Source: Jiangella alba
Lineage (GTDB): Bacteria > Actinomycetota > Actinomycetes > Jiangellales > Jiangellaceae
Length of the DNA: 64,000 nt
Assembly: GCF_900106035.1 (NCBI RefSeq)
Contig: NZ_FNUC01000004.1
Coordinates: 2,976,001-3,040,000, forward strand
Direction: 5' to 3'
How positions within the stretch are numbered: the stretch's first letter is position 1; the number at the start of each line of letters is the position of its first letter. The position numbers and the translations under genes were made by a program. Below the pieces are notes generated by a model. It ran no database searches. It was not told the DNA's origin and saw only the letters and a program-made list of their open reading frames with translations. Below, one piece after another: positions 1 through 64,000 of the stretch.

Positions 1-2
1 GC

Positions 3-44
3 GACGGCACTCACAAGGTGCTGCCGGACAAGCTGAAGCCGTAG
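3..44 (+). CDS. C-terminal tail of an unidentified protein (cut by window edge)
   Basis: The first bases read in frame 3 as DGTHKVLPDKLKP followed by TAG. The composition is normal for coding DNA here, and the stop lies 33 nt before the convergent LuxR gene ends, which suits the last codons of a gene running in from the left. Thirteen residues are too few to assign a family. Confidence 0.4.
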   Translation, partial: DGTHKVLPDKLKP

Positions 45-77
45 CCGCAAGCCGGGGTCGGCGACGGCCGGCCGCTG

Positions 78-1601
78 TCAGAACTCCAGCTTGCGCGTGG
101 CCTGCAAGGCTTCCTCGCGGGTGTTGACCCCGAGCTTGCGATAGAGGTTGCGCAGGTGGGTCTTGATCGTGTTCGGCGACAGGAACAGCTGCTGGGAGAT
201 GTCGCGGACCGAGGTCTTGGTGCGGAGGGCGAGCAGCACCTCCAGCTCGCGACGGGTGAGCGCGGCCGCGCGCTGGTGCCGGTAGAGCGCCCGAGTGTCC
301 GGCGGATCGTCGACGAGGGCGGCGAGGCGGTCGCGCAGGTCGGCGGCGCATTCGGCGAAGGCGAGGCGGTCGCCGAGCTTGGTGATGGCGACGGCCGCGT
401 TGCCGAGCGCCTCGTTCGCCCGGTCGTCGTTCTGCAGGAGGTGGTGGGCGTTGGCCCGGATGAGGTGCCACGACGCCGGGGTGGGGAGGAACGCCGTGCG
501 GACGCCGTCGGTGCCGAGCAGCTCCAGCGCGGCGCGCGGGTTTCCGGTGAGGTTGTGCAGGCGCGCCCGCGACATGAGCGTCCAGGGCGTGTCGGCGGCG
601 ATGCCGGGCTGGTCGAGCAGGTTCATGGCGCGATCGATCAGGCCGAGCGCCTGGTAGGTGTCGGCGAGATCGCTGACGAGCAGGGTATGTGCCATCGACC
701 CGGCCGGCGCGAGCTGGCGGAACGTGAGCAGCGAGCGCTCGATCAGCGCGGCGGCCTCCTGCGGCTCGCCCCAGTGCAGCTGCCAGAGTGCCTGGGCGTG
801 CACCCCGAGCCACCAGAACTCGTCGGTCCTGGCCGCGTCGTCGAGCTGGTCCAGCGCGGCCGCCGCCCGCTCGCGGTCGTGCGCGCCGAGCGCGATCAGC
901 GCCGGGCCGAAGGCGCCGCCGCACTCGTACAGGAAGGCGAGGGTGCCCGGCTCTGACTGTCGCACCGGCTGGTCGAGGTCGACGAGCTCGGCGGCGGCCC
1001 GGTAGTCGCCGGCCAGGGCCAGGGTGGTGGCGAGGTAGTTGCGGGCGTGCCGCTCCGCCGGGTGCGGCCGCCAGTGCCGGCTCCAGCGCAGCGCGGAGCT
1101 GAACGAGGCGATGCCGCCCGCGAGATCGCCGGTCATCAGCCTGGTCGCCCCGATCGGGAAGAACATGCAGGCGACGAAGTCGTCGAAGTCGACGTAGTCG
1201 GTCGAGGTCTCGATCGCCTCCTCGACCTGCCGGGCGACCTCCAGGGCCTCGTCGAACTGGCCCATGAAGCGCCGGTACTGCAGCTGCGCGATCAGGAGCG
1301 TGACGGCGTCGCGGGTCAGCACCGGATCCTGTTCGGCGACCCACGCCGTGAACACCTCGAGCGGCTCGGTCTCGAAGACGGAGAAGCGCTTGTTGATGGC
1401 CCGCAATCCCGCGCGGGCGTAGTACTGCCGGGGGTGCCGCCGGATCCATTCTTCCGGCGCCGACTCGAGGGTGTCCTGGAGCTCCGCGGGGCAGGTCAGC
1501 GACATGCGGAAGAACGCGTTGTCGCACAGTGTCGCGAAATCGTCCCACCGGCCGTCGGCGACGATCTCGGCGAGTTCTCGGGCACTCACGTCGTACCTCA
1601 C
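78..1601 (-). CDS. LuxR-family transcriptional regulator with MalT-like helical repeat region
   Basis: This is a predicted cytoplasmic DNA-binding regulator of up to 507 residues. The last 65 residues are a LuxR/GerE helix-turn-helix: LTRRELEVLLALR, then ISQQLFLSPNTIKTHLRNLY and RKLGVNTREEALQ. The preceding 430 residues are Ala/Leu-rich helices with TPR-like pairing, as in the C-terminal half of MalT/LAL regulators. The N-terminal P-loop ATPase of full-length LAL proteins is missing, so this is the short form. The first start is GTG at 1601, but GTG at 1589 has GAGG six bases upstream and may be the true start. It is divergent from the large surface-protein gene, which it could control; that link is inference from position only. 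Confidence 0.85.
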   Translation of the reverse strand: MRYDVSARELAEIVADGRWDDFATLCDNAFFRMSLTCPAELQDTLESAPEEWIRRHPRQYYARAGLRAINKRFSVFETEPLEVFTAWVAEQDPVLTRDAVTLLIAQLQYRRFMGQFDEALEVARQVEEAIETSTDYVDFDDFVACMFFPIGATRLMTGDLAGGIASFSSALRWSRHWRPHPAERHARNYLATTLALAGDYRAAAELVDLDQPVRQSEPGTLAFLYECGGAFGPALIALGAHDRERAAAALDQLDDAARTDEFWWLGVHAQALWQLHWGEPQEAAALIERSLLTFRQLAPAGSMAHTLLVSDLADTYQALGLIDRAMNLLDQPGIAADTPWTLMSRARLHNLTGNPRAALELLGTDGVRTAFLPTPASWHLIRANAHHLLQNDDRANEALGNAAVAITKLGDRLAFAECAADLRDRLAALVDDPPDTRALYRHQRAAALTRRELEVLLALRTKTSVRDISQQLFLSPNTIKTHLRNLYRKLGVNTREEALQATRKLEF

Positions 1602-1750
1602 GATCGGGGTCGATGGGGTCGAGCCGACTGTATCCGGATCCGGCCGGCCAGGCGGGGTGAGCCGGGGTGAGCCCAGCTCGACGTCGTGGTCAATGAGGTA
1701 TCAGCTACGGGCGCCCCTCGCGGCGAAGTCGGCCGAACGGATGAATGAAC

Positions 1751-1790
1751 TCACCCATTCCTCACCCTCATTCACCCTGGTTCTCAACCC
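1751..1790 (+). promoter_or_regulatory. Phased TCACCC direct repeats in the 362-nt gap before the surface-protein gene
   Basis: TCACCC occurs at 1751, 1762 and 1772, and a degenerate TCAACCC at 1784. The spacing of about 10-12 nt would put the copies on one face of the helix, as with activator or response-regulator boxes. The repeats lie about 175-210 nt upstream of the surface-protein start and in the divergent LuxR promoter region. Nothing else recognisable was seen between 1602 and 1963. Confidence 0.4.
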
Positions 1791-1963
1791 AGAAACACCC
1801 TCGCCCGAGCCGTGCAATTGCGCTGCATTCCTGCGGTGCGGAGGGGCTGCCTGTAAGGCTGGGCGCCGTTGATCCGGGCCGGCCGTAAATGCACGACGGC
1901 GCGTTTCGACGGGTTGCCGGGGGGCAATGCGTTCGGTTTTTTCGTAGTGGGTGGGGAGGCACT

Positions 1964-4900
1964 GTGTCCGCAGGACCGATCAAGTCAGATACACGTGGAA
2001 CAGACCGTGCACGGCGGCGGCGCTTGCGCCGTGGCCTCGCGGCCACGCTGGTCATGGTGGTGTCGTCGACCGGCATGGCGATCGCGAGTACGGGGGTGGC
2101 CGCGGCCGCGACGGTGTACGAGATCACCGGCCGATGGATCGACCCACCGGACGTCGTCGCCTCGGGTTCTCCGGTGGTCGCCGAATGGCGGGTGAATGTC
2201 AATGACGACGAAGCGGCGCCCGGCAATGAGGACGTCGACAACGTCGCTTTCACCGTCACGCTGGAACACGGTCTCTTCGATGCCGTTCCCGAGGCCTGCC
2301 TCACCAGTGACGTCGACCCGGTGTCGGAGATCTCGGCGGATCGCCGCACCCTGCTGTGCAACCTCGGCACCCATCGTGAGGGCACCGCTGTCGTCGTCCA
2401 GACGGGCATCGAGGCCGACGGCGAGACCGGCGACGAGGTGAGCGCGATCGGCACCATCGACGGGCTCACCGCCGAGGTCCCGCCGATCCCGATCGACAAC
2501 CCGTTCCGGATGGACATCGCCTGGGGCTCGTCCACCGCCGGTGTCGCCTACGACGACGCGGGCGACGTCGTCGACCTCGACCTCCAGTGGACGCTGTTCC
2601 TGGGAGCGGGGAGCGATCCGGGGCCGGACTCCGTCACTTACACCCTCACGACCAGCACCGGCACGGGGGCGGCGCTGGCGGTCGGGCCGAACGCCTGCTC
2701 GGCCTTCGCCGGCGGCGCCGCCGGAGGCCCGGCCGGGGCGATCGGGCATCCGTGGTCCGACGACACCCATGCCGCCGAGCAGACGGCGCCGTTCGTCGAC
2801 GGCTGCACCCTGACGCAGACCGCGCCGGACACGTTCACGCTGACGTTGACCGGGATCGACTACTCGCGGGTACAGGTGCCGACCCACGACTCGACCGGGC
2901 GGCCGTTGCCGTCCGACACGCAGGCCGTGGCCAGCGGTTCGGTCTGGTTCCGCGTCTCCGGCGTCCAGAACGACAGCATCACCCTGACGTCGGATGCCCC
3001 GGTCTACACGTCGCCGGCCGGTGAGACGTCCGAGGACGACGCGTCGAACAACGTGTCGAACAAGACCTGGACCCGCGGCGGCTGGAGCAACGCCTACCGG
3101 CCGAACTACTCGGGGGTCGAGGTGCCGTCGTGGTGGAGCAACCAGTTCAAGGCCTCGCCCGGAACGGTGGTCGACGCCACGACGGTCCACAGCCTCGGCA
3201 CCGGCGACTACGCGCCCGCCGACGTCATCAGTCAGTGCGTCATCCTCGACTCGGCCTACGTGACCTTCACCGACTACGACCTCTGGACGAGCTGGGGCGG
3301 CCCCTCGGTCGACGGCGCGACCGTCGAGTACTACGTGGGCGCCGAGGCGTCGGTGACCCCCGGCAGCGGCGGCTACGACCCGAACGCCTTCACCTGCGCC
3401 ACCGATCCCGGCGGGTGGACGACGACCGAGCCGGGCGACCTCTCCACGGTGAAGGCGGTGCGGGCGACCTACCCGTTCTCCGCGGTCGCCGGGACGGCCA
3501 ACGTGCCGCTGCAGGTGCACTTCGTCGTGAACGACGACGCGCCGGTCGGGCAGGACATCTGGGAATTCGGTGAGCTGGCGATCAACGGGGAGTGGTCCCG
3601 GCCGAGCCGGACGCTCGATCCGGCCGACGGCAGCGGCCCGCGCACGCCGGGGATGCGCTACCCGTACATCGGCTCCGGCCGCGACGTCCTCTACGTCATC
3701 GGCGCCACCCCGGCGGTGACGAAGACCGCCGACCAGAGCGTCATCAAGCCCGGCGTGCCGGTCGGCTTCACGCTGACCTACTCGGCCAACGGCACCGGCG
3801 CGATCCCGCCGGCGGTCGACGGCTACCGGCTCGTCGACACCCTGCCTCCCGGCATGACGTACGTGGAGGGGTCGGCGGAGCCCGAGCCCGCGGTGACGAC
3901 CGACGACTCGGGCCGGACCGTGCTGACCTGGGTACTGGACGGCGTGGCCACCAACGAGCCGAACGAGCTCACCTATCAGGCCGTCGCCGACTCGTCGGTC
4001 GAGCCGGGGACGCAGCTCACCAACACGGTCGAGGCGACGTACGGCGACATCAGCGTCGACGACGACGCTCAGGTGGCGGTCTCGACGGACGGCTACACCA
4101 CGATCCTCAAGACGTCGGACGTCGAGTACATCCCGAACGGGAACGGCGACGGCGTGGGCTCGGGCTCGTGGACGGTGACGATCGAGTCGTTCGACCCGCT
4201 GCCGCAGGCGTTCACCGACACGATCGACATCCTCCCGTACAACGGCGACCAGCGCGGCACCTCGTTCTCCGGCACCTACACGCTGGACGAGGTCGTGCTG
4301 CCCGACGGCGGGACGGTGTACTACACCGACGCCGACCCGGCGACGCTGACCGACGATCCGGCCGACGCGTCCAACGGCGCCGCCGGCGACCCGTCGGGCA
4401 ACACCGCCGGCTGGACCACCACCCGGCCGGAGAACCCGACCGCGATCCGGGTGATCGGCGGTGAGCTGCTGTCCGGCGGGTCGTTCTCGTTCCAGGTGCC
4501 GATCACCACGAACGGCGCGCAGCCGCAGGACGTGTACGTCAACCGGGCGCAGGCGCGGGCCGAGCACACCGAGCTGGTGATGCGCACCTCGGCGGCGCTC
4601 TACGTGTCGGACTACTCGGTGGCGAAGACATCGGATCCGGCGCCGGGGTCGACGGTACGGCCGGGCGACACCATCACCTACACGATCACCGTCACCCAGG
4701 AGGGTCCGGTCCCGGCCGCCGGCTCGTTCACCGACACGCTGGAGGACGTGCTGGACGACGCGGTCTACAACGACGACGCGGTCGCCGACATCGGCACCGT
4801 CGCCTACGCCGACGGCGTGCTGTCGTGGGAGGGCGTCATCCCGGTCGGCGAGGTCGCGACCATCACCTACACGGTGACCGTCAAGGACGTCGCCGGGCTG

Positions 4901-6796
4901 GAGGCCGACGGCGCCGACACCATCGTGGACAACTCGGTGTGGTCGGTCGGGTGTCCCGACGCGGTCGAGGGCGAGGAGAACCCGTGCGAGCCGCCGCCGA
5001 TCGTGGTGGGCTGGTACGAGTACTCCAAGACGGCGGACCCGGTGCCCGGCTCGTCGGTGCAGGTGGGCGAGGTCATCACCTACACGGTGCTGATCGAGCA
5101 GCGCGGCGAGGGCGCCGTGGCCGGCGCGTTCGTCATCGACGACCTGACGGCGGTGCTGGACGACGCAGGCTGGAACGACGACGCCGCGGCGACGTCGGGG
5201 ACGGTGACGTACACCGAGCCGACGCTGCGCTGGGACGGCGATCTGGCCGTGGGCGACGTGGTCACGCTGACGTACTCGGTCACGGCGACCGCGATCGGCG
5301 AGGGCGACGACCAGCTGCACAACGTCGTCACGTCGATCTGCGAGCCGGACGACCCGGACTGCTTCCCCGGGATCTGCGTGCCGGCGCCGGACGAGAACCC
5401 GAACTGCGAGACCGACCACGTCATGGGCGACTACCAGGTCCTCAAGACCTCCGATCCGGTCGACGGGTCCGAGGTGGAGGTGGGCGACACCGTCACCTAC
5501 ACGGTGACCGTCCGGCAGTTCGGCATCGGCCCGGTGGAGCAGGCCGGGTTCGAGGACGACCTCACGCAGGTCCTCGACGACGCCACCTGGAACGACGACG
5601 CCGTCGCGTCCTCCGGTCCCGATCCGGCCTACGAGGAGCCGACGCTGTCCTGGTCGGGTCCGCTCGCCGTGGGCGAGGAGGTGACGGTGACCTACTCGGT
5701 GACCGTGACCGCCGAGGGCGACCGGCACCTGAGGAACGTGGTCACCCCGGCCGACCCGGACAAGTGCGTGCCGGTGGAGGGCCAGAACGAGGCCTGCGTC
5801 ACCGAGCACGTCAACGGCTCGTACACCTTCTCCAAGACGTCGGACCCGGTTCCGGGCTCGGTCGTCGCCGAGGACGGCGTGATCACCTACACCGTGCTCA
5901 TCAGCCAGGTCGGCGCCGCGCCGGTCGAGGGCGCCACCGTCGAGGACGACCTCTCGGCCGTCCTGGACGACGCCGTGTGGAACGACGACGCGGTGGCCGA
6001 CTCGGGCGAGGTGTCCTACGAGGAGCCGACGCTGACCTGGACCGGTGACCTCGAGGTGGGGCAGGTCGTCACGCTGACCTACTCGGTGACGGCCAATGCC
6101 GTCGGCGAAGGTGACGACGAGCTGGTGAACGTCGTCACCGACCCGGCCGACGAGGGCGTGTGCGTGCCCGCCGAGGACGGCAACGAGGGCTGCACCACCG
6201 ACCACCGTCAGGGCGAGTACACCTACGCCAAGACGTCGGACCCGGAGCCGGGCTCGGAGGTCGAGGTGGGCGACAAGATCACCTACACGATCACCGTGAC
6301 CCAGGTCGGCGCGGCGGCCGTGGACGGCGCCTGGGTCGAGGACGACCTGTCGCAGGTGGCCGACGACGCCACCTACAACGACGACGCCGTGGCGTCGTCG
6401 GGTGAGGTGAGCCGGGACGGCACCACGCTGCGGTGGGACGGCGACCTGGCCGTCGGCCAGACGGTGACGATCACCTACTCGGTCACCGTCACCGACCACG
6501 GCGACGGGCTGCTGCGCAACGTGGTCAGCACCGACGACGACCGCGGTGTCTGTGTCGAGGCGGCCGACGGCAACCCCGACTGCCGGACCGAGCACACCAT
6601 GCCGGACGCCGACACCCCGTCGCCGCCGGACGACACCCCGTCCACGCCGGACGAGGACCCGTCGCTGCCGGACACCGGCACCGACGCCGGCACGGTGGCT
6701 CTGCTCGGCGGGATCGTCCTGCTCGCCGGCGCCGCCGGTGTCGCGGTGCGACGCGGCCGCCGTCACCTGACGGGATCGTCCGTCACCGGCGACTGA
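1964..6796 (+). CDS. Large cell-wall-anchored surface protein with DUF11-type repeat domains and LPDTG tail
   Basis: This is a secreted wall-associated structural or adhesive protein of about 1,610 residues. GTG at 1964 was chosen because GGGGAGG lies just upstream and the product then begins with an Arg-rich n-region, a hydrophobic stretch (ATLVMVVSSTGMAIAS) and an AAA-type cleavage site. An earlier in-frame start would add 25 residues without a better ribosome site. The first 700 residues are Thr/Asp-rich beta-sandwich modules, including one opening AVTKTADQSVIKPG. Five repeats of 120-139 residues follow, then a Pro/Asp spacer, SLPDTG, a hydrophobic helix and RRGRRH, which is a sortase-sorting layout. 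No sortase is in the window. The ligand is unknown. Confidence 0.9.
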   Translation: MSAGPIKSDTRGTDRARRRRLRRGLAATLVMVVSSTGMAIASTGVAAAATVYEITGRWIDPPDVVASGSPVVAEWRVNVNDDEAAPGNEDVDNVAFTVTLEHGLFDAVPEACLTSDVDPVSEISADRRTLLCNLGTHREGTAVVVQTGIEADGETGDEVSAIGTIDGLTAEVPPIPIDNPFRMDIAWGSSTAGVAYDDAGDVVDLDLQWTLFLGAGSDPGPDSVTYTLTTSTGTGAALAVGPNACSAFAGGAAGGPAGAIGHPWSDDTHAAEQTAPFVDGCTLTQTAPDTFTLTLTGIDYSRVQVPTHDSTGRPLPSDTQAVASGSVWFRVSGVQNDSITLTSDAPVYTSPAGETSEDDASNNVSNKTWTRGGWSNAYRPNYSGVEVPSWWSNQFKASPGTVVDATTVHSLGTGDYAPADVISQCVILDSAYVTFTDYDLWTSWGGPSVDGATVEYYVGAEASVTPGSGGYDPNAFTCATDPGGWTTTEPGDLSTVKAVRATYPFSAVAGTANVPLQVHFVVNDDAPVGQDIWEFGELAINGEWSRPSRTLDPADGSGPRTPGMRYPYIGSGRDVLYVIGATPAVTKTADQSVIKPGVPVGFTLTYSANGTGAIPPAVDGYRLVDTLPPGMTYVEGSAEPEPAVTTDDSGRTVLTWVLDGVATNEPNELTYQAVADSSVEPGTQLTNTVEATYGDISVDDDAQVAVSTDGYTTILKTSDVEYIPNGNGDGVGSGSWTVTIESFDPLPQAFTDTIDILPYNGDQRGTSFSGTYTLDEVVLPDGGTVYYTDADPATLTDDPADASNGAAGDPSGNTAGWTTTRPENPTAIRVIGGELLSGGSFSFQVPITTNGAQPQDVYVNRAQARAEHTELVMRTSAALYVSDYSVAKTSDPAPGSTVRPGDTITYTITVTQEGPVPAAGSFTDTLEDVLDDAVYNDDAVADIGTVAYADGVLSWEGVIPVGEVATITYTVTVKDVAGLEADGADTIVDNSVWSVGCPDAVEGEENPCEPPPIVVGWYEYSKTADPVPGSSVQVGEVITYTVLIEQRGEGAVAGAFVIDDLTAVLDDAGWNDDAAATSGTVTYTEPTLRWDGDLAVGDVVTLTYSVTATAIGEGDDQLHNVVTSICEPDDPDCFPGICVPAPDENPNCETDHVMGDYQVLKTSDPVDGSEVEVGDTVTYTVTVRQFGIGPVEQAGFEDDLTQVLDDATWNDDAVASSGPDPAYEEPTLSWSGPLAVGEEVTVTYSVTVTAEGDRHLRNVVTPADPDKCVPVEGQNEACVTEHVNGSYTFSKTSDPVPGSVVAEDGVITYTVLISQVGAAPVEGATVEDDLSAVLDDAVWNDDAVADSGEVSYEEPTLTWTGDLEVGQVVTLTYSVTANAVGEGDDELVNVVTDPADEGVCVPAEDGNEGCTTDHRQGEYTYAKTSDPEPGSEVEVGDKITYTITVTQVGAAAVDGAWVEDDLSQVADDATYNDDAVASSGEVSRDGTTLRWDGDLAVGQTVTITYSVTVTDHGDGLLRNVVSTDDDRGVCVEAADGNPDCRTEHTMPDADTPSPPDDTPSTPDEDPSLPDTGTDAGTVALLGGIVLLAGAAGVAVRRGRRHLTGSSVTGD
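4609..6600 (+). repeat. Five tandem DUF11/DUF7927-like protein repeats inside the surface protein
   Basis: The repeats start near 4609, 5011, 5428, 5819 and 6214. Each opens with a K-T-[SA]-D-P-x-[PD]-G-S pattern, then GD-x-[IV]-TYT, a paired Asp motif such as WNDDA and a closing ITYSVT-type strand. The conserved early Lys and later Asp/Asn positions are those used for intramolecular isopeptide bonds in fimbrial and pilin-like repeat proteins; bond formation here is inference. The copies are clearly diverged from one another, so the expansion is not recent. Confidence 0.8.
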
Positions 6797-6816
6797 GCCG
6801 GCGCACCACCGAGAAC

Positions 6817-6856
6817 GATGGCGTGCTCCCCGGCTCGGGGCGGGGAGCACGCCATC
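6817..6856. terminator. Bidirectional hairpin terminator between convergent genes
   Basis: A perfect 15-bp stem (GATGGCGTGCTCCCC and its complement) closes a 10-nt loop, 20 nt after the surface-protein stop and 27 nt before the convergent DoxX-like gene ends. There is no T-run, which is usual for GC-rich actinobacteria. Confidence 0.8.
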
Positions 6857-6883
6857 GCAGGTGATCGGGACGGACGCCGGCGG

Positions 6884-7267
6884 TCAGGCGGTGAACGACT
6901 CGGGGCCGAAGCGGCCCCAGGCGACGAAGACCGCCAGCCCGAGGTAGACCACGTCGCCGGTGATCGTCGCCCGCTCGCCCCGGCGCAGCCGCATGGTCAC
7001 CGCGCCGGTGAACAGCAGGACGAGTCCGGTGGCGGCCAGCGGCACCAGCACCGGCGCGACGTCGAGCACGGCGGGCAGGATCAGGCCGGCGGCCGCCAGC
7101 AGTTCGGCGGTTCCGATGGCCTTCAGCGCGCCGGGACTGAAGTCCATGACCCAGTGGGCGAACGAACCCGTCGCGGCCATCTTCTCCCGGGGCACGACCA
7201 GTTTGGCGCTGCTGACCAGGCACGCGAAGGCCAGGATTCCGGCGCAGATCCACAGCGCGACGTTCAT
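6884..7267 (-). CDS. DoxX-family membrane protein
   Basis: A 127-residue protein with four hydrophobic segments, about the family's usual size. The pattern of an N-terminal helix, a short polar turn with FSPGALKAIGTAELLAAAGLI, then two further helices separated by RLRRGE matches the DoxX-like integral membrane family, whose members are small quinone- or redox-linked proteins of mostly unknown function. ATG at 7267 was preferred over the upstream GTG at 7273 because GGGAG sits five bases before it. It stands alone between the surface-protein terminator and the nucleoside hydrolase gene on the same strand; the 75-nt gap to the latter gives no clear operon. Confidence 0.75.
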   Translation of the reverse strand: MNVALWICAGILAFACLVSSAKLVVPREKMAATGSFAHWVMDFSPGALKAIGTAELLAAAGLILPAVLDVAPVLVPLAATGLVLLFTGAVTMRLRRGERATITGDVVYLGLAVFVAWGRFGPESFTA

Positions 7268-7342
7268 GTCCACTCCCTGCTCGAGGCCGTCGGTACCCAG
7301 GACGAGACAGCTCCCGGGTTTGTGACAGCGCCGGGCTCGGGG

Positions 7343-8371
7343 TCAGCGGCCGCCGTTGAGGGTGGTCAGGAAGAGCTGCTCGAAGTCGGCGGCGTTCGCC
7401 GCGTTGGCGAACACGACCGTCCGGCCGGTCGGGGAGAGCACGGTGCGCCCCGCCTGCGGGCCGGTGGTGACGACGTCGAGGCGTCCCGTCTCGAAGCTGA
7501 CGATGCCGCGGTGGATGACGCTCATCGCGGTCAGCGGGTCCCACCAGGACATGATTCCGGCGTCGATGAGCGGCGCCACCTCGGGGTGGCTGACCAGCCC
7601 GAACACGATGCCGGCGGCGGTGGTGCGGCCTTCGGCGCCCAGTCGCTGGACGAACTGCGGGGTGATCGGCACGTCGTTGGTGGCGTCGAGGGGGACCAGC
7701 CGGGCCAGGCTGCGCAGCGCCGCCCGGGAGGCGGGTGGGTCGATCCAGTAGTTGAACTCCTGGCTTCCGTCGAACTCGGGCGGCGTGCCGCAGCACAGGT
7801 TGCCGCCGACCCGCACGGCGCCGCCCATCGAGGTGACGCGGTGCGGGTCCAGCCGGGCCGCGGCGACGTTGGACAGCGGGCCGGTCGCGATCACGTGGGC
7901 GGCCGGGTCCAGGGCCACGATCCAGCGGATCAGCTCGGACGCGCGGATCCGGGACGGCGCCTCGCTCGCGGTGCAGCCGGCGAGGACGTCCTCGAAGACC
8001 CGGTCGAAGGTCTGGCGCAGTTCGGCCGGGAACGCGTTGGGCGCGGTGCTGGATCCGTCTGCCACCGGGACGTCGTCCAGCCCGAGCCGCTCCAGCAGGC
8101 AGCGGGCGTGCCGGATGGCCCGGCCCGGCAGGCCGTTGCCGTTGTTCGTCACGGTGACGGCGCGCAGGTCGATGCGGCCGAGCCGGTCCTCCTGGGCCAG
8201 GTAGGCCAGCGTCGCCGCGTCGTCGAAGTCCATGTCGGAGTCGAAGATCACGGCCGGTGGGCGGGAGTCGGGCGCCGCGTCGTCGGCGTGGCCGGCGACC
8301 GGGGCTGAGGCCAGCGCGGTCGCGAGGACCAGCACTGAGGCGACACGGGTGAGGATGCGGCTGGTGACCAC
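7343..8371 (-). CDS. Secreted nucleoside hydrolase (inosine-uridine preferring type)
   Basis: Predicted to cleave the N-glycosidic bond of ribonucleosides outside the cell, for base and ribose salvage. The 342-residue product begins with a signal peptide (ILTRVASVLVLATALASAPVAGHA). Next comes the calcium-binding family motif, here DSDMDFDDA at residues 44-52; the usual form is DTDPGxDDA, so the fifth position carries Asp instead of Gly. Later motifs include VTNNGNG, ATGPLSNVA and DATNDVPITPQF. GTG at 8371 is preceded by GAGAGGA at good spacing. Substrate preference cannot be read from the sequence. No transporter or kinase for the products is adjacent. Confidence 0.85.
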   Translation of the reverse strand: MVTSRILTRVASVLVLATALASAPVAGHADDAAPDSRPPAVIFDSDMDFDDAATLAYLAQEDRLGRIDLRAVTVTNNGNGLPGRAIRHARCLLERLGLDDVPVADGSSTAPNAFPAELRQTFDRVFEDVLAGCTASEAPSRIRASELIRWIVALDPAAHVIATGPLSNVAAARLDPHRVTSMGGAVRVGGNLCCGTPPEFDGSQEFNYWIDPPASRAALRSLARLVPLDATNDVPITPQFVQRLGAEGRTTAAGIVFGLVSHPEVAPLIDAGIMSWWDPLTAMSVIHRGIVSFETGRLDVVTTGPQAGRTVLSPTGRTVVFANAANAADFEQLFLTTLNGGR

Positions 8372-8521
8372 GGCAGGGTCCTCTCTCGTCGGAGTCGGAC
8401 GATCATGTCCGGCCGTGTCTTCACCGCGGCTTCACCGCGGCTTCATTCCTGCGCTCAGGTGGTCGTTTCCGCAGGTCGAGCACCTGACGACGATGTGCCG
8501 CCGTGCCACCATGGAGCACCT

Positions 8522-9277
8522 ATGGATCATGCGCCGGACCACCACGCGTTCAGCATCATCGTCGTGCCCGCCGACGGCGAGCAGCTGCGGCTGGCGCCCG
8601 GGCAGTCGGTGTCGTTCGGCCGCGAGCGGCCACCGGAGCGGCCCGGCGAGGCACACGTCACCGTCGCGCACGACGGCGTGTCGCGCCGGGCCGGGCGCAT
8701 CGCCGCCGAAGGCGCGTTCTGGAAGCTGAGCAACCTCAGCGGGCGCCAGACCTACGTGGTCGAGAACCCCGAGGGCGCCGGCGAACACGTCAAGGTGGCG
8801 CCGGGCCGCCTGGACGCGCCGATCCCGTTCGAGTTCTCGCGGCTGGTGCTGCCCGCCGCCGACGACCTGCTGCGCGTCGTCGACGTGTGGGCGCCACGCC
8901 ACGACTACCACGACCAGCTGACGCCGGTGTCCGGCCAGGCAACCACGGCGGCGTTCCCGCTCGACCGGAGCAAGCGCTACTTCCTGGTCCTGGCGGCGCT
9001 GTGCGAGCCACGCCTGCGCGGCGACGCCCTCGCCGCCACGCCGACCGTCGACCAGGTCGCGCAGCGGCTGCACCCGGTCTGGCCGGCCGCGAACCGCACC
9101 ACGATCCAGTGGAACATCGACTACCTCGCGACGAAGCTGCGCCTGAAGGCCGGACCCGACGAGGTGGCCTGCGGCGGGCGCATGCACGGCAAGAAGGACG
9201 CCGTCGCCGCGCTCGCGGTGCGCTTCGACCTCGTCGGCGAGGACGATCTCGCCCTGCTCGAAGGCGTCACGACGTGA
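8522..9277 (+). CDS. FHA-domain protein with C-terminal winged-helix-like region
   Basis: A 251-residue cytoplasmic protein. Residues 10-110 look like a forkhead-associated domain, the phosphothreonine-binding module: SVSFGR, then GVSRRAGRI, WKLSNLSGRQTYVV. Residues 140-240 (RSKRYFLVLAALCEPRL onward) are helical, with an NRTTIQWNIDYLATKLRL segment like a winged helix. The stop overlaps the start of the next gene, a Ser/Thr kinase, by four bases (GTGA), so the two are made together. The likely job is to bind the kinase's phosphorylated substrate or the kinase itself. Start ATG 8522 has only a weak ribosome site but begins just before the first FHA strand. Confidence 0.8.
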   Translation: MDHAPDHHAFSIIVVPADGEQLRLAPGQSVSFGRERPPERPGEAHVTVAHDGVSRRAGRIAAEGAFWKLSNLSGRQTYVVENPEGAGEHVKVAPGRLDAPIPFEFSRLVLPAADDLLRVVDVWAPRHDYHDQLTPVSGQATTAAFPLDRSKRYFLVLAALCEPRLRGDALAATPTVDQVAQRLHPVWPAANRTTIQWNIDYLATKLRLKAGPDEVACGGRMHGKKDAVAALAVRFDLVGEDDLALLEGVTT

Positions 9278-10809
9278 CCACCGGGCCGTTCACGGTCACG
9301 GTGCCGGAGGGCTACCGCGTCGGCGCTTGGGAGGTGCGCCGGCCGCTCGCCTCCGGCGCGTTCGGCAGCGTCTACGCCGCCCGGAGGGCCGGCGACGCGA
9401 CCGGCGACCTGCCCGCCGAGGCCGCGCTCAAGTTCCTGCCCACGGGGACCCGGACGCCACGGCAACTGCGTCACCTGCAGGACCTCATCGAGCGCGAGAT
9501 CGACGTGCTGCGCAGGCTGCGCCGGCCGCGGCTGATCCGCATGTACGAGACGCTGACGGTCGACGACGGCGCGCGGCCGGAGCTGGACGGCGCCACGGTG
9601 CTCGTCCTCGAACGGGCCCAGACGTCGCTGGACCGCCTGCTGGCGGCGGGCGAGCCCTTGGACGGCGGCCCGGCGCTGCTGGCGCAGATCGCCGAGGGCC
9701 TGGCCCAGCTGCACCGGGCCGGCTGGGTGCACGGCGACCTGAAGCCGGCGAACGTGCTGGTCATGGCCGACGGGTCGGCGCGGCTGGCCGACTTCAACCT
9801 GGCCGCCGAGCTCGAGGGCACCCACGCCTACGCGCCGCTGTTCGCCTCGCCCGACTTCGCGGCGCCGGAGCTGCTCTGGGCCGACGTCACCGAGCGCGGC
9901 CAGCAGGTCCGGCCCAGCGCCGACGTCTGGTCGTTCGGCGTGCTCGCGCACCTCGTCCTCTCCGGCGGGTACCCGTTCCCCGGCAGTAGCCCGGCCGCCC
10001 GCCGCGACGCCGCCGTCCGCTACGCCCAAGGCGACGACGACCTGCGGCTCGCACCCGCCCTGACCGAGCCGTGGCGGCGGCTGATCACCGACTGCCTCGC
10101 CCCCGGCCACGTCGCACGGTCCCGGCACGACGCCGAGTCGGTGCTGCGCCGGGCCGAGGCCGCCGCCGGCGCCGAACGCTCACCCCGGCTGCCCCGGCTG
10201 CGCCCGCCTCGGTGGCGGCGCCGGTTCGGGGTGGCCGCCGCGACGGCCGCGGTGGTCGGCGGCGGCGCCGTCGCCTGGTCGGCGCTCGCCGCCGACGAGC
10301 CCGCGTCCGCCGATCCCGCCAGGTACGGGGCGGACGTGCTCAGCACCGAGGCCGGCGTCCCGGTCGAGTTCCGCCGGCTCATCGTCGACGCCGCCGGCGC
10401 GTGCGACGAGCCCTCGGTCACCCCCGCGCTCATCGCGGCGATGCTCAAGACGGAGAGCGACTTCGATGCCGAGCTGGCCGACCCGGCCAACGACGAGTAC
10501 GGCATCGCCCGCTGGAGCGGTCACGTGCTCTACTACTGGGTCACCGACGCCGAACGCCCCGACGGCGGCGAACCACAGCCCCCGTTCCCGCCCGAGACGT
10601 CGATCCCCGCGCTCGGCCGCTACCTGTGCTTCGTCGCGCCACGGGTGTCCGCCGACCTGCCCGGCGGGCACCAGGTCAACCTGGCGCTGGCACACCGCAG
10701 CTCCGACGAACGGGTCAACGAGTGGGCCGGGTCGCCGCCGGAGCAGCTGCGGCCCTACGCCGACAGCGTCGCGCACTACCTCGAGTTGTACACGCCCGAC
10801 GCCGGCTGA
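9274..10809 (+). CDS. Membrane Ser/Thr protein kinase with extracytoplasmic lytic-transglycosylase-like domain
   Basis: A 511-residue predicted single-pass receptor kinase. Residues 14-290 form the kinase: Lys53 in EAALKF, HGDLKPAN at 153-160, and DFN at 173-175 where DFG is usual (the metal-binding Asp is kept). One membrane helix spans about 318-340. The outside part, 360-511, resembles the lysozyme/SLT fold: ALIAAMLKTESDFDAELAD with Glu394 as candidate acid, then EYGIARW where SLT proteins have GAxGIxQ. Actinobacterial kinases normally carry PASTA or propeller sensors, so an SLT-like ectodomain suggests murein sensing or processing. Catalysis by the ectodomain is unproven. Translationally coupled to the FHA gene. 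Confidence 0.85.
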   Translation: MTTGPFTVTVPEGYRVGAWEVRRPLASGAFGSVYAARRAGDATGDLPAEAALKFLPTGTRTPRQLRHLQDLIEREIDVLRRLRRPRLIRMYETLTVDDGARPELDGATVLVLERAQTSLDRLLAAGEPLDGGPALLAQIAEGLAQLHRAGWVHGDLKPANVLVMADGSARLADFNLAAELEGTHAYAPLFASPDFAAPELLWADVTERGQQVRPSADVWSFGVLAHLVLSGGYPFPGSSPAARRDAAVRYAQGDDDLRLAPALTEPWRRLITDCLAPGHVARSRHDAESVLRRAEAAAGAERSPRLPRLRPPRWRRRFGVAAATAAVVGGGAVAWSALAADEPASADPARYGADVLSTEAGVPVEFRRLIVDAAGACDEPSVTPALIAAMLKTESDFDAELADPANDEYGIARWSGHVLYYWVTDAERPDGGEPQPPFPPETSIPALGRYLCFVAPRVSADLPGGHQVNLALAHRSSDERVNEWAGSPPEQLRPYADSVAHYLELYTPDAG

Positions 10810-10908
10810 GCACCCTCGGACGTCAGAGGTACCCACCGCGCCGCGGCTCCCCGAGAGTGGGGACGCCGCCGCAGGGGTGGCATCCCGACAACCGAAAGGC
10901 ACCTGCAC

Positions 10909-11355
10909 ATGCGCATGTCCCGACGTCTGATCAGCGGACTCGTCGGCATCGCCGCGCTCGCCGCCGGCGTCACCACCTCGGCCGGCGCCGCGGGGGCGAC
11001 CGGCACGGCCGACGACGCCGCCACGACGAAGGCCGCGATCACCGCCAGCTGCGTGAAGTCGAACGCGTACATCACCGACCCGTGGCAGTCGACCTACCGG
11101 CTCATCTACTGCGACAACGTCTCCGGCGTGTTCCTGTTCCACCCGAGCGGCAAGAACGAGGTGGTGGGCCGCCTCTACAGCACCCGCAGCTGGTTCGGCT
11201 GCAAGAAGTACATGGGCGCCGTCAAGGGCTGGGGCTACTACACCTGGGGCGACGTGGCCCTCGGCGGCGGCCCGCAGAACGGCTGGGGCCTGATGCCCAG
11301 CGGCGCCATGAGGTCCGGCAACCCGCACATCGTCCCGACCTGCGCGAACGGCTGA
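10909..11355 (+). CDS. Secreted four-cysteine small protein, copy 1
   Basis: A 148-residue exported protein of unknown function. It has a clean signal peptide (RRLISGLVGIAALAAGVTTSAGAAGA), then about 115 residues rich in Trp, Tyr and Gly with four cysteines (ASCVKS, YCDNV, FGCKK, PTCANG) that could form two disulfides. The ATG at 10909 matches the start of the paralogue at 11404; an internal ATG at 10915 is the alternative. It follows the FHA/kinase pair on the same strand after 99 nt, and its own ribosome-site region (CCGAAAGGCACCTGC) is duplicated before copy 2. Possible roles are a secreted inhibitor, ligand or antimicrobial; nothing in the sequence decides. Confidence 0.8.
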   Translation: MRMSRRLISGLVGIAALAAGVTTSAGAAGATGTADDAATTKAAITASCVKSNAYITDPWQSTYRLIYCDNVSGVFLFHPSGKNEVVGRLYSTRSWFGCKKYMGAVKGWGYYTWGDVALGGGPQNGWGLMPSGAMRSGNPHIVPTCANG

Positions 11356-11403
11356 TCCAGCGCCGCCCGCGGGTGGCATCCCGACTACCGAGAGGCACTT
11401 GCC

Positions 11404-11841
11404 ATGCGTACGTCCCGACGTCTGATCAGCGGACTCGTCGGCATCGCCGCGCTCGCCGCCGGCATCACCACCTCGGCCGGCGCCGCGGGGGCGGCCGCCG
11501 ACGACGCCGCCACGACGAAGGCCGCGATCACCGCCAGCTGTGTGAAGTCGAACGAGTACGTCACCGACCCGTGGGGCTCGACCTACCGCCTCACGTACTG
11601 CGACAACGTCTACGGCGCTTCCGTGTTCCACCCGTGGGTCCACAACCAGCGGGTGGGCATCATGTACAGCACTCGCAGCTGGTTCGCCTGCAAGTCGAGC
11701 AGGGCCGGCAGCTGGCGCTACTACACCTGGGCCGACGAGGTCATCGGCACCAGCAAGCAGAACGGCTGGGGCATGATGCCCGGGAGCCAGATGAGGTCCA
11801 GCAACCCGCACCTCATCGTTCCGACCTGCGAAGAGGGCTGA
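11404..11841 (+). CDS. Secreted four-cysteine small protein, copy 2
   Basis: A 145-residue paralogue of the preceding gene. The signal peptide is nearly identical, the upstream GGTGGCATCCCGAC block is shared, and all four cysteines are kept (ASCVKS, YCDNV, FACKS, PTCEEG). The mature parts differ mainly in the middle, where copy 2 has VFHPWVHNQRVG and copy 1 has LFHPSGKNEVVG. The signal-peptide DNA is better conserved than the mature-domain DNA, which suggests tandem duplication followed by faster change of the mature protein. The two genes are 48 nt apart and end at a strong hairpin, so they are likely one transcript. Function unknown. Confidence 0.8.
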   Translation: MRTSRRLISGLVGIAALAAGITTSAGAAGAAADDAATTKAAITASCVKSNEYVTDPWGSTYRLTYCDNVYGASVFHPWVHNQRVGIMYSTRSWFACKSSRAGSWRYYTWADEVIGTSKQNGWGMMPGSQMRSSNPHLIVPTCEEG

Positions 11842-11853
11842 TCCAGGTCGTCC

Positions 11854-11887
11854 CGTGGCGGGCCCGGCGCGTTCCGGGCCCGCCACG
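11854..11887 (+). terminator. Hairpin terminator after the four-cysteine gene pair
   Basis: CGTGGCGGGCCCGG pairs perfectly with CCGGGCCCGCCACG across a 6-nt loop, giving a 14-bp stem 12 nt after the second paralogue's stop. It separates the kinase/secreted-protein group from the glycosidase gene. Confidence 0.8.
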
Positions 11888-11911
11888 TCCATGTCTCCGT
11901 CGCCCTTCCCT

Positions 11912-11931
11912 ATACCGGACTAGTCCGGTAT
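11912..11931 (+). promoter_or_regulatory. Perfect 20-bp palindromic operator candidate before the GH84-like gene
   Basis: ATACCGGACTAGTCCGGTAT is its own reverse complement over all 20 bases and lies 36 nt before the glycosidase start. It is AT-rich at its ends against a very GC-rich background and could overlap the promoter. GntR/HutC regulators of amino-sugar genes bind sites with central CTAG or TATAG dyads, so control by amino-sugar availability is a reasonable guess. No adjacent GntR gene is present. Confidence 0.55.
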
Positions 11932-11967
11932 TTTGGGCGGCTCGCCCGCCACCAGACGGAGGTCGTC

Positions 11968-14922
11968 ATGCCGGTACGGACCCTCGCCGCCCAGGTCGTG
12001 ATCCCGCTGCTGCTGGCCGGGGTGTTCTCCGCCTCGGCCGCCGCCGGTCCATCGCGGGACGGGGACGTGACGACCGAGCCGGCGGCCACGTCGAGCACTG
12101 GAGACCCGCTCGAGCTGCTGCAGCCGGCGCCGCGCTCGATCGAGCGGCTCGGCTCGCCCGTCGGCGTGCGGTTCTTCGCGATCGAGGCCGGTGGCGACGT
12201 CGACGACGCGACGGCGGCGGCCGTGCGGGAGGCGCTGACGGCGCAGGGCCTGCGGGAGCGCGACCGCCCCGGGCCGAACCGCCTGACCGTCCACCTGGTC
12301 GGCGCGGAGTCCGCCGAGGGCGCCGCCGAGGAGCTCGACGCGTTCGGCTGGGGCGCCGCCGACGTCGCCGGTCTCGGCGCCGAGGAGTATCTCCTCGGCA
12401 CCCGGGCGCTGCGCGGGCCGGCCGCGTCCGCCGTCCTCGCCGGCGACGACGCCGGGCTGTTCTACGCGGCGCAGACACTCGGGCAGCTCGCCGCGCTCGA
12501 GGACGGGACGCTGCCGGCGGTGCGCATCGAGGACGGCCCGGGCTTCGCGTTCCGCGGCGGGCTGGAGTCGTTCTACGGCCCGGACTGGTCGTGGCAGGCC
12601 CGTCGCGACCAGATCGACTTCCTCGCCGCGCTGAAGATGAACGTCTACTTCTACGGCCCGGCGAACGACCCGCGTACCACCGGGCGGGCCTGGCGCGAGC
12701 TCTACGAGCCGGAGCAGCTGGCCGAGCTGGAACGCCTGGTCGACTACGCCCGCGAGCGGCACGTGACGTTCATCTACCGGGTCGGCCCGGCGGCGCCCAT
12801 GCACGGCGGGACGGCGCCCGGCATCTGCCACGCCCGTCAGGCCGATCGCGACGCCCTGCTCGCCCGGCTCGAACAGCTGCGCGAGATCGGCGTCAGCCGC
12901 TTCGTCATCTCGTGGGACGACGTCACCGAGCAGTTCACCTGCGCCGAGGACACCGAGCGCTACGCCGGCACGGACCACCCGGTGGCGCGGGCCCAGACCG
13001 AGGTGCTCACCGACCTCGAGGAGCGGTTCTTCTCCCGGCACGACGAGCTCGGCCCGCCCATCACCATCCCGTCGCTGTACTGGACCAACGAGCCGACGCC
13101 CTACCGGTCGGTCTTCGACGCGAACCTGTCCGCGGACTGGCAGCTGTACTGGACCGGCCCGGCGGTGATGTCGCCGGAGATCGAGTCGCTCGACGTCGAG
13201 CAGGTGCGCGCCGCCTTCCCGCGGCACGAGCTGATCGTGTTCGACAACTACCCGGTCAACGACTACGACCGCGGCCGGCTGCACCTCGGGCCGGTGGTGG
13301 GCCGCTCGCCCGGCCTGCCCGGAACGGTCCTCGGGGTGTCGTGGAACCAGATGAGCGAGCAGTACGCCTCGCAGGTGTCGCTGGCCACGGCGGCCGACTA
13401 CGCCTGGAACCCGGCCGCCTACGTGCCGGACCGGTCGTGGCGGGCGGTGCTGGCCCGCCTGGCCGGTGACCGTGCGGGCGACTTCGAGGTGTTCGCCGAC
13501 GCGCACCGCTACGACGGCTTCCACAGCGACCGCATGGGCCCGCGCCTGGCCGGTCTCGTCGACGCGTACCTGCAGGCCTACTCCGCGGGCGCCGACCTCG
13601 CCGGCCCCGGCGAGCGCCTGCGCGCCCACGCCGAGGCGCTGGGCCGGGCCGACTCCCTGGCGCCGGTCCTCCCGGACGCGCTGGCCGGCGAGCTGCGGCC
13701 GTGGCTGGAGGCGAGCGCGCTGGGCGGACGGGCCGTCTCGGAGGCTGTCGGCCTGCTCACCGCCCTGGCCGACGGCCGCGACGACGACGCGGCCGCCGCG
13801 CGCGAGCGCATGGTGGCGCTGCGCGAGCGCATGCGCGCGGTCCGCGCCGTCGACCCGAACGGCGACACCAGGCCGGTGCACGTGGCCATGGGCACCCTCC
13901 TGCCGTTCCTCGAACGGGCCGAGGCGATCGCGGCCACACCGGTCGGCGCCACCATCAGCGCGCCGTACGGCGAGCGGGCCGTCGTGGCGGGCGGTGTCAG
14001 CGAGGTGGCCGTCGACGTCACCGCGCGGTCGGCCGGGACGTATCGCGGCACCCTGACCGTCACCGCGCCCGAGGGCTGGACCGTCACACCGTCCCAGCAG
14101 GACGTGGTCGTCGACAGCGGCGGCCGGCCCATCACGAGCCGCCACGTCGTGCGGGTCGGCGTGCCGGCCGGCGCCGCGCCCGGGCAACTGGTGTTCCGGG
14201 TCGACGGCGAGGGCGCCGGCGCGACGTTCGCGGCCGGGCTGTATCCCGCAGAGGCGGCCGGGGCGGGGGAGTACGCCGAGGTCGTCGCCGGCGACGAGCC
14301 GAGCGCGTGGTGGCGTCTGGAGGAGACCGAGGGCACGCTGATCGCCGACGACACCGGGACGAGCCCCGGCAGCACCCGCGGCGAGACCGTCCGGGGCGCC
14401 GGCGGGGCGGTTCCCGGGTCCGCCGGGCTGGGGCTGGCCGGCGGCTACGGCGAGGCGCCGGTCGGCCAGGTGGGCTCGGCCGACGGGCACCTCACCGTCG
14501 AGGCCTGGGTGCGCGCCGACCGGCCCGCCTCGGGTGACGGCATCGGCGTGGTGGAGTCCTACGAGGGGCCCGCGTACAACGGCTTCCTGCTGCGGCTCGA
14601 CGGGCTCGGCCGGCCCACGTTCGGCGTCCTCGACGCGCGCAACGCCGCGATCGTCACGGGACGGACACCGCTCGGGACGGGCGAATGGCACCACGTCGTG
14701 GGCACCTTCGACGGCGCCACCATGGTCGTCTACGCCGACGGCGTCGAGGTCGGCCGCCGGGCGACGACGGTGCGCCCGGGCCAGTCCGACGTCAGCGTCA
14801 AGCTCGGCGCCCGCGGCGACGACCGCGGCCGGCGCCTGCACGGCGGGCTCGACGAGGTGGCGCTGTACGACCGCGCCCTGACCGCGGCGGAGGTGGCCCA
14901 GCACTTCCTCGCCGGGCGGTGA
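11968..14922 (+). CDS. Secreted GH84-type beta-N-acetylglucosaminidase with C-terminal LamG-like domain
   Basis: A 984-residue exported glycosidase. A signal peptide covers residues 1-27. Residues 50-190 form a GH20b/GH84 N-domain ending GLFYAAQTLGQL. The catalytic barrel follows at about 192-470, with FRGGLESFYGPDW and the family's adjacent acid pair at Asp317-Asp318 in FVISWDDV. GH84 enzymes remove terminal GlcNAc by substrate-assisted catalysis using two neighbouring Asp residues. A helical region, a NEW3-like beta domain (TVTAPEGWTVTPSQ) and a concanavalin/LamG-like domain (about 765-984, EAWVRAD and GEWHHVVGTFDG) complete it. The likely substrates are glycoconjugates, hyaluronan fragments or mucin-type glycans; the choice is inference. 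Confidence 0.88.
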   Translation: MPVRTLAAQVVIPLLLAGVFSASAAAGPSRDGDVTTEPAATSSTGDPLELLQPAPRSIERLGSPVGVRFFAIEAGGDVDDATAAAVREALTAQGLRERDRPGPNRLTVHLVGAESAEGAAEELDAFGWGAADVAGLGAEEYLLGTRALRGPAASAVLAGDDAGLFYAAQTLGQLAALEDGTLPAVRIEDGPGFAFRGGLESFYGPDWSWQARRDQIDFLAALKMNVYFYGPANDPRTTGRAWRELYEPEQLAELERLVDYARERHVTFIYRVGPAAPMHGGTAPGICHARQADRDALLARLEQLREIGVSRFVISWDDVTEQFTCAEDTERYAGTDHPVARAQTEVLTDLEERFFSRHDELGPPITIPSLYWTNEPTPYRSVFDANLSADWQLYWTGPAVMSPEIESLDVEQVRAAFPRHELIVFDNYPVNDYDRGRLHLGPVVGRSPGLPGTVLGVSWNQMSEQYASQVSLATAADYAWNPAAYVPDRSWRAVLARLAGDRAGDFEVFADAHRYDGFHSDRMGPRLAGLVDAYLQAYSAGADLAGPGERLRAHAEALGRADSLAPVLPDALAGELRPWLEASALGGRAVSEAVGLLTALADGRDDDAAAARERMVALRERMRAVRAVDPNGDTRPVHVAMGTLLPFLERAEAIAATPVGATISAPYGERAVVAGGVSEVAVDVTARSAGTYRGTLTVTAPEGWTVTPSQQDVVVDSGGRPITSRHVVRVGVPAGAAPGQLVFRVDGEGAGATFAAGLYPAEAAGAGEYAEVVAGDEPSAWWRLEETEGTLIADDTGTSPGSTRGETVRGAGGAVPGSAGLGLAGGYGEAPVGQVGSADGHLTVEAWVRADRPASGDGIGVVESYEGPAYNGFLLRLDGLGRPTFGVLDARNAAIVTGRTPLGTGEWHHVVGTFDGATMVVYADGVEVGRRATTVRPGQSDVSVKLGARGDDRGRRLHGGLDEVALYDRALTAAEVAQHFLAGR

Positions 14923-14928
14923 GCGTCG

Positions 14929-15567
14929 TCATCGGTGCGCCGCTGAGCGCCAGTCGCGGAAGCCGATGACGATGACCCGCATCTCGCGCCGGGCGCCGTC
15001 CCTGATCTGCTCCTCGAGATCGGGGCGGCCGTCGGGCATGTCGACGACCTCCTCGGCGTGGGAGACCATGTTCCGCACGAACAGCCGCGCGACCATCTGG
15101 ACGTCGTCGCTGCTCCAGTTCTCGATGTGGGGCAGCCGTGCGAGCACGATCGCCAGCTCGCTGACGAACAGGTCGAGTTCGTGCTGGATGGCCCGGCGGA
15201 CGGCGGGCGATCCGCCGACGCGTTCGCGGGCCACGAAGTCGAAGTGCGCGCGGTTCTGCTTGACCGCGTCGACGAGGATGGCCGCCGACGCGTCGATGAT
15301 GTTGTCGAAGACGTGCGGGTCGCGTTGAGCGTCGCGGATCATCCGCCGCAGCGTCGCGAACGACTGCTCGACCAGCACCAGCCCGAGCTGTTCCATCGAG
15401 TCGAAGTGGCGGTAGAACGCGGTGGGCACCACGCCCGCGTGGCCGGCGACCTGCCGCAGGCTGATCTGCGCGAACCCGTAGCGGCGGCTGAGGTCGAGAG
15501 CGGCGGTCAGCAGCGCCTCGTGGGTGCGTTCCTTCTGCGCTTGTCGTGCGGCGGCCTGGGCGGGCAT
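14929..15567 (-). CDS. TetR-family regulator, DesT-like
   Basis: A 212-residue repressor-type protein. The N-terminal helix-turn-helix is visible in ALDLSRRYGFAQISLRQVA and VVPTAFYRHF. It is divergent from an oxidoreductase/acyl desaturase pair, the same arrangement as desT-desCB in Pseudomonas aeruginosa, where DesT senses the saturated:unsaturated acyl-CoA balance. Two operator-like copies in the shared upstream region support autoregulation and control of the divergent genes. ATG 15567 is used; GTG 15591 would lie at the edge of the promoter-proximal repeat and has no ribosome site. Ligand binding by acyl-CoA is inferred from synteny. Confidence 0.8.
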   Translation of the reverse strand: MPAQAAARQAQKERTHEALLTAALDLSRRYGFAQISLRQVAGHAGVVPTAFYRHFDSMEQLGLVLVEQSFATLRRMIRDAQRDPHVFDNIIDASAAILVDAVKQNRAHFDFVARERVGGSPAVRRAIQHELDLFVSELAIVLARLPHIENWSSDDVQMVARLFVRNMVSHAEEVVDMPDGRPDLEEQIRDGARREMRVIVIGFRDWRSAAHR

Positions 15568-15591
15568 GAGGCTGAGCCTAACCGCCGGCAC

Positions 15592-15687
15592 GGTGCACGC
15601 GTGTTCCGTTCGTGCGCGAGGTCACAGGACGTTCCCATTGCGTTTCGCGCCTGTGCGCCTCACGATTTGAGTGCACGCGTGTTCACT
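15592..15687. promoter_or_regulatory. Divergent promoter region with two DesT-like operator copies
   Basis: GTGCACGCGTGTTC occurs exactly twice, at 15593-15606 and 15671-15684, 78 nt apart. The second lies in AGTGCACGCGTGTTCACT (15670-15687), an 18-bp dyad with seven of nine pairs matched. The outward AGTG/CACT arms resemble known TetR-type desaturase operators. One copy sits beside each divergent start. Confidence 0.6.
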
Positions 15688-15721
15688 GAGTGAGGAGGCC
15701 GCGATCGGCGTCATCCGCAGG

Positions 15722-16789
15722 ATGCTCGGCTCGCGAGCCGTGGCGGCGTTGACCTCACCGCACTCGGTCGACCACTACCTCGAGCACGTGCATCCGATGC
15801 TCACCGTCGCTCTCGTCCGCGCCCGGGTCGTCGAGGTCGTCCACGACACCGCGCAGGCGAGCACGGTCGTGCTGCGCCCGAACGGTGCGTGGGACGGCTT
15901 CGCCGCCGGGCAGCACGTGCAGTTCGGGGTCGAGGTCGGCGGCACCCGGCGCATCCGCTGCTTCTCGGTGTCCAGCTCGGCGGCCGGCACCGACGGCACC
16001 TTCAGCGTGTCGGTCAAGGCGCACCCGGACGGCTACGTCTCGCAGTTCGTGCACCGTGACCTCGCGCCGGGCACCATCGTCCATCTCTCCCAGGCCGGTG
16101 GCGACTTCGTCCTTCCCGCTCGGGTTCCCGACGACCTGTTGCTGCTCAGCGGCGGCAGCGGCATCACGCCGCTGATGTCGATGCTGCGCACGCTGCACGA
16201 CACCGGCCACCGCGGCCGGGTGACGTTCCTGCACTACGCCCGCTCCCGGGCGGACGAGATGTTCACCGCCGAGCTGGACCAGCTGGCCGGCGCCGGGGTC
16301 GCGCGGCTGCACCGCGTCTACACCCGCGAGCCCGGCGGCGGCGAGCTCGCGGGACGGTTCACCGCCGACCACCTCGAGCGCCTCGACGTCGACCCCGCCG
16401 TCACGCCCACCTACGTCTGCGGGCCGTCCGGGCTCATCGCGACGGTCCGGGACACCTACGAGCGGCTCGGCGCCGGCGAGATGCTGCGGACCGAGCACTT
16501 CAAGGTGCCCACGGTCGACCTGGACGCCGCCGACGCCACCGGCGCGCTGACGTTCGACGACAGCGGCGTCGTGGTCGGCAACGACGGCGCCACCATCCTG
16601 CGCCAGGCCGAAGCCGCCGGCCTGCGCCCGGACTTCGGCTGCCGGATGGGCGTCTGCAACACCTGCGCGGTCAAGAAGAACCACGGCGCCGTCCGCCACG
16701 TCATCAGCGGCGAGGTGAGCGCCGACACCGACGAGACGATCAAGATCTGCGTCAACGTCCCGGTCGGCGACGTCAACATGGCCCTCTGA
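15722..16789 (+). CDS. Flavin/2Fe-2S oxidoreductase supplying electrons to the acyl desaturase (DesC / Rv3230c type)
   Basis: A ferredoxin-reductase-like electron donor. Its domains are an FAD-binding barrel (RCFSVSSSAAGTDGTFSVS), an NAD(P)-binding part (LLLSGGSGITPLMSML, TYVCGPSGL) and a C-terminal plant-type 2Fe-2S domain with cysteines in DFGCRMGVCNTCAVK and a final KICVNVP. It passes electrons from NAD(P)H to the membrane diiron desaturase encoded 21 nt downstream. The start is uncertain: GTG 15671 lies inside the operator, ATG 15722 has no ribosome site, and AGGAGG at 15693-15698 is spaced for an ATC at 15704. Homologues usually have about ten residues before the SRAVAALT segment, which would fit 15704. 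The first canonical codon after the ribosome site is given. Confidence 0.85.
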   Translation: MLGSRAVAALTSPHSVDHYLEHVHPMLTVALVRARVVEVVHDTAQASTVVLRPNGAWDGFAAGQHVQFGVEVGGTRRIRCFSVSSSAAGTDGTFSVSVKAHPDGYVSQFVHRDLAPGTIVHLSQAGGDFVLPARVPDDLLLLSGGSGITPLMSMLRTLHDTGHRGRVTFLHYARSRADEMFTAELDQLAGAGVARLHRVYTREPGGGELAGRFTADHLERLDVDPAVTPTYVCGPSGLIATVRDTYERLGAGEMLRTEHFKVPTVDLDAADATGALTFDDSGVVVGNDGATILRQAEAAGLRPDFGCRMGVCNTCAVKKNHGAVRHVISGEVSADTDETIKICVNVPVGDVNMAL

Positions 16790-16810
16790 CGGGCGAACGA
16801 GAGGACACCG

Positions 16811-18073
16811 ATGTTCGGGAAGCGCAAGCCCGCACCGATCGAGCCGTTGAGCGCGTCCGGCCACGACGAGGCGCCGAAGCCGCTGGTCGGCGCCGATGCC
16901 GGGAAACGGTCGCCGATCGGCCTGGAGTACATGACCTACGAACAGCTGGAGGAGTTCGGTCACGAACTCGACGCCGTCCGCCAGCGCGTGCTCGACGACC
17001 TCGGCCAGACCGACGCCGACTACATCCGCCGGGTCATCAAGATCCAGCGCGCCTTCGAGGTCCTCGGGCGCATCGGGCTGTTCTTCCCGTTCTTCTGGCC
17101 CGTGTTCGTCGCCGGCATCGCGCTGCTCGCGCTCGCCAAGATCCTCGAGAACATGGAGATCGGGCACAACGTCATGCACGGCCAGTACGACTGGATGAAC
17201 GACCCGATGATCGACGGCAAGCGGTACGAGTGGGACATCGTCGCGCCGGCGCACGACTGGAAGCACGGCCACAACTACGTCCACCACACGTACACCAACA
17301 TCCACGGCATGGACCGCGACATCGGCTACAACCTGTTCCGCATCGACAAGGACCAGCCCTGGTACCCCAGCCACCGCTTCAACCTGCCGCTGGCGTTCCT
17401 GCTCATGCTGGTCTTCGAGTGGGGCGTGATGTACCACGGCGTCGAGCTGGACGAGTACCTGTCGGGCAAGCTGCCGAAGGCGGAGTTCCAGGCGCGCAGG
17501 AAGCGGGCGCTGCGCAAGATCGGCCGCCAGTTGCTCAAGGACTACGTGCTCTTCCCCGCGCTCACGCTGCCGCTGGTGCCGTTCACCGCATGGTGGGTGC
17601 CGCTGGCCGTGCTGGGCGGCAACGCCGTCGCCAACGTCATCCGCAACATCTGGGCGTTCAACGTCATCTTCTGCGGCCACTTCCCGGCCGACGTCGAGAC
17701 GTTCGCCAAGGAGGACGCCGAGAACGAGACCCGCGGCCAGTGGTACCTGCGGCAGCTGCTCGGCTCGGCCAACATCAGCGGCAGCCGGCTGTTCCACGTG
17801 CTCACCGGCAACCTCAGCCACCAGATCGAGCATCACCTCTTCCCGGACATCCCGGCTCGCCGCTATCCCGAGGTGGCCCGGGACGTGCGCCGACTGGTCG
17901 AGAAGTACGGGCTGCAGTACAACACCGGCCGGCTGTCCAAGCAGCTGCTCAGCGTCGCCCGGCAGCTGGGCACCCTCGCCGTCCGGCCCGACGATCCCTA
18001 TCAGCGCGGCAACAGCCCGGAGTCGAAGGCCCTGCGCCGGGCCCGGCGCGAGCTGGAGGCCGGGCGACGCTAG
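16811..18073 (+). CDS. Membrane fatty-acid (acyl-CoA) desaturase
   Basis: A 420-residue integral membrane diiron desaturase that introduces a double bond into acyl chains to adjust membrane fluidity. The three histidine boxes are present: HNVMH at 119-123, HNYVHH at 154-159 and HQIEHH at 337-342. Hydrophobic stretches flank them (IGLFFPFFWPVFVAGIALLAL; LPLAFLLMLVFEW). It is transcribed with the oxidoreductase gene, 21 nt apart with GAGAGGA as ribosome site, and faces the DesT-like regulator. The pair matches DesB/DesC of Pseudomonas and DesA3/Rv3230c of mycobacteria, which act on stearoyl-CoA; substrate and position of the double bond are inferred. Confidence 0.9.
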   Translation: MFGKRKPAPIEPLSASGHDEAPKPLVGADAGKRSPIGLEYMTYEQLEEFGHELDAVRQRVLDDLGQTDADYIRRVIKIQRAFEVLGRIGLFFPFFWPVFVAGIALLALAKILENMEIGHNVMHGQYDWMNDPMIDGKRYEWDIVAPAHDWKHGHNYVHHTYTNIHGMDRDIGYNLFRIDKDQPWYPSHRFNLPLAFLLMLVFEWGVMYHGVELDEYLSGKLPKAEFQARRKRALRKIGRQLLKDYVLFPALTLPLVPFTAWWVPLAVLGGNAVANVIRNIWAFNVIFCGHFPADVETFAKEDAENETRGQWYLRQLLGSANISGSRLFHVLTGNLSHQIEHHLFPDIPARRYPEVARDVRRLVEKYGLQYNTGRLSKQLLSVARQLGTLAVRPDDPYQRGNSPESKALRRARRELEAGRR

Positions 18074-18114
18074 GTCGGCCGCTCCGATGGAGCCGCGCCG
18101 GACGCCTGCCTCGA

Positions 18115-18136
18115 GCTCGGCGTACTCGAGCCGAGC
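18115..18136. terminator. Hairpin between convergent desaturase and nitrilase genes
   Basis: GCTCGGC pairs with GCCGAGC across an 8-nt loop in the 83-nt gap between convergent genes. The stem is short (7 bp) but well placed for a shared terminator. Confidence 0.5.
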
Positions 18137-18156
18137 GGGATTCGGAGCCGTCCGCG

Positions 18157-18948
18157 TCACAGGGACCGGCGCACGCGCGTGCCCAGCGACGGGCGCCGGT
18201 CGCTCCACATGCGCTGGTCCGCCCGGGTCCGGGCGACCACCGCCGGGTCGATCTCGGCCACGGCGACACCCTCCTCGGCGCCGAGCCTGACGAGGGGCCG
18301 GCCGAGCGGGTCGTAGACCGCCGACCCGCCGATGAAGTCGCTCGGTGCGCCGACGAGGCCGCTGAACACGACGTACATGCCCTTGTCCAGAGCGCGAGCC
18401 GCCTTGTGCAGGTCGCGGCGGTGACCGCCGCCGGGGAAGTAGGCGCCGCTGTTGACGTACACGAGGGCGCCGTCGGCGGCAGCGGCCGCGGCGTGCTCCG
18501 GGAAGTTGGCGTCGTAGCAGACGGACAGGGCGAACTCGACCCCGGCGAGGTGGAAGCCGGCTCCGTTGGGTCCGGCCGTGAACACCTGCGTCTCCTGCTG
18601 GAAGAGGTGCTGCTTGTCGTACGCGGGCGAGGGCTGCCGACCGGGCGTGAGGACGAGACTCGTGAGCGTCCTGCGATCGCCCCGGTCAAGCGCGCTGTTG
18701 AGCACGACCACCACCCCGGCGGCGTCGACGACCTCTTGCACGGGTGCGAGCCAGCCGGTGTCGTCGAGCGTGGGGAGCTCGCCCCCGAACGCCGTGGCGT
18801 CGTACCCCGTCGGCACGGCCTCCGGCAGGACGACGAGATCGGCGCCGGCCGCCACGGCCCGGCCGGCCCAGCGGGCCGCCGCCGCCACGTTCCGGGACAC
18901 GTCGCCCGGCACGGCTTCCAGCTGCACGGCGGCGACGCGCACGGTCAT
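18157..18948 (-). CDS. Nitrilase-superfamily carbon-nitrogen hydrolase
   Basis: A 263-residue cytoplasmic amidase or ureidase-type enzyme. The catalytic triad of the superfamily is visible: Glu in VVLPEAVPTGYD, Lys in AYDKQHLFQQE and Cys in ALSVCYDANFPEHA. Length and motif spacing fit a stand-alone carbon-nitrogen hydrolase, which cleaves non-peptide C-N bonds in amides. Start ATG at 18948 was chosen because MTVRVAAVQLE is the typical family N-terminus; the frame stays open upstream by accident of GC-rich sequence. The gene lies 137 nt downstream of glutamate dehydrogenase on the same strand. Ammonia released by one and used by the other is an attractive link but only inference. Confidence 0.88.
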   Translation of the reverse strand: MTVRVAAVQLEAVPGDVSRNVAAAARWAGRAVAAGADLVVLPEAVPTGYDATAFGGELPTLDDTGWLAPVQEVVDAAGVVVVLNSALDRGDRRTLTSLVLTPGRQPSPAYDKQHLFQQETQVFTAGPNGAGFHLAGVEFALSVCYDANFPEHAAAAAADGALVYVNSGAYFPGGGHRRDLHKAARALDKGMYVVFSGLVGAPSDFIGGSAVYDPLGRPLVRLGAEEGVAVAEIDPAVVARTRADQRMWSDRRPSLGTRVRRSL

Positions 18949-19085
18949 CCGGCGATGATGCCACCGGCGTCCGGATGACGACCAGGGGTCGTCGGGGTCG
19001 GCGCTCGCACGGTGAGGTGCGGCTCGCCGGCGGCCGGGGCCGGTGCCGCGCGGTGTCCTGGTCGGGGCGACTGGTACCGAGCTGG

Positions 19086-20519
<1,434 letters not shown>

Positions 20520-20620
20520 CTAGCCAAGCCGCGCCGGGTGACGTCCGGAGCGCTCAAGGGGTGGGCCGGGGCCTCGTCGTTTCGCTTGGCCCGGGGTCCG
20601 CACCGTGAGACGGTGGTCAG

Positions 20621-21742
20621 GTGACGCTGCACACGGACATCCCGACGCGCGCACAGCTGGAACGGCTGATCGCGGCGCGCGACCACGCCAGTGTCTCGGT
20701 CTACGTGCCGACGAGCCCGCTCACGCAGCAGGCTCAGGCGGGACGGATCGAGCTGAAGAACCTCGCGGCCGAGGCGCTGCGGCAGTTGGAGGAGGCCGGC
20801 GCCGAACGCGGCGCCGTCGCCGACGTCCGGGAGTCGATGGACGACCTCGTCGAGGACGACGACTTCTGGGCCGAGCAGGCACGCAGCCTGGCGGTGTTCG
20901 CGGCGCCGGGCGGTGTGACGGTGTTCCGGCTGCCGAACGAGCTGACCGCCGTCGTCGAGGTCAGCGACCGGTTCTACGTGAAGCCGCTGCTGCGCGCCGT
21001 CACGTTCCCGCAGGCCGGGTTCGTGCTCGCGCTCGCGGCCGGGTCGGTGCGGCTGGTCGAGGTCACCCGCGACGGCCCGCCGTTCACCGTCGACGTCCCG
21101 GGGCTGCCGTCCGACGCGGCGTCGGCGGCCGGGAAGTCGTCGCTCGCCGACCGCGCGCCGGTCGGGCGCATCCAGGGCTCGGAGGGGCAGAAGGTCCGGC
21201 TGCGGCAGTACGCGCGCAAGGTCGACCAAGCGCTGCGCGGCGTGCTCACCGGCCTCGAGCTGCCGCTGATCCTCGCCTCCACCGAGCCGCTCGACGGCAT
21301 CTACCGTTCGGTGAACAGCTACCCGCACCTGGCCGGCCCCGGCATCGCGGGCAGCCCGGAGGGCAGCACCGACGCCGAGCTGGCCGACAGCGCGCGGACG
21401 GTGCTCGACGATCTCTACGCCGGGCAGCTCGCGGAGCTGCGCGACCTCTTCGGCCGGCGCTTCGACCAGGGCCGCGCCTCGGGCGACGTCGCGACCATCG
21501 CGCGGGCCGCGACGTACGGCGTCGTCGACACGCTGGTGGTCGACATCGACGAGAAGCTGCCCGGCTACGTCGACGAAGAGTCCGGCGCGGTGACGACCGC
21601 CGCCGACGACGCCGCCAGCTACGGCGTCGCCGACGAGATCGCCCGCCGGGTGCTGCTGGCCGGTGGCCGTGTCGTGGCCGTCCGCGCCGATGACGTTCCC
21701 GGTGGCGGGCCGGTCGCGGCCGTGTTCAGATACGCGTTCTGA
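20621..21742 (+). CDS. baeRF-like (bacterial archaeo-eukaryotic release-factor family) protein
   Basis: A 373-residue cytoplasmic protein starting at GTG. The order of an N-terminal helical/beta region with SVSVYVPTSPLTQQAQ, a middle domain with LRAVTFPQAGFVLALAAGSV, and a C-terminal part with LPLILASTEPLDGIYRSVN and YGVVDTLVVDIDEKL is that of the baeRF families, relatives of archaeal/eukaryotic eRF1 and Pelota predicted to act on stalled ribosomes or RNA. The family is assigned by layout rather than by a diagnostic motif, so treat it as probable. The stop is directly followed by the GTG of the antiporter gene, with no gap. Confidence 0.6.
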   Translation: MTLHTDIPTRAQLERLIAARDHASVSVYVPTSPLTQQAQAGRIELKNLAAEALRQLEEAGAERGAVADVRESMDDLVEDDDFWAEQARSLAVFAAPGGVTVFRLPNELTAVVEVSDRFYVKPLLRAVTFPQAGFVLALAAGSVRLVEVTRDGPPFTVDVPGLPSDAASAAGKSSLADRAPVGRIQGSEGQKVRLRQYARKVDQALRGVLTGLELPLILASTEPLDGIYRSVNSYPHLAGPGIAGSPEGSTDAELADSARTVLDDLYAGQLAELRDLFGRRFDQGRASGDVATIARAATYGVVDTLVVDIDEKLPGYVDEESGAVTTAADDAASYGVADEIARRVLLAGGRVVAVRADDVPGGGPVAAVFRYAF

Positions 21743-22714
21743 GTGTCGAGCGCGCTGCTCATCGCCGTCGGCTTCGCCGGCCTGCTGGGTGGTGCCGAGC
21801 TGCTGGTCCGGGGCGGGACGGGGCTGGCGCTGCGGCTGGGCATCGCGCCGATCGTCGTCGGGGTGACGGTCGTGGCGCTCGGCACCAGCCTGCCGGAGCT
21901 GGCCGTCGGCATCGACGCCGCACGCCAGGACAGCGCCGGGCTCGCCGTCGGCAACATCGTCGGCACGAACCTGGTGAACCTGCTGCTGATCCTCGGCCTG
22001 AGCGCGGCGATCGCCCCCATCGCGCTCGACGCCCGCACGCTGCGCCTCGACCTCCCGCTGATGGCGGGAGCGGCGCTGTTGCTGCTGGCCGTCGCGCTCG
22101 ACGGCACGTTCGGGCGGGTGGACGGCGTCGTGCTGGTGCTGTTCGGCGTCGGCTACACGCTGGCGATCCTGTACGTCAGCCGCCGCGAGTCGGCCGCCGT
22201 GCGGGCCGAGTACGACGCCGGGCTGGCGCCGGCGGACCGCCCCGGCACACGCGGCCGTCCGTGGCGGGACCTGCTGAGCCTGGCCGTGGGCATCGCGATC
22301 ATCGTGGTCGGGGCGACGCTGCTGGTGGACGGCGCGGTCGACGCGGCCCGGTCGTTCGGCGTGAGCGACGCCGTCATCGGGCTGACGGTCATCGCCATCG
22401 GCACGTCGGCGCCCGAGCTGGTGACCACCATCGTGTCGACGGTCCGGGGCAACCGCGACATCGCGCTGGGCAACCTGCTCGGCTCCAGCGTCTACAACAT
22501 CGCGATCATCCTCGGCATCACCATCCTGGCTGCGCCGGACGTCGTCCAGGTGCCCGACGAGGTGCTCGGCGGCGACCTCCTGCTCATGGTCGCGGTGGCG
22601 CTGGCCTGCATCCCGGTGTTCGTCTCGGGCCGCCGCATCAGCCGCGTCGAGGGCGGACTGTTCGTCGCGGCCTACGCCGGCTACCTGACCTGGCTGCTCG
22701 TCGCGCAGACCTGA
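21743..22714 (+). CDS. Calcium/sodium antiporter (CaCA superfamily, YrbG type)
   Basis: A 323-residue membrane antiporter with about ten hydrophobic segments. It has two copies of the family alpha-repeat: GTSLPELAVGIDAARQ with GNIVGTNLVNLLLILGLS, and GTSAPELVTTIVSTVRG with GNLLGSSVYNIAIILGI. In this superfamily the Glu of each repeat binds Ca2+, and both are kept. The GTG start abuts the baeRF-like stop, so translation is likely coupled. Direction and ion choice are known for the family, not shown here. Confidence 0.9.
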   Translation: MSSALLIAVGFAGLLGGAELLVRGGTGLALRLGIAPIVVGVTVVALGTSLPELAVGIDAARQDSAGLAVGNIVGTNLVNLLLILGLSAAIAPIALDARTLRLDLPLMAGAALLLLAVALDGTFGRVDGVVLVLFGVGYTLAILYVSRRESAAVRAEYDAGLAPADRPGTRGRPWRDLLSLAVGIAIIVVGATLLVDGAVDAARSFGVSDAVIGLTVIAIGTSAPELVTTIVSTVRGNRDIALGNLLGSSVYNIAIILGITILAAPDVVQVPDEVLGGDLLLMVAVALACIPVFVSGRRISRVEGGLFVAAYAGYLTWLLVAQT

Positions 22715-22794
22715 GTGTCGGTTCCGTCCAAGACGCCGGCGTGACCGCGCTCTAGCGTGGGTACCAGCAGTTCGTCCGAGTACGAGGAGACATC

Positions 22795-23373
22795 ATGCGT
22801 GACCTGGTCTACACCGGCTTCATGTCGCTCGACGGCGTCGTGGACTCGCCCGGCGGCGGGCCGGGGGAGAAGCACCGCAGCGCCGGCTGGGTGGTCAAGG
22901 ACCTCGACTTCGTCCCCGAGGCGTGGACGCTCAAGGGCGAGGAGCTCGCCGAGACGTCGGCGCTGATGTTCGGCCGCAACAGCTACGAGTCGTTCGCCAC
23001 GACGTGGCCGGCGTCGGAGGACCACGCCGACTACAAGGAGCTGCCCAAGTACGTGGTGTCGACGACGCTGCCCGACGACGCCCTTGTCGACGGCTGGGGG
23101 GCGCAGACGATCCTGCGCTCGACGGAGGACGTCGCGGCGCTGAAGCAGGGCGACGGCGGCAAGATCTTCATCCACGGCAGCGCGGAGCTGGCCCGGCGGC
23201 TGGCCGACGCGGACCTGATCGACCAGTACAACCTGCTGGTCTTCCCGGTGTTGCTGGGCGCCGGCGCGAGTGTGTTCAGCCGCGAGGACCGCGCCAAGCA
23301 GATGCTGTCGCTGCGCGAGTTCGACACCTACTCGAACGGGATCATGAAGCTGGTCTACGACGTCAGGCGCTGA
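22795..23373 (+). CDS. Dihydrofolate-reductase-fold protein, RibD C-terminal type
   Basis: A 192-residue NADPH-binding reductase-like protein. Typical features are an opening TGFMSLDGVVDSPGG, GRNSYESFATTWP, KYVVSTTLPDD and IFIHGSAELARRL with a long C-terminal half. These occur in the RibD_C/YyaP family, whose members are mostly uncharacterised and rarely true DHFRs. GAGGAGACATC precedes the ATG. Its last 11 bases overlap the end of the convergent AraC-type gene, so the two share a terminator region. Confidence 0.85.
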   Translation: MRDLVYTGFMSLDGVVDSPGGGPGEKHRSAGWVVKDLDFVPEAWTLKGEELAETSALMFGRNSYESFATTWPASEDHADYKELPKYVVSTTLPDDALVDGWGAQTILRSTEDVAALKQGDGGKIFIHGSAELARRLADADLIDQYNLLVFPVLLGAGASVFSREDRAKQMLSLREFDTYSNGIMKLVYDVRR

Positions 23374-24064
23374 CCACGTCGAGGGCGATGGCCCCGCCGC
23401 CGCCCGCGCGCAGCTGCCCGGCGGTGCGCCCGACGTACGCGCGCAGCGCCCGGGCCAGGTGCGGCTCGTCGAAGTAGTCGAGCTTCGCGACGACGTCGGC
23501 GGCGGGCTCGCCCCGCGCCAGCAGCTCGGCCGCCGTCCGGGCCCGCTCGATCTGCCGGACGGCGCCCCGGGTGAGCCCGGTGGCCGCGCGGAACCGGCGT
23601 TCGACGGTGCGCTCGGAGACCGCGGGGTCGCCGCCGCGTAGCACCTCGGCGACCACCGGGTCGCGGACGACGATGCCGGCCCGGACCAGCTGCTCGACCA
23701 GCGCCTCGGCGTCGTCCGGGCCCGGCGTCTCCCAGCGGGCGCCGTCGAGCCGGAACGTCCGGGACGTGGTGTCGGGCAGCAGGATGCCGCCGTCGACGAG
23801 GTCGGCCGTGGGCACGGCCCGCAGTGAGGTGCCCACGGCGAACTCGATGCCGACGAAGGCCGCGCCCGTCGGCACCGGCGCGGTGCTGGTGCGGGTCTCG
23901 GGGCCGCTGACGCCCGCGTGGGCGCGGCCGTCCTGCTGCCAGAACAGCAGCCCCCAGCGCACGCCCGCGACGGAGGTCATCTGCGCGACCTGCCCGCTGG
24001 TGCACGTCCACACGGTGTCGACCCACGGCGAGCCGGACCCGCGGTTCTCGAACCGCAACTCCAC
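23363..24064 (-). CDS. AraC-like regulator
   Basis: A 233-residue protein. The C-terminal third carries an AraC-type double helix-turn-helix region: VSERTVERRFRAATGLTRGAV, then DYFDEPHLARALRAYVGRT. The first 120 residues form a beta-rich N-domain of the kind that senses a small ligand (WGLLFWQQDGRAH). GTG at 24064 has no good ribosome site. The end overlaps the convergent RibD-like gene by 11 nt. A DUF1772-like membrane gene on the same strand lies 21 nt upstream and is probably co-transcribed with it. Target genes unknown. Confidence 0.8.
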   Translation of the reverse strand: MELRFENRGSGSPWVDTVWTCTSGQVAQMTSVAGVRWGLLFWQQDGRAHAGVSGPETRTSTAPVPTGAAFVGIEFAVGTSLRAVPTADLVDGGILLPDTTSRTFRLDGARWETPGPDDAEALVEQLVRAGIVVRDPVVAEVLRGGDPAVSERTVERRFRAATGLTRGAVRQIERARTAAELLARGEPAADVVAKLDYFDEPHLARALRAYVGRTAGQLRAGGGGAIALDVVSA

Positions 24065-24085
24065 GGGCGAAGAATACGCCGCTGG

Positions 24086-24601
24086 TCAGCGCGCCGCTCG
24101 CAGCGTGAGAGCGCGCGTGACGGCGCCGACAGCCGCGACCGACACCAGGCTGCGCACGAGGTTGGCCGCCACCCAGGCGTCCTCCACCCGGTCGCGGACA
24201 TCGGCGAGGCCGGTGGCGCTGCCGAGGCCGGCGTCGTCGACCTCCTGGTTCAGGGGGATGTTCACGACCGCCGTCACGGCCACGACCACGACGTAGAGCG
24301 CGAGTGTCACCAGCGCCCAGCGCAGGGCCGCGCGGTCTCCACTCCCCCAGAGCAGGACCGGGGCGAGCACCACCAGGACCAGTGCCACCGTGTAGCTGAG
24401 CGGGAACACCGGGTTGTCGTTGTACCGCTGCAGGGTCGTCACGAAGGTGAGGTCGTCGGCGCCGGCCAGGTTCGGCATGACGGCGACGGCGAAGGTGACG
24501 TTCAGTCCGGTGACCAGCACCAGCGCCAGCAGCGTCGCGCCGAGGACGATGGTGTCCCGGCGGGCGCTGGTACGGGTGCGGTCCTGCGTGATCTCGCTCA
24601 T
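24086..24601 (-). CDS. DUF1772-like small membrane protein
   Basis: A 171-residue protein with four hydrophobic segments: TIVLGATLLALVLVTGLNVTF, SYTVALVLVVLAPVLL, LRWALVTLALYVVVVAV and a last helix. NIPLNQEV after the third is characteristic of DUF1772/anthrone-oxygenase-like proteins. Enzyme activity is known only for a few fungal members. ATG at 24601 (MSEITQD) is used; the frame is open a further 19 codons upstream without a better start. It is likely an operon with the AraC-like gene downstream. Confidence 0.75.
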   Translation of the reverse strand: MSEITQDRTRTSARRDTIVLGATLLALVLVTGLNVTFAVAVMPNLAGADDLTFVTTLQRYNDNPVFPLSYTVALVLVVLAPVLLWGSGDRAALRWALVTLALYVVVVAVTAVVNIPLNQEVDDAGLGSATGLADVRDRVEDAWVAANLVRSLVSVAAVGAVTRALTLRAAR

Positions 24602-24782
24602 GACACCACAGTGCGCCGCACGGCTCGGCGTCACAATGCTTAACGGTCGCGGTTTCATGCTCGATCGTCCAGCGACCCCGAGTTCGCCCGTCGTTCATCC
24701 GTTCTTCCCGATGCGGTCAGATCGTCCCTCTTTGCTGTCCCGGGGCGGCCGGGGGGCCGCCGTAGCGACGAGGGGGAGCACC

Positions 24783-27239
24783 ATGAGCGCGCGCAAGGCG
24801 CAGCGGGCGGCCGTCGCCGTCCTGGCCGTGGCGGGGCTGGTCCCGCTGGGAGCGGCCGGCGTCCCGGCGGCGGCGGGCCCGCAGGCCCCGGCCGTCGTCG
24901 TCAACGAGGTCTCGCAGCGGGTCAACCCGGACTGGGTGGAGCTGCACAACCCGGGCGACGCGACGGCCGACCTGTCCGGCTGGAGACTGCAGGACGACCA
25001 GGACCGCGGCCCGGAGGACTACGTGTTCCCGGCCGGCACCGTCATCCCGGCCGGGTGGTACCTGGTCGTCGACGCGGCCGACGACGGCACCACCGGGTTC
25101 GGGTTCGGGCTGGGCGCCGCGGACACCGTCCGGCTGTCCGACGCGGGCGGCAGCCTGGTCGACAGCCTCAGCTGGACCGAGCACGCCGCCACGACATACG
25201 GCCGCTGCCCGGACGGTAGCGGCGAGGTCCGCCAGACGGCGGCGCCGACCCGCGGCGAGGCCAACGACTGCACGTCGCCGCTGCGGGTCAACGAGGTCGC
25301 GGCCGGGTTCGTCGAGCTGGTCAACCCGAGCGGCGCCGGCGTCGAGCTGGGCGGCCACGTCGTGCGCGCGGCCGGCGCCGAGGACGGCCACGCGCTGCCG
25401 GACGGAGTCCTGGCGCCCGGCGGGCTGCTGCTGATCGAGGCGGACGCGCTCGGCTTCGCGCCGGGCGAGGCGTCCGGCGTCGAACTGGTCGACGGCGCCG
25501 GCGCGGTCGCCGACTCGCACGGCTGGGAGATCGTGCCGGAGCCGAGCACCGGCCGCTGCCCGGACGGCGTCGGCGCCTTCACGGTGACGGCGGCGGCGAC
25601 GCCCGGCGAGCCGAACGACTGCGTGCCGGTGGCCGGCCAGGACGCCGTGAAGGTGAACGAGGTGGAGTCCAGCGACGGCGTGCCCGGCGACTGGATCGAG
25701 CTGGTCAACACCGGCGCCGAGCCGGTCGACCTGTCCGGCTGGCTGGTCCGCGACAACGACGACACCCGGTTCTCCACCATCGCGGCCGGGACGGTGATCG
25801 CGCCCGGCGGCTTCTACGTGCACGAGGAGGCCGCGCTCGGCTTCGGCCTCGGCAGCGGCGACATGGCCCGCGTCTACACGCCGAACGGCACGCTCGTCGA
25901 CGCCTACGCGTGGGACGAGCACGCGGCCTCGACGTACGGCCGCTGCCCCGACGGCACCGGCGAGTTCCGCACCACCACGTCGCCGACGAAGGGCGCGCCG
26001 AACCACTGCGACGGCGACCCGGAGCCCGACCCGGAGCCGGAGCCGGGCGACCCGTGGCCCGGCGGCCCGGACGTGACCGTCGCCGACCGGGCCGATGACT
26101 TCGACGGCGACCTCAGCGGCCTCGACCACCAGGACGGCGTCCTGTGGGCGGTCGACAACGGCCGCGGGCGGCTGCACCGGCTGGAGTGGGACGGCGCCGT
26201 CTGGCGCGACGGCGCCGCGGGCGGCTGGGCGACCGGCAAGCCGCTGCGCTACCCGGGCGGCGTCGGCACGCCCGACAGCGAGGGCGTGACGGTGACCGGC
26301 GACGGCTCCGTCGTCGTCGGGACCGAGCGCGACAACGACGACGACGGCGTGAGCCTGCTGAGCCTGCTCCGCTACGACGTCACCGGCGCCGAGCCCGAGC
26401 TGACCGCGTCGACGGAGTGGGACCTCACCTCCGAGCTGCCGCCGACCGGCCCGAACGCCGGCATCGAGGCGGTCGAGTGGGTGCCTGACGACGTGCTGAC
26501 CGGCCTCGGCTTCGCCGACGCGTCGACCGGCGCGCCGTACGACCCGGACGGCTACGCCGGGCACGGCGGCGGCGTGTACTTCGTCGGCGTCGAGGGCACC
26601 GGGCTGGTCTACGCGTACCTGCTGCTCGACGACGGCGACGTGCACCAGCTCGCGGAGCTGGACCCGGGGCTGGGCGCCGTCATGGCGCTGGACTTCGACC
26701 TCGCCACCAGCACCCTCTGGGCGGTCTGCGACGACGGCTGCGACGGCACGTCGGCCCTGCTCGAGGTGGGCGACGACGGCGCGTTCGCGGTGACCGGGCG
26801 GGTCGCGCGGCCGGCCGGGATGGCGAACCTCAACACCGAGGGCTTCGCGATCGCGCCGGTCGAGGAGTGCGTGGACGGGTTGCGGCCGGTCTACTGGTCC
26901 GACGACAACGACACCGACGGCCACTCGCTGCGGGCCGGCACGCTGGCCTGCCCGGAGCCGGAACAGCCGGGCGAGCCCGGTGACGAGGACGGCGGCGCGG
27001 ACGAGGACGGCGCGGGCGAGGGCGGCTCGGACAACGAGGGCGGCTCGGGCGACGACGCCGGCGCCGAAGCGGGCGGTGGCGTGGGCGACGACACCGGCGA
27101 CGACACCGGCGGTCTCGGCGGCGAGGCGCTGCCGGACACCGGAACCCCTGCCGCGACGCTGCTCGCGGCCGCGATGCTGCTCGCGCTGGCCGGGCTCGGG
27201 CTGCTGCGGGCCCGGCGAGGAGGGCACGGCGTGAGCTGA
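24783..27239 (+). CDS. Surface protein with three lamin-tail domains, propeller-like domain and LPDTG tail
   Basis: An 818-residue exported protein. After a signal peptide (AAVAVLAVAGLVPLGAAG) come three lamin-tail-like domains of about 110-125 residues, each opening VNEV and ending in C-P-D-G plus a G-E/A-x-N-x-C segment (YGRCPDG, TGRCPDG, YGRCPDG). Residues 430-710 look like a propeller or esterase-like-phytase domain: DLSGLDHQDGVLWAVDNGRG, SEGVTVTGDGSVVVGTERD, NTEGFAIAP. A Gly/Asp/Glu spacer, ALPDTG, a helix and RARRGG complete a sortase-type tail like that of the other surface protein here. LTD domains are found on secreted nucleases and adhesins; any enzymatic activity here is open. ATG 24783 follows GGGGGAG. 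Confidence 0.85.
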   Translation: MSARKAQRAAVAVLAVAGLVPLGAAGVPAAAGPQAPAVVVNEVSQRVNPDWVELHNPGDATADLSGWRLQDDQDRGPEDYVFPAGTVIPAGWYLVVDAADDGTTGFGFGLGAADTVRLSDAGGSLVDSLSWTEHAATTYGRCPDGSGEVRQTAAPTRGEANDCTSPLRVNEVAAGFVELVNPSGAGVELGGHVVRAAGAEDGHALPDGVLAPGGLLLIEADALGFAPGEASGVELVDGAGAVADSHGWEIVPEPSTGRCPDGVGAFTVTAAATPGEPNDCVPVAGQDAVKVNEVESSDGVPGDWIELVNTGAEPVDLSGWLVRDNDDTRFSTIAAGTVIAPGGFYVHEEAALGFGLGSGDMARVYTPNGTLVDAYAWDEHAASTYGRCPDGTGEFRTTTSPTKGAPNHCDGDPEPDPEPEPGDPWPGGPDVTVADRADDFDGDLSGLDHQDGVLWAVDNGRGRLHRLEWDGAVWRDGAAGGWATGKPLRYPGGVGTPDSEGVTVTGDGSVVVGTERDNDDDGVSLLSLLRYDVTGAEPELTASTEWDLTSELPPTGPNAGIEAVEWVPDDVLTGLGFADASTGAPYDPDGYAGHGGGVYFVGVEGTGLVYAYLLLDDGDVHQLAELDPGLGAVMALDFDLATSTLWAVCDDGCDGTSALLEVGDDGAFAVTGRVARPAGMANLNTEGFAIAPVEECVDGLRPVYWSDDNDTDGHSLRAGTLACPEPEQPGEPGDEDGGADEDGAGEGGSDNEGGSGDDAGAEAGGGVGDDTGDDTGGLGGEALPDTGTPAATLLAAAMLLALAGLGLLRARRGGHGVS

Positions 27240-27244
27240 CCCGG

Positions 27245-27278
27245 CCGGGCCGCCGTCGTCCCCGGGGCGGCGGCCCGG
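27245..27278 (+). terminator. Hairpin terminator after the lamin-tail protein gene
   Basis: CCGGGCCGCC pairs perfectly with GGCGGCCCGG around a 14-nt loop, beginning 6 nt after the stop codon. Confidence 0.7.
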
Positions 27279-27394
27279 ACCGGTTCGGCACGGGTCCGGA
27301 CCGCGGTCCGCAGCGGCGGTCCGGGCCGAACCGCCACCGCCGGCGCCTGGACCGGCCTAGAGTGGCACCGCCGGGCGACACGCAGGGGGAGACC

Positions 27395-28672
27395 ATGGCC
27401 GAGCCGCACGCGCTGCTCATCACCGACGTCGTCGTGTTCGACAGCGCGGCCGGGCGGCTCACCGCGCCGATGGACGTCACGGTGCGCGACGGCGTCATCG
27501 CCCGGGTCGCGCCCGCGGGCGGCGATCGCGACGACGTCCCGGCCATCGACGGGAGCGGGCGCACGCTGCTGCCCGGCCTCATCGACGCGCACTGGCACGC
27601 GGCGTTCGCCACCATCCCGATGCAGGCCGCGCTGACCGCCGACCTCGGCTACCTGTACGCCCACGCCGTCGGCGCCGCCCACCGGACCCTGATGCGCGGG
27701 TTCACGACGGTGCGCGACGTCGGCGGGCCGTCGTTCGGTCTCAGGCGCGCCATCGACGAAGGGGTCGCCTCCGGGCCGCGCATCCTCCCGTCGGGCGCGT
27801 TCATCTCGCAGACCGCCGGGCACGGCGACTTCCGGCTGCCCTACGAGGTGCCGCGCGGTGTGGCCGGCCATCTCAGCCACGGCGAGCTCATGGGCGCGGG
27901 GGCGATCGCCGACGGTGTACCCGAGGTGCTGCGCGCGGTGCGCGAGCAGCTGCGCAACGGCGCGACCCAGATCAAGCTCATGGCCGGCGGCGGCGTCACG
28001 TCCAGCTACGACCCCATCGACGTGGCCCAGTACACCGCGGCGGAGTTGCGCGCCGCGGTCGATGCGGCGGGCGACTGGGGCACCTACGTCACCGTGCACG
28101 CGTACACCCCCAAGGCCGTGCGCACCGCCGTCGAGGCCGGCGTGGCCTGCATCGAGCACGGGCAGCTGCTCGACGAGCCCACCGTCGCGCTCATGGCCGA
28201 GCGCGGCACCTGGTGGTGCCTGCAGCCGTTCCTCGACGACGCCGACCTCAACCAGGTGGGCCCGCCGAACCAGGCCAAGCTGGAGAGCGTCGTCGCCGGC
28301 ACCGACACCGCCTTCGCCCTGGCGATCGAGCACGGCGTCAAGGTCGCCTTCGGCACCGACGTCCTGTTCGATCCGCGCCTCGCCGAGCGTCAGGGCGCGA
28401 TGCTGGCCAAGCTGACGCGCTGGTACTCGCCCGCCGAGGTCCTGCAGCTGGCCACCATCCGCAACGCCGAGCTGCTGGCGCTGTCGGGGGAGCGCTACCC
28501 GTACGCCGGGCCGCTCGGCGTCGTCGCCGAAGGGGCGCTCGCCGACCTCGTGCTGGTCGACGGCGACCCGGTGGCCGACATCTCGCTGGTCGGCCGCCCC
28601 GACACCGCGTTCGTCGCGATCGTCAAGGACGGCCGGGTCGTCAAGGGTGCACAGCTGGTCCGCTCAACGTGA
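27395..28672 (+). CDS. Metal-dependent amidohydrolase (prolidase/imidazolonepropionase-like)
   Basis: A 425-residue amidohydrolase-superfamily enzyme. The metal-site residues are in order: His-x-His in LIDAHWHAAF, a Lys in TQIKLMAGGG that may be carbamylated, His in VTVHAYT, His in ACIEHGQLLDE and Asp in AFGTDVLFD. The N- and C-terminal strands (LLITDVVVFD and ADLVLVDGDPVADI) make the small beta domain typical of the family. Known relatives hydrolyse Xaa-Pro dipeptides, organophosphates or mycotoxins, so the substrate is open. GGGGGAG precedes ATG 27395. The last 32 bases overlap the convergent SRPBCC gene. Confidence 0.88.
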   Translation: MAEPHALLITDVVVFDSAAGRLTAPMDVTVRDGVIARVAPAGGDRDDVPAIDGSGRTLLPGLIDAHWHAAFATIPMQAALTADLGYLYAHAVGAAHRTLMRGFTTVRDVGGPSFGLRRAIDEGVASGPRILPSGAFISQTAGHGDFRLPYEVPRGVAGHLSHGELMGAGAIADGVPEVLRAVREQLRNGATQIKLMAGGGVTSSYDPIDVAQYTAAELRAAVDAAGDWGTYVTVHAYTPKAVRTAVEAGVACIEHGQLLDEPTVALMAERGTWWCLQPFLDDADLNQVGPPNQAKLESVVAGTDTAFALAIEHGVKVAFGTDVLFDPRLAERQGAMLAKLTRWYSPAEVLQLATIRNAELLALSGERYPYAGPLGVVAEGALADLVLVDGDPVADISLVGRPDTAFVAIVKDGRVVKGAQLVRST

Positions 28673-29393
28673 CGCGCCACGGCCGGACGGTGACGGTGAA
28701 GAGGCCGTCGCGGACGCTGAGGTCGTCCTCGGTGGCGAGACGGACGATCTCGGCCAGCCGGCCGGCGCCGGGCAGCCGCAGCACCGTGAGGCCCTCGCCG
28801 GCGGCGTCGCCGAGCGGCCCGGCCGCGACCAGCTGGCCGGCCGCACGCCGGCGGCCGAGGAACGCGACGTGCTCGGCGAAGCGCGGATCGTCGAAGACCG
28901 AGCCCGCGACGTCGTCGGCGGCCCGGTGCAGCAGCAGCGCCCACGTCGTGCCGCCGCCGGCGCGAGCGGCCTCCTCGGCGTAGCGGCCGAGCACCGTCGG
29001 CCAGCCGTGGTCGTACTCGGCGCGGGCGGCGGCCGGGTCGGCGTAGGACTCCCAGCCGCTGTGCCGCAGCGTCACCAGCGTGCCGCCCTCGACCGCGGCG
29101 AAGCCGACCTCGACCAGGCCCGCGACGTCCGCCGGCCGGCCCGGGTGCCAGCTGAACGCGATCTCGCCGGGCGGCTCCCACCGGGTGACGGTGCCCCAGA
29201 CCGCCTCTTCGCCGGTGTCGGACCGCTCGACGATGACGCCGTCCACGAAGGCGACGGAGCCGGCGCGCTCGCCGTGGACGCTCAGCTCGGCCAGCGGCCA
29301 CCAGCGCCCGATGCCGCTGGTGAACACGTCGAACGCGACGTCGGGCGTGGCGGCGACCACGATCTCGCGGCGCAGTGGCGGGACGGAACTCAC
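28641..29393 (-). CDS. SRPBCC (AHSA1-like) domain fused to a YCII-like domain
   Basis: A 250-residue protein with two folds. Residues 1-150 form an activator-of-Hsp90-like SRPBCC domain (REIVVAATPDVAFDVFTSG, GRWWPL, WEPPGEIAFSWHPG). The rest resembles a YCII-related dimeric alpha-beta barrel (FAEHVAFLGRRRAAGQLVAAG, then EDDLSVRDGLFTVTVRPW). GTG at 29393 is preceded by AGGAGGATCC and overlaps the ArsR stop by four bases. ArsR plus AHSA1-type pairs are common in actinobacteria, but ligand and reaction are unknown. The YCII fusion is less usual. The 3' end overlaps the convergent amidohydrolase gene by 32 nt. Confidence 0.8.
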   Translation of the reverse strand: MSSVPPLRREIVVAATPDVAFDVFTSGIGRWWPLAELSVHGERAGSVAFVDGVIVERSDTGEEAVWGTVTRWEPPGEIAFSWHPGRPADVAGLVEVGFAAVEGGTLVTLRHSGWESYADPAAARAEYDHGWPTVLGRYAEEAARAGGGTTWALLLHRAADDVAGSVFDDPRFAEHVAFLGRRRAAGQLVAAGPLGDAAGEGLTVLRLPGAGRLAEIVRLATEDDLSVRDGLFTVTVRPWRVTLSGPAVHP

Positions 29394-29719
29394 GGATCCT
29401 CCTGGGCTTCGGTGACGCGGGCGACCTCCGCCGCGTACGCGTCGAGCGCGACGTCCCACGTGTGGACCAGCCACTGCTGCACGGCCGCCAGGCCGCCGGG
29501 CGCCAGCGCGTAGAGATTCCTGGTGCCGACGCTGCGGTGCTCGATCAGCCCGGCGCCGCTGAGCACCCGCAGGTGCTTGCTCACGGCGGGCCGGCCGACC
29601 GGCAGTCGCTCGGCCAGCTTGCCGACGGGCGTCGGGCCGTCGCGCAGCAGTTCGAGGATGCGCCGCCGCACGGGCTCGCCGAGGGCGTCGAACGCGGCAT
29701 CCGCTGGTTGGTTACTCAT
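29390..29719 (-). CDS. ArsR-family regulator
   Basis: A 109-residue winged-helix repressor. The HTH is clear: ALGEPVRRRILELLRDGPTP, then LPVGRPAVSKHLRVLSGAGL and the wing EHRSVGTRNLYAL. There are no cysteine pairs of the metal-sensing type, so this belongs to the non-metal group usually coupled to SRPBCC genes, as here (GTGA overlap). ATG 29719 is used; a TTG six bases upstream is possible. A dyad just upstream is a candidate operator. Confidence 0.9.
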   Translation of the reverse strand: MSNQPADAAFDALGEPVRRRILELLRDGPTPVGKLAERLPVGRPAVSKHLRVLSGAGLIEHRSVGTRNLYALAPGGLAAVQQWLVHTWDVALDAYAAEVARVTEAQEDP

Positions 29720-29726
29720 GGGCAAC

Positions 29727-29744
29727 GGTTACTCTACAGCAACC
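29727..29744 (-). promoter_or_regulatory. Dyad operator candidate before the ArsR gene
   Basis: GGTTACTCTACAGCAACC is an imperfect 18-bp dyad (seven of nine pairs), 7 nt before the ArsR start. Its position suits autorepression of the ArsR/SRPBCC pair. Confidence 0.4.
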
Positions 29745-29745
29745 A

Positions 29746-31251
29746 TTACCGTTCCGTCTCGATCAGGGCCGCCAGCCGCTCCCCGGCCATGACGGCGGTG
29801 GCGGCCGGCCCGCTGGTCGTGACGGCCGGGAAGATCGACGTGTCGGCGACGCGCAGGCCGGTGACGCCGTGGACGCGGCCGTGCTCGTCGACGACGCCGT
29901 CGGGGCCCATCGCGCAGCCGCCGCTCAGGTGCACCGCCGTCCAGACGTGGCCGAGCAGCCACCGATCCAGCGCCGCGTCGTCGCCCAGCACGTCGTCGGG
30001 CGGGCCGCCGCGCGCCGCCACCAGCGGCCGGAACGCCGGCGCCGTCAGCAGCCGCACCGCCACCCGGACGCCCTCGCGCAGCCGGGCGCGGTCGTCGGGC
30101 GTGGCCAGGTAGCCGTGGTCGAGTCGCGGCGGCACGGCCGGGTCCGCCGAGGCCAGGTCGACCGTCCCGCGGCTGGTCTCCTGCTGCAGCGCGACCCGCA
30201 GCGAGTGGTCGTCGCCGGCGCCGGGAACGACGCTGCCCAGTGGCCGGGTCCAGCACAGGATCTCGAGGTCACCCGCGTACGGCGACCCGGTCGCGGTGAA
30301 CGCCAGCCGGCCCTGCAGCGGCAGCGCGTCCGACGGCGGCAGCGGCGCGGCGCGGTAGCCGACGGTGATCTCCGGGTGGTCGGAGGTGCCGCGGCCGACG
30401 CCCGGCGCGTCGGCCACCACCGGCACGCCCAGCGCCGTCAACGCCGCGGCCGGTCCGACGCCGGACACCATGAGCAGCTGCGGCGACAGCACCGCGCCGG
30501 CCGACAGGATCACCTCGCCGGCCCGCATCCGCGCCGGCCGGCCACCGAGCGTGACGTCCACCCCCGTCGCCCGGGTCCCGTCGAACCGCACCCGCCGCAC
30601 CACCGCGTCACCCAGCACCGTGAGGTTCGGCCGCCCGGCGGCCGGCGCGAGGTACGTCAGCGCCGTGCTCTGCCGCACCCCGCCGGCGACGGCGAGCGGG
30701 ACTGGGCCGTGACCGGGCGGTCCGCCGTCGTTCTGGTCGGGCTGCGCCGGGAACCCGAGCTCGTCGCAGGCCGCGTAGAACGCCGAGGTCAGCGGGTGCG
30801 GCACCGGGTCGCGCCGCACCGGGACCGGCCCGCCCCGCCCGTGCCCCGGCCGGTCGCCGTAGTCGTGGTCGTCCTCGAGGGCGGCGAAGAACGGCCGCAC
30901 CCGCTCCCACGACCACGCCGGGTTCCCCAGCGCCGCCCACCGGTCGAAGTCGGCCGGCGCGCCGCGGACGAAGTAGCCACCGTTCACCGTCGTCGACCCG
31001 CCGAGGACGCGGCCGCGCGGGACCACCGCCGTCCTCGACGACGTCAGACGCGCTGGGAACGCCCACGCCGCCGGGTGCCCGGGCGCCGCGGCCGGCATGG
31101 TGGCCGCGTCGAGCAGCTCCGCGGGCACGGTGGCAGGACCGGCCTCGAGCAGTAGCACCCGCCGGGACGGGTTCTCGCTGAGGCGCGCCGCCAGCACCGC
31201 GCCGGTCGCACCCGCGCCGGCCACCACGACGTCGTACGACGGCTCGTTCAC
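29746..31251 (-). CDS. GMC-family FAD-dependent oxidoreductase, MftG-like
   Basis: A 501-residue flavoprotein. The dinucleotide fold is VVAGAGATGAVLAARLSE and the GMC signature is GRVLGGSTTVNGGYFVRGAP. The C-terminal active-site region has VWTAVHLSGGCAMG and the FAD-closing FPAVTTSGPAATAVMAGERL. GMC enzymes oxidise alcohols or choline-like substrates. The NGGYFxRGxPxDFD pattern and HGRGGPVPVRR recall MftG, the GMC protein linked to mycofactocin recycling, rather than choline dehydrogenase. No other mycofactocin genes are in the window. GTG 31251 overlaps the TetR stop by four bases, so the two genes are one unit. Confidence 0.85.
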   Translation of the reverse strand: MNEPSYDVVVAGAGATGAVLAARLSENPSRRVLLLEAGPATVPAELLDAATMPAAAPGHPAAWAFPARLTSSRTAVVPRGRVLGGSTTVNGGYFVRGAPADFDRWAALGNPAWSWERVRPFFAALEDDHDYGDRPGHGRGGPVPVRRDPVPHPLTSAFYAACDELGFPAQPDQNDGGPPGHGPVPLAVAGGVRQSTALTYLAPAAGRPNLTVLGDAVVRRVRFDGTRATGVDVTLGGRPARMRAGEVILSAGAVLSPQLLMVSGVGPAAALTALGVPVVADAPGVGRGTSDHPEITVGYRAAPLPPSDALPLQGRLAFTATGSPYAGDLEILCWTRPLGSVVPGAGDDHSLRVALQQETSRGTVDLASADPAVPPRLDHGYLATPDDRARLREGVRVAVRLLTAPAFRPLVAARGGPPDDVLGDDAALDRWLLGHVWTAVHLSGGCAMGPDGVVDEHGRVHGVTGLRVADTSIFPAVTTSGPAATAVMAGERLAALIETER

Positions 31252-31835
31252 ACCGCGGCGATCGCCTCGACGGCGTGGTCGACGGCGGCCAGGATGCGCG
31301 CCGTCGCGTGCTCGGGGTCGGGCTGCCCGCCGTCGAGCCAGGCCATGATCGACTCGATGAGCAGCGCCGTCGCGGTCCGCGCGGCCCAGTCCGCCCACGC
31401 GCGGTCGGTGGCGCCGTCCTCCACGTACGGCCGCACGTGCGCGGCCATCGACGTCTTCAGGTCGGCGATGCCGTCGCTGAACTCGGGCTCGACGGCGGCG
31501 TAGCGGAACAGCACGCGGAAGCCGTCGGGGTCGGAGCGGGCCCAGTCGATGACCCGCGTGACGCTGTCGTCGTCCATCTCGCCGTCGACGACGGCCGCGG
31601 CGTACAGGTGCTCGGCGGCGCGGTCGATGACGGCGGCGTAGAGCTCGTTTTTCGACTCGAAGTGCCGGTAGACGATCATCCGGGTGACCCCGGCCGCGGC
31701 CGCGACGTCGTCGAGGCCGGTGTGCGCGAACCCGCCGGCCTGCGCGAACGCCGAGGTGGCGGCGGCGAGGATCTGCTCGCGCCGCTCGGCGCGGCCGAGC
31801 CTGCGCGCTGGTGCGCGGCTGGTGGTGGCGTCCAT
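31248..31835 (-). CDS. TetR-family regulator
   Basis: A 195-residue regulator. The HTH lies in RREQILAAATSAFAQAGGF and LDDVAAAAGVTRMIVYRHFESK. It is translationally coupled to the GMC oxidoreductase gene and divergent from a DrrAB-like exporter; the intergenic region holds an AT-rich dyad, so it probably controls both sides. ATG 31835 was chosen because GGGAGA lies nine bases before it; ATG 31844 would leave no spacing. Confidence 0.85.
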   Translation of the reverse strand: MDATTSRAPARRLGRAERREQILAAATSAFAQAGGFAHTGLDDVAAAAGVTRMIVYRHFESKNELYAAVIDRAAEHLYAAAVVDGEMDDDSVTRVIDWARSDPDGFRVLFRYAAVEPEFSDGIADLKTSMAAHVRPYVEDGATDRAWADWAARTATALLIESIMAWLDGGQPDPEHATARILAAVDHAVEAIAAV

Positions 31836-31857
31836 CACGGCCATTCTCCCGTACGCT

Positions 31858-31880
31858 AAGTATATTCTGAAGTATATACT
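31858..31880. promoter_or_regulatory. AT-rich operator/promoter between TetR gene and ABC exporter
   Basis: AGTATA occurs at 31859 and 31871, 12 nt apart, and AGTATATACT (31871-31880) is a perfect 10-bp dyad. The block is strikingly AT-rich for this genome and lies between the divergent starts, fitting a TetR site overlapping a -10 element. Confidence 0.55.
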
Positions 31881-31903
31881 CCAGAGTCTACTAAGGAGGA
31901 GCG

Positions 31904-32845
31904 ATGGAACCAGCGGTGGTCGCCGAGGGGCTGACCAAGAATTTCGGGAGCACCCGTGCGCTCGACGGGTTCGACCTGACGGTGCCCGCGGGAACGGTCT
32001 GCGGGCTGCTCGGACCCAACGGCGCCGGCAAGTCCACGGCCGTGCGCATCCTGTCCACGCTGCTGCGCCCCGACGGCGGCCGGGTGTGGGTGGCCGGGTT
32101 CGACGTCGTCCGCGACCCGGTCGAGGTGCGCTACCGCATCGGGCTGGTCGGCCAGCAGCCGGCCGTCGACGAGATGCTGACCGGGCGCGAGAACCTGGAG
32201 ATGTTCGCCCGGCTCTACCGGCTCGGCCCGGCGCGGGCGCGGCGCCGGGCGGCGGAGCTGCTCGAGACGTTCGATCTCGGCGACGCCGCCGACCGCCGGC
32301 CCAAGGGCTACTCCGGCGGCATGCGGCGCCGGCTCGACCTCGCGATCAGCTTCGTCATGGCGCCGCCGGTGCTGTTCCTGGACGAGCCGACCACCGGCAT
32401 GGACCCCGGCCACCGCCTCGAGCTGTGGCACGGCGTCCGCGCTCTGGTCGCGCAGGGCACGACGGTGCTGCTCACCACCCACTACCTCGACGAGGCCGAC
32501 CAGCTGGCCGACGAGATCACCGTCATCGACCACGGCCGCGTGATCACCCGCGGCACGCCGGACGAGCTGAAGTCGCGGCTGCGCGGCGACCGCATCGACG
32601 TGCTGGTCGGCGACGGCGCCGACGTCGCCGCGGTGGGCCGGGTGCTGGCCGGGGTCACCGGCGCCGCGCCCGAGCTCGACCAGCAGGCCGGACGGGTCAG
32701 CGTCGCGGCGCCGGACCGGGTCGCGGCGCTGGCCCGGGTGGCCCGCGCGCTGGACGACGAGGGCGTCGCCGTCCGCGACATCGCCCTGCGCCGGCCCACG
32801 CTCGACGAGGTGTTCGTCCAGTTCACGAAGGAGGATGCGGCATGA
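31904..32845 (+). CDS. ABC exporter ATP-binding protein, DrrA-like
   Basis: A 313-residue ATPase that powers the adjacent membrane protein. Walker A is GPNGAGKST (37-45), the signature is YSGGMRRRLDLA (136-147), Walker B is VLFLDEPTTGMD and the H-loop is LLTTHYLDEAD. The C-terminal 90 residues with DEVFVQFT are the DrrA-type extension seen in drug-resistance exporters of producers such as daunorubicin strains. Substrate is unknown. AAGGAGG gives an ideal ribosome site. It overlaps the permease gene (ATGA). Confidence 0.9.
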   Translation: MEPAVVAEGLTKNFGSTRALDGFDLTVPAGTVCGLLGPNGAGKSTAVRILSTLLRPDGGRVWVAGFDVVRDPVEVRYRIGLVGQQPAVDEMLTGRENLEMFARLYRLGPARARRRAAELLETFDLGDAADRRPKGYSGGMRRRLDLAISFVMAPPVLFLDEPTTGMDPGHRLELWHGVRALVAQGTTVLLTTHYLDEADQLADEITVIDHGRVITRGTPDELKSRLRGDRIDVLVGDGADVAAVGRVLAGVTGAAPELDQQAGRVSVAAPDRVAALARVARALDDEGVAVRDIALRRPTLDEVFVQFTKEDAA

Positions 32846-33663
32846 GCACGGTCACCGTCCCACGGACCCGTCCGGAGCGGCTGCGGGTCGCGCTCTCCGA
32901 CGCCCTGACGATGACCCGGCGCAACCTGCGCTACTGGTGGCGCTCGCCGGAGGAGTTCGTGGGCGCGCTGGCGTTCCCGCTGATCTCGGTGTTGCTGTTC
33001 GGCTACGTGTTCGGCAGCGCGATGGTGGTGCCCGGCGGCGCGGACTACAAGGAGTACCTGCTGCCCGGGCTGTTCGGCATGACCATGGTGTTCGGGCTGG
33101 TCAACACCGTCGCGGCGGTGGTGACGGACCGCGCGCGCGGCGTCACCGACCGGTTCCTGACGATGCCGGTCGCGACGTCGTCGATCCTGGCCGGGCGCGC
33201 CAGCGCCGACGTCGTCCGGGCGATGGCCGACCTCGTGGTGCTGATCGGCTGCGGCTACCTCGTCGGCTGGCGCTGGCACGAGGGGACGGCGGCCGCGCTG
33301 GCCGCCGTCGGGCTGCTCCTGCTGCTGCGCTTCGCGCTGATCTGGGTCGGCATCTACGTGGGCCTCGTGCTCCGTTCGCCCGACGCCGCGTCGGTGCTGT
33401 ACCCGCTGGTGCTGCCGTTCGCGATGGTCGCGAACACGTTCGTACCGCCGTCGCTGATGCCGGGCTGGCTGGGCGCCGTCGCCGAGGCGAACCCGATGTC
33501 GGCGACGGTCGCGGCGACGCGCGAGCTGTTCGGCAACCCGGCGGTGCCGGGCGGGTCCTGGATGACGGAGCACGCGCTGGCGCTGGCGATCGCCTGGCCG
33601 CTGCTGCTGCTCGTCGTGTTCGCGCCGCTGGCGGTCCGGCAGTACCGCCGGGCCCGGCATTGA
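32842..33663 (+). CDS. ABC-2 type exporter permease, DrrB-like
   Basis: A 273-residue membrane protein with six predicted helices. The DrrB-type N-terminus (MTRRNLRYWWRSPE), a first helix LAFPLISVLLFGYVFG and the intracellular motif VTDRARGVTDRFLTMPV are all present. It is the partner of the ATPase encoded just upstream, with a 4-nt ATGA overlap. The pair would export a hydrophobic compound and is probably repressed by the divergent TetR protein. Confidence 0.9.
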   Translation: MSTVTVPRTRPERLRVALSDALTMTRRNLRYWWRSPEEFVGALAFPLISVLLFGYVFGSAMVVPGGADYKEYLLPGLFGMTMVFGLVNTVAAVVTDRARGVTDRFLTMPVATSSILAGRASADVVRAMADLVVLIGCGYLVGWRWHEGTAAALAAVGLLLLLRFALIWVGIYVGLVLRSPDAASVLYPLVLPFAMVANTFVPPSLMPGWLGAVAEANPMSATVAATRELFGNPAVPGGSWMTEHALALAIAWPLLLLVVFAPLAVRQYRRARH

Positions 33664-33684
33664 CGGCTCTGCGATCATGGTCCG

Positions 33685-36414
33685 GTGACCGCGGTGGGGG
33701 AGGTCGTCGGGCGCGACGACGAGCTCGGTCGTGCTCGGACCGCACTGGCGGCGGGCGCATCCGTGCTGCTGGAGGGGCCGGCCGGCATCGGCAAGACGGC
33801 GTTGTGGCGTGCGCTGGTGGCCCGGCTGCGCGCCGGCGGCGCCCTGGTGCTGGCGGCGGCGCCGACGGAGACCGAGGCGGCGCTGCCGCTGGCCGGGCTG
33901 GCCGACCTGCTCGGCCCGCTGGCCGACGCGGTGCCCGACCTCCCCGGACCGCAGCGGCGCGCCGCCGAGGCCGTCCTGCTCGAGCGCCCGCCGGACGACG
34001 CGATGGACGAACGGGCGCTGGGCGCCGCCGTGCGGACCCTGCTCGACGGCGCCGCCGCCGGGGGCACACCGGTCGTCGTGGCGGTCGACGACGCGCCGTG
34101 GCTGGACCCGCCCAGCGCCCGGGCGCTGCGGTTCGCGCTGCGCCGGGTGCCGGGCGTGCCGACGCTGGCCAGCCAGCGCACGACCGGCCCGGCGGCGGCG
34201 CCGCTCGGCCTGGACGACGCCCGGCTGACCCGCATCGAGGTGACGCCGCTCGGCGTCGGCGCGCTGCACCGGCTGCTGCGCGAACGGCTGGGCACCACGT
34301 TGAGCCGGCCGCTGCTCACCCGGGTCGCGCGCGAGGCCGGCGGCGTCCCGCTGCTGGCGATCGAGCTGGCCCGGGCGGCGCACCGGCTGCCGCACCCGCC
34401 GCGGCCGAGCGAGGAACTGCCGGTGGTGGCGTCGATGCGCGAGCTGCTGTCGGGGTCGCTGGCCGCGCTGCCCGCATCGGGCCGCGACGCGCTGCGGCTG
34501 GCCGCGCTGCTCGCGACGCCCCGGCCGGGCGACCTCGCGGCGGCCGGCGTGGGACCGGCCGACCTCGACCCGGCGGAGGAGGCCGGGCTGGTCACCGTCG
34601 CCGAGACCGCGGTCGCGTTCGCCCACCCGCTCTACGCGTCGGTCGTGCGGGCCGAGACACCGCCGGGCGTGCGCCGCCGGCTGCACGGCGTGCTGGCCGG
34701 CGTCGTCGCCGATCCGGACGAGCGGGCCCGGCACCTGGCCCGGTGCACCGTCGAGGCGGACGAGGCGGTCGCCGCGGAGCTGGCCGAGGCGGCCGCGCGG
34801 CTGCGCCGTCGCGGCGCGCCCGAACTGGCCGCGGAGCTGTGCGACCGCGCGGCCGAGCTGACGCCGTCCACGGCGGGGGAGGCCGGCCCGCGACGCCGGC
34901 TGACGGCACTGCGCTGCCGGTTCGACGCCGGCGCCTACGAGGCCACCCGCGCCGGCGCGCTGGCGCTGGCCGAGGCGACGACGGGCGAGCTGCGGGCCGA
35001 GGCGCTGCTGCTGTGCGCCGCCGTGGCCTGGAACGTCGAGGACGCCGGTGCGCCGGCCACGGCCGCCGCCCGCGACGCCCTGGCCGCGGTGCCGCCCGGT
35101 TCGGCCGCCGCCGGTCGCGTGCACGCGCACCTCAGCATGTTCCACGACTCGCCGGCCGACGCGATCCCGCACGCCGAGGCGGCGTGCGCGCTGCTGACCG
35201 GCGCCACCGGCGACGACCGCGCCCTGCTGTCCGCGTCGCTGCTGCAGCTGTTCTTCCAGGAGGTCCGCTCCGGCCGGCCGGCCCGCACCGAGCTGCTCGA
35301 CGAGGCGCTGGCGCTGGAGGACGACGGCCCGTCCTGGCTGTCCGGCACCATCCCGGCGATCTGGTGGAAGTCCGTCGACGACCACGGCCGCGCCCGCGAC
35401 CGCCTCACGACGATGCTGCACCGCGCCCAGGCGGTCGGCGACGAGCCGGGGCAGCACGAGGCGACCATGCACCTCGCCGAGGCGGAGCTGTCCGCCGGCC
35501 GGTTCGAGGCGGCGGCCGCGCACATCGGCGCCGCCCGTGAGCTGGGCGAACAGCTGGGCACCGGGCTGGTCGGCGAGGCCTGGCTGGCCGCGACCCTCGA
35601 CGCGCACCGGGGCCGGCTGGCCGAGGCCGCGGCGGCGGCCGAGACGGGCCTGCGGCAGGCCGGCGACGACACCTGGGCGCGGCGCATCCACCTCGGGCTG
35701 GCCGCGTTCACCGCCCTGTGCGACGGCCGGTCCTCCGACGCCGTCGCGCACTACCGCGACCTGTCCGTGCTGCTGCGCGACACCGGGCTGGTCGAGCCGC
35801 TGGCGCAGCGGCTGGAGCCGGACTGGATCGAGGCCTGCGTGGCGGCCGGCGACCTCGACGGCGCCGGCGAGGTGCTGGAGCGGCTGTCCGCACGGCACGC
35901 CCGGCTGCCGCGGCCGTGGACCCGGCTCGGCCTGGCCCGCAGCACCGTCCTGCTGCGCGGCGCGTCCGGCGACGACGTCGGCTCGGCGCTGGACGGCCTG
36001 GCCGCGGCCCGCGCCGAGGTGGCGCCCGGCACGGTCCCGCTGGACCGCGCCCGCTGCCTGCTGGTCGCCGGCGTCGCGCTGCGCCGGGCGAAGCGCCGCC
36101 GCGACGCCCGGCTCGCGCTGACCGAGGCGGCGGCCGAGTTCGCCGCGCTCGGCGCCGCCGCGTTCGAGCGGCGGGCCCGCGACGAGCTGGCCCGTGTCGG
36201 TGGGCGGCCGGCCGCGCCGCTGGCGCTCACGCCCACCGAGGAGCGGGTCGCCCGGCTGGCCGCCACGGGCCGCACCAACCGGCTGATCGCCGACGAGCTG
36301 TTCGTCAGCCCGAAGACGGTCGAGGCCAACCTCGCCCGCGTCTACCGCAAGCTGGGCATCGCCAGCCGGGCCGAGCTGGGCGCCGCCATGACCCGCCGCG
36401 ACGTCGAAGGATAG
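33685..36414 (+). CDS. Large LuxR-family (LAL) ATPase regulator
   Basis: A 909-residue STAND-type regulator. An N-terminal AAA/P-loop domain has Walker A GPAGIGKTAL at 31-40 and a Walker B strand VVVAVDDAPWLD. A long helical TPR-like middle follows. The last 62 residues are the LuxR HTH (LTPTEERVARLAATGRTN, ELFVSPKTVEANLARVYRKL). Such proteins bind a ligand through the repeats and use nucleotide exchange to switch on transcription. GTG 33685 lies 21 nt after the exporter permease, so it may be transcribed with it. Lipoprotein genes follow on the same strand. Confidence 0.88.
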   Translation: MTAVGEVVGRDDELGRARTALAAGASVLLEGPAGIGKTALWRALVARLRAGGALVLAAAPTETEAALPLAGLADLLGPLADAVPDLPGPQRRAAEAVLLERPPDDAMDERALGAAVRTLLDGAAAGGTPVVVAVDDAPWLDPPSARALRFALRRVPGVPTLASQRTTGPAAAPLGLDDARLTRIEVTPLGVGALHRLLRERLGTTLSRPLLTRVAREAGGVPLLAIELARAAHRLPHPPRPSEELPVVASMRELLSGSLAALPASGRDALRLAALLATPRPGDLAAAGVGPADLDPAEEAGLVTVAETAVAFAHPLYASVVRAETPPGVRRRLHGVLAGVVADPDERARHLARCTVEADEAVAAELAEAAARLRRRGAPELAAELCDRAAELTPSTAGEAGPRRRLTALRCRFDAGAYEATRAGALALAEATTGELRAEALLLCAAVAWNVEDAGAPATAAARDALAAVPPGSAAAGRVHAHLSMFHDSPADAIPHAEAACALLTGATGDDRALLSASLLQLFFQEVRSGRPARTELLDEALALEDDGPSWLSGTIPAIWWKSVDDHGRARDRLTTMLHRAQAVGDEPGQHEATMHLAEAELSAGRFEAAAAHIGAARELGEQLGTGLVGEAWLAATLDAHRGRLAEAAAAAETGLRQAGDDTWARRIHLGLAAFTALCDGRSSDAVAHYRDLSVLLRDTGLVEPLAQRLEPDWIEACVAAGDLDGAGEVLERLSARHARLPRPWTRLGLARSTVLLRGASGDDVGSALDGLAAARAEVAPGTVPLDRARCLLVAGVALRRAKRRRDARLALTEAAAEFAALGAAAFERRARDELARVGGRPAAPLALTPTEERVARLAATGRTNRLIADELFVSPKTVEANLARVYRKLGIASRAELGAAMTRRDVEG

Positions 36415-36461
36415 GGAAACACCCGATTCCCGCGCGGCCCGCGCTGCCTACCGTCAGTGCT

Positions 36462-36722
36462 GTGAACAGGCGGTTGTTCGCCCTGGAGCAGTACGCCGGC
36501 CCCGGCGACGCGGCCGGGCCGGTGCCGGCGCTGCCGGACGAGGTCCGGGTGCTGCTGGCGGTCCGGCTGCCCGCCGACGAGGTCGTGCTGGCACTGGTCG
36601 AGGGTCCGGACGAGCCCGCCGTCGTGGCCGCGGCGGCCGCCGCCGGCTGGCGGGTGGACCGCATCGGCCCGGCCGCGTGGCATCCGGTCGCCGACGACAG
36701 CGCGGGAGGACGAGGGACATGA
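36462..36722 (+). CDS. Small uncharacterised protein
   Basis: An 86-residue protein with no signal peptide or recognisable domain. It has an acidic middle (LLAVRLPADEVVLALVEGPD) and a possible ferredoxin-like beta-alpha-beta outline. GTG 36462 begins VNRRLFALEQYAG. Its stop overlaps the start of the lipoprotein gene (ATGA), which is the main support for its being real. Function unknown. Confidence 0.55.
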   Translation: MNRRLFALEQYAGPGDAAGPVPALPDEVRVLLAVRLPADEVVLALVEGPDEPAVVAAAAAAGWRVDRIGPAAWHPVADDSAGGRGT

Positions 36723-37237
36723 GGAACCGGCCGATGGCTGCCACCGCCCTGGCGCTGGCGCTGCTCGCGGGCTGCGGCGGCGACGACGAGCCGGTCGCGG
36801 ACTCGATCTTCACCGACCCGCCCACCGCGCCGCCGCCGGCCCCCGCCGAGACCACCGCGCCGCCCGCGCCGCAGACGGTCGACGCGTGCGCGCTGCTCAC
36901 CCAGGCCGAGGCCGAGGCCCTGGCCGCCACCCCGCTGGACCCGCCGCTGGCCGGTGAAGCGTCCTGCACGTGGACCGGGCCGGTCACCGGGCCGACCGCG
37001 CAGGTCGAGGTGTACGCGGGTGACGGCGCCCTGAAGATCCTCGACATCGACCGCCAGCTCGGCCACGTCTTCACCGCGCTGCCCGGCATCGGCGACGAGG
37101 CGCATCTCGAGGACGGCATGGTGTTCGTCCTCGTCGACGGCACCTGGATCGGCGTCCGCCTGGTCCGGCTCGACGACCCGGCGCTGTTCGCCGGGCCGCT
37201 GGAAGACGCCGCCCGCATCGTCGCGGACCGGCTCTGA
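36719..37237 (+). CDS. Lipoprotein, DUF3558-like
   Basis: A 172-residue secreted lipoprotein. The lipobox is LLAGCGG with the lipidated cysteine at residue 19, followed by a Pro/Ala-rich linker and a folded domain containing DACALLTQAEAEALA and ASCTWTG, the two-cysteine pattern of DUF3558-like actinobacterial lipoproteins. It overlaps the preceding small gene by four bases and leads a run of three lipoproteins that may be one operon. No function is known for the family. Confidence 0.75.
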   Translation: MRNRPMAATALALALLAGCGGDDEPVADSIFTDPPTAPPPAPAETTAPPAPQTVDACALLTQAEAEALAATPLDPPLAGEASCTWTGPVTGPTAQVEVYAGDGALKILDIDRQLGHVFTALPGIGDEAHLEDGMVFVLVDGTWIGVRLVRLDDPALFAGPLEDAARIVADRL

Positions 37238-37263
37238 CCCCTGACACCCGAGGAGACCTCCCG

Positions 37264-37758
37264 ATGCGACCCACCGCCCGCCTGCTGCTCGGCCTCGCGC
37301 TCGTCGGCGCCCTCACGGCCTGCGGCGGCTCCGACGACGACGCGCCGGTGAACGACGACGGCGGCGGCGACGCCGACCTCGCCGCGCTCGGCAACGACGA
37401 GGTGCCGGACTGCCCGTTCACCGCCGAGCAGGTCTCGGACCTCGTCGGCACGCCGCTGCGCGAGGACGGCTCCTGCTACTTCATCGACGGGGTGGCGATC
37501 GTCCAGGCGACCATGTCGTCCCAGCTGGCCGGGGCCACGACGTACGACTACTCGCGCGGGCAGGCCGACGAGCGCTTCGACCGCGTCGCCGACCTCGACC
37601 GCGGCGACATGGGCTACCTCGGCGTCGGCGACGTCGAGGGCGAGGCCGTGCTGATCCAGGGGTCGGGCAGCTACACGATCAACGTCAGCAGCCTCGGCGG
37701 CGGCGCGGACGGCCTGGAGGCCGCGCTGACGGCGCTGCTGGACGCGATCCCGTCCTGA
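37264..37758 (+). CDS. Lipoprotein of unknown function
   Basis: A 164-residue lipoprotein with lipobox GALTACGG (Cys20), an Asp/Gly-rich linker, and a mature domain with DCPFTAEQVSDLVGTPL and GSCYFIDG. The paired cysteines and VSDLVGTPL segment resemble the preceding lipoprotein's CALLTQAEAEALAATPL, so the two mature domains may be distant relatives. CGAGGAGA precedes the ATG. It is separated by 26 nt from the gene before and 2 nt from the gene after. Confidence 0.75.
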   Translation: MRPTARLLLGLALVGALTACGGSDDDAPVNDDGGGDADLAALGNDEVPDCPFTAEQVSDLVGTPLREDGSCYFIDGVAIVQATMSSQLAGATTYDYSRGQADERFDRVADLDRGDMGYLGVGDVEGEAVLIQGSGSYTINVSSLGGGADGLEAALTALLDAIPS

Positions 37759-37760
37759 CG

Positions 37761-39254
37761 ATGGGCCGCGGGGTGGTGGCGGGGCTGCTGGCGCTGGCCC
37801 TGACGGCGACGGCGTGCGGCGGCTCCGGCCCGCGCGAGGACGCCGTCGCGGAGGTGAACGGGCAGCCGCTGACCGAGGCCGAGCTGCGCTACGGCCAGGC
37901 GCCGGTCCCGGACGACGCGGTCACCTACCAGCCGGATGTCGTCCTGTTGCCGGACGGCGCCGACGCCGTCGTCTCCGTCACCGCCGACGGCGTGACCTGG
38001 ACCATCGACGGCGACGCCGAGGGCGCCGACCGGCTGGAGCCCGGCGCCGTACTGTTCGCCACGGCACGCGGCGTCGGCCGCGTCGTCGACGTCCAGCCGG
38101 CCGGTGACGACCTCGCCGTCACGCTGGCGCCGGTCGAGCTGACCGAGGTGATCCGCGACGGCACCTTCACCGGCGACACCCCGGTCGACCTGGGCGCGGC
38201 CGTCGCGTACGCCGGCGAGGGCGGGCTCTGGGCCGAGGACGCACCCGGCGGCGCCGTGCTGGAGCCGGCGCCGGAGCAGACGGCGGCGCAGGCGTCGTTC
38301 GTCCGCACCCAATCCGGCGCCGCGCCGCCGCGGGTGGAGCAGCCGCGCCCGGTGATCGGGGCGCCCAGACCGGTCACGACCCGCGGCTTCCGCGTCACCC
38401 CGATGTGCTGCCACGGCGGCGTCGGCGCGCACCTCACCTACGACGACGGCGGCATCCGCTTCGCCGGCACGGTCACGCTGGTCATGGACAAGCCGTCGGC
38501 GCGGTTCCACCTGGACATCTCCGGTGGGCGGATCCGTGTCGCCGAGCTGGCCGTCTACGGCGCCGGCGGCGTGCGGCTGGACCTGAACGCGGCCAGCGCC
38601 GTCGGCACCGAGCGGCAGCTGGACAAGACCTTCCCGATCCCGATCGACTTCAGCGTCCCGGTCGGGCACGTCCTCGGGCTGCCGTTCACGCTGACCGCGC
38701 GGCAGGAGATCCAGATCACCACCGCGTTCAGCGCCAGGAACGGCAACATCAGCGCCCGCGGCGAGTACGTCATCGGCGGCGAGCTGGGGTTCGGCTACCG
38801 CAACGGCTCGTGGGGCGTGCACCTGCCGTCGGCGCCGGCGATGCGCAGCAGCCTGCTCGACTCCATCGACGGCGTCAACGTCGGGGTGCAGGGGATCGTG
38901 CTGGCGTTCAAGACCACGTTCACCATCGGGATCGGCGCGTTCGGCTTCATGACCGGCCTCAACACCGGCCTCGTGGTGTCGGCCGGCGTGACCGTCGGCT
39001 CCGACCTCGCCGACTTCGCGCCGCTCAAACCGGTCGAGGGGACGAAGCTCAAGTGCCGCGGCGCCACGCTCGCCGTCGACGCCACCTACAGCGTCGGCTA
39101 CACCGTGCCCGCGTTCGTGGCGTCGGTGCTCAACCTCTTCATGAAACCGCTGGGAGTGCGGCCGATCCAGCGCTCCGGCGGCATCCCGTCGCCGCCGGGC
39201 CGGGCGCACCTCACCGACGTCAGCCAGACCGAGCCGACCGGCTGCAAGGGCTAG
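37761..39254 (+). CDS. Large lipoprotein of unknown function
   Basis: A 497-residue predicted lipoprotein with lipobox LTATACGG (Cys19). Residues 28-40 read AEVNGQPLTEAEL, like the start of a SurA/PrsA-type chaperone domain, but no PPIase domain follows. The C-terminal 280 residues are beta-rich with no family I recognise (GFRVTPMCCHGGVGAHL, ADFAPLKPVEGTKLKC). It starts 2 nt after the preceding lipoprotein stop and is the last gene before a structured hairpin. Confidence 0.7.
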   Translation: MGRGVVAGLLALALTATACGGSGPREDAVAEVNGQPLTEAELRYGQAPVPDDAVTYQPDVVLLPDGADAVVSVTADGVTWTIDGDAEGADRLEPGAVLFATARGVGRVVDVQPAGDDLAVTLAPVELTEVIRDGTFTGDTPVDLGAAVAYAGEGGLWAEDAPGGAVLEPAPEQTAAQASFVRTQSGAAPPRVEQPRPVIGAPRPVTTRGFRVTPMCCHGGVGAHLTYDDGGIRFAGTVTLVMDKPSARFHLDISGGRIRVAELAVYGAGGVRLDLNAASAVGTERQLDKTFPIPIDFSVPVGHVLGLPFTLTARQEIQITTAFSARNGNISARGEYVIGGELGFGYRNGSWGVHLPSAPAMRSSLLDSIDGVNVGVQGIVLAFKTTFTIGIGAFGFMTGLNTGLVVSAGVTVGSDLADFAPLKPVEGTKLKCRGATLAVDATYSVGYTVPAFVASVLNLFMKPLGVRPIQRSGGIPSPPGRAHLTDVSQTEPTGCKG

Positions 39255-39301
39255 GAGGTGTCACGGTGGCCCGCCGGACCCATTGACGCCTGTCCGGGCG
39301 G

Positions 39302-39338
39302 GGTGACGCCAGCGCCAACGGTTGGCGTCCTCGTCACC
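39302..39338 (+). terminator. Two-tier hairpin after the lipoprotein operon
   Basis: Inner arms CGCCAAC/GTTGGCG and outer arms GGTGAC/GTCACC are separated by a symmetric five-base internal loop. It lies 47 nt after the lipoprotein stop and is a likely terminator. Confidence 0.6.
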
Positions 39339-39409
39339 TGCGCCGCGCCGTCCCTCGCGCCGATCTAGTCGTACCCGGCCCACGAGAGCCGGCGGCGAGG
39401 TCGAGCAGG

Positions 39410-39587
39410 GTGTCCTTTACCTGGGCAGCCCGAGTGACCTACCGCCAGATCTTCGCCACGGATGACGAACGCACCGCCGCACTGCACCCTGGCTCGAGCA
39501 CTACAACACTCGACGACGCCACAGCGCACTCGGGGGACGCCCGCCGATCAGCCGGCTGCCACCAACCTCCTGGCCGGGTACACCTAG
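39410..39587 (+). pseudogene. Decayed 3' end of an IS481-type transposase gene
   Basis: The frame starting at 39410 gives TWAARVTYRQIFATDDERTA and then ALHP; one base is missing, and the next frame continues from 39490 as WLEHYNTRRRHSALGGRPP and ISRLPP. A second shift gives NLLAGYT and a stop at 39585-39587. HYNTRRRHSALGG is the strongly conserved C-terminal end of IS481-family integrases. Only the tail survives and two frameshifts break it. No terminal repeat was found. Its stop overlaps the end of the convergent VOC gene. Confidence 0.8.
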
Positions 39588-39931
39588 TCGGACAGCGGCG
39601 CGCCGCCGTAGCCGATCTCGTTGCCGTCGGGGTCGTGGTAGGTGAACTTGCGTACGCCGTTGCCGTACGTCTCGCGCACCGCCGGCTCGATGCCGCGCGC
39701 CGCGATGCCGTCGGCCAGCGCGTCGAGATCGTCGACGAAGACGGTGACGTGGGTGTGGCCGGCGTGCTCGGGCGCCTGGTGCACCGCGACGTAGCGGTGC
39801 TCGGCCAGCTCCCACACCACCTCGGTGTCGTGGGCGCGGAACGCGAACGGTGCGCCGAACAGCCGCTCGTACCAGTCGGTCGCCGCCGCGAAGTCCGTCA
39901 CGGGCATGACGGGGAAGAGGTCCAGAGCCAT
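39584..39931 (-). CDS. VOC/glyoxalase-family protein
   Basis: A 115-residue single-module vicinal-oxygen-chelate protein (FPVMPVTDFAAATDWYERLFG, HTHVTVFVDDLDAL, FTYHDPDGNEIGY). Metal-ligand positions His and Glu are partly visible (HVTVF, PDGNEIG). Family members include glyoxalases, dioxygenases and antibiotic-binding proteins; this one cannot be assigned. It lies 63 nt downstream of the importer A permease on the same strand and ends inside the IS481 remnant, but with a normal C-terminus. Confidence 0.85.
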   Translation of the reverse strand: MALDLFPVMPVTDFAAATDWYERLFGAPFAFRAHDTEVVWELAEHRYVAVHQAPEHAGHTHVTVFVDDLDALADGIAARGIEPAVRETYGNGVRKFTYHDPDGNEIGYGGAPLSD

Positions 39932-39994
39932 GCCCGATCGTAGTCATCCGGCCGCCCGGCGGCGCGTGCGCACGCGCCGCCGGACGGCCCGGAG

Positions 39995-41248
39995 TCAACC
40001 TCGTCCGCTGCTGGCGCGGGCCCGCCGGGCGATCGCGTCGATGGACACCGCGAGCAGCAGGACCGCTCCGGTGACGATGTAGCGGACCGACGAGTCGACG
40101 CCGATGCGGTTGAGGCCGCTGGTGATCGCCGTCAGCACCAGCACGCCGAGCAGCGCGGAGTAGGCCGACCCGCGCCCGCCGAACAGGCTGGTGCCGCCGA
40201 TGACCGCCGCCGCGATGGCCGTCAGGTTGACGTCGTTGCTGCCGCTGGCCTGCGACACCGACGTCAGCCGGGCGAGGAACATCAGGCCGCCGGTCGCGGC
40301 CAGCGTGCCGGTCAGCGAGAACGCCGAGATGTAGATCCAGTTGACGTTGATGCCGGACCGGCGAGCCGCCTCGACGTTGCCGCCGACGGCGTACAGGTGC
40401 CGGCCCCACGTCGACTTGCGCAGCACGAGGTCCATCAGCACGACCAGCCCGATGAAGAACACCACGGCGTAGCCCCAGCCGCGGTCGATGTTCAGGTAGT
40501 ACGTCAGGAAGCCCAGCCCGCCGAGCAGGATCGCCGACTTCACCAGCACCAGCGTCAGCGACTGCGCCGGCAGCCCGGCGGCCGTCCGCCGCCGGATCCC
40601 GATGATGCTGACCAGCGCGTACAGCGCCACGATCGCCAGCACGACGACGTAGGAGACGGCCGGGCTGAGGAAGTCCTCGCGGGCGAACTGCGCCAGCGGC
40701 GACGTCCGCGGCAGGTTGATGGTGCCCTGGTCGCCGAGCACGACGTACTGCACGCCGACGAAGCCGAGCAGCCCGGCCAGCGTGATGACGAAGCTCGGCA
40801 CGCCGATCTTGGTGAAGATCAGCCCGTACGCGATGCCGATGGCGGCACCCGTGCCGGCGCCGGCCAGGATGCCGAGCACGAGCGGCTGGTCCTGGTTGAC
40901 CACCAGCACCGCCGTGATCGACGCCGCAAGGCCGCTGATCGAGCCGACCGACAGGTCGATCTCGCCGAGCAGCAGCACCAGCACGATGCCGACCGCGATG
41001 ATGCCGTAGGGCACCGCGTTCAGCGTGATGTTCACCAGGTTGCTCGACGACAGGTACGTGACGTCCTGCAGGTAGAAGACCAGGCCGATCACGAACAGCC
41101 CGATCACCACCGGCAGCAGCCCGAGATCGCCGTCGCGGATCCGCCGCCGGAACGCGTCGGCGGCGCCGCGCAGCCCGGTGTCCTGGGCCAGCCGCTCGTC
41201 GATCAGGTCGGACCGGGCCGCGGTCTCGTCGGCCTGTGTCCTGCTCAT
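39995..41248 (-). CDS. Importer A: CUT2 sugar ABC permease (XylH-like)
   Basis: A 417-residue inner-membrane permease with about ten helices. GIVLVLLLGEIDLSVGSISG is the family motif, and IGGTSLFGGRGSAYSALLG marks the last part. A long central insert (IGIRRRTAAGLPAQSL) is typical of XylH-like proteins. Its ATG overlaps the ATPase stop by four bases (ATGA), so it is the last gene of the binding protein-ATPase-permease operon. The sugar is inferred to be a pentose or related monosaccharide from the XylF/ChvE-type binding protein. Confidence 0.92.
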   Translation of the reverse strand: MSRTQADETAARSDLIDERLAQDTGLRGAADAFRRRIRDGDLGLLPVVIGLFVIGLVFYLQDVTYLSSSNLVNITLNAVPYGIIAVGIVLVLLLGEIDLSVGSISGLAASITAVLVVNQDQPLVLGILAGAGTGAAIGIAYGLIFTKIGVPSFVITLAGLLGFVGVQYVVLGDQGTINLPRTSPLAQFAREDFLSPAVSYVVVLAIVALYALVSIIGIRRRTAAGLPAQSLTLVLVKSAILLGGLGFLTYYLNIDRGWGYAVVFFIGLVVLMDLVLRKSTWGRHLYAVGGNVEAARRSGINVNWIYISAFSLTGTLAATGGLMFLARLTSVSQASGSNDVNLTAIAAAVIGGTSLFGGRGSAYSALLGVLVLTAITSGLNRIGVDSSVRYIVTGAVLLLAVSIDAIARRARASSGRG

Positions 41249-42066
41249 TCCGGCCCCCCTGGCGCCTCACGGCGGGCGTTGCGTTCGGCGACGACGTTGT
41301 CCGACGCGCCGGTGATGGCGGCGACGAGCTGCTCGGTCGTGACGTCGACGGCGCGGAACTCGGCCTCGTTGCGGCCCAGCCGCAGCACCACGATGCGGTC
41401 GGCGACGGCCTGCACGTCGGCCATGTTGTGGCTGATCAGGACCACGCCGAGGCGCTGCTCGCGCAGCCGCTCGACGAGGTTGAGCACCTCAGCCGTCTGC
41501 GCGACGCCCAGCGCGGCGGTCGGCTCGTCCAGCATGACGACCTTCGGCTGGCCCACCAGGCTGCGGGCGATCGCGACGGTCTGCCGCTGGCCGCCGGAAA
41601 GGCTGGCCACCGGGATGCGCACGGTCGGGATCTTCGCGCCCAGCTCGCGCAGCAGCCGCCAGGACTCCTTCTCCATGGCGACCTCGTCCATCCACGCCTT
41701 CGTCCCCAGTTCGCTGCCGAGGAACAGGTTCGCGACGACGTCGAGGTTGTCGCAGAGCGCGAGGTCCTGGAAGACCGTCGCGATGCCCAGCGACTGCGCG
41801 GCGCTCGGGCTGTGGATGTGCACCTGGCGGCCCTCGACCCGCATCGCGCCGGAGTCGGCCTGGTACACGCCGGACATGATCTTGACGAGGGTCGACTTGC
41901 CAGCGCCGTTGTCGCCGACCAGGGCGACCACCTCGCCGGCGCGGACCTGGAAGTCGACCCCGGCCAGCGCCTGCACGGCGCCGAAGTGCTTGCCGATCCC
42001 GGTGAGCTCCAGGACCGGCCCGGTCGTGGCGGCGGACGCACCGCTCTCGTGTGTGGCGACGCTCAT
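41245..42066 (-). CDS. Importer A: sugar ABC ATP-binding protein (single-domain, XylG/FrcA-like)
   Basis: A 273-residue ATPase with Walker A GDNGAGKST, signature LSGGQRQTVAIARSL, Walker B VVMLDEPTAALG and H-loop VLISHNMADV. Most CUT2 ATPases are two fused domains of about 500 residues; this has one, like FrcA. ATG 42066 is used because GAGGAG precedes it; the frame extends 17 codons further, but that part is the intercistronic hairpin. It lies between binding protein and permease genes. Confidence 0.92.
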   Translation of the reverse strand: MSVATHESGASAATTGPVLELTGIGKHFGAVQALAGVDFQVRAGEVVALVGDNGAGKSTLVKIMSGVYQADSGAMRVEGRQVHIHSPSAAQSLGIATVFQDLALCDNLDVVANLFLGSELGTKAWMDEVAMEKESWRLLRELGAKIPTVRIPVASLSGGQRQTVAIARSLVGQPKVVMLDEPTAALGVAQTAEVLNLVERLREQRLGVVLISHNMADVQAVADRIVVLRLGRNEAEFRAVDVTTEQLVAAITGASDNVVAERNARREAPGGPE

Positions 42067-42088
42067 CGGCACCATCTCCTCATCGTCA

Positions 42089-42120
42089 AGGGTGGCACCG
42101 ACCTGGGTCGGTGCCACCCT
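42089..42120 (-). promoter_or_regulatory. Perfect intercistronic hairpin between importer A binding-protein and ATPase genes
   Basis: AGGGTGGCACCGACC pairs with GGTCGGTGCCACCCT without a mismatch, 15 nt after the binding-protein stop and 22 nt before the ATPase start. There is no T-run. In sugar importer operons such hairpins protect the upstream message and lower downstream expression, keeping binding protein in excess. Confidence 0.7.
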
Positions 42121-42135
42121 CGTCGTCTCGACGGA

Positions 42136-43230
42136 TCAGCTGAGACCGGCGGCCGCGCAGGCGTCCGCATAGTCGTCGGTGCAGATGTCGTCGACCGTCC
42201 AGAAGTCGTCGGCCACCACGGTGTCGGCGACGTTGTCGGTCGTGACCACGATCGGGTCGAGGATCAGCGACGGCACGCCCTGGAAGTCGGTGGTGTCGGC
42301 GACCTCCTCGCCGTTGACGATCGAGATGGCCATCTCGGCGGCGCCCTCGGCCTCGCCCTTGATCGGCTTGTAGATCGTCATGTACTGCTCACCAGCGACG
42401 ATGCGCTGGATGGCGGCCAGTTCGGCGTCCTGACCGGTGACCGGCGGCAGCTGGTCGGCCGGCAGTCCGGCGCCGGTGAGCGCCGCGATGACGCCGCCGG
42501 CCTGGCCGTCGTTGGCGGCGTAGACCCCGGCCAGCGTCGTGGGATCGATGGTGTCGAGCTGGTCCGTCGTCCACGCCTGCGCGTTGTCCGGGCTCCAGTC
42601 CGGGTTGTCGTACTCGCCGACGACGGTGAGCTCGCTGCCGTCGATGACGCTGTGCGCGCCGGACTTGAACATGGCCGCGTTCGGGTCGTCGGGCGAGCCG
42701 TTCAGCATGAGGACGTCGCCCGCGCCGCCGACGGCGTCGACCAGCGCCTGGCCCTGCAGCTCGCCGACCTTCTCGTTGTCGAACGAGGTGTAGTAGTCGG
42801 CGCCCTCGATGAAGCGGTCGTAGGCGATGACGGGGATCTCGGCCGCCTGCGCGTCGGCCACCAGCGCCGCCGCTGCCTGGCCGTTCACCGGGTCCAGCAC
42901 CATGACGTCGACGCCCTGCGAGATGGCGGTGTCGACCTGCTCGGCCTGCTTGGTCTCGTCCTGGTCGGCGTTGAAGTAGTTGATCGTGCAGTCGGGGCAC
43001 AGGTCCGCGACCTTGGCCTCGAACAGCGGGCGGTCGAACGCCTCGTAGCGAGCGGTCGCCGACTCCGGCAGGAGCAGGGCGATGGTGGCGGCGCTGCCGC
43101 TACCGGTGCTGTCGCCGCTCGCGGTCCCGTCGCCGCCGCCGTTGTCTTCGTTGGCGCCACAGGCGGCCAGCGCGCCGGCGGCCAGGGCGAGGACTGCGAA
43201 GACGGCAGCCCGTCGGTTGGGCTGGTGCAC
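42136..43230 (-). CDS. Importer A: sugar-binding lipoprotein (XylF/ChvE-like)
   Basis: A 364-residue periplasmic-type binding lipoprotein with lipobox ALAACGAN (Cys24). The mature part has TIALLLPESATARYEAFDRP, the opening of XylF/ChvE-type sugar-binding proteins, a repeated QDAELAAIQRIVAG motif and VYAANDGQAGG. GTG 43230 is chosen because AAAGGAGGG sits just upstream and it gives a compact signal. It is first in the operon, behind the ROK gene, which likely controls it. It is paralogous to the importer B binding protein, and both begin with the same ALLLPExxTARYE pattern. Confidence 0.92.
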   Translation of the reverse strand: MHQPNRRAAVFAVLALAAGALAACGANEDNGGGDGTASGDSTGSGSAATIALLLPESATARYEAFDRPLFEAKVADLCPDCTINYFNADQDETKQAEQVDTAISQGVDVMVLDPVNGQAAAALVADAQAAEIPVIAYDRFIEGADYYTSFDNEKVGELQGQALVDAVGGAGDVLMLNGSPDDPNAAMFKSGAHSVIDGSELTVVGEYDNPDWSPDNAQAWTTDQLDTIDPTTLAGVYAANDGQAGGVIAALTGAGLPADQLPPVTGQDAELAAIQRIVAGEQYMTIYKPIKGEAEGAAEMAISIVNGEEVADTTDFQGVPSLILDPIVVTTDNVADTVVADDFWTVDDICTDDYADACAAAGLS

Positions 43231-43377
43231 GGTGAAACCCTCCTTTGGGTTCAGCCCCCGCCGACAGCTCGGCCGGGTGAGGTCGAGTGTGGAACGGTGC
43301 CCCGTTGCCGTCAAGGCTCAAATACATTACGCGTTTACATCTTGTTTATGTGTTCGTATTTCGACAGCAATACGGCG
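43231..43377 (-). promoter_or_regulatory. AT-rich promoter region of the importer A operon
   Basis: Between ROK stop and binding-protein start the 40 bases at 43320-43370 are strikingly AT-rich, with near-repeats around GTTTACATCTTGTTTATG that could form a ROK operator. On the minus strand TTGACG and CACACT, 17 nt apart, are a possible -35/-10 pair. AAAGGAGGG is the ribosome site. No clean palindrome was found. Confidence 0.4.
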
Positions 43378-44535
43378 TCAATCGCCGGCGGAGAGGGATG
43401 CGACCAGCGCACCCACCGCCTCCGTGCCCTCGCCGAGCGGCGAGATCGCGACGCGGGTCCGCTCCGCCACGCCGGGCAGCACCGCCCGGCGGAAGCCCTG
43501 ACGGACGGGGCCGAGCCAGGCGTCGCCGGCGGCGAGGAGGGGCCCGCCGAGCGCGATGTCGGCGGGGTTGAGGATCATTGCGAGCCAGCCGAGGCCGCGT
43601 CCGAGCAGCTCGCCGGCGTCCTCGAGCACGTGCACCGCCACCGGGTGGCCGTCGTTGATGAGGCCGAGCACCTCGTCGAGTCCGAGGTCGCGCTGCAGCG
43701 CCGAGCTCAGCGCCGTCCGCACCGACTCCGCCGACCCGACGGTCTCGAGGCAGCCGCGCCGCCCGCAGCGGCACACCACCGACAGTCCCGGATCGAGCGC
43801 GAGGTGGCCGATCTCGCCGGCCGCGCCGGAGTCGCCGCGCAGCAGCTCGCCGCCGACGGCCACACCGGCGCCGATGCCGGAGCCGACCTTGACGAACACC
43901 ACCGACCGGCCGGCCCCCGCCCGGCGGGCCAGCGCGAGCGCGCCGAGGTTCGCGTCGTTCTCGACGACGACCGGCCGGCCGAGCAGCCGCGCCACCTCGT
44001 CGCGCAGCGGGAACCCGACCAGCGCGGGCAGGATCGCGGTTTCGGTGACGACGCCGGTCGCGGTGTCGATGGGCGCGGGGACCCCGACGGCGACGCCGGC
44101 GATCTGGGCGCTGGTGAGCCCGGCCTGCTGGCGCGCCGACGCCGCGAGCGCGCCGATCACCTCGAGCACGGTGTCGGGGCGCAGCCCGCCGTCGAGCACG
44201 ACGGCCGACTCGGCCAGCACGTCGCCCGGGGCGGCGCCGGCGACCACCTTGACGTGCGTGCGGCCGAGGTCGACGCCGATGCCGTAGCGCAGCCGCACCG
44301 GCGCCCGCTCGACCAGGCGGCTGCGCCGGCCGTTCGCCACGCCCTGTCGCACGACCAGCTCGCCCTCGTCGACCAGGGCGCGGACCAGCCCGGAGATGGT
44401 GGCCGGGGCGAGTCCGGTCAGCCGCGCCAGCTCGGCCTGGCTGACCGCCTGCGCGGCCGGCAGCGCACCCAGCAACCGCCGCCGGTTGGCCAGCCGCAGG
44501 GCGGACAGCGACCCGGGACCGGACACGTCAGGCAC
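43378..44535 (-). CDS. ROK-family transcriptional regulator
   Basis: A 385-residue repressor of the NagC/XylR group. The HTH is near the N-terminus (QAVSQAELARLTGLAPATIS). The ROK body has GIGVDLGRTHVKVVAG, GVAVGVPAPID, ENDANLGALA, the zinc-binding CRCGRRGCLE and a closing ALGGPLLAAG. It sits on the same strand just upstream of importer A and 294 nt downstream of importer B, so it may respond to the transported sugar or its phosphate and control one or both. Which one is inference. Confidence 0.92.
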   Translation of the reverse strand: MPDVSGPGSLSALRLANRRRLLGALPAAQAVSQAELARLTGLAPATISGLVRALVDEGELVVRQGVANGRRSRLVERAPVRLRYGIGVDLGRTHVKVVAGAAPGDVLAESAVVLDGGLRPDTVLEVIGALAASARQQAGLTSAQIAGVAVGVPAPIDTATGVVTETAILPALVGFPLRDEVARLLGRPVVVENDANLGALALARRAGAGRSVVFVKVGSGIGAGVAVGGELLRGDSGAAGEIGHLALDPGLSVVCRCGRRGCLETVGSAESVRTALSSALQRDLGLDEVLGLINDGHPVAVHVLEDAGELLGRGLGWLAMILNPADIALGGPLLAAGDAWLGPVRQGFRRAVLPGVAERTRVAISPLGEGTEAVGALVASLSAGD

Positions 44536-44710
44536 GTCGGCTCACCTCCGTCGGGGGTTACGGAAGCCCGTTGACGTCACAGCGTGAACGCTACACCCCC
44601 GCGCAAGCCGCCCCCAGCCACCTTGCTGTGTGACTCCGACGGCATCTCGCCAACGCCGCAGCCCACCCGACGCGCCTCACGGCGGGCGGCGTCGGCGGAC
44701 GGTGCGGGTG

Positions 44711-44749
44711 CCCGTTCTTGGGCCGCGGTGCCGCGGCCAAGAGAATGGG
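44711..44749 (-). terminator. Hairpin after the importer B permease gene
   Basis: GGCCGCGG pairs with CCGCGGCC around TG, extended imperfectly by TTCTTG and CAAGAGAA. It lies in the 293-nt gap between the permease stop and the ROK gene; nothing else was seen in this gap. Confidence 0.5.
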
Positions 44750-44828
44750 CGCCAGGGGGACGGCCAACTGGCGAACGGCGGCGAACCGGAGCACGACGGC
44801 GAACGGCCACACGGGCGAACCAGCCGAC

Positions 44829-45980
44829 CTAGCGGCCGGGCCGCGAATGCTCGCGGAACGGGGTCACCTCGGCACGGTGCGCCAGGGTGTCCAGCCCGAC
44901 GGCGACGGCGAGGACGAGGCCGGTCGCGATCAGCCGGATCGGCGACGACGCGCCCATAAGGTCCAGCCCGTTGGCGAGCGACCCGACGACGAGCGCGCCC
45001 AGCAGCGCCGACCACACCGTCCCGCGGCCGCCGAACAGGCTGGTGCCGCCGATGGCCGCGGCCGCCACCGCCGTCAGCATGAGGTCGGTGCTGCCCGACG
45101 ACTGGTTGACGGCGAGCAGCCGCGACGCCGCGAGGATGCCGCCGGTGACCGCCAGCACGGACGCCAGCATGAACACCACCAGCCGGATGCGGTCGACGCC
45201 GATGCCCGCCCGCCGCGCCCCCGACGCGTTGCTCCCCGTCGCCACCGCGTGCCGGCCGAGCTTCGTGCGCCGGACCATGAGGTCGCCGCCGGCCAGCAGC
45301 AGGAGGAACACCACGACCGCCAGCGGCACGCCGCGGTCGGCGTTGAAGACGGCGGCCGCCACCGGTGCGCCGATGCCCGCCACCACCCACGGCCAGACCC
45401 GCCGCGCCGGCCGGTCGCGTTCGCGGCGCAGCGACCCGACGATCGCCACGACGGCGCCCGCCGTCACCGCCGCGGCCAGCGCCCACCCGGCGGCCGGCGC
45501 CAGGAACGTCCCCGCGATGGCCACCAGCTGGGGGTCGTCGATGTTCACCGTCCCGGTGTCGCCGAGCACCAGCAGCAGCGCGCCCTGCCACGTCAGCAGC
45601 CCGGCCAGCGTCACCACGAACGACGGCACGCCGACCCGCGTCACCATGGCGGCGTGCGCCAGCCCCACCAGCGCGCCGGTCGCCAGTCCCGCGAGGATCG
45701 CGAGCACGGCCGGCCAGTCCTGCTTGACGCTGAGCACGGCGGTGACGGCCGCGCCGAACCCGGACACCGCGCCGACGGAGAGGTCGATCTCGCCGATCAG
45801 CAGCACCAGGACGACGGCCACCGCCACGGCGCCGACGGCGACGATCTGCAGCATGAGGTTGGTGAGGTTCACCGCGGACAGGAACCGCGGATTGCTCAGG
45901 CTCATCACCAGCCAGATGACGGCCAACGCGGCCGGCGGCGCCCAGCGGCCGAGGCGGGCCGGCGACACCGAGCCGCTCAC
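44829..45980 (-). CDS. Importer B: CUT2 sugar ABC permease
   Basis: A 383-residue membrane permease with the family motif VLVLLIGEIDLSVGAVSG and IGGTSLFGGRGTVWSALLG, plus a central insert RRERDRPARRVW like importer A's. It is paralogous to the importer A permease. GTG 45980 overlaps the binding-protein stop (GTGA). It is the last of four coupled genes whose only ATPase is the N-terminal domain of a histidine-kinase fusion, so that fusion must power it unless an outside ATPase, such as importer A's, is shared. Confidence 0.92.
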   Translation of the reverse strand: MSGSVSPARLGRWAPPAALAVIWLVMSLSNPRFLSAVNLTNLMLQIVAVGAVAVAVVLVLLIGEIDLSVGAVSGFGAAVTAVLSVKQDWPAVLAILAGLATGALVGLAHAAMVTRVGVPSFVVTLAGLLTWQGALLLVLGDTGTVNIDDPQLVAIAGTFLAPAAGWALAAAVTAGAVVAIVGSLRRERDRPARRVWPWVVAGIGAPVAAAVFNADRGVPLAVVVFLLLLAGGDLMVRRTKLGRHAVATGSNASGARRAGIGVDRIRLVVFMLASVLAVTGGILAASRLLAVNQSSGSTDLMLTAVAAAAIGGTSLFGGRGTVWSALLGALVVGSLANGLDLMGASSPIRLIATGLVLAVAVGLDTLAHRAEVTPFREHSRPGR

Positions 45981-47074
45981 GGCGCGCCGTCCTGGGCCAG
46001 CCCGGCGGCGGCGCACTCGGCCGCGAGGCCTTCGCAGATCTCGTCGACCGTCCAGAACCCGTCGGCGACCACGGTCGCGGCGATGGTGTCGCGGGTGACG
46101 GCGACCGGCGTCAGCATGAGCGCCGGGACCCGCCCGTGCCCGTTGTCGACCCAGTCGGTGCGCAGCCCGTCCGGCGGCTCGCCGGTCCGCGCCAGGCCGA
46201 CGGCGACGTCGGCGGCGGCCTGGGCCTGCGTGCGCACGGCCTTGTAGACCGTCATGTACTGCTCGCCGGTGAGAATGCGGCGCACGGCCGCCAGTTCGGC
46301 GTCCTGCCCGGTGACCGGCGGCAGCGGGTCCAGCCCGGCCGCCTTCATCGCGGCGATGGCGCCGCCGGCCATGCCGTCGTTGGCCGCGTACACACCGGCG
46401 ACGCGGTCGCGGCCGAGCGTCGTCAGGGCCCGCTCCATCGCCTCCTGCGCCTGGTCGGGCGACCAGTCGGGCACGTCGACCTCGGCGCCGACGGCGACCC
46501 CGGCGCCGTCGAGGACGCTGTGCGCGCCGCGCCGGAACAGCGCCGAGTTGTCGTCGGTGGGCGAGCCGTTCAGCACCACCAGCTCGCCGTCGGTCGCGCC
46601 GACGGCGGCCAGCAGCACCTCGGCCTGCAACTGGCCGACCTGCTCGTTGTCGAACGTGACGTGGAAGTCGACCGGTGCGTCGAGCACCAGCCGGTCGTAG
46701 CTGACCACCGGGACGCCCGCCGCGTGCGCCTGCCGGACGATGACCGACGCCGACCGGGAGTCGACGGGGTCGAGGACCAGCACGTCGGCGCCGTTGGTGA
46801 GCGCCGCCTCGGCCTGCGCCTGCTGGTGCGCGGCGTCCTGGTCGGCGTTGCTGACCAGCGTCTCGCACTCGGCGCAGATCTCGTGCACGCGCTCGACGAA
46901 CGCCGGGCGGTCGTGCGACTCGTACCGGGCGGTCTTGTTCTCCGGCAGCAGCAGCGCGATCTGCAGCTCGCCGTCGCCGGACCCGGACCCGGACGTGCCG
47001 GCCGCACCGCAGGCGCCCAGCGCCAGGACGAACACCGCGGGCAGGGCGGCGGCGAGCAGGTGGCGGCGGGCCAT
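45977..47074 (-). CDS. Importer B: sugar-binding lipoprotein
   Basis: A 365-residue binding lipoprotein with lipobox LALGACGA (Cys22). The mature domain begins LQIALLLPENKTARYESHDRP and shares VYAANDGMAGGAIAAMKAAG and GQDAELAAVRRILTGEQYMT with importer A's protein, including a CAEC motif where importer A has CPDC. ATG 47074 overlaps the response-regulator stop by one base (TGATG) and its own stop overlaps the permease start by four. It likely captures the sugar and presents it to the permease, whose occupancy could be read by the kinase-fused ATPase. Confidence 0.92.
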   Translation of the reverse strand: MARRHLLAAALPAVFVLALGACGAAGTSGSGSGDGELQIALLLPENKTARYESHDRPAFVERVHEICAECETLVSNADQDAAHQQAQAEAALTNGADVLVLDPVDSRSASVIVRQAHAAGVPVVSYDRLVLDAPVDFHVTFDNEQVGQLQAEVLLAAVGATDGELVVLNGSPTDDNSALFRRGAHSVLDGAGVAVGAEVDVPDWSPDQAQEAMERALTTLGRDRVAGVYAANDGMAGGAIAAMKAAGLDPLPPVTGQDAELAAVRRILTGEQYMTVYKAVRTQAQAAADVAVGLARTGEPPDGLRTDWVDNGHGRVPALMLTPVAVTRDTIAATVVADGFWTVDEICEGLAAECAAAGLAQDGAP

Positions 47075-47769
47075 CAGAGGTCCGTCGTGAACCGGTAGCC
47101 GGCCCGCGGCTCGGTGACGATCAGCTCGGCGCCGTCGGGCCCCTCCAGCTTGGCTCGCAGCCGCCCGACGTACACGCGGGTGTACTCGGTCTGCGTCTCG
47201 TAGCCCGGGCCCCAGACCCGGCGCAGCAGCTCGGCGTGGGTCAGCAGCCGGCCGGGGTGCATCGCCAGCTCGCGCAGCAGCGCGTACTCGGTGCGGGTGA
47301 GGTGCACCCGCTTGCCGCCCTTCGTGACCAGCTGGGCGTCGAAGTCGATGCGGACGTCGCCGACGCGGACCTGCGGCGCCACCAGCCGCGGCTCGGCCGG
47401 ACGGGCCCGGCGCAGCATGGCGTTGATGCGGGCCAGCAGCTCCTCGATGCCGAACGGCTTGGTGAGGTAGTCGTCGGCGCCGAGGTTCAGCGCCCGCACC
47501 TTGTCGGTCTCGCCGCGCCGTGCCGACAGCACGATGATGCCGACGTCGGAGCGGTCGCGCACCGCCCAGCACAGGTCGAAGCCGTCGCGGCCGGGCAGCA
47601 TGAGGTCGAGCAGGACGACGTCGGGCGCGGCCTGCTCGAGCAGCCGCAGCACGTCGGAGCCGTCCGTCGACACCACCACCCGGTAGCCGCGGGCGGTGAG
47701 GTTGGACCGCAGGACGTCGACGATGATGCGGTCGTCCTCGACGATGAGGACGCCGGGCTCCTCAGCCAT
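47074..47769 (-). CDS. OmpR-family response regulator
   Basis: A 231-residue two-component regulator. The receiver has acidic pocket EDDR, phosphoacceptor Asp55 in VVLLDLMLPG, and Lys104 in YLTKPFG. The C-terminal winged helix has RVHLTRTEYALLRELAMHPG and VYVGRLRAKLEGPDG. Its start overlaps the ABC-kinase fusion stop by eight bases and its stop overlaps the binding-protein start by one, so it is the cognate partner of that kinase. The KdpE-like layout is notable. Confidence 0.93.
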   Translation of the reverse strand: MAEEPGVLIVEDDRIIVDVLRSNLTARGYRVVVSTDGSDVLRLLEQAAPDVVLLDLMLPGRDGFDLCWAVRDRSDVGIIVLSARRGETDKVRALNLGADDYLTKPFGIEELLARINAMLRRARPAEPRLVAPQVRVGDVRIDFDAQLVTKGGKRVHLTRTEYALLRELAMHPGRLLTHAELLRRVWGPGYETQTEYTRVYVGRLRAKLEGPDGAELIVTEPRAGYRFTTDL

Positions 47770-50158
47770 CGCTCTCCTCGCCCTCGGCGGGCTCGACCGG
47801 CAGCGTGACGCGGAAGCCGGACTCGGGCCCGGTGGTCAGCTCGACCCGGCCGCCGTGCGCCTCGGCGATGCCGCGGACGATGGCCAGGCCCAGCCCGGCG
47901 CCGGTGCTGCCCTCGCCGCGCACCCGCGGCTCGAAGATGCGCTCCGCGACGTCCGCCGGGATGCCCGGGCCGTCGTCGCTGACCAGCACCTCGACCGACG
48001 CGCCGCCGTCGACGGCCGCGGCGGCGACCCGGACGGCGCCGTCCGGCCCGCCGTGGCGGACCGCGTTCTCCAGCAGGTTGACGAACACCTGCTCGAGGCG
48101 GTCGTGGTCGGCCCAGATGGGTGGGAGGCCCGCGGCGACACCGATCTTGACCCGGCCGGGGTGCGGCACGCAGCTGCGCGCCGCCTCGAGCACCAGCCGC
48201 ACGTCCGTCCAGTCCGGACGCAGCCGGAGCAGCCCGGACTCGATGGCGGAGGAGTCGAGGAGGTCGCCGACCAGGCGTTCCATGCGCGCGGACTCGGTGG
48301 TGATGGCGGCGAGGAAGCGGTCGATCGACTCGGGGTCCCAGACGAGGTCGGGCTGCTGCAGCGTGGAGGCGTAGCCGTGGATCGCGGTCAGCGGCGTGCG
48401 CAGCTCGTGGCTGAGGTGCTGCAGCACCTCGCGCTGCAGCTGCTGCGACCGGCGGGCGGCGGCCGCCTCGCGGCGGGCCCGTTCCAGCATCTCCCGCTCC
48501 AGCGCCAGCGCGAGCGAGCGGCGGGCGTCGTCGAGCAGCTCGACGGCGTCGCGGCCGGGCTCGGCGGGATCGTCCCAGCGGGCCAGCAGCAGCCCGGTGC
48601 CGCCGGGGATCGGCAGCCCCGCGAGCGCCAGCCCGTCGCCGATGCGCCGCGGCCGGTCGGTGCCGGTGGGCGCGGCCTCGGCCAGCGCCTTCAGGTCCGA
48701 GCCGGCGGAGTCATCCAGATCGATGTGCACCCAGCGCGCCTCGCCGCCGGTCAGCTCGGCGACGTCGGTGAGCAGCATGCCGGCCGCGCGGGCGCCGAGG
48801 CCGCGGCAGAGCGCGAGCAGCGCGGCGGACAGGCCGCCGTCGACGCGGTCGGGGCCGGCCAGCGTCTCGAGCATGGCCCGCAGCGACTCGAGGATCTCGT
48901 TGCGCCGGCTCACCTCCTCGATCAGCCGCTCGCGCTCGATGGCGCTGGCGGCGTGGCCGGCGTAGAGCGAGACCAGCTCGCGGCGGTCGGCGTCGAGGCG
49001 GCCGGCGGACGTGCTGAAGCCGGTGATGGTGCCGAGGACGCCGGACGAGCCGACGATCGGCGCGGACCACGCGCTGCGCACGCCGGCCGCGGCGGCCCGT
49101 TCCAGGTACCCCGTCCACGTGGCGTCGTCGCTGGTGTCGTCGACGACCACCAGCTGCCCGAGCGCCGCGGCCGCGCCGACCAGCCCGCCGGCCGTGCCGA
49201 CCGGGACCAGCGCGGCGTCGTCGGCCAGCGCCGGCGGCAGCCCGATGGCGGCGGTGCGGCGCAGCAGCGGCCCGCGCGGCGCGTGGTCGAGCAGGTGCAC
49301 GCAGAGCATGTCCTGGTCGAGCGCGGCCGCCGTGGCCGAGACGACGAGCGGCAGCGACGCGGCGGGGTCGGCGGCGGAGAGCTGCTCGACCAGGCTCTTG
49401 AGGCGGTTCAGCTGCCGCCGCGCCGCCGACTCGGTCTCGATGCCCGACATCAGCGCCGCGACGTCGTCGGAGTGCACCTCGGCCGGCGACACCCCGGCGA
49501 CGATGCGGCCGTGGCGCAGCACGACGATGCGGTCGGCCAGCGCGAACACCTCGTCGAGGTCGTGGCTGACCAGCACGATGGCCCGGCCGTCGTCGCGCAG
49601 GTCGCTCAGCACGCGCATGATCTCGGCCCGCCGCAGCACGCTCAGCGAGGCGGTCGGCTCGTCCAGCACCAGCAGGTCGGCGCCGGTGGACAGCGCCCGG
49701 GCCAGCGCGACCTCCTGCCGCTGCCCGCGCGACAGGGTGTCGACCCGGGCCCGCACGTCGGTGAGCTGCGAGCCGAACCGCTCCAGCGCCTGCCGGGCGT
49801 CGGCGGCCATGCGGCTCTCGGCCAGCAGCAGCCGGGAGTGCTCGCGGCCGAGGAAGACGTTCGCGACGACGTCGAGGTCGTCGCAGAGCCCGAGATCCTG
49901 CCAGACGACGGCGACCGGCGCCTTCGCGCCGTCGGCGGCCACCACCACCTGGCCCTCGTCGACGTCGGTGTCGCCGGCGATGCAGCGGACCAGCGTGGAC
50001 TTGCCGGCGCCGTTCTCGCCGACGACGGCGACGATCTCGCCGCCGCGCACGCTCAGCGTGACGGCGTCGAGCGCGCGCAGCCGTCCGTAGCGCTTGGTGA
50101 CGCCGCGCAGCTCGAGGATCGGCGCGGCGCTGCCGCGGCGGCCGTCGCCGTCGGTCAT
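47762..50158 (-). CDS. Importer B: ABC ATPase fused to GAF-like regions and a histidine kinase
   Basis: A 798-residue single polypeptide. Residues 12-240 are a sugar-importer ABC ATPase: Walker A GENGAGKST (47-55), signature LSRGQRQEVALARAL (142-156; usual form LSGGQ), Walker B LLVLDEP (162-168), H-loop His199. Two GAF-like regions lie at about 260-410 and 430-555, joined by helices. The kinase follows: H-box LSHELRTPLTAIHGYAS with His584, N-box NLLENAVRHGG, G1 DDGPGIP (728-734), G2 GAGLGLAIV. There are no membrane segments, so it is tethered only through the permease. ATG 50158 lies 4 nt after MG-rich DNA; ATG 50194 is an alternative. The fusion couples transport to signalling. Confidence 0.93.
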   Translation of the reverse strand: MTDGDGRRGSAAPILELRGVTKRYGRLRALDAVTLSVRGGEIVAVVGENGAGKSTLVRCIAGDTDVDEGQVVVAADGAKAPVAVVWQDLGLCDDLDVVANVFLGREHSRLLLAESRMAADARQALERFGSQLTDVRARVDTLSRGQRQEVALARALSTGADLLVLDEPTASLSVLRRAEIMRVLSDLRDDGRAIVLVSHDLDEVFALADRIVVLRHGRIVAGVSPAEVHSDDVAALMSGIETESAARRQLNRLKSLVEQLSAADPAASLPLVVSATAAALDQDMLCVHLLDHAPRGPLLRRTAAIGLPPALADDAALVPVGTAGGLVGAAAALGQLVVVDDTSDDATWTGYLERAAAAGVRSAWSAPIVGSSGVLGTITGFSTSAGRLDADRRELVSLYAGHAASAIERERLIEEVSRRNEILESLRAMLETLAGPDRVDGGLSAALLALCRGLGARAAGMLLTDVAELTGGEARWVHIDLDDSAGSDLKALAEAAPTGTDRPRRIGDGLALAGLPIPGGTGLLLARWDDPAEPGRDAVELLDDARRSLALALEREMLERARREAAAARRSQQLQREVLQHLSHELRTPLTAIHGYASTLQQPDLVWDPESIDRFLAAITTESARMERLVGDLLDSSAIESGLLRLRPDWTDVRLVLEAARSCVPHPGRVKIGVAAGLPPIWADHDRLEQVFVNLLENAVRHGGPDGAVRVAAAAVDGGASVEVLVSDDGPGIPADVAERIFEPRVRGEGSTGAGLGLAIVRGIAEAHGGRVELTTGPESGFRVTLPVEPAEGEESDG

Positions 50159-50201
50159 CCCCCCATCTTCGCCGACGACGGCCGGGCTCGCCATCGCCGC
50201 A

Positions 50202-50981
50202 TCATGCCAGCGTGCGGACGAACTCCTGCACCGTCGTCGCGGGACGGCCGAGCAGCCGGTCCAGGTCCGGCGTCGGCGTGCCGAACTGGGGGAGCCGCAG
50301 CAGCGGCAGGACGAAGGCCATGCCGGACTCGTCGTCGGAGACCTCCCTGTACGGCAGCCCGAGCGCCTCGGCCAGCTGCGGGTACGTCCAGCCGGGCCCG
50401 CGCAGCTCGTACACGGCGCCCTCGTGACCGTCGCCGGTGAGCACCGCGCTCGCCGCCAGGGCCAGGTCCGCGATCGTCGCGGTGACCAGCGGGTGCCCGA
50501 TGGCCGGCGCGGTCACCTCGGCGGCCGTCGCCACGTCCGGCCGCACCAGCTCCTCGGTGTAGAAGGTGTTGCGCAGGAACGTGTGCGCGAGGCCGGCGTC
50601 GCGGATGGCCCGCTCGGTCGTCGTGTGGTCGGCCAGGAAGCTCTGCCCGTCCTCGGCGGTGATCGCGCTGGTGTAGACGACGTGCCCGGCCTTCGCGGTG
50701 GCCGCCGCCGCGACGACGTTGGCGTGCTGGCGGGCCCGCACACCCGGCGTCGTGTCGGAGGCGGAGACGAACAGCAGCCGGTCGGCGCCCTCGAACGCGT
50801 GCTCCAGGCTCGCCGGGTCGTCGTAGTCGGCCTGCCGCACGTCGACGCCGCGCTCGGCGAACCGGTGCGCCTTCCCGGGGTCGCGCGCCACGACGGCTAT
50901 CTCGTCGGCCGGCACCTTCGCGATCAGGTCCTCGACCACCACCGGCCCGAACCGGCCGGTCGCCCCGGTCACCACGATCAT
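50202..50981 (-). CDS. NmrA/QorB-like NAD(P)-binding oxidoreductase
   Basis: A 259-residue Rossmann-fold protein: IVVTGATGRFGPVVVEDL, ARDPGKAHRF, DRLLFVSASDT, FLRNTFYTEELV. It resembles QorB quinone oxidoreductases and NmrA redox sensors, which lack the SDR Tyr-Lys pair. ATG 50981 follows GGAGA at five bases. It is divergent from an HxlR regulator, the arrangement of qorA/qorR-type pairs, and ends 44 nt before the ABC-kinase fusion on the same strand, so read-through is possible. Confidence 0.85.
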   Translation of the reverse strand: MIVVTGATGRFGPVVVEDLIAKVPADEIAVVARDPGKAHRFAERGVDVRQADYDDPASLEHAFEGADRLLFVSASDTTPGVRARQHANVVAAAATAKAGHVVYTSAITAEDGQSFLADHTTTERAIRDAGLAHTFLRNTFYTEELVRPDVATAAEVTAPAIGHPLVTATIADLALAASAVLTGDGHEGAVYELRGPGWTYPQLAEALGLPYREVSDDESGMAFVLPLLRLPQFGTPTPDLDRLLGRPATTVQEFVRTLA

Positions 50982-51042
50982 GTCTGTCTCCGATCTCTTG
51001 GTCACTGTCGAAAGTGACGTTAACCTGGAGACTCACTTGATG

Positions 51043-51056
51043 AAAGTACGTACCTT
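51043..51056. promoter_or_regulatory. HxlR operator candidate
   Basis: AAAGTACGTACCTT is a near-perfect 14-bp dyad (GTACGTAC core, one arm mismatch). It lies between the divergent NmrA-like and HxlR genes, 22 nt before the HxlR start, where HxlR-type autoregulators bind. Confidence 0.55.
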
Positions 51057-51078
51057 GAGGTAACCAACGGAGGCCGAC

Positions 51079-51459
51079 GTGAGCATCGAGGTCAGCAGTG
51101 GGTGGCCGGCCCGCGCCGGTGACGTGTTCGACCCGAACTGCCCGTCGCGGGGCGTGCTCGAGCACGTCACCAGCCGGTGGGGCGTGCTCGTGCTGGCCGC
51201 GCTGGCCGAGCGGGAGCTGCGTTTCGGCGCACTCCACCGGCGCATCGGCGGGGTGAGCCAGAAGATGCTGGCCCAGACGCTGCGCGCTCTGGCCGCCGAC
51301 GGCTTCGTCGAGCGGACGGTCGTCCCGGCGGCGCCGCCGCAGGTCAGCTACCGGCTGACGGACACCGGTGAGCAGGTCGCGGCGCACGTCGCCGGGCTGG
51401 TCGGCTGGATCGAGCGGCAGCTGCCGCGGATCCTCGCCGCGCGGGAGGCCGCGCTCTAG
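51079..51459 (+). CDS. HxlR-family regulator
   Basis: A 126-residue winged-helix regulator. It has the HxlR N-terminal cysteine segment FDPNCPSRGVLEHV, WGVLVLAALAE, LHRRIGGVSQKMLAQTLRAL and the wing VSYRLTDTGEQV. HxlR proteins of the QorR/YodB type sense electrophiles through that conserved cysteine. It is divergent from the quinone-reductase-like gene with a dyad between them, so control of that gene is likely. GTG 51079 is preceded by a weak GGAGG-like site. Confidence 0.9.
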   Translation: MSIEVSSGWPARAGDVFDPNCPSRGVLEHVTSRWGVLVLAALAERELRFGALHRRIGGVSQKMLAQTLRALAADGFVERTVVPAAPPQVSYRLTDTGEQVAAHVAGLVGWIERQLPRILAAREAAL

Positions 51460-51859
51460 GCTGTTGGCCGCCGCCGGACAGGACGGTGTGGGCGTCGCCG
51501 AGCGCGCCGATGCGGGCATGCCGGGCGTGGGCCGGGTCGGTTCCAGACGCTTGTCATCGGCGGTGACAGGGGCGCCGCGCTGCGGGCCCACCGGCCGTTT
51601 GCTGAGGCCCGGGAGAGCGGCGCACGCCCCGGAATCCGGCGGATAGGGCCGGTTTCGCGGTCTCGAGCGCCGGTTTCCGGGGCGTCAGGCGATATCCCGG
51701 GCGTCAACGTCCTGGGCTCACGTCACGTGTACAGGCCGGATCACGATCGCCTCGGCACGGTGGCGTCGCCGGCGAGGGGGCCGGCTGCGGCGTTGGCGAC
51801 TCGGGCTTCGTCGTCACCACCATGACGTCCACGTCGTCATCCCACGTGGCGGGTGACAT
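51460..51859. other. 400-nt intergenic stretch without recognisable features
   Basis: No convincing gene, RNA or repeat was found here. It lies between the HxlR gene and the convergent repeat-protein gene. Long open frames on both strands have no ribosome site and are GC-rich artefacts. Confidence 0.5.
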
Positions 51860-52057
51860 CTAGTCCTCGTCGTCGTCCTCGTCGTCCTCGGGCGGGACGC
51901 CCGGCGACTCCGAGCCGTACCCGGGTGCGGTCACCGGGTTGCCCGGCGACTCCGAACCGCGTTCGGGCGGAGGCACCGGGACGCCCGGCGACTCCGAGCC
52001 CTGTCCAGGTGTGGTCGTCGGGTCGCCCGGCGACTCCGAGCCTTCACGGTGTGCCAT
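51860..52057 (-). CDS. Small repetitive protein with four 14-residue GSESPG repeats and acidic tail
   Basis: A 65-residue protein. After MAHRE it consists of four units of exactly 14 residues, each beginning GSESPG followed by DP, VP, NP or VP, and it ends in a DDEDDDED tail. AGGGGGA sits five bases before the ATG, so translation is credible. It has no signal peptide or hydrophobic part. It could be an unstructured acidic linker-like protein or a multi-core peptide precursor; the next gene, divergent at 52222, encodes a PhyH-type oxygenase. Function unknown. Confidence 0.6.
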   Translation of the reverse strand: MAHREGSESPGDPTTTPGQGSESPGVPVPPPERGSESPGNPVTAPGYGSESPGVPPEDDEDDDED

Positions 52058-52221
52058 GGGAGTCCCCCTTCTCGATCCCGCCGAGTGGTCGAGTACCCGG
52101 ACGGCGCCCGCCGAAACACCCGCGCCGGTTCAGGGCAGCGGCTCGCGGCGCTCCTGGTCGCCGAAGCGGGTCGGCGGCGTGGTCCGTGGCGGTCAGCGGC
52201 GGGCGGCGGGAGTGTGGGCGC

Positions 52222-53031
52222 ATGCTGACCTCGAACGGCCACGTGCTCGACGAGTCCGAGCGTCGCCTGGGCGAGCTCCGGCCGGTGCCCGACGCCGAGC
52301 GGCGCGACCGTGACGCGCTGTGGGAGCGGTTGCGGCGCGACGGGTACCTGTTCCTGCGCGGCGCGCTGGACCCCGAGGTCGTGCTGGGCTTCCGCGGGTA
52401 CTACCACCGCACGCTGGCGCCGTCGGGCGTGTGGGGCCGCGCCGAGGACCGCGCCGAGTACCGCCGGCTGCTGTTCCGCGAGGTCGTCCCGGGTCCGGAG
52501 TACGCCGCGTTCTGCGCCCAGCCGGCCGTCCGCGACTGGTACGCGTGGTTCCTCGGCGGCGAGACGTTCCTGCACCGGCGCAAGCTGATCCGGCACGTGC
52601 GGCCGGGGGAGTCCGGTGTCGGCACCGCCACCCAGGCCCACTATGACCTCGTCTACCTGCGTGAGGGCACCGACCGGGTGCTGTCGTCGTGGATCCCGCT
52701 GGGCGACTGCCCGGTCCGGCGCGGCGGCCTGATCTACCTGGAGGGCAGTCACCACCGGGTGCTGGCGCGGGAGCGGGCCGGCACGCTGCGGCACCCGGCG
52801 GCGTCCATCACGGCCGACCTGCCCGGCCTGGCCGACGACCACGACGCGCGCTGGCTGCTCGCGGACTACCGGGCCGGCGACATGGTCGTCCACTCCGCCT
52901 ACACGGTGCACGCCGCGCTGGACAACGTCGACGACGACTACCGGCTCTCGACCGACATCCGGTACCAGCGCGCCGCCGACCCGATCGACTGGCGGTGGCA
53001 ACGCCACTGGCACGACCACGACGGGCTCTGA
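52222..53031 (+). CDS. Phytanoyl-CoA dioxygenase-family (PhyH) Fe(II)/2-oxoglutarate oxygenase
   Basis: A 269-residue oxygenase. The first two iron ligands form HxD in QAHYDLVYL, the third His is in YTVHAALDN and the 2-oxoglutarate-binding Arg is in LSTDIRYQ. PhyH enzymes hydroxylate small molecules or natural-product intermediates. The frame is open upstream, but ATG 52222 is near the usual PhyH N-terminus (MLTSNGHVLD). It is divergent from the repeat-protein gene and convergent with the APC permease, separated by a hairpin. Substrate unknown. Confidence 0.88.
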   Translation: MLTSNGHVLDESERRLGELRPVPDAERRDRDALWERLRRDGYLFLRGALDPEVVLGFRGYYHRTLAPSGVWGRAEDRAEYRRLLFREVVPGPEYAAFCAQPAVRDWYAWFLGGETFLHRRKLIRHVRPGESGVGTATQAHYDLVYLREGTDRVLSSWIPLGDCPVRRGGLIYLEGSHHRVLARERAGTLRHPAASITADLPGLADDHDARWLLADYRAGDMVVHSAYTVHAALDNVDDDYRLSTDIRYQRAADPIDWRWQRHWHDHDGL

Positions 53032-53038
53032 CGTCCAC

Positions 53039-53072
53039 GTGCCCCGCCGCGCCGGGTGGCGCGACGGGGCAC
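53039..53072. terminator. Bidirectional hairpin between PhyH and permease genes
   Basis: GTGCCCCGCCGCG pairs with CGCGACGGGGCAC with one C/A mismatch around an 8-nt loop, in the 55-nt gap between convergent genes. Confidence 0.75.
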
Positions 53073-53086
53073 GGGGTGCGGCGAGG

Positions 53087-54613
53087 TCAGCGCAGCGACG
53101 GCTGGTCCTGCTCGTCCTCCTCCTGGCCCGAGAGGTCCAGGACGGAGATGCCGGTGGCCGCGTTGGCGCCCTGGCCGATCGCCTCGTACACGTCCGGGCG
53201 GGCCGACTTGAGGAACTGCGCCCACAGCAGGCCGGCCAGCGCGGCGATGACGAACAGGCCGGGCAGGATCCACCGCTCCGGCGCGTCGGACGCGACGCCG
53301 ATGAGGATGTCGTAGTTGGAGATGGCCAGGATCACGACGATCACCAGCAGGATCATCGCCAGCACCGGGCCGATGGCCCGGCGCCACACGTTCTCACCGG
53401 ACGGGTGCCGGGCGAAGAACACGATCACGGCCACCGAGGTGAGCGTCACCAGCGCCAGCACGCCGAACCCGCCGGTCGTGCCGAGGTTGAAGAACAGCTG
53501 CACCAGCGGGTCGAGGTCGAAGAACGCGTAGATCAGGATGACCACGAGAGCGATGACGCTCTGCACGATCGACGCGGCCACCGGGGCGCCCGACGACGGC
53601 GACGTGCGGCCGAGCGCGCTGGGCAGCACCCTTTCGCGGCCGAGCGCGAAGACGTACCGGGCGACGGTGTTGTGGAACGAGATCATCGCGGCGAACACCG
53701 ATGTCACGAACAGGATCTCGCCGATGTCCACCCAGGTGCCGCCGAGGAACTCGTCGGCCTGGACGAAGATCACCCCGTTCTGCAGTTCCTGGGCCATCCC
53801 GACGATGTTGTCCGGGCCGGCCGCGACCGTCATCGCCCACGACGCCAGCACGTACACCCCGGCGACGACCGCGATGGAGATGTACGTGGCCAGCGCGATG
53901 GTGCGCTTCGGGTTGCGGGACTCCTCCGAGTACACGACCGACGCCTCGAAGCCGACGAAGCCGAGCACCGCGAGCACCAGGATCGCGCCGACACCGGACT
54001 CGAACAGGTTCCCGACCTGCAGTGCCTCGAACGAGACGTCGTCGCCGGCCGGGTTTCCGAGGCTGGCCAGCGCGTAGATGAGGATGATCGCCATCTCGGC
54101 CAGCAGCAGCACCGCGAGGATCGTGCCGTTGACGTCGATGCGCAGCACGCCGAGGATGCCGACGATGGCCCACGCGACCAACGCGATCACCCACCAGTCG
54201 ACGGTGATGCCGAACCACTCATCCAGCTTCGGGCCGGCCGCGATGCCGATGATGCCGTAGAGACCGACCTGCAGCAGGTTGTACGCGAGCAGCGCCATGT
54301 AGGCGGCCGCGACACCGGCGGGCCGGCCCAGACCGTGCGTGACGTAGGTGTAGAACGCGCCGGCGTTGGTGATGTGCCGCGACATCGCGACGTAGCCGAC
54401 GCTGAACAGGGCCAGCAGCAGCGCGATCGCGACGAACGCGATGGGCAGGCCGATGATGCCGGTCACGGCGAAGCCGGTGGTCACGACTCCGGCGACGACG
54501 GTGAGCGGCGTCGCGGCGCTCAGGACGAAGAACACGACGGCAGGGACGCCGAGCCTGTTGCTGGCGAGCGTCCGCGACACGCGGTCGGCGCCCAGGCGGC
54601 TCGAATGGGACAC
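53087..54613 (-). CDS. APC-superfamily amino acid/amine permease
   Basis: A 508-residue membrane permease with about twelve hydrophobic segments. It opens with LGVPAVVFFVLSAATPLTVV, then GGFAFT-like AGAFYTYVTHGLGRP, GFEASVVYSEESRNPKRTI and FHNTVARYVFALGRERVLP, all typical of the amino acid/polyamine family. A copper amine oxidase gene lies close by on the other strand, which suggests uptake of an amine that the oxidase consumes, but this is inference. GTG 54613 follows AAGGAGAG. Confidence 0.88.
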   Translation of the reverse strand: MSHSSRLGADRVSRTLASNRLGVPAVVFFVLSAATPLTVVAGVVTTGFAVTGIIGLPIAFVAIALLLALFSVGYVAMSRHITNAGAFYTYVTHGLGRPAGVAAAYMALLAYNLLQVGLYGIIGIAAGPKLDEWFGITVDWWVIALVAWAIVGILGVLRIDVNGTILAVLLLAEMAIILIYALASLGNPAGDDVSFEALQVGNLFESGVGAILVLAVLGFVGFEASVVYSEESRNPKRTIALATYISIAVVAGVYVLASWAMTVAAGPDNIVGMAQELQNGVIFVQADEFLGGTWVDIGEILFVTSVFAAMISFHNTVARYVFALGRERVLPSALGRTSPSSGAPVAASIVQSVIALVVILIYAFFDLDPLVQLFFNLGTTGGFGVLALVTLTSVAVIVFFARHPSGENVWRRAIGPVLAMILLVIVVILAISNYDILIGVASDAPERWILPGLFVIAALAGLLWAQFLKSARPDVYEAIGQGANAATGISVLDLSGQEEDEQDQPSLR

Positions 54614-54679
54614 GGGGGACTCTCCTTGATGGGATCTGCGGGATCTCCGTGGTGGGGGTCGAGGTCGCCGGAGGTCGCG

Positions 54680-55303
54680 CTATCGGGGACTGAGGGTGGC
54701 GTCACCCACAGCTGCTTCGGTATGCGCCAGGACCTCGCGCATCGACATCGGCATCGATCCGACCGCGGCGGCGATGTGGCGCAACGTGACGGCGTCGCCG
54801 TCCCACCACACCCCCTTGGTGAAACCGGTCACCGCGACCAGGCCGGCCAGCATGGCGTCGTGGAAGTCCAGCGGGTCGCCGCGGTTGACCAGTCCGTACA
54901 GCCGGTCGGAGGGCCAGGCGGCGACCTTCGGGTCGACCGGCAGGTACCGAACCGCGCTGCCGAACAGCTTGCGGGACTTGACCGGTTCGATCTCGCCCTC
55001 GCGCGTCAGCCGGACCGCGACCCGCTCGAGCGCGCTCTGGGAGAGGAACGCCAGCCAGGTGCGCAGCGACCGGGTCTGCTGGTCGGCCGTCAGCTGGCGG
55101 ACGATCCGGTAGCCCAGGTCGTCGGCCGGCGGCTGTGCGCCCGTCAATGACAGGGTTCCAGACGCGACGTGCAGGTTGTTGTTGAGGATCAGCTCACCGA
55201 GCAGCGCACCGGCCAGCCCGAGCCCTGCGGCTCGTGCGTTCAGCCGGAGCTTGCCGCTGCCGACATCGTGAACGATGTGGAAGAAGTCATTGGCCAGCAG
55301 CAC
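54680..55303 (-). CDS. GOLPH3/VPS74 (GPP34)-like protein
   Basis: A 207-residue protein of the GPP34 phosphoprotein fold: VLLANDFFHIVHDVGSGKL, LGLAGALLGELILNNNLHV, DFHDAMLAGLVAVTGF. Eukaryotic GOLPH3 binds PI4P on Golgi membranes; bacterial members are common in actinobacteria and unassigned. GTG 55303 is used because GGAGG precedes it; the upstream frame has no ribosome site. It is upstream of the permease on the same strand by 66 nt and divergent from the amine oxidase. Confidence 0.8.
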   Translation of the reverse strand: MLLANDFFHIVHDVGSGKLRLNARAAGLGLAGALLGELILNNNLHVASGTLSLTGAQPPADDLGYRIVRQLTADQQTRSLRTWLAFLSQSALERVAVRLTREGEIEPVKSRKLFGSAVRYLPVDPKVAAWPSDRLYGLVNRGDPLDFHDAMLAGLVAVTGFTKGVWWDGDAVTLRHIAAAVGSMPMSMREVLAHTEAAVGDATLSPR

Positions 55304-55591
55304 TCCGCCTGCACCTCCACCCCGGATGCGAGGACCGGGATGACAACGGACGGCCGGGGCCATACGGGACAGGGACCCGCGCGCTCCCACCCTCGAGACG
55401 CGCGTTTCGAACCGACTGCGGTGCTCGCGATGCCGCGTTCCGATTCACGCCCGGTAGTTTGACGGCCTTTGTCCGCTGAGACAAGAGGCAATTTCAGCGG
55501 TAATGCGCCGGACGCCCGAGACGCCTTACATAGTCGCTTTGCGACGCAATGTCTTGACGACATCGGTGCCGGGCGGCGAGTCTATGGCGTT

Positions 55592-57538
55592 GTGACGGTC
55601 ACGCCCGTGCGCACGCACCCGCTCCAGCGCCTGTCCGCGGACGAGATCCGCGCGGCCCGCGCTCTCCTCGACGACAACGGCCTGGTCACTCCGTCGACGA
55701 AGTTCGCGCTGCTCGGCCTCGAAGAACCGGACAAGCTGACGGTGCTCGGCCACCGCGACGGCGACCCGGTCGACCGCCGGGTCCGGGCCGTCCTGCTCGA
55801 CCTCGCGACCGGCGCCGCGCGCACCGTCATCGCGTCGCTCTCCCGCGGCGCCGTCGACTCCGTCGAGACGGTCGACCCGGTCACCGACGGCCAGCCACCG
55901 ATCCTGCTCGAGGAAGTGCTGACCGTCGACGAGATCGTCAAGGCCGACGCCGGCTGGCGCGCGGCCATGGAGCGCCGCGGCATCACCGACCTCGACCTCG
56001 TGCGCCCGTGCCCGCTCGCGGCCGGCAACTTCGGCATCCCCAGCGAGCGCGGCCGCCGGGTGCTGCACGTGCTGTCGTTCCTGCAGCACCGGCCCGAGGA
56101 CCACGCCTGGGCGCACCCCATCGACGGCGTCGTGGCCTACGTCGACCTCATCGAGAAGCGGGTCATCGAGCTGATCGACGACGCCGTCCTCCCGATCCCG
56201 GAGGAAGAGGCCAACCACGACGACCCCGCCTACACCGGGCCGCCGCGGACGACCCTGAAGCCGATCGAGATCACCCAGCCGGAGGGGCCGAGCTTCACCG
56301 TCGAGGACGACGTCGTCACCTGGGAGAACTGGACCTTCCGGGTCGGCTTCGACCCGCGCGAGGGCCTGGTCCTGCACCAGCTCGGCTGGCGCGACGGCGA
56401 TCGCGTGCGGCCGATCGTCTACCGGGCGTCGGTGGCCGAGATGGTCGTCCCGTACGCCGACCCCAGCCCGGTGCGGTTCTGGATCAGCTACTTCGACGCC
56501 GGCGAGTACCTGCTCGGCCAGCAGGTCAACTCGCTGGAGCTGGGCTGCGACTGTCTCGGCGAGATCCACTACTTCGACGCCGTCCTGGCCGACGGCGACG
56601 GCGCGCCGCGCGAGGTCCGCAACGCCGTCTGCCTGCACGAAGAGGACTACGGCGTGCTGTGGAAGCACACCGACATCTTCACCGAGTCGTCCGAGACACG
56701 GCGGCAGCGGCGGCTGGTCATCTCGTTCTTCGTCACCGTCGGCAACTACGACTACGGCTTCTACTGGTACCTGTACCTCGACGGCACCATCCAGCTGGAG
56801 GTCAAGGCCACGGGCGTCGTGGCCACGTCGTCGTACAAGACCGACAGCGCGTACGCCGCCGAGGTGGCGCCCGGCCTGGGCGCGCCGTACCACCAGCACC
56901 TCTACTGCGCCCGCCTCGACATGATGGTCGACGGCCTCGACAACGCCGTCGACGAGCTGGAGGTGCAGCCGCTGCCGATCGGCCCGGCCAACCCGAACGG
57001 CAACGCCTTCACCCGGCGGTCGACCCGGCTGCGCACCGAGGCCCAGGGCGCACGGACGGCCGACCCGCTGGCCGGGCGGACGTGGCAGATCTCCAGCTCC
57101 GACTCCACCAACCGGCTCGGCCGGCCGGTCGCCTACGAGCTGCGCCCCGAGGGCAAGCCGATGCTGCTCGCCGACCCCGCGTCGGCGACGGCGAACCGGG
57201 CCGGGTTCGCGACCCGCTCGCTGTGGGTCACCCGCTACGACCCGGCCGAGCGCTATCCCGCCGGCGACCTCATCAACCAGCACCCCGGCGGCGCCGGCCT
57301 GCCCCGCTACGTCGCGGCCGACCGCGCGATCGAGGACCAGGACATCGTGCTCTGGCACACCTTCGGCGCGGCGCACTTCCCGCGCCCGGAGGACTGGCCG
57401 GTCATGCCGGTGGACTACAGCGGGTTCACGCTGCGCCCGGTCGGCTTCTTCGACCGCAACCCGACGCTCGACGTGCCGGTGACGCCGTCGAACCACTGTG
57501 GCCACCACGGCGGCGGAGAGCACCACCACCACGGCTGA
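55592..57538 (+). CDS. Copper-containing primary amine oxidase
   Basis: A 648-residue cytoplasmic quinoenzyme that oxidises primary amines to aldehydes with release of ammonia and hydrogen peroxide. The TPQ-forming Tyr386 lies in VGNYDYG, matching the family consensus N-Y-[DE]-Y. The catalytic base Asp302 is in YFDAGEYLLG, and copper ligands His434 and His436 are in YHQHLYCA. There is no signal peptide. The tail is His-rich (CGHHGGGEHHHHG), perhaps for copper. GTG 55592 gives the usual TVTPVRTHPLQRLSADEI start but has a weak ribosome site. The permease on the opposite strand may supply its amine. Confidence 0.93.
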   Translation: MTVTPVRTHPLQRLSADEIRAARALLDDNGLVTPSTKFALLGLEEPDKLTVLGHRDGDPVDRRVRAVLLDLATGAARTVIASLSRGAVDSVETVDPVTDGQPPILLEEVLTVDEIVKADAGWRAAMERRGITDLDLVRPCPLAAGNFGIPSERGRRVLHVLSFLQHRPEDHAWAHPIDGVVAYVDLIEKRVIELIDDAVLPIPEEEANHDDPAYTGPPRTTLKPIEITQPEGPSFTVEDDVVTWENWTFRVGFDPREGLVLHQLGWRDGDRVRPIVYRASVAEMVVPYADPSPVRFWISYFDAGEYLLGQQVNSLELGCDCLGEIHYFDAVLADGDGAPREVRNAVCLHEEDYGVLWKHTDIFTESSETRRQRRLVISFFVTVGNYDYGFYWYLYLDGTIQLEVKATGVVATSSYKTDSAYAAEVAPGLGAPYHQHLYCARLDMMVDGLDNAVDELEVQPLPIGPANPNGNAFTRRSTRLRTEAQGARTADPLAGRTWQISSSDSTNRLGRPVAYELRPEGKPMLLADPASATANRAGFATRSLWVTRYDPAERYPAGDLINQHPGGAGLPRYVAADRAIEDQDIVLWHTFGAAHFPRPEDWPVMPVDYSGFTLRPVGFFDRNPTLDVPVTPSNHCGHHGGGEHHHHG

Positions 57539-57679
57539 CTGCTGTTCCACCGGGAGGCGGTGGCGGCGGCCTATGTCGGGAAGCGTTGCCGGCGGGAAGC
57601 AGTGCCGGCGTGGTCGAGGCCAGCGCGGGAGGCGGCGCTCGCGCGAAGCAGTGATGCCTCGTGCGCGCGTCTCGGCGCG

Positions 57680-57727
57680 ATGAGGGGCGGTTTGCTGGGG
57701 CTATGGCGCCAGCAAACCGCCCCTCAT
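57680..57727 (+). terminator. 19-bp perfect hairpin downstream of the amine oxidase
   Basis: ATGAGGGGCGGTTTGCTGG pairs perfectly with its complement at 57709-57727 across a 10-nt loop, 141 nt after the amine oxidase stop. It is a strong terminator candidate, though its length and distance would also suit a palindromic repeat element. Confidence 0.6.
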
Positions 57728-57833
57728 ACCGCAGGACGGGTCAGTCCCGGTCGACGATGACGACCGGGAGTCCCAGGTCTCGACGTGGTCCGGGTTCGAC
57801 GGGTCGCCGAGCGGCTTGGTGGCCGTCAGGCGC

Positions 57834-57913
57834 AGGCCGCGCCGGCGGGAGGCCGCGCCGGCGGGAGGCCGCGCCGGCGGACGGCCGCGCCGGCGGACGG
57901 CCGCGCCGGCGGA
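57834..57913. repeat. Five-copy 16-bp tandem repeat
   Basis: Five direct units of 16 bp with consensus [AC]GGCCGCGCCGGCGG[GA] run without a break. The first three units start with A and the last two with C; the G-to-A change at the end begins in unit three, so the copies can be ordered. An exact 22-bp repeat (GTGGTCGAGGCCAGCGCGGGAG) occurs at 57610-57631 and 57924-57945 on either side. Confidence 0.85.
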
Positions 57914-57988
57914 CGGCGCCGATGTGGTCGAGGCCAGCGCGGGAGAGCCGGCGGTTCACGCCCGGTTCACACGGCCCGCCCGTAGGGT

Positions 57989-58016
57989 GGGTGCCCTCCC
58001 GGCCGGGAGGGCACCC
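57989..58016. repeat. 28-bp perfect palindrome without loop
   Basis: GGGTGCCCTCCCGG followed directly by its reverse complement CCGGGAGGGCACCC, within the gene-free kilobase between amine oxidase and metalloprotease genes. It could be a terminator for either strand or a protein-binding site. Confidence 0.7.
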
Positions 58017-58030
58017 GACCCCGCCGCCAG

Positions 58031-58316
58031 CCGCGAACCGTGCCACGGCCGGCCACGACCCGCACCGCAGCCAGTCGCGAACCGCACGACCGCCAGGCAC
58101 GATCCGCGCCGCGACCGGCCGCGAACCGCACGACCGCCAGGCACGATCCGCGCCGCGACCGGCCACGATCCGCACCGCGGCCAGGCACGATCCGCACCGC
58201 CGCCAGCCACGAACCGTGCCACGGCCAGCCACGACCCGCGCCACGGCCGGTCGCGACCCGCGCCGCGGCCAGGCACGATCCGCACCGCGGCCAGCCGCGA
58301 CCCGCATGACGGCCGG
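58031..58316. repeat. Thirteen-copy 22-bp degenerate tandem array
   Basis: Thirteen units, each exactly 22 bp, run head to tail. The consensus is close to nCGCGAnCCGCnCCGCGGCCAG, with variable positions 1-3, 7 and 11-18. Units 3+4 and 5+6 are exact copies of each other as a 44-bp pair. There are no spacers, so this is not CRISPR. It ends about 220 nt before the metalloprotease start. The rest of 57539-58539 holds no gene that I accept. Confidence 0.9.
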
Positions 58317-58539
58317 CCGAGGCCGATCTCGACGAGGTGCGCCGCTGCCGGCCGGCGACGCGAAGGTCGTTCGTGCGCCTGGCGGCTCCGACGATCGACG
58401 GGGGAGGGGCGGCGAGCTTCCGTCATCTGACGGGTGCCATGTCACCGTGCGCCCGGTACCGTCGCTGAGCACCATTCTCATCACGGACCGGACCGCTCCG
58501 GCCCGCGATGAGGCACGTGCACGGTGAGACGGAGACCGT

Positions 58540-61191
58540 ATGAAGAAGATCGTCGCCGCGCTCGCGCCGGCGGCACTGTCGGCAGGCCTCCTGACGGTGC
58601 CCATGGCGGGCGTCCCGTCGGCCAACGAGGCCTTGCCGCAGTGGCCGGAGGTGGGCAGCGCGCGGGTCGTCCCGCTCCAGGAGACGGGCTCGCCGAACGA
58701 GCGGCTCAACCTGATCGTCGTCTGTGACGGCTACCAGGCCGACGAGATGGACCGGTGCGAGCAGGACGTCGACCGCAACCAGGCCATCCAGTGGGGCGTG
58801 GAGCCCTTCCGCAGCTACCGCGACTACATCAACGTCTACCTGCTGCAGATCGTGTCGCAGGACTCCGGCGTGCGGCGCGACCCGGAGGAGGACGCGTCCA
58901 ACGAGGTGAAGGACCGCAAGAACACGCCGATGCGGCTCTGGTACTCCGATGGGCTGACGAACCCGCTGGCCCGCGGCATCACGTACGGCTCGGCGCTGGA
59001 CCCGGGCGGCTGTCCCGGCCACCCGTCGGGCAACGCGAACCCGACGTACCCGCTGGCGCCGGGCATCCTCGGCGACACCCGGTGCAGCGGCAACCAGCAG
59101 CGGGCGATGTACCTGAACTCGTACGTCGCGCCCGCGCTGGGACTGGAACCGGGCGTGTTCCGGCCCACCGGTGGCTCGAACTCCGGGCCGCAGAACGTGC
59201 AGACGCTGGCCATCTCGAACACGTTCACCTACGGCGGCATCGGCGGCCGCGACGCGACGGCGTCCGGCGGCAGCCCGCAGTCGCCGCTGATCTCGCTGCA
59301 CGAGCTGGGCCACTCGCTGGGCACGCTGGCCGACGAGTACCCGTACTCCGACCGGCCCACGCCTGGCCCGCCGCACGGGCCGAACGAGCCGAGCTCGTTC
59401 CACCACACCCGGCAGACGTCGGAGCAGCTGACGGCGAACCAGTCCAAGTGGTGGCGCTGGCTGGGTGAGGAGAGCCTGTCCGGCGGCCCGATCCGCGCCG
59501 CCGACGAGGACGGCTACGAGAGCGGCACCTACAACGGCTCGAACGTGTGGCGGCCGAGTTCGCACTCGATGATGCGGTGGATCGGCTTCTACTTCGACCA
59601 GGTCGGCCTGGAGCACATGGTGGCCCGGGTCACCGGCCAGCGCGACAAGGGCCAGATGAGCCTGCTGCACACCCCGGCCGGCACCGTCGCCCGCGACGAC
59701 GTGCTCTGGCTGCAGACCACCCACCCGCGTTTCCACGACCTGGACATCACCTGGCGGGCCGGCGGCCCGCAGGGCGAGGTCATCGCCACCGGCACCCGCA
59801 CCCTCGACCTCGGCGAGCTGGGCCTCGCGCCCGGCACGACGGTGCACGTCGAGGTCCGCGACCCGGTCGGCCCGGACGGCATCGACTGGGTGCGCAACCC
59901 GTCGACGAACAACACCGCGACCGACTCCGGCTACAACGGCCCGCGGTTCGTGCAGACCCGCACGTGGACGGTGGGCGACACGACGGCCGCGGCGGACTCC
60001 GTCGTGCCGGAAATCACCGGCTCGACGCCCACGATCCGCCCGGTCGCCGGCGACGAGGTCGTGTTCGTCGAGACCACCCACCCGTCGGGCCGCGTCCTGG
60101 ACGTCGCGTGGACGCTGAACGGCGCGGCGGTGGCCGCGACCGGTGACGGCCGGACGCTCGACCTCGGCGCGCTGGAGCTCCCGGCCGGCACGCACGAGCT
60201 GACGGCGACGGTGACCGACCCGGCCGCGCCGGGCGCCTCCGACGCCGCCACCTGGACGGTCGACAACGCGCTGCCGACGGCGCCGCGCACGCTGTCCGAG
60301 CCGCTCACGACCATGACGTCGGACTCCGGTCACGGCATCTACTTCGACGGCTGGGACATGTGGCTGCAGCCGCAGGACGACCGCGCCGGCTACGAGGGCG
60401 AGCCGTACGTCGTCGGCGAGCTGCGGCTCAACGGCGACGGCTGGTTCAACTACTTCGGGTTCCCGGAGCAGCCGATGCCGGAGTCGCCGTTCGAGTTCCG
60501 CCACTCCGGCCAGGTCGTCAAGGCGCTGACCTACGGCAACCTGGGCACCGGCGGGCTGTCGAAGGCCGCGTTCGAGCAGAACTACGGCCCGGGCGACCCG
60601 AACGGCCCGTTCGTGCCCGGCTACGGCACGCACACCGTCGAGCACCGCGCCGTCGACCCGGCCGGGAACATCGGCGAGGCGGAGTCGTACACCGCGACGG
60701 TCCTGCCGGGCGCCGAGCTGGCGTGCACCCAGACGATCACCGGGCCGCGGGCCGGTTCGCTGCTGGTCACCAACGGCGTGACCTGCCTCGACGGTGCGAC
60801 GGTGGCCGGCACGGTGACCGTCCGCTCCGGCGCGTCGCTGGTGATGCGCGACAGCACCGTCAGCGGCAGCCTGCTGGCCGACGGCGCCGCCGAGGTCCAG
60901 CTGCTCGGCTCGACGCTGGCCGGCCAGGTCCGCGTCACCGGCACTGTGAACGGCGTCACCGCCGCCGGGTCGACGTTCCGCGGCTCGGTCACGCTGGCTG
61001 GCAACGGGCGGGTCCCGGGCAACGCCTCGGAGCAGCGGTTCACCCAATACGGCGAGGCGTACGGGCCGATCCTGGCGGGCAACTCGTTCGCCGGCCGGCT
61101 CAGCTGCTCCGGCAGCAGCGCGCCCGTGCGCGACTTCGGCGCGGCGAACGAGCGGCGCGGCCTCGCGACCGGGGAGTGCTCGGCGCTCTGA
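58540..61191 (+). CDS. Secreted M64 (IgA-peptidase-like) metalloprotease
   Basis: An 883-residue exported protease. A signal peptide covers about residues 1-28. The M64 domain has RLNLIVVCDGYQADEM, and the zinc motif HELGHSLGTLADEY places HExxH at 254-258. Residues 370-590 are two beta domains with repeated FxETTHPxxxxLDxxW patterns. The C-terminal 150 residues are a beta-helix-like repeat (TVRSGASLVMRDSTVSGSLLADG). GGAGA precedes the ATG. Clostridial members cleave IgA, but environmental ones have other targets, so the substrate is open. Confidence 0.88.
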   Translation: MKKIVAALAPAALSAGLLTVPMAGVPSANEALPQWPEVGSARVVPLQETGSPNERLNLIVVCDGYQADEMDRCEQDVDRNQAIQWGVEPFRSYRDYINVYLLQIVSQDSGVRRDPEEDASNEVKDRKNTPMRLWYSDGLTNPLARGITYGSALDPGGCPGHPSGNANPTYPLAPGILGDTRCSGNQQRAMYLNSYVAPALGLEPGVFRPTGGSNSGPQNVQTLAISNTFTYGGIGGRDATASGGSPQSPLISLHELGHSLGTLADEYPYSDRPTPGPPHGPNEPSSFHHTRQTSEQLTANQSKWWRWLGEESLSGGPIRAADEDGYESGTYNGSNVWRPSSHSMMRWIGFYFDQVGLEHMVARVTGQRDKGQMSLLHTPAGTVARDDVLWLQTTHPRFHDLDITWRAGGPQGEVIATGTRTLDLGELGLAPGTTVHVEVRDPVGPDGIDWVRNPSTNNTATDSGYNGPRFVQTRTWTVGDTTAAADSVVPEITGSTPTIRPVAGDEVVFVETTHPSGRVLDVAWTLNGAAVAATGDGRTLDLGALELPAGTHELTATVTDPAAPGASDAATWTVDNALPTAPRTLSEPLTTMTSDSGHGIYFDGWDMWLQPQDDRAGYEGEPYVVGELRLNGDGWFNYFGFPEQPMPESPFEFRHSGQVVKALTYGNLGTGGLSKAAFEQNYGPGDPNGPFVPGYGTHTVEHRAVDPAGNIGEAESYTATVLPGAELACTQTITGPRAGSLLVTNGVTCLDGATVAGTVTVRSGASLVMRDSTVSGSLLADGAAEVQLLGSTLAGQVRVTGTVNGVTAAGSTFRGSVTLAGNGRVPGNASEQRFTQYGEAYGPILAGNSFAGRLSCSGSSAPVRDFGAANERRGLATGECSAL

Positions 61192-61207
61192 CCCAGCGCC
61201 GGTGCCT

Positions 61208-61244
61208 GACGAGGCCTGGGCCACCCCGTGGCCCGGGCCTCGTC
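61208..61244 (+). terminator. Hairpin terminator after the metalloprotease gene
   Basis: GACGAGGCCTGGGCCAC pairs with GTGGCCCGGGCCTCGTC (17 bp with one wobble) around CCC, 16 nt after the stop. Confidence 0.8.
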
Positions 61245-61298
61245 GTACCTGGTCACAACGGTCTAGCCGGGTCAGGTGGGCGGGCGTACGGTCGAGGC

Positions 61299-62099
61299 AT
61301 GCCGAGTGCGATCGCCAACGGCGTCGATCTGTACTACGAGGCACACGGGCAGGGGCCGGTCATCCTCGGCATCCACGGCAGCCCGGGTTCGGCCGTGTTG
61401 TGGGAGCCGGCCGCCGCCGAGCTCGGCACGCTCGGCACCTGCGTCGTCTACGACCGCCGGGGCTACGGCCGCAGCGGCGCACCGGCGCCGTTCGACGCCA
61501 CCGACCTCGACGAACAGGTGGCCGACGCGGCCGCGCTGCTGGACCGCCTCGGCGCCGAGTCCGCCGTCGTCATCGGCCGGAGCACCGGCGGGCTGATCGC
61601 CCTGGAACTCGCCCGTACCCGCCCGCAGCGCGTCCGCGGGCTGGTGCTGCTCGAGCCGGCGCTGCTCACCGTCGACGACGACACCCGGGCGTGGGCGGCG
61701 CGGCTGCGCGCGAAGGTCCTCGACGCCGCCGGCGACGACCCGGCGCACGCCGCCGAAGCCGTCGTCCGGGTCGCACTCGGCGACGACACCTGGGAGCGGC
61801 TGGACCCCGGCGTGCGGGAGCTGCTGCGGGCCGGCGGCCGCGCCGTCCTTGCCGAGATCCGGGGCCGGGGACTCGACCTCAGCGCCGAGCCGCTCGCGCT
61901 CACCGAGGACGACCTGACCGGCATCGACGTGCCGGCGCTGCTGGTGTCGGCGTCCGGCTCGCCCGCCCCGCTGCACCGCGCGGTCCAGTGGCTCGCCGCC
62001 GGCCTGCCGAACGCCGCGGCCGCCATCGTCCCGGGCGGCCACCTCATCGATCCCGCGCACTCCGTCGTCCTCGAGTTCGTCGGCCGGATGACCGCCTAG
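61299..62099 (+). CDS. Alpha/beta-hydrolase
   Basis: A 266-residue hydrolase. The oxyanion-loop segment is GIHGSPGSAVLW, the nucleophile elbow is IGRSTGGLIALEL with Ser in G-x-S-x-G, and the catalytic His is in VPGGHLIDP. Asp is likely in LLVSASGSPAP or nearby. Broad-specificity members are common, so no substrate can be named. It lies 9 nt before the Mug-type glycosylase gene on the same strand. Confidence 0.88.
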   Translation: MPSAIANGVDLYYEAHGQGPVILGIHGSPGSAVLWEPAAAELGTLGTCVVYDRRGYGRSGAPAPFDATDLDEQVADAAALLDRLGAESAVVIGRSTGGLIALELARTRPQRVRGLVLLEPALLTVDDDTRAWAARLRAKVLDAAGDDPAHAAEAVVRVALGDDTWERLDPGVRELLRAGGRAVLAEIRGRGLDLSAEPLALTEDDLTGIDVPALLVSASGSPAPLHRAVQWLAAGLPNAAAAIVPGGHLIDPAHSVVLEFVGRMTA

Positions 62100-62108
62100 T
62101 CTGCCCCG

Positions 62109-62720
62109 ATGGGGTTCACACGGGCCGAGCTGGAGGCGTTTCGCGACCACACGCTGCCGGACCTGGTCGGGCCGGACCTGCGGCTGCTGTTCGTCGGCAT
62201 CAACCCGGGCCTCATGACGGTGGCCGTGCAGACGCACTTCGGCCGGCCCGGCAACCGGTTCTACCCGGCGCTGCGGCGGGCCGGCATCACCGACGGCCCG
62301 GACGACCTGACCGGCCGCGGCGTCGGCATCACCAACCTGGTTGCCCGGGCGACGGCGCGGGCCGACGAGCTGAGCGCCGCGGAGCTGCGCGCGGGCGCCG
62401 TCGCGCTGGCGGACAAGGTGGCCCGGCTGGGGCCGGCGGTGGTGGCGGTGCTCGGCATCACCGCGTACCGGACGGCGTTCGCACGGCCGCGGGCGGTGGC
62501 CGGCCGGCAGCCCGACGGGCTCGGCGGCGCACAACTGTGGGTGCTGCCGAACCCGAGCGGCCTGAACGCGCACGAGACGCCGGACAGCCTGGCGGCGGCC
62601 TACCGCGAGGCCGCCGTCGCCGCCGGCCTAGGGTGTGTCTCCCAAGTCCATGGCCTACTGCGCGACGTCCAGGCGGCGCCTCGCGGCGTTCTCGTCAGTC
62701 GTCATAGAACCCCGCTATGA
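62109..62720 (+). CDS. mug: Mug-type mismatch-specific uracil/thymine-DNA glycosylase with element-derived C-terminus
   Basis: A DNA-repair enzyme removing uracil or etheno-cytosine from mismatches. The family motifs are present: LFVGINPGLMTV with the catalytic Asn, FGRPGNRFYPAL, and LPNPSGLNAHETPDSLAAAY. The normal fold ends at about residue 174 (AVAAGL). The last 29 or so codons, from GCVSQVHGLLRD to HRTPL, are encoded by a palindromic inserted element (62630-62792), so the native stop has been lost and a foreign tail added. Catalytic parts are intact, so activity is probably kept. Confidence 0.85.
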   Translation: MGFTRAELEAFRDHTLPDLVGPDLRLLFVGINPGLMTVAVQTHFGRPGNRFYPALRRAGITDGPDDLTGRGVGITNLVARATARADELSAAELRAGAVALADKVARLGPAVVAVLGITAYRTAFARPRAVAGRQPDGLGGAQLWVLPNPSGLNAHETPDSLAAAYREAAVAAGLGCVSQVHGLLRDVQAAPRGVLVSRHRTPL

Positions 62721-62792
62721 CTCCCTCCTCGGCCTTGCGATGCATCCACCTGGACGCCGCTCGCTACGGCCGAGACTTGGGAGACACACCCT
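62630..62792. mobile_element. 163-bp MITE-like palindromic insertion at the mug 3' end
   Basis: GGGTGTGTCTCCCAAGTC at 62631-62648 is exactly inverted at 62774-62791, and flanking A/T extends this to 19 bp. Inner pairs are symmetric about the same centre, 62711: CGTCCAGG with CCTGGACG, and GTCATAG with CTATGAC around a 7-nt loop. No transposase is encoded. CTAG on the left and CTGG on the right may be a decayed target duplication. Length and ends fit a non-autonomous element mobilised by an IS5-like transposase; the family is a guess. Confidence 0.8.
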
Positions 62793-62806
62793 GGACCTCG
62801 CCCCCG

Positions 62807-63424
62807 TCAGCTGACCGCGACGAACGTCCCGAGCCCGATCATCAGTGCCCCGCTGCCGGCCCGCTGGCGCACCTGCCAGCGCTCGCTGCGCGCCAGCCGG
62901 CCGTGCAACCGGCCCGCGGCGAGCGCCACCGTCACGTCGGCGGCCAGCACGATCACCACCACGATCAGCCCGAGCACGGCCAGCACCATCGCCGGGTGCG
63001 CCCGCTCGGGATGCACGAAGTGCGGCAGCAGCGCCATGAAGTACAGCGCCGTCTTCGGGTTCAGCGTCTCGACGACGACACCCTGCGCCAGCGGAGACCG
63101 TGCGTACACGTCGTCGCCGGCCATCAGCGCGGCGCCTCGCCGCTGCCGGATCGCCTGCACGCCGAGCACCGCCAGGTAGCCGGCGCCGACGTACTTCACC
63201 AGCGCGTACGCCGCGGGACTGGCGGACAGCAACGCGGCCAGCCCGGCGGCCGCCGCGCACACGTGCACGACGGTGCCGATGGCGTTGCCCAGGGCCGACT
63301 CCAGCCCCGGCCGCCGTCCGCCGTGCAGCGTCCGGGCCAGCACGTAGAGCATCGCCGGTCCCGGTGTCACGGCGAACACCACCGCCGTGCCCAGGAACAC
63401 CATCCATTGATCCGTCGCCGGCAC
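62807..63424 (-). CDS. LysE/RhtB-family exporter
   Basis: A 205-residue membrane protein with six hydrophobic segments. FAVTPGPAMLYVLART near the N-terminus is the family signature, followed by ETLNPKTALYFMALLP. Members export amino acids or related metabolites. It is convergent with mug; the MITE-like element lies between them and is only 14 nt from its stop. It is divergent from the SARP gene. Confidence 0.9.
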   Translation of the reverse strand: MPATDQWMVFLGTAVVFAVTPGPAMLYVLARTLHGGRRPGLESALGNAIGTVVHVCAAAAGLAALLSASPAAYALVKYVGAGYLAVLGVQAIRQRRGAALMAGDDVYARSPLAQGVVVETLNPKTALYFMALLPHFVHPERAHPAMVLAVLGLIVVVIVLAADVTVALAAGRLHGRLARSERWQVRQRAGSGALMIGLGTFVAVS

Positions 63425-63579
63425 GATCGTCCTCCCGACGTCCCCCGTCGCGTTCGGTCAGATCCTGCGGCGGCCCGGTTACAGCGCGCTTTCTCGCCGC
63501 TTTCCTGCATCGCGAGATACGGCTGCCCGGCGGCAATGCAGTGCGATAGGGTCCCGGTCAACCGGAGGATGGGCGGTTC

Positions 63580-64000
63580 GTGCGTTTCGAGGTCTTGGGT
63601 CCACTGCGGGTGCGGTGCGAGTCCGGCCCCGTCGCCGTCTCCGGTTCGCTGCGCCAGGGCGTGCTGGCCCTGCTCCTCGCCCAGTCCGGCCGCCCGGTGC
63701 CCGCCGACACGCTCGTCGACGCGCTCTGGGGTGACGACGCCGGCGACGGCGGCTCGAAGCTGCAACTGCACGTGCACAAGCTGCGCCGCCTGCTCGACAC
63801 CCCGGACCGCCTCTCGCACGACGCTGGGGCGTACCGGCTGCGGGTCGGGGCGGGTGAGCTCGACGCCGAGTCGTTCGCGTCGATGGTGGCCGAGGCGGAG
63901 ACCGCCGGCCCGGACCGGGCGGCGGACCTGCTCGGCGACGCGCTGGCCCTCTGGCGCGGCGACGCCTACCAGGGCCTCGACCTCCCCGCGCTGGCCGCGG
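63580..64000 (+). CDS. SARP/BTAD-domain regulator (truncated by window edge)
   Basis: The N-terminal 140 codons of an AfsR/SARP-type activator. Residues 1-90 form an OmpR-like winged helix (VRFEVLGPLRV, LRQGVLALLLAQSGRPVP, HVHKLRRLLDTP), and the bacterial transcriptional activation domain starts near AESFASMVAEAE with ALALWRGDAYQGL. GGAGG lies 11 nt before GTG 63580. Such regulators control secondary-metabolite genes; what follows is outside the window. Confidence 0.85.
   Translation, partial: MRFEVLGPLRVRCESGPVAVSGSLRQGVLALLLAQSGRPVPADTLVDALWGDDAGDGGSKLQLHVHKLRRLLDTPDRLSHDAGAYRLRVGAGELDAESFASMVAEAETAGPDRAADLLGDALALWRGDAYQGLDLPALAA

Follow-up and report, generated by a model that had tools for sequence, protein, structure and literature searches.

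A conserved fusion of a sugar-importer ABC ATPase domain with a histidine kinase in Jiangella alba and other Actinomycetota

Results and discussion

What does a soluble histidine kinase sense when the ATPase domain of a sugar importer is part of its own polypeptide, and could that same domain also power the importer? This question is raised by a four-gene operon found in a 64,000-nucleotide stretch of the genome of the soil actinomycete Jiangella alba (contig NZ_FNUC01000004.1, positions 2,976,001 to 3,040,000), hereafter referred to as the window. The four genes, given in order of transcription with window coordinates, are the following.

47762..50194, reverse strand: ABC-GAF-GAF-histidine kinase fusion (Pfam, motif table, invariant columns and fold matches)
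47074..47769, reverse strand: response regulator of the OmpR/PhoB type (Response_reg and Trans_reg_C; receiver D55 and K104; winged-helix C-terminus)
45977..47074, reverse strand: XylF/ChvE-like sugar-binding lipoprotein (Peripla_BP_4, 1.8e-62)
44829..45980, reverse strand: CUT2-type sugar permease (BPD_transp_2, 2.2e-24)

Domain composition of the fusion and its operon partners

The fusion comprises 810 residues from the ATG at 50194 and 798 from a second ATG at 50158, the phospho-acceptor being His596 in the longer numbering (used here) and His584 in the shorter one. Four Pfam matches, each far over its own cut-off, cover the protein (ABC_tran 42-182, 9.5e-27; GAF_2 283-420, 9.7e-13; HisKA 587-654, 5.9e-16; HATPase_c 696-799, 2.6e-24) and, together with the motifs, bear out the original prediction of a 798-residue protein joining an ABC ATPase, GAF-like regions and a histidine kinase. 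According to the motif table, the fused ABC domain of the window holds the full set of Walker A (59-67), Q-loop (Q99), signature (LSRGQ, 154-158), Walker B (D178/E179) and H-loop (H211) motifs. It aligns with the N-terminal half of the AraG/YtfR/XylG ATPase models, and is the single ABC domain of the fusion, which thus differs from the double ABC ATPases of about 500 residues (AraG/RbsA/XylG type). On the kinase side, the phospho-acceptor H596 in HisKA, the N (N710) and G boxes of HATPase_c and the receiver Asp encoded by the adjacent gene are all there and, judged by these residues, the fusion and the neighboring regulator are a putative orthodox histidine kinase/response regulator pair. A PADLOC match to mad3 (81 residues) reflects the shared ABC core alone and is meaningless for the fusion.

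Between the two catalytic parts, a second GAF-like domain (about 452-540) has no Pfam match and is visible at the fold level alone. Residues 270-580, modeled alone (pLDDT 82.6), match tandem GAF-GAF and GAF-PHY structures (PDE5A, Cph1 and Cph2) over nearly the full stretch (Z 17-18, rmsd 5.4-6.3, 277-294 residues), and the GAF-like regions are thus best described as two GAF domains in tandem with long connecting helices. Signaling helices are seen in the predicted model of the fusion, the full-length version of which is of moderate quality (pLDDT 71.7, pTM 0.36). No membrane segment was found in the fusion, where the best 19-residue hydropathy is 1.72 (in GAF1) versus 2.99 in the permease, in agreement with the kinase having been predicted to lack one. 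The further claim that the transporter is therefore the only route by which the kinase could obtain outside information was overstated, since the two GAF domains leave room for another input, a cytoplasmic ligand for which the imported sugar would be one candidate.

For the regulator, binding-protein and permease genes, the overlaps noted earlier (8, 1 and 4 nt) were confirmed by reading the sequence (47762-47769 for fusion and regulator, TGATG at 47074 for regulator and binding protein, 45977-45980 for binding protein and permease). As the Peripla_BP_4 binding protein and the BPD_transp_2 permease share one operon, the importer is of the CUT2 type, with the window proteins staying below the equivalog cut-offs of the CUT2 models (for the binding lipoprotein, XylF at 5.3e-72). 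The permease carries an altered coupling helix, GSNASGARRAGI, from residue 249 (see below). Upstream, 7 bp separate the end of an NmrA-like gene from the first ATG of the fusion (region 50202-51459) and a divergent helix-turn-helix gene, HxlR-like by eye, lies at 51079-51459 on the forward strand; the NmrA-like gene adjoins the fusion in most Jiangella loci and not in Phytoactinopolyspora. Upstream of 26 fusion genes, a search for operators in the form of direct repeats (period 10-12 bp) returned nothing convincing, the hits being G+C-rich words alone, in at most three regions and barely over shuffles.

Distribution

Once overlaps between samples were removed, the fusion was present in 30 genomes from several classes of Actinomycetota, a count that includes one genome (G943) in which it is divided between two contigs; the taxon searches were centered on this phylum, with other phyla covered less than exhaustively. 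Full-length fusions occur in 12 of the 22 family genomes compared and, within the genus, in 9 of 12. Beyond the family, they are sparse: four more were found in the class sample (394 genomes), three in the phylum sample (396), and others in two further classes (4/66 and 10/395 genomes). The best named matches are from Jiangella (J. muralis, 96%), and further named carriers are Phytoactinopolyspora, a Nocardioidaceae MAG, Micropruina and Conexibacter. No second fusion was found elsewhere in the genome to which the window belongs, and none in viral contigs and plasmids.

The frame is intact in many genomes, at 41-99% identity, and this conservation across species rules out an assembly artefact as well as the frameshift that had been named as a possible refutation, in which the frame would fall into two genes near residue 240. 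Among the 22 family genomes, the orthologous permease is found in the 12 that have the fusion and in no other, and every complete operon pairs the fusion with the regulator and a CUT2 importer. The fusion arrangement is real and conserved, and it looks like a form of transporter-coupled two-component sensing.

Two operon forms and the ancestry of the fused ABC domain

From the reading of gene neighborhoods, a set of 29 complete operons was available for comparison. Ten of these, including the one in the window, are of the four-gene form, and the remaining 19 add a separate ATPase gene, usually in the order fusion, response regulator, binding protein, ATPase, permease. One operon with a separate ATPase (L099, 10847-13520) has a tandem pair of binding-protein genes. 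In the fusion tree, the ten operons that lack a separate ATPase group together as one clade (98/98 support). As this clade is nested among the others, it is simpler to assume that the separate ATPase was lost, on a tree whose root is weak. Since most relatives have a separate ATPase, the fused ABC domain probably began as a sensor input.

A single branch (100/98) splits the fused ABC domains from all separate ATPases, and the residue before the Q-loop Gln is Trp in almost all fused domains versus Tyr, Phe or His in separate ATPases, which together indicate that the fused domain is an ancient lineage rather than a copy made locally. A recent copy of the local ATPase was ruled out by this separate grouping and by the equal distances of the fused domain to the ATPase of its own operon (0.397) and to those of other operons (0.392).

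Permease-ABC interface and catalytic motifs

In permeases from operons with a separate ATPase, the coupling helix reads GGN.EAARRAGI, with minor variants (GNNPEAARR, GGNERAARL, GGSVEAARR and GGNAEASRR), while in all ten permeases from operons without one, GS replaces GG and the Glu is gone. On the ABC side, no more than seven columns (V57, G102, D106, A149, R156, S185 and I252) are fixed in the ten four-gene operons and rare elsewhere. Two of them, G102 and D106, lie in the groove that follows the Q-loop (LALCDNLD in most relatives, LGLCDDLD in the window), R156 belongs to the signature and S185 lies by the D-loop. Aligned on the Q-loop Gln, the G102 stretch corresponds to F81-Y87 of MalK, which accommodates the permease helix (PMC7658222), and D106 comes shortly after. 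Considering that the interface changes amount to one evolutionary event, accompanied by about 45 other clade-specific permease columns, they count as support and not as proof.

Loss of active residues in homologues had also been put forward as a refutation, and this happened in part: ATPase residues are lost in some relatives, while the kinase residues are invariant across the nine diverse fusion members aligned. The fused domain has retained all catalytic motifs in nine of the ten four-gene operons, the exception being L087 (10148-13531, from a genome that is incomplete at 64%), where the Q-loop Gln is replaced by Gly and the H-loop His by Arg, with the docking groove kept; these losses suggest a non-transporting receptor in that lineage. 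In the five-gene form, L023-L025 are without the H-loop His and the signature of L021 is degraded. The fusions of L023-L025 (from about 7992; Conexibacter, Solirubrobacterales) are also shortened (about 610 aa), with no second GAF domain, Arg in place of the H-loop His and a canonical separate ATPase adjoining. Compared between the same operons, the separate ATPases are more conserved than the fused domains (example mean 0.58 vs 0.45). In the Jiangellaceae, a rate test found the ABC domain about as conserved as the kinase and, given that five-gene pairs gave mixed results, this test does not separate a motor from a sensor. The pattern of motifs and conservation fits a sensor in the five-gene form and a possible motor duty in the four-gene form.

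The neighboring paralogous importer

Directly downstream of the fusion operon, at 39995-44535 on the reverse strand, a complete canonical paralogous importer is encoded.

43378..44535, reverse strand: ROK-family regulator, first gene of the adjacent importer
42136..43314, reverse strand: second XylF-like binding protein (SBP2), 53.5% identical to the first
41245..42117, reverse strand: separate single-domain ATPase (ATP2) with canonical motifs LSGGQ and SHN
39995..41248, reverse strand: second permease (PERM2) with an ordinary coupling helix, GGNVEAARRSGI

In a Phytoactinopolyspora locus (L080, 1731-6325), a ROK gene 66% identical to that of the window is divergent from the fusion operon and accompanies a different CUT2 importer; this position beside the fusion operon raises the possibility that the ROK regulator goes together with the fusion.

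Proposed mechanism and alternative readings

We regard it as fairly probable that the fusion works as a sensor kinase, with a sugar-importer ABC domain as its input, and that this domain docks on the permease and passes its nucleotide cycle on to the kinase. In such a mechanism, the kinase helices would dimerize two copies of the fusion, and the two ABC domains would dock on a homodimeric permease, a single ABC domain, a single permease gene and a dimeric kinase being compatible with a symmetric two-by-two complex. The sugar-loaded binding protein and nucleotide would make the ABC dimer open and close, and this movement could pass through the linker helix, the tandem GAFs and the signaling helix to the kinase, so that sugar loading or transport would control the response regulator. 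A further signal from the cytoplasm, e.g., the imported sugar, may come in through the GAFs. In the clade of the window, the fused domain, as the sole ATPase of the operon, probably powers the importer too, which we hold with less assurance than the docking. Against a motor role, the fused domain is unneeded for transport in the 19/29 operons with a separate ATPase and, in Jiangella, the canonical ATP2 of the adjacent importer could step in from outside the operon. The built-in trigger-transporter of the original prediction keeps the conserved fusion, intact motifs, importer linkage and matched interface on its side, but most relatives have a separate ATPase, a paralogous importer with its own ATPase adjoins the operon, and L087 has lost catalytic residues.

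It is also conceivable, though unlikely, that in the four-gene clade, the binding protein and permease have turned into a sensory part of the kinase and transport little or nothing, and that a separate importer (in Jiangella, ROK-SBP2-ATP2-PERM2) takes up the sugar and is a target of the regulator. The neighboring importer would suit this role, as, among the sampled sequences, PERM2 and SBP2 are nearest to the four-gene-set proteins (SH-aLRT 98 and 100) and PERM2 occurs in 9/9 Jiangella genomes with the fusion and in 0/3 without it. The loss of catalytic residues with a kept groove in L087 points in the same direction, and a precedent exists in KsAmt5, whose transporter domain binds and hardly transports (PMC8534201). 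However, the ABC motifs are intact in nine of the ten operons, and near L020, L078 and L075, no neighboring importer was found in the DNA examined. The latter loci have no such ATPase gene nearby either, which also speaks against a reading that we consider improbable, namely that a separate ATPase acting in trans (ATP2 in Jiangella) powers the permease while the fused ABC domain just reads its state, as presumably happens in the five-gene operons. A separate ATPase is the commoner state and multitask ATPases are known among type I importers (PMC7658222), but the coupling helix of the permease differs from that of PERM2 exactly where ATPase-paired permeases are conserved. Finally, the chances are slim that the ABC domain never touches the permease and serves the kinase as a sensor of free ATP/ADP or energy charge: the H-loop losses (L023-L025 and L087), the degraded signature of L021 and the lower conservation of fused domains than of the separate ATPases beside them would agree with it, while the conserved permease-docking groove and the strict linkage to a CUT2 importer would not.

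Comparison with known systems and implications

For the preferred reading, a sensor kinase with a docked ABC input, a close parallel is the PstSCAB-PhoU-PhoR/PhoB system, in which a kinase that has no outside sensor is believed to follow the conformational state of an ABC importer, and in which the signal depends on PstB variants with a predicted lock in the open or closed state (PMC5775613). There, the coupling goes through separate proteins (PhoU), whereas in the window the ATPase domain and the kinase are on one chain, in a sugar-class importer; on this analogy, the simplest reading is that the mechanism would be a covalent version of the PstB-PhoR proposal. In BceAB-BceS/BceR modules, an ABC transporter and a two-component kinase likewise act as one unit, primed by nucleotide binding (PMC10314905, PMC8534201), but the kinase is a separate membrane protein, the transporter handles antimicrobial peptides and there is no fusion, whereas the window kinase is soluble and goes with a CUT2 importer and its binding protein. 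A transporter is covalently fused to a kinase in CbrA and KsAmt5 (PMC7096432, PMC8534201); the fused part is then a membrane transporter (SLC5 or Amt), unlike the ATPase of an ABC importer in the window, where the kinase chain has no membrane segment. CUT2 importers such as XylFGH, AraFGH and GguAB-ChvE have a binding protein, permease and ABC domain of the same family as those of the window, but the CUT2 ATPase models describe free double ABC proteins of about 500 residues and not a single ABC domain on a kinase. No ABC-ATPase/histidine-kinase fusion was found described in a literature search that was thin in subscription journals.

We therefore put forward, tentatively and at somewhat under even confidence, an undescribed sensor-kinase family that reads an ABC importer via the importer's own ATPase and in which, in the clade of the window, one polypeptide would be both motor and kinase, directly coupling the import cycle to transcription-factor phosphorylation. 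The way in which a kinase that lacks an outside sensor can read an ABC importer, as in the case of Pst-PhoR, has been worked out only in part, as the coupling is spread over several proteins. With the ABC domain and the kinase on one soluble chain, this coupling becomes directly testable with purified parts, and the existence of both operon forms, one of them with a separate ATPase and the other lacking it, allows a natural comparison between an ABC domain that serves as a sensor and one that is probably sensor and motor at once.
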